Part shown: in pieces, positions 1 through 10,941 of the stretch | Position numbering within the stretch: the first letter of the stretch is position 1 | How the letters are laid out: each line of letters opens with the position of its first letter | NCBI GenBank assembly: GCA_023251285.1 | Contig: JAHEZB010000026.1 | Location: 1-10,941, forward strand | Direction: 5' to 3' | From: Chitinophagaceae bacterium | GTDB lineage: Bacteria; Bacteroidota; Bacteroidia; Chitinophagales; Chitinophagaceae | Length of the DNA stretch: 10,941 nt | The notes under the pieces: model-generated | Seen by the model: the letters and a program-made list of their open reading frames with translations, nothing else | What the model was told of the DNA's origin: nothing | The model's database searches: none | Translations under genes and position numbers: made by a program

Positions 1-1
1 A

Positions 2-3000
2 CCACTTGCCAACATTGAAAAGTGCTTCAATGATTTTAAAAGCGCCGGCCTTCTTGACTATAGCGTATCTGAACAGGATAATGATGCACCCATTGCCATA
101 GTATCTGAAGAGAATTTTTCAAGAGCAGCAGATATGAGCATTTCCTGGCAATCTGCAGTAGCAGATATATTTATTACATTACCTGCTCTTACCAGTAGGG
201 AAATTATTGTTTATGTAATCAATCACAATATTTTTAATGCACAGATCGAATCATTATTTAATGGAATTTCCTCAGTGGTGAATCGCGCTAATGATCTTTT
301 TATCCAAACATTAGGCAGTTATCCGGATCATACTCCACATTTTGGGTTATTTATTGCATTTATAAAGATCTATTTACATGCACAGGATGATTTGAACCAA
401 TATACCCAACGGCATCTTGATTTTTATTATAAACAGGTATTACAGTTATTAAATAAAGCTCCTGAGCCCGATTCCGCGCACGTACTATTTGAACTGCAGA
501 AGCCGGTTGATGAAAGCCTGCTTTTAAAAAGCACTTTATTCAAAGGAGGTAAAGACATTGCCGGCAAAGAAATCAGTTATACGCTGACTGAAGATATTGT
601 GATTAATAAAGCGGCTGTATCTAAAATCCATTCCACACAAATCGTGCATGGAACAAAAGATTTATTGAAAGCTTCACCAGTGGCTAACTCCGATGATGGC
701 CAGGGTGCAAAAATTACTTCCCCTGATAAAAGCTGGTTTACTTATGGGGATGTAAAAAAAATTAAAAATGCGCAGGCAGGCTTTGCCATTGCTTCTAATA
801 TTTTGTATCTCAATGAAGGAAGCAGGACCATCTCTGTTACAGTAAATTTTGTCTCACCTGTTCCTGCACTTTTATTTCTAAACGTCAATTGTTTTACTGC
901 ACAATTTACCGGAGCAAAAAAATGGGAAAGTATTTCTTCCCTTTCTGTAAACACAAATATTACCGGTTCCCAACTTAAATTTACGATACATCTTTCGCCC
1001 GATGATCCGGCTATTGTTCCCTATATAGAAAAAATTCATAGTCAAAATATGAATTTAGGACTACCTGTGCTTGAAATTTTTCTCGACCAGGATATAGACA
1101 ACGGTATTCCTTACACATTAATTTGTAATAAAGTAATAAAGAGCATCGATATTTCGGTAAATGTAAGCGGTATAAAAAACCTGGTATTGAGTAATGATAA
1201 TGGAACGATAGATGCATCAAAACCCTTTAAACCTTTTGGTGATTTTCCCGATACCGGTTCCGGCTTTTATATCGGCAGTAAAGAAATTTTTCAAAAGCCA
1301 TTGACTCAGCTGGATATCATCATAAATTGGAAAAACGCTCCGCCTTCACTCAACAGTGCAATCAATTATTTGTGGCAAAATAATTTTGATAGCAAGATTT
1401 ATACATCTAACATAAGCTCATCGTCAATCAGTATATCGTTTTCAGGAAGCAATGGTGCATTTGTGCCTACAGCTATTGATTTTACGCCAAATGAAAAAAT
1501 TACGGCCGATACACTTGCCGGCTTTTTGCGTATCAAAATGAATGATGCCTCTTATTCTCTGGATCAACATTTAAAAGACGTTAGCACAGCATTGAGTAAT
1601 GGCACCGCCCTTACCTGGGATTCCAATTCCAGTAGCTATAAAGTGACCATAGCACCTACTCCTGCACCCAAAGAAGTAGTTCTAAATAATTTATCAATTA
1701 CTTATACTGCTGCTACAAGTCTTTCGTTTGATGCAAGTTCACCCGTTAATAATAATTTGTTCTATCATTTATCTCCGTTTGGGTTTGCCTGTGTCAGCAA
1801 TTCACTTATTGATACATCCTCCGATATAGAAAAAACGGAAAATATAACACTGATCCAGGATATCCTAAATGAAGGTGAATTGTTTTTGGGCCTGGAAAAT
1901 ATTACCGGCGGGATGGTTGTTACCATCTTATTCGAGGTTGCTGATGGCAGCTCCAATCCTTTGCTTGATGTGGAAGATCTTGGCTGGTACTATCTGTCGG
2001 TCAACAACAACTGGAAACTTTTTAAAAATGCAAATATCATTGATAATACAAATAATTTTACCCAATCAGGCGTAGTAACGATTACGTTTCCTCCCGATAT
2101 TGTTTCAGGAAATACGTTGCTTGAAAGTGGTTTTGCCTGGATCAAAATTACCGCGCATCCATTTGCCGATGCAGTTTGTAAAATGATACTGATACAGGCC
2201 CAAGCGGCACTTGTACAATTGGTGCAGGACGAAGCCAAAGGAATTGAATTCAGGCAATTACTTCCTGCCAATAGCATTTCTAAATTAGTAGTGAGTGATG
2301 GTGATATCAAAAAAATTCAACAACCTTTTGACTCATTTGATGGGCGCGTACGCGAAAGCGACGATCAGTTTTATGTACGGGTAAGTGAAAGGTTACGGCA
2401 CAAGCAACGGGGCATTACCATTTGGGATTATGAGCACATCATTCTTGAAGAGTTCCAAAAGATATATAAAGTGAAATGTATCAATCATGCCGGCTTTTAT
2501 ACAAAACAGGGAGTTGATGTTTTTTGTGAAAATTTTCCGGGTCATGTCTCCGTGATCACTATTCCGGATGAAAACAATAATGCAAATATCAATCCGTTGC
2601 GGCCCTACACGCCAATTGGTTTGTTGAATAATATCACTACCTATCTGCAGAAAATTATCTCACCCTTTGTAAAGCTTCATGTAAAAAACCCGCAGTTTGA
2701 AGAAATACAACTTGATTTTAATGTGAAATTTAATAAGAATGTGGATGAAAATTTTTACACCAATCAATTAAACACTGAGATTGAGCAGTTCCTTACTCCT
2801 TGGGCATTTGACAATAAAAAAGAAATTTCTTTTGGTGGAATAATTTACAAAAGCGCTTTGATAAATTTTGTAGAAGAAAGGCCTTATGTGGATTATGTTA
2901 CCTGTTTTAAAATGTACCAGTTTATTAACCGAACCGATCCGCAGAAAGATGTAGAAGAAGCGGAGGGTTCTACTGCACGCTCTATCCTCGTTTCCTACTT

Positions 3001-3058
3001 TGATGAAGAAAACAATATCAAACATAAAATTAAACCCGTTGAAAATTGCACTTGCTGA
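2..3058 (+). CDS. CIS baseplate wedge protein, baseplate J/gp47-like (Afp11-like), 5' partial
   Basis: Probable structural subunit of the baseplate wedge of a contractile injection system, assembled in the cytoplasm. The frame of the ATG at 134 is open back to base 2 (44 more codons, beginning PLANIEKCFNDF), while the other two forward frames in 1-133 contain stops; the ATG at 134 is therefore probably internal and the gene starts outside the window. Numbered from base 2, the visible 1018 residues show a helical N-terminal part with PHFGLF (from 112) and RHLDFYYK (137-144), then a long Ser/Asn/Thr-rich, beta-prone middle (about 180-740), then the motif FYVRVSERLRHKQRGITIWDYE region (790-811) and a C-terminal segment (PFVKLHVKNP from 888) typical of the gp47/gpJ-like baseplate family. 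The C-terminus ends in SILVSYFDEENNIKHKI and a final CTC. No signal peptide or membrane segment is visible. Assignment rests on recalled family motifs and gene order; the exact Afp11 equivalence is inference. Confidence 0.85.
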   Translation, partial: PLANIEKCFNDFKSAGLLDYSVSEQDNDAPIAIVSEENFSRAADMSISWQSAVADIFITLPALTSREIIVYVINHNIFNAQIESLFNGISSVVNRANDLFIQTLGSYPDHTPHFGLFIAFIKIYLHAQDDLNQYTQRHLDFYYKQVLQLLNKAPEPDSAHVLFELQKPVDESLLLKSTLFKGGKDIAGKEISYTLTEDIVINKAAVSKIHSTQIVHGTKDLLKASPVANSDDGQGAKITSPDKSWFTYGDVKKIKNAQAGFAIASNILYLNEGSRTISVTVNFVSPVPALLFLNVNCFTAQFTGAKKWESISSLSVNTNITGSQLKFTIHLSPDDPAIVPYIEKIHSQNMNLGLPVLEIFLDQDIDNGIPYTLICNKVIKSIDISVNVSGIKNLVLSNDNGTIDASKPFKPFGDFPDTGSGFYIGSKEIFQKPLTQLDIIINWKNAPPSLNSAINYLWQNNFDSKIYTSNISSSSISISFSGSNGAFVPTAIDFTPNEKITADTLAGFLRIKMNDASYSLDQHLKDVSTALSNGTALTWDSNSSSYKVTIAPTPAPKEVVLNNLSITYTAATSLSFDASSPVNNNLFYHLSPFGFACVSNSLIDTSSDIEKTENITLIQDILNEGELFLGLENITGGMVVTILFEVADGSSNPLLDVEDLGWYYLSVNNNWKLFKNANIIDNTNNFTQSGVVTITFPPDIVSGNTLLESGFAWIKITAHPFADAVCKMILIQAQAALVQLVQDEAKGIEFRQLLPANSISKLVVSDGDIKKIQQPFDSFDGRVRESDDQFYVRVSERLRHKQRGITIWDYEHIILEEFQKIYKVKCINHAGFYTKQGVDVFCENFPGHVSVITIPDENNNANINPLRPYTPIGLLNNITTYLQKIISPFVKLHVKNPQFEEIQLDFNVKFNKNVDENFYTNQLNTEIEQFLTPWAFDNKKEISFGGIIYKSALINFVEERPYVDYVTCFKMYQFINRTDPQKDVEEAEGSTARSILVSYFDEENNIKHKIKPVENCTC

Positions 3059-3060
3059 TG
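3046..3060 (+). promoter_or_regulatory. Stop-start overlap TGATG coupling the two baseplate genes
   Basis: The stop TGA (3056-3058) of the J-like gene shares its last base with the ATG (3058-3060) of the next gene. No Shine-Dalgarno sequence precedes it, so reinitiation by ribosomes finishing the upstream gene is the likely route. An in-frame TTG at 3046 is an alternative but weaker start. Coupling is inferred from the overlap alone. Confidence 0.7.
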
Positions 3061-6000
3061 GATGATTCAACTACGATATCAAGAGACAGGAAGCTTCCTT
3101 TATCGCAGGATTATGATGCTTTGCGCACGGAAGGATTAAATTACATCGAGGAACTGTCACATTTGATATGGACTGATTACAATGAACATGATCCGGGAAT
3201 TACGACACTCGAAGCACTTTGCTATGCGATTACAGAACTCGGCTACAGAAGCGGCTTTGATGTAAAGGATTTGCTTACAGATAAAAACGGCGCGATCGTT
3301 GGCGGACAAGTTTTTTTTACTGCTAAAGAAATACTTACCAATAACCCCCTTACAATTGATGATTACCGGAAATTACTGATTGATCTTGATGGAGTACACA
3401 ATGCATGGCTTTTTGCAGATGACTCTCAACAGGATGCAAAAGGTAATTTAATTCCCATAAATGAAGTGCCCATCTACGCTAATTGCAAGGCAGATAATTT
3501 ACAGTATGATCCAACAAATGTTACTTTGTTTCTTTCAGGCCTCTACCGGGTACTCTTGGATCTTGATGATGATAATGTTTATGGCGATTTAAATAACGGG
3601 GAAGTAGTGATTGAAAATCCGGCATTGGCTGGCAGATTTTCCAAAGGTGATTTTTGGTTTTCTATTGAATTGCCGCCGTGGAAATCTGCAGATTTTATTT
3701 TTGCTGAAGCGGCTACTGACAGAAATAATATCAGCTCGGCCGTTATTAGCGGAGAGCCAAATGAATGGGTTTGTGATTTGACCCTGACAAATAATTCGTC
3801 TATTCAGTTTAAGGTGGCTTTATCTAAAAAACCTTCTACTAATACGGTTGAGACCGGTGATGTGCAATCGATGTTCTCACAGGATAATTTTCAATTTATC
3901 GCAGATTTCTTTTTGTTTTATACCAACAAAATTTCAAAAGCAAAACAAATTGTAAAAACAGCAATAAAGAGTTTGCAAGAGCATCGCAACGTTTGTGAAG
4001 ATTTTGAATCGGTAACTACTGTGGATGATGAAGAAGTTGCTTTTTGTTTTGACGTTGATGTAAAACCTTCAGCTGATATTGAAAAGGTGGAAGCAGAAAT
4101 ATTTTATGCGATAGAGAATTATCTAAACCCCTCAGTTGATTTTTATTCTCTCAAAGAATTGCTGGATAAAAAAGTTCCGGTCGATGAAATATTTGAAGGA
4201 GTGGTATTGCAACACGGCTTTATTAATACTACTCAACTGGAAAATACCCAATTGCGCAGTGTAATTTATACATCTGATATTATAAACCTGCTCATGGATA
4301 TCGATGGAGTGATTGCGATCCGCAATTTTGTAATGACTAAATATGGCGCAGACGGTAAACCGGTTCCGGGTTTTCTTGGTTTGAAGTGGTGCATGAATAT
4401 TACCGCTTTCAATAAACCGGTTTTGAGCGAAGACAAATCAAAAATATTGATGTTTAAGAATCAATTTCCTTTTCTTGCAAATTACCAGGAAGTTTATGAC
4501 ACGATTTCTTTATTGCATGCAGAACGTTCGCGCGCTAAATTAAATGGCCTTGAAGATGACTTGCCGGTACCTGTTGGCAAAAAGAGAAATACGGATATTT
4601 ATTGGCCTGCTCAGTATGATTATCCTCAAACTTATGGAATCGGAGAAGCTGGCCTGCCAGACAATGCATCACCATTACGCATTGCCCAGCAAAGACAGTT
4701 AAAAGCGTATTTAATGTTTTATGAACAGGTGCTTGCTGATTTTTTAAGCCAGCTTACAAACGCTTATGAATTATTTTCTACAGATAATCTCGTCCATACT
4801 TACTATGCGCAATTTTTAAAAGATATAAAAGATATAGATGCAGTATATGCAAAATCCGGCTTAACTATAAAATTGGAAGACGCAATTACAAATGCTGATT
4901 CCACCATTCAGCCTAAAAACAACTGGCAATATCTTTATGAACCCAAAGATGTATTTGAAGACAGAAGGGGACGTTTTTTAGATCACTTGCTGGCAAGGTT
5001 TGCAGAGTCATTTAACGATTATGCACTAATGATGTACACGGTGAATTATACAGAAATGACAGAAGAAAAAATTGATTTTGCAGAAATAACCAACGCCAAA
5101 ATACGAACACTTCAAAATTACCCTGATATCAGCAGCAACCGTGGAAAAGCTTACGATTATTTTCCGCAGGACAATAATTTTAATATTGATACATCAAAAT
5201 TATGGGACACTGACAATGTTTCAGGGCTGGAGAAACGCATAGGTTTTCTTACCGGAATAAAGGATATTACACGCCGTTTTTTAAGCTGTATAAAAAATAT
5301 CGATGTCATCTGTAGTGAAAAGGAAGTAGTAGTTAATGGGGAAACAAAATTGCAATGTTTTCACAGCTTCACCGTGATTTCCTTAACCGGTGTAAAATTT
5401 GTTTCTAAAGAATATGAGAAAAAATCAGATGCAGAAGAAGCTGTTCAAAAAGTAATTCAGCTTGGTTCAGATTTCAGCAATTATTCAATTAATAACACCG
5501 ATCCGGTCGTAATTAATTTGTCTGACCTGCTGACAAATGTAACAGACACCGGCACTATTTTTCACAACGAAGCCGATGCACAAAATGCCGTTAATGAAAT
5601 TGCCAATGAATTTAAAAAAGATTGTAACGATCCGGCAGGCTTGCATTTAATAGAACATATATTGCTACGACCCCGTGAAAAAATTTTACTTCCGGATAAA
5701 ATGTTTGACCTGATGCAGGTCTGCCTTCATAATTGTGATTGTCCATGCGAACAGGATCCTTATAGTTTCCGTGCCTCAGTGATATTGCCTTACTGGCCTG
5801 AATATTTCAATAACATGGCTTTTCGTGAATATTTTGAAAATAAAATTCGTGAAGAAGCGCCTGCAAACGTAATGCTGAAAATTTGCTGGCTAAATAATGA
5901 TTTGTTAACTGACTTTGAAATGCGTTACCGGGTTTGGGTTAATGCGCTGGCCAATTATACATTCGATAAAAAAGCAAATCTTAATTCTTTCAGAGATGCT

Positions 6001-6141
6001 AACGACCGGATGATTGAAATTCTTACCCAATTACACAGTGAATATCCACAAGCAACTTTGCACAATTGCATTGAAAGTAAGGAAGGCAGCAATACAGTCG
6101 TGCTTGGGAAAACAGTTTTAGGAACCTTTAAAAATCAATGA
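3058..6141 (+). CDS. Second CIS baseplate wedge protein (Afp12-like), 1027 aa
   Basis: Probable partner of the upstream J-like protein in the baseplate wedge. A longer version could begin at TTG 3046, but the ATG at 3058 overlaps the previous stop as TGATG and gives a natural N-terminus (MDDSTTISRDRKLPL), so I chose it. Residues 38-64 carry WTDYNEHDPGIT followed by LEALCYAITELGYR, a hallmark of this large CIS baseplate family near the N-terminus. Near the C-terminus come two related alpha/beta segments (about 767-810 and 817-856), then LHLIEHILLRPR (862-873), a Cys cluster C889/C893/C895/C897, DPYSFRASVILPYWPEYF (from 900) and ICWLNN (from 942). The segment from LIEHILLRPR to the YRVWVNALA region is the part I recognise best. 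No secretion signal is seen. By analogy with afp/PVC particles, Afp11 and Afp12 form the wedge heteromer; the specific pairing here is inferred from adjacency and the overlapping junction. Confidence 0.82.
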   Translation: MDDSTTISRDRKLPLSQDYDALRTEGLNYIEELSHLIWTDYNEHDPGITTLEALCYAITELGYRSGFDVKDLLTDKNGAIVGGQVFFTAKEILTNNPLTIDDYRKLLIDLDGVHNAWLFADDSQQDAKGNLIPINEVPIYANCKADNLQYDPTNVTLFLSGLYRVLLDLDDDNVYGDLNNGEVVIENPALAGRFSKGDFWFSIELPPWKSADFIFAEAATDRNNISSAVISGEPNEWVCDLTLTNNSSIQFKVALSKKPSTNTVETGDVQSMFSQDNFQFIADFFLFYTNKISKAKQIVKTAIKSLQEHRNVCEDFESVTTVDDEEVAFCFDVDVKPSADIEKVEAEIFYAIENYLNPSVDFYSLKELLDKKVPVDEIFEGVVLQHGFINTTQLENTQLRSVIYTSDIINLLMDIDGVIAIRNFVMTKYGADGKPVPGFLGLKWCMNITAFNKPVLSEDKSKILMFKNQFPFLANYQEVYDTISLLHAERSRAKLNGLEDDLPVPVGKKRNTDIYWPAQYDYPQTYGIGEAGLPDNASPLRIAQQRQLKAYLMFYEQVLADFLSQLTNAYELFSTDNLVHTYYAQFLKDIKDIDAVYAKSGLTIKLEDAITNADSTIQPKNNWQYLYEPKDVFEDRRGRFLDHLLARFAESFNDYALMMYTVNYTEMTEEKIDFAEITNAKIRTLQNYPDISSNRGKAYDYFPQDNNFNIDTSKLWDTDNVSGLEKRIGFLTGIKDITRRFLSCIKNIDVICSEKEVVVNGETKLQCFHSFTVISLTGVKFVSKEYEKKSDAEEAVQKVIQLGSDFSNYSINNTDPVVINLSDLLTNVTDTGTIFHNEADAQNAVNEIANEFKKDCNDPAGLHLIEHILLRPREKILLPDKMFDLMQVCLHNCDCPCEQDPYSFRASVILPYWPEYFNNMAFREYFENKIREEAPANVMLKICWLNNDLLTDFEMRYRVWVNALANYTFDKKANLNSFRDANDRMIEILTQLHSEYPQATLHNCIESKEGSNTVVLGKTVLGTFKNQ
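5356..5625 (+). repeat. Degenerate internal protein repeat (two YegP/DUF1508-like segments) within the second baseplate gene
   Basis: Two consecutive segments of the encoded protein follow the same plan: a short beta portion, an aromatic residue, then an Ala-rich helix. The first reads KSDAEEAVQKVIQLG (from residue 789) and the second NEADAQNAVNEIANEF (from residue 837). The match is at the protein level only; the DNA is not obviously repeated. The first copy, with SLTGVKFVSKEYEKKSDAEE, recalls the small YegP-like fold. The second copy is less complete. The assignment to that fold is inference. Confidence 0.45.
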
Positions 6142-6146
6142 CCATG
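6138..6146 (+). promoter_or_regulatory. ATGA overlap coupling the second baseplate gene and the 1294-aa gene
   Basis: The ATG at 6138-6140 overlaps the stop TGA at 6139-6141, the standard four-base coupling arrangement. A second ATG in the same frame at 6144 (protein begins MTMSIAN) could also serve and would differ by only two residues. There is no Shine-Dalgarno sequence upstream (ACCTTTAAAAATCA). Confidence 0.7.
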
Positions 6147-9100
6147 AGTATTGCAAATACTTTTCCGTTCTTTGAAGCAGACCAGGTGCTTACTAATAAT
6201 CACCTGAATTCCCTGTTCAATTATTTGGATCAGCAGGAAAGACTGTCACGCTGCAAGCTTATTGGCAGCGGAATTGTATGCGGCCTTGAAATATCGCATA
6301 CGAATGATACTATTAATATAACCAAAGGTTGCGGTGTTACCTCCCAGGGTTATATTATTTTGCTGTGCGATCATACCGGTGCTAATGGATATAAATATTA
6401 CATGCCATTTACCAAACCGGCTTTTCCTAATGACCTTCAGATTATTTCACAATGCGGAAATCCTGATCTTACCAATATTCCTTTTTACACCTCTTCAAAT
6501 ACCGGCACTTCTGCTGCCGCTGATGACATTCAATTACTGCTGACACAGGAGGATTTTAATGGTCTGACCGATAATAGCAAAGCCATTCTGTTATCGCAAG
6601 GTGGTGATTTAAGCAAATATGCTATCGTTCTTTTTTTGGATGTAACTGAGTTAAAATTAAAAAATTGCGATACCAATGATTGCAACGATAAGGGAAGCCA
6701 GATGGATTTTGAAGTAAAAGCATTATTGGTCAATAAAAATCTGCTTATTACCGGTAATAATAATGGAAACGGGAAAGTAACTTTCTCCCCGGTTGAATTG
6801 AAGCGCTACAATGTACCGGTAAACAATTTAAACTCTTCCGATGATGTATTGAATGCTTTTGTTTCACTGCTTACCAGCGATTCCATTCTTGATACTTTGG
6901 CAAATGATCTGAATTACTGTCTCACTACTTATAATCCTTTATTGAATGGTACCAGTTATTCATTTGGGACGGGAGCTGATTTCAAAAAGATCCTTGATTT
7001 TATTCGCCTTTCATTTCCAATCTACCTGCAATACGTTTATGACTTCATTTATGATCTGGTAAAAGCAGTGGAGGAATTCAGATACAAAGCCTATTCCATC
7101 ACAAGCGAGTGTTGTGGTGATGAAATGAAATTTCCGTTTCATCTTACGTTAGGTGAAGCTACCACCGCCACAGGTACAGCAACAACTGCTTACCGGCAAT
7201 ATTTTATTTATTCGCCTTTATTTGATTCTCAAAGCACAGGTGCAAGCGAATTACGGAGCTTGCTGATGCGCATGATCTTAATGCACCAGGGATATTTATT
7301 GTTACAAAAGTCCATTCAAAAAGGATTACCCCAGGATATCAGGATCACTCCAAGCGCGTATGGCCGCAATTTTATTTCTGACCGATGCATCCCCTATTAT
7401 TATAAAACGGTTTCCGATAACACGGATCTTATCACAGAAAATCTATATTATTATTGGAGTTATGAAAAAACTGAACGCGGAAATGCACAACGAAATTTAA
7501 CTTACGATCCCACACCTTATAGCAATGACAATGCAATTGTGAATCCGCTTAATTATGATATTGAATGGTATAATTTTTTTAGAATTGAAGGACATATTGG
7601 TCAGACTATTACCACTGCATTGCCGGATTTAATTTCTAAAAAACAAAAATGGAATCTTCCCTTTGATGTGGTTGCCCTGAGCGCTGATTATATTGGTGCC
7701 TTACTGCAGGTCAAGGATCCAATCTGCATAATCCAGGATCTGGAATCTGATTACCGCATACTCATCGCTGAATTTATTTGCAAACTGCATGATGGTTTTT
7801 GTACGGCTGCAAGGCAAAAGTTTACTCCACCGGTTCAAATTTTTACTACTGGAATATTTAATACAAATGCTGATACAACTGCTAAGAGCAAAGCATCTTT
7901 AAATAAAAAAACATCTGCAAAATCAACAGCTGCAGCCGATGTAATATCTACAATGGTTAAACCGGTAAACATTGTGACAGACCATCCATTTATTTCCGGC
8001 CTTGTTAATGAATTCCAGGCCACGGCTTCCTATACAAAAGGTGATACTTTATCAAGATTATGCGCACCTGCCGATGGAACAGTGGGAAGTTATTACATCA
8101 GTAGTGTAAAAGCGAACCAGGGAAAGTTTGTAAATCCTGATCCCAATAATGCGCTTAACAACGCTCTTTTTCAATTTGTTGACAGTGTAGAAAGTATGTT
8201 GCAGGTTTTGATGATACAAGATCTGCCGGCCATTGATCCTACTGGTTTTAAAGGGTTATATGCCATTTTTGAAAAAGCTACAAATGCGTTAAAAGTGCTT
8301 TTACTGGGCTTGATCAATGATTTGCAAAATAAAGACACGCAGGATTCCGAAATAGATTATTTAACCGATTTGCTTTTAAATAATGCACAAGCCATTTTGC
8401 ACACCTGCATTACAGAGAAACTGGAAGCCTTAAAAAATGAGTACCTGCGCAGAGTGGCTCAATACCGGTTGGCCAAAAATTTTAATTATTACTTTAAAAA
8501 ACATGGAGGCATCGAACATAAAGCCGGGGTGCCAAGAGCGGGGACATTTATCCTGGTTTATCATGAAGAAAGAAGAAACCGTTTTGTAGATGTTAACTCC
8601 TTATTTATTAACAAGGAACTAAGTGATGTGTTACTGACCAATTTCCGTGAATTGTTGCAACCTGATGTAGATCTTGATACACAGGAAGCAAAAACAAAGT
8701 TGCTGGCAGTAACTACCCTATATAAAGATCCATCCTTGTATTTACAATTTAAAAATGTAATGCAGGAATATCTTGACAATTGCAATGATCTTCCACCTGA
8801 TAAAAAAAATCAGATTACAACCATTATCAATCAACCCCCCGGAAATCCAACTTATCAGCTAAGCGACGGGATGATCATTGCCGATTTTTATGTCCCTTAT
8901 ATGTGCTGTAGTGATTGTTTGCCTATTGCCTACATTTTGCCCGAACCGGCTGCTACTGCTCCATTGCAGGTTTCACAAAGCGATCCTGTTTGCGACGGGG
9001 AAGGAAAAAATTTCACCGTAACTCTTACCGTAACAGGCGGAACACCACCTTATTCTTATACTGTAAATAATGCTGCTGCTTCAAATAATCAAATAACATT

Positions 9101-10022
9101 AGCGAGCGGAAGCCCTGATACAGATGTAAGTATTAAAGACAAGTCAAATCAGATCATTACTACAACCATCAAGAGTCATCAATGCCCGCAGCCTTGCAAT
9201 TTGCCTTGCAACGGTTTGGCAGAAAATTGCAAATACATTTTGTGGCTTCCTAAACCTAAAGATGCGTTGAAGGACGCTATCAAACATACCACCCGGAAAG
9301 CCTTGTTGACACTTACTGATGAAAAAGGCGCCGATACTCAGATCGATCTTACTGCCGTTTTTCAGAGCATTATTGATAAAGCGAAAATCACAGAAAAAAC
9401 TTTTGATGCAATTCTTGCAAAGTTGGTTGATGCAATAAATTCGGAAGTAAAAGGAAAAGCTCCTCACTTTTTGGGTGATGATAAACCGATGTTTACTTAT
9501 GATGTAAATACGCCCACTAAATTCCAAAACCTTACACTGGATATTGAGAGATTCAGCTGCCATAATCTAAAACTTGAAATCGAAGCTTCTATTGCTTTCA
9601 CCACACAGAACCAGTTTAAATTCGATGTTGTGGCAACCTATGACAACAATGGGGTGTTGATTCAACTGAAAAGCGAGCAACAAAATTTTGAATATACCGT
9701 GCCGAAATTCGATTGTAGTTCAATTGATAAGTGTGCAGGAACTGAAAACAAAGTGTGTAAGGATAAAGTACAGATAAAAGAAATTAATGCAGTGCGGGCT
9801 GCAGCCGGCAATCTTTCCTTTACTTTTAAAACAGCTCCGGCAGATCCTATGTTTGATACGTATTTTTGGTATTTCCATTTCGGCAATCCGTTATTTTCAA
9901 CCAATTCAACGCCTGTTATTTCAGTACAAACACTTACTCCCTTCTTTGTGAGAGTAATTGGCATCAATTCTAAGACTGGCTGTTATGCTATTTTAGAGCA
10001 AACATTAAATCTGGCACAATAA
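6138..10022 (+). CDS. Conserved CIS-locus protein of unknown function, 1294 aa, with SprB/Ig-like region; occupies the tail-fibre slot
   Basis: Function not established. The start ATG overlaps the upstream stop as ATGA; a second in-frame ATG lies at 6144. The N-terminus has FPFFEADQVLTNNHLN (9-24), then LDQQERLSRCKLIGSGIVCG (30-49), which I recall as a recurrent opening in Bacteroidota CIS loci. Residues 324-340 include ECCGDEMKFPFHLTLG. A Lys/Ser/Thr/Ala-rich linker (about 575-600) separates the N-terminal half from the rest. Around 880-935 is IADFYVPYMCCSDCLPIAYI (C923, C924, C927), followed by an Ig/SprB-like segment (about 943-1010, with GGTPPYSYTV at 967-976), a second Cys cluster (C1016, C1020, C1024, C1031) and a beta-rich C-terminus with a PKD-like FWYFHFGNP and a VRVIGINSKTGC pattern. 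No signal peptide or transmembrane segment is evident, as expected for a particle component assembled in the cytosol. Its place between the Afp12-like and tape-measure genes equals that of afp13 (fibre), so a receptor-binding or peripheral baseplate role is possible; it does not show the repeats of a trimeric phage fibre. Expression is probably coupled to the neighbouring genes. Confidence 0.72.
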   Translation: MTMSIANTFPFFEADQVLTNNHLNSLFNYLDQQERLSRCKLIGSGIVCGLEISHTNDTINITKGCGVTSQGYIILLCDHTGANGYKYYMPFTKPAFPNDLQIISQCGNPDLTNIPFYTSSNTGTSAAADDIQLLLTQEDFNGLTDNSKAILLSQGGDLSKYAIVLFLDVTELKLKNCDTNDCNDKGSQMDFEVKALLVNKNLLITGNNNGNGKVTFSPVELKRYNVPVNNLNSSDDVLNAFVSLLTSDSILDTLANDLNYCLTTYNPLLNGTSYSFGTGADFKKILDFIRLSFPIYLQYVYDFIYDLVKAVEEFRYKAYSITSECCGDEMKFPFHLTLGEATTATGTATTAYRQYFIYSPLFDSQSTGASELRSLLMRMILMHQGYLLLQKSIQKGLPQDIRITPSAYGRNFISDRCIPYYYKTVSDNTDLITENLYYYWSYEKTERGNAQRNLTYDPTPYSNDNAIVNPLNYDIEWYNFFRIEGHIGQTITTALPDLISKKQKWNLPFDVVALSADYIGALLQVKDPICIIQDLESDYRILIAEFICKLHDGFCTAARQKFTPPVQIFTTGIFNTNADTTAKSKASLNKKTSAKSTAAADVISTMVKPVNIVTDHPFISGLVNEFQATASYTKGDTLSRLCAPADGTVGSYYISSVKANQGKFVNPDPNNALNNALFQFVDSVESMLQVLMIQDLPAIDPTGFKGLYAIFEKATNALKVLLLGLINDLQNKDTQDSEIDYLTDLLLNNAQAILHTCITEKLEALKNEYLRRVAQYRLAKNFNYYFKKHGGIEHKAGVPRAGTFILVYHEERRNRFVDVNSLFINKELSDVLLTNFRELLQPDVDLDTQEAKTKLLAVTTLYKDPSLYLQFKNVMQEYLDNCNDLPPDKKNQITTIINQPPGNPTYQLSDGMIIADFYVPYMCCSDCLPIAYILPEPAATAPLQVSQSDPVCDGEGKNFTVTLTVTGGTPPYSYTVNNAAASNNQITLASGSPDTDVSIKDKSNQIITTTIKSHQCPQPCNLPCNGLAENCKYILWLPKPKDALKDAIKHTTRKALLTLTDEKGADTQIDLTAVFQSIIDKAKITEKTFDAILAKLVDAINSEVKGKAPHFLGDDKPMFTYDVNTPTKFQNLTLDIERFSCHNLKLEIEASIAFTTQNQFKFDVVATYDNNGVLIQLKSEQQNFEYTVPKFDCSSIDKCAGTENKVCKDKVQIKEINAVRAAAGNLSFTFKTAPADPMFDTYFWYFHFGNPLFSTNSTPVISVQTLTPFFVRVIGINSKTGCYAILEQTLNLAQ
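8964..9167 (+). other. SprB/Ig-like beta-sandwich segment in the 1294-aa protein
   Basis: Residues about 943-1010 read like the Bacteroidota SprB-repeat/PKD type of Ig module: C952, then FTVTLTVTGGTPPYSYTV (959-976), a short Asn/Ala-rich loop, and ITLASGSPDTDVSIKDKSNQ. The GGTPPYSY turn is the recognisable element. Such modules are usually found in surface and adhesion proteins, often in tandem; here I see a single copy, flanked by Cys-rich patches. Confidence 0.5.
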
Positions 10023-10024
10023 AA

Positions 10025-10941
10025 ATGCAGTGTGATTCACATATCATTCAACAGCAAAATTTCGAAATACAATTTGAAGATTTTTCAGATGGCATTGGTA
10101 TTCAGAATGAGATTAAAGATCTGTTTTATGAAAAAATAATACCTGCTATGGAAGATCTTTTTGACGAAATTGTTGAAAAAAAATATACCATTTCCCTTGA
10201 AATGCTGGAAATTGATTGCGGATTACTGAACAGCAAATATTGGAAAGAAGAATTGGTGGAAGAATCGTTGGGCCATTTGAGACAACAACTGCTAATGTCT
10301 CCAAAAAAAGAAATACAAAATTCTCAGATAACGCACACTGATGCTGAATCTGCAGATTTATTTTCTACTTTTTTATTTTTTCTTAAAAATGGGTATTTTT
10401 TATGGAACAGCCGTTTCAATTCATTGAAAGATTTGGAAAAGTTGCTTTCTGAAAATTTAAACAACAAGTCAAAATTTTCTGAAAAAATAAAAGCATTGTT
10501 CAAACAAAATCCCGCTACAATAGAAAGATTCCTTTATAGCTTTTCTGAACAATTTGCTCTAATGCTTTTGGAACAATTGGCAGAAAATAAACAGGAAGAA
10601 CTGGAGAAAATTAATTTGTATTTGAATAAAGGGAAATTAACTAATGCTCAAAAACATATTGCTTATTCTTTATTATTTAGAATGTTTTCTGAGAATGTGG
10701 TTGAAGCCAAAGAATTTTATCCGGAATTCGCGGCAGCTATTGCCAGCCCGAAAAAAGAAAAACAATTGAAAAAAGGAAGTAATTCAGAAGAAAAAAACAT
10801 GGAGAAAGAATCTATATATGTACAAAATGCAGGCCTCGTATTGTTGCACCCATTCTTACCCGAATTATTTGGGAAGATCGGCCTGTGGGTTGATAAACAA
10901 TGGAAAGATACTTCTTCCCAACATATTGCTGTACAGGTTCT
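10025..10941 (+). CDS. Contractile injection system tape-measure protein (Afp14-like), 3' partial
   Basis: Probable length-determining protein of the CIS tube and sheath. Translation from ATG 10025 stays open for 305 codons plus two bases to the window edge, so the C-terminus is missing. The N-terminal region (about 13-66: FEIQFEDFSD, then NEIKDLFYEKIIPAMEDLFD and ending LEIDCG) matches the conserved opening of the CIS tape-measure family (Pfam CIS_TMP, from memory). A second part has FLFFLKNGYFLWNSRF (about 115-130), a helix-rich stretch, a Lys/Glu/Ser-rich linker (about 242-263), and the very characteristic NAGLVLLHPFLPELF (268-282). The gene begins two bases after the preceding stop, with an A-rich lead (AATAAAA) and no Shine-Dalgarno sequence, as is common in Bacteroidota. 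I expect an AAA+ ATPase (Afp15-like) and a tube terminator (Afp16-like) downstream, but they lie outside the window. Confidence 0.88.
   Translation, partial: MQCDSHIIQQQNFEIQFEDFSDGIGIQNEIKDLFYEKIIPAMEDLFDEIVEKKYTISLEMLEIDCGLLNSKYWKEELVEESLGHLRQQLLMSPKKEIQNSQITHTDAESADLFSTFLFFLKNGYFLWNSRFNSLKDLEKLLSENLNNKSKFSEKIKALFKQNPATIERFLYSFSEQFALMLLEQLAENKQEELEKINLYLNKGKLTNAQKHIAYSLLFRMFSENVVEAKEFYPEFAAAIASPKKEKQLKKGSNSEEKNMEKESIYVQNAGLVLLHPFLPELFGKIGLWVDKQWKDTSSQHIAVQV

What the first reader, a model, noticed from the sequence alone, without database searches (positions are those of the whole stretch)
6138..10022. 1294-residue undescribed protein in the tail-fibre position of a CIS operon
Gene order is J-like wedge, Afp12-like wedge, this gene, tape measure; in afp/PVC loci the gene between 12 and 14 is the fibre Afp13. 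The protein has a conserved-looking N-terminal block (FPFFEADQVLTNNHLN, GSGIVCG), a flexible linker and a C-terminal part with Ig/SprB-like and PKD-like features, which fits an anchor plus binding-tip design. It lacks the trimeric fibre repeats of Afp13, so it may be a different solution to target recognition, or a baseplate-peripheral or cage component.
Basis: partly seen in the sequence, partly recalled or inferred. Interest (0 to 1): 0.72.

Follow-up and report, generated by a model that had tools for sequence, protein, structure and literature searches.

The report
Swappable-tip tail fibre of injection machine
The gene encodes the tail fibre by which a phage-tail-like bacterial injection machine most likely grips its target; it belongs to a recently described fibre family with a constant baseplate anchor and exchangeable tips, so it is a new member of a known kind.

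The parts
6138..10022 (+). Alg19/Cis19-type (eBAP4 class) tail-fibre gene, 1294 aa
   Evidence: ORF; phmmer to 9wt0_a E 1.5e-45 and 7b5h_AA E 6e-44; profile E 1.8e-110 and 9.7e-104
6138..8942 (+). conserved anchor, residues 1-935 (shoulder/neck/middle equivalents of Alg19)
6138..6737 (+). region corresponding to the eBAP4 domain (first ~200 residues; contains the FPFFEADQVLTNNHLN block)
   Evidence: residues 2-78 align to All3314 4-84, i-Evalue 1.4e-15; definition from PMC12923769 (passages)
7836..7982 (+). low-confidence linker inside the anchor, residues 567-615
   Evidence: pLDDT under 50; segment 541-620 is the least conserved part of the anchor in each of the 13 relatives tabulated
8904..8918 (+). 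CCSDC motif (residues 923-927) shortly before the anchor/tip junction
   Evidence: C923, C924 and C927 identical in 37 of 37 aligned sequences; BLAST similarity to the 92 proteins with other tips ends at residues 934-969 in 77, 982-1019 in 14, 1173 in 1
8943..10019 (+). tip, residues 936-1294, class A; replaced by other tips on other anchors
   Evidence: four tip classes plus four singletons among 116 proteins; at least 5 changes on the careful anchor tree; model of 929-1294 pLDDT 89.2; 10 cysteines identical in 24 of 24 class A sequences
8979..9077 (+). SprB repeat, residues 948-980
   Evidence: PF13573, E 1.2e-6, 28.5 bits (cut-off 28)
9204..9728 (+). middle part of tip, about residues 1023-1197, strands plus a long helix, fold not placed
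   Evidence: secondary structure of the tip model; no specific match
9762..10016 (+). terminal PKD-like Ig-fold domain, residues 1209-1293
2..3058 (+). Alg11/Cis11-like baseplate wedge including the cage-forming part (5' end off the contig)
   Evidence: 7b5h_AH (All3317) E 7e-134; 7aeb_G residues 109-992, E 4.1e-125
3046..6141 (+). Alg12/Cis12-like baseplate wedge
   Evidence: 7b5h_AD E 1.8e-134, 7aeb_A E 6.7e-116
5545..6126 (+). C-terminal part of the Alg12-like protein, equivalent to the region whose terminal loop holds the fibre in AlgoCIS
   Evidence: residues 834-1027 align to Alg12 704-932, i-Evalue 4.9e-16; role from PMC13314943 section 7
10025..10939 (+). CIS_TMP tape-measure gene, cut by the contig end
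   Evidence: PF19268 E 1.4e-51; remainder on contig C436

Best explanation
The protein is the tail fibre of an AlgoCIS-type extracellular contractile injection system in a Bacteroidota bacterium, probably of the Chitinophagaceae. Three copies would form one fibre and six fibres would sit on the vertices of the baseplate (inferred from AlgoCIS). The shoulder at the N-terminus docks on the C-terminal loop of the Alg12-like wedge encoded just upstream and bridges two wedges. The long helical and mixed middle part projects downwards. The C-terminal tip (SprB repeat, an unplaced part, PKD-like domain) contacts the target surface. In the AlgoCIS model this contact orients the particle and the fibres tilt outwards, exposing the cage, before firing. 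The tip is an exchangeable cassette on a conserved anchor; the junction lies between residues 935 and about 970, shortly after a CCSDC motif. Shown here: homology, fold of the anchor, locus position, conserved docking partner, exchange of tips. Inferred from AlgoCIS: trimer, docking, target binding and part in firing. Not known: the receptor and the target organism.
Against: The anchor model is of middling confidence (mean pLDDT 67, most of residues 1-46 under 50). No trimer or complex was modelled. The relative Cis19 is a crown whose target-binding role is only suggested by its authors. Within the window's own clade the tip is kept: the 13 class A rows tabulated are 39-89% identical over its three segments, so exchange is not constant. 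The junction is not sharp: in 77 of 92 other-tip proteins BLAST similarity ends at 934-969, but in 14 it runs to 982-1019 and in 1 to 1173, so some shared Ig-like start of the tips is possible. In AlgoCIS, fibre binding alone did not trigger firing. The genes before the sheath are missing in this genome, and one of 36 checked genomes has no CIS_TMP match.
Confidence: 0.9

Rival explanations
1. It is a crown protein whose tips hold the machine on a membrane of the producing cell or serve assembly, as parts of the Anabaena thylakoid-anchored CIS do, and not a target-binding fibre.
For: Cis19 of the thylakoid-anchored CIS is nearly as good a homologue as Alg19 (351 vs 374 bits) and forms a crown there.
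Against: In Anabaena the anchoring is attributed to Cis13 and an extra domain of Cis12, not to Cis19 (PMC8894136, passages). The window's Alg12-like protein lacks the stretch of about 470 residues that All3315 has between the second and third matched blocks (620 to 1094, against 748 to 793 here); that this stretch is the anchoring extension was not tested. Between sheath and ATPase each sizeable gene in hand is accounted for, leaving none for a Cis13-like fibre. Exchange of tips fits target choice better than self-anchoring.
Confidence: 0.07
2. It is a fibre of the Afp13/Pvc13 type that has diverged beyond recognition.
For: Same gene position, between 12 and 14.
Against: No adenovirus-shaft or other shaft family in Pfam at E up to 1; anchor fold and sequence match Cis19/Alg19. 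[quoted passage not shown]
Confidence: 0.01
3. It is part of the spike cage or another baseplate-peripheral structural piece without a binding role.
For: By homology it does sit on the baseplate periphery, and Alg19 may also steady the pre-firing state (PMC13314943 section 8).
Against: The cage belongs to Alg11, and the window's Alg11-like gene aligns through the cage-forming residues (7aeb_G 109-992). A purely structural part would hardly exchange its C-terminus.
Confidence: 0.02

Closest known systems
Alg19, tail fibre of AlgoCIS from Algoriphagus machipongonensis (PDB 9wt0; PMC13314943, PMC8894135)
   Same: Homologous along the anchor (residues 5-535 and 756-941 by phmmer); Alg11 and Alg12 partners homologous; Ig-rich C-terminus in both
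   Different: 1294 vs 1443 residues. With the class A profile (A3), which includes the window's tip, the match to 9wt0 covers profile positions 3-940 of 1276 only, so a different tip is likely
Cis19 (All3314), crown of the thylakoid-anchored CIS of Anabaena PCC 7120 (PDB 7b5h; PMC8894136)
   Different: The window's Alg12 homologue lacks the long stretch seen in All3315, and no gene for a Cis13-like fibre was seen; nothing here points to thylakoid-type anchoring
eBAP4 class of eCIS tail fibres (PMC12923769, passages)
   Same: The N-terminal region corresponds to the first ~200 residues of the tCIS crown gene; Ig/PKD modules at the C-terminus; Afp11 and Afp12 homologues present
   Different: I did not have that paper's own models; SprB does not occur in its main text

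Membership tests
Alg19/Cis19 (eBAP4) CIS tail fibres | N-terminal ~200 residues homologous to the tCIS crown protein All3314 | tested here: met
   Residues 2-78 vs All3314 4-84, i-Evalue 1.4e-15, envelope 3-182 in All3314
Alg19/Cis19 (eBAP4) CIS tail fibres | Bulky shoulder/neck/middle region with the Cis19 fold | tested here: met
Alg19/Cis19 (eBAP4) CIS tail fibres | C-terminal chain of Ig, PKD or similar attachment modules | tested here: met
   SprB, PKD-like terminal domain
Alg19/Cis19 (eBAP4) CIS tail fibres | Locus has both Afp11 and Afp12 homologues and no Tail_P2_I gene | tested here: met
   Alg11 and Alg12 homologues; no Tail_P2_I in Pfam scans of the larger ORFs from sheath to ATPase in this genome's three contigs and in Pinibacter soli; genes before the sheath largely unscanned
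Alg19/Cis19 (eBAP4) CIS tail fibres | Homotrimer bridging two baseplate wedges | not testable with these tools
   No multimer prediction offered; the docking C-terminus of Alg12 is conserved in sequence
Alg19/Cis19 (eBAP4) CIS tail fibres | Needed for binding to target cells | not testable with these tools
   Reported for Alg19 by knock-out (PMC13314943 section 8), not for this protein
Afp13/Pvc13 tail fibres | Adenovirus-like beta-spiral shaft repeats | tested here: not met
   No such family in Pfam at E up to 1; no Afp13-type chain among the PDB sequence matches
Spike-cage component (Alg11 domains III/IV) | Homology to the cage domains of Alg11 | tested here: not met
   No Alg11 chain among the matches; the neighbour at 2-3058 has it

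The most novel reading that the evidence does not exclude
The stretch between residues 935 and about 970, after the conserved CCSDC...AYIL motif, is a recurrent exchange point that turns this fibre family into a cassette system: one baseplate anchor shared across many Bacteroidota, with at least four tip classes traded between lineages, so that the target of a CIS changes in one step while the firing machine stays the same. The window's class A tip, which couples a repeat of Bacteroidota gliding adhesins (SprB) to an unplaced middle part and a PKD-like domain with ten invariant cysteines, would then be a receptor-binding device not described before.
Probability: 0.4. Interest if true: 0.45.

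Novelty: new member of a known kind. Interest (0 to 1): 0.3.

Why it matters
Tail fibres decide what a contractile injection system attacks, and PMC12923769 opens by saying that fibre genes had not been identified in most eCIS operons (passage). This case gives a narrow boundary between the constant anchor and the variable tip in an AlgoCIS-type fibre, and pairs of proteins with similar anchors and different tips. That makes the question of which part sets the target testable, and would let annotation name a family for which Pfam and NCBIfam gave no anchor model here.

Tried and rejected

Contig C27 of the same genome was first suspected to be part of the CIS because of a Baseplate_J hit; it carries a phage capsid gene (PF25209), a sheath and a hub protein and is read as a prophage. 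The genome-collection scan gave only 3 loci; the order-wide search was used instead. There 151 of 298 genomes match, the window's own included, but many only near the SprB repeat (residues about 900-1040); 36 genomes other than G000 with a listed match inside residues 1-935 were picked by eye from that listing, which was itself cut, so 36 is a lower bound.

Rows dropped: of 502 proteins found only the 120 listed were available, the window's own among them; 4 of these (P0073, P0085, P0106, P0107) were left out of the tip analysis by a length filter, leaving 116. The careful tree used 43 of those 116, chosen by hand to leave out short tips and near-copies. The quick tree came with warnings (12 long end branches, two of them joined: P0100 and P0102; three rows of odd make-up). 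The first clustering joined all other tips into one class of 92 by single linkage; the stricter one gave 49, 28, 24, 11 and four singletons.

Literature: 'contractile injection system' with 'SprB' gave one paper (PMC8987985, listing only); with 'Chitinophagaceae' two papers (listing only); 'Pinibacter' had no occurrence in the five papers listed. These searches cover open-licence PubMed Central only.

Full report
What is there. The window is the whole of contig C245 of an incomplete genome (3.2 Mb, 630 contigs, 72% complete). The ORF at 6138-10022 has 1294 residues, overlaps the gene before it by 4 bases and ends 2 bases before the next. Upstream are an Alg11-like wedge (2-3058, cut at its start) and an Alg12-like wedge (3046-6141); downstream is CIS_TMP (PF19268, E 1.4e-51). 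The wedges match the solved Anabaena proteins All3317 and All3315 (E 7e-134, 1.8e-134) and AlgoCIS Alg11 and Alg12 (4.1e-125, 6.7e-116), far above the chains named Pvc11, Afp11, Pvc12 and Afp12 (E 9.4e-40, 2.1e-31, 2.4e-23 and 2e-21).

The rest of the locus. Two more contigs of the same genome carry the adjoining parts. C494 ends with residues equivalent to 13-152 of the Pinibacter soli Alg11-like protein and the window starts at 164; the window's CIS_TMP reaches residue 290 of the Pinibacter one and C436 starts at 303. The contig ends do not overlap, so adjacency is inferred from these small gaps and the order in Pinibacter. C494 has the end of the sheath, two tube proteins, a 55-residue DUF5908 protein where the small plug would be expected (inferred from place and size), CIS_tube, spike, PAAR and gp25. 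C436 has the CIS_TMP end, three eCIS_core (DUF4157) genes and an AAA ATPase. The Pinibacter locus has the same order from sheath to ATPase, without eCIS_core genes between CIS_TMP and the ATPase. No other fibre-like gene was seen in that stretch; genes beyond it were scanned only in part.

Anchor and tip. By segment, 115 of 119 other listed homologues cover residues 1-60 at least by half and are 50-98% identical there; conservation goes on to residue 935, with a variable linker around 541-620. After that they split. Class A (24 of 116 proteins with both parts, the window's own included) carries the window's tip along its length. In the other 92 the BLAST match to the window's protein ends at residues 934-969 in 77, at 982-1019 in 14 and at 1173 in 1. 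A stricter clustering of tips gives classes of 49, 28, 24 and 11 plus 4 singletons. Of eight proteins with other tips scanned, three (P0018, P0043, P0113) bear Pfam PKD domains and five have no Pfam family.

Exchange of tips. On a tree of the anchors without the linker (116 rows, quick method) class A versus the rest needs 6 changes, all forced by starred branches; shuffled labels need 22 on average, so the label is clustered but far from one origin. On a careful tree with a mixture model (43 rows) it needs 5, with a bootstrap range of 5-6, 0 of 200 bootstrap trees needing 1, and a shuffled mean of 13.6. With four classes the count is 11 against a shuffled mean of 22.3 (lowest of 200: 18). Clear pairs, by anchor identity and by BLAST of tips at E 1e-3: P0033 and P0056 have 77% identical anchors and no tip match; P0016 and P0103 have 64% identical tips on 47% identical anchors; P0016 and the window's protein have 65% identical anchors and no tip match. 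These counts cannot tell gain from loss, and a distant common origin of some Ig-like tip modules is not excluded.

Distribution. In an order-wide sample of 298 genomes 151 match, many only near the SprB repeat. Of 36 genomes other than G000 picked for a listed match in the anchor, 35 have a CIS_TMP match, and in 33 of 36 one lies on the same contig within 3 kb of the listed fibre match, in 32 on the same strand. The exceptions are G166 (another contig), G124 (none found) and G197 (about 13 kb away, other strand); G192 has it close by on the other strand.

How it most likely works. In AlgoCIS three Alg19 chains make one fibre; its shoulder binds the C-terminal loop of Alg12 and bridges two wedges; the knock-out is rarely seen bound to cells; fibre binding alone did not trigger firing (PMC13314943 sections 7 and 8, read whole). 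The window's Alg12-like protein keeps the C-terminal region that carries this loop (residues 834-1027 align to Alg12 704-932). I therefore read the gene as a trimeric target-binding fibre in an AlgoCIS-type particle. Target and receptor are unknown. Genes of the eCIS_core type nearby fit an extracellular system with cargo.

Against the known. PMC12923769 defines the eBAP4 class by the first ~200 residues of the tCIS crown gene, describes bulky shafts and flexible chains with Ig, lectin and PKD modules, and speaks of high domain swapping among fibres (passages). PMC12210884 lists Alg19 as its own fibre family in metagenomes (passages). So the kind is known, and swapping in general is known. What I did not find in print, within the searches and the passages read, is the SprB-bearing tip class and a count of tip exchanges on the anchor tree.

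Noticed in passing
L046 (contig C436) 1629-6499, minus strand: Three consecutive eCIS_core (DUF4157) genes of 786, 406 and 363 aa between CIS_TMP and the AAA ATPase; the first also has an OmpA domain. They are absent from this place in the Pinibacter soli locus.
   Followed up: partly
L045 (contig C27) 1-16854: A separate contractile-tailed prophage-like stretch (capsid PF25209, sheath, hub, Baseplate_J) in the same genome, not part of the CIS.
   Followed up: partly
window 8943-10019: Ten cysteines of the tip identical in 24 of 24 class A fibres; disulfides after release or a metal site are possible.
   Followed up: no
window 3046-6141: The Alg12-like wedge reaches no Pfam cut-off, and its Pinibacter counterpart has no family at E 0.01, although the window's matches solved structures at E below 1e-100.
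   Followed up: partly
L048 1533-11942: Upstream of the Pinibacter CIS: an OmpA/PD40 protein, a PorP/SprF protein and a 2315-aa protein with IgGFc-binding, PKD and CHU_C domains, in the style of type IX secretion.
   Followed up: no
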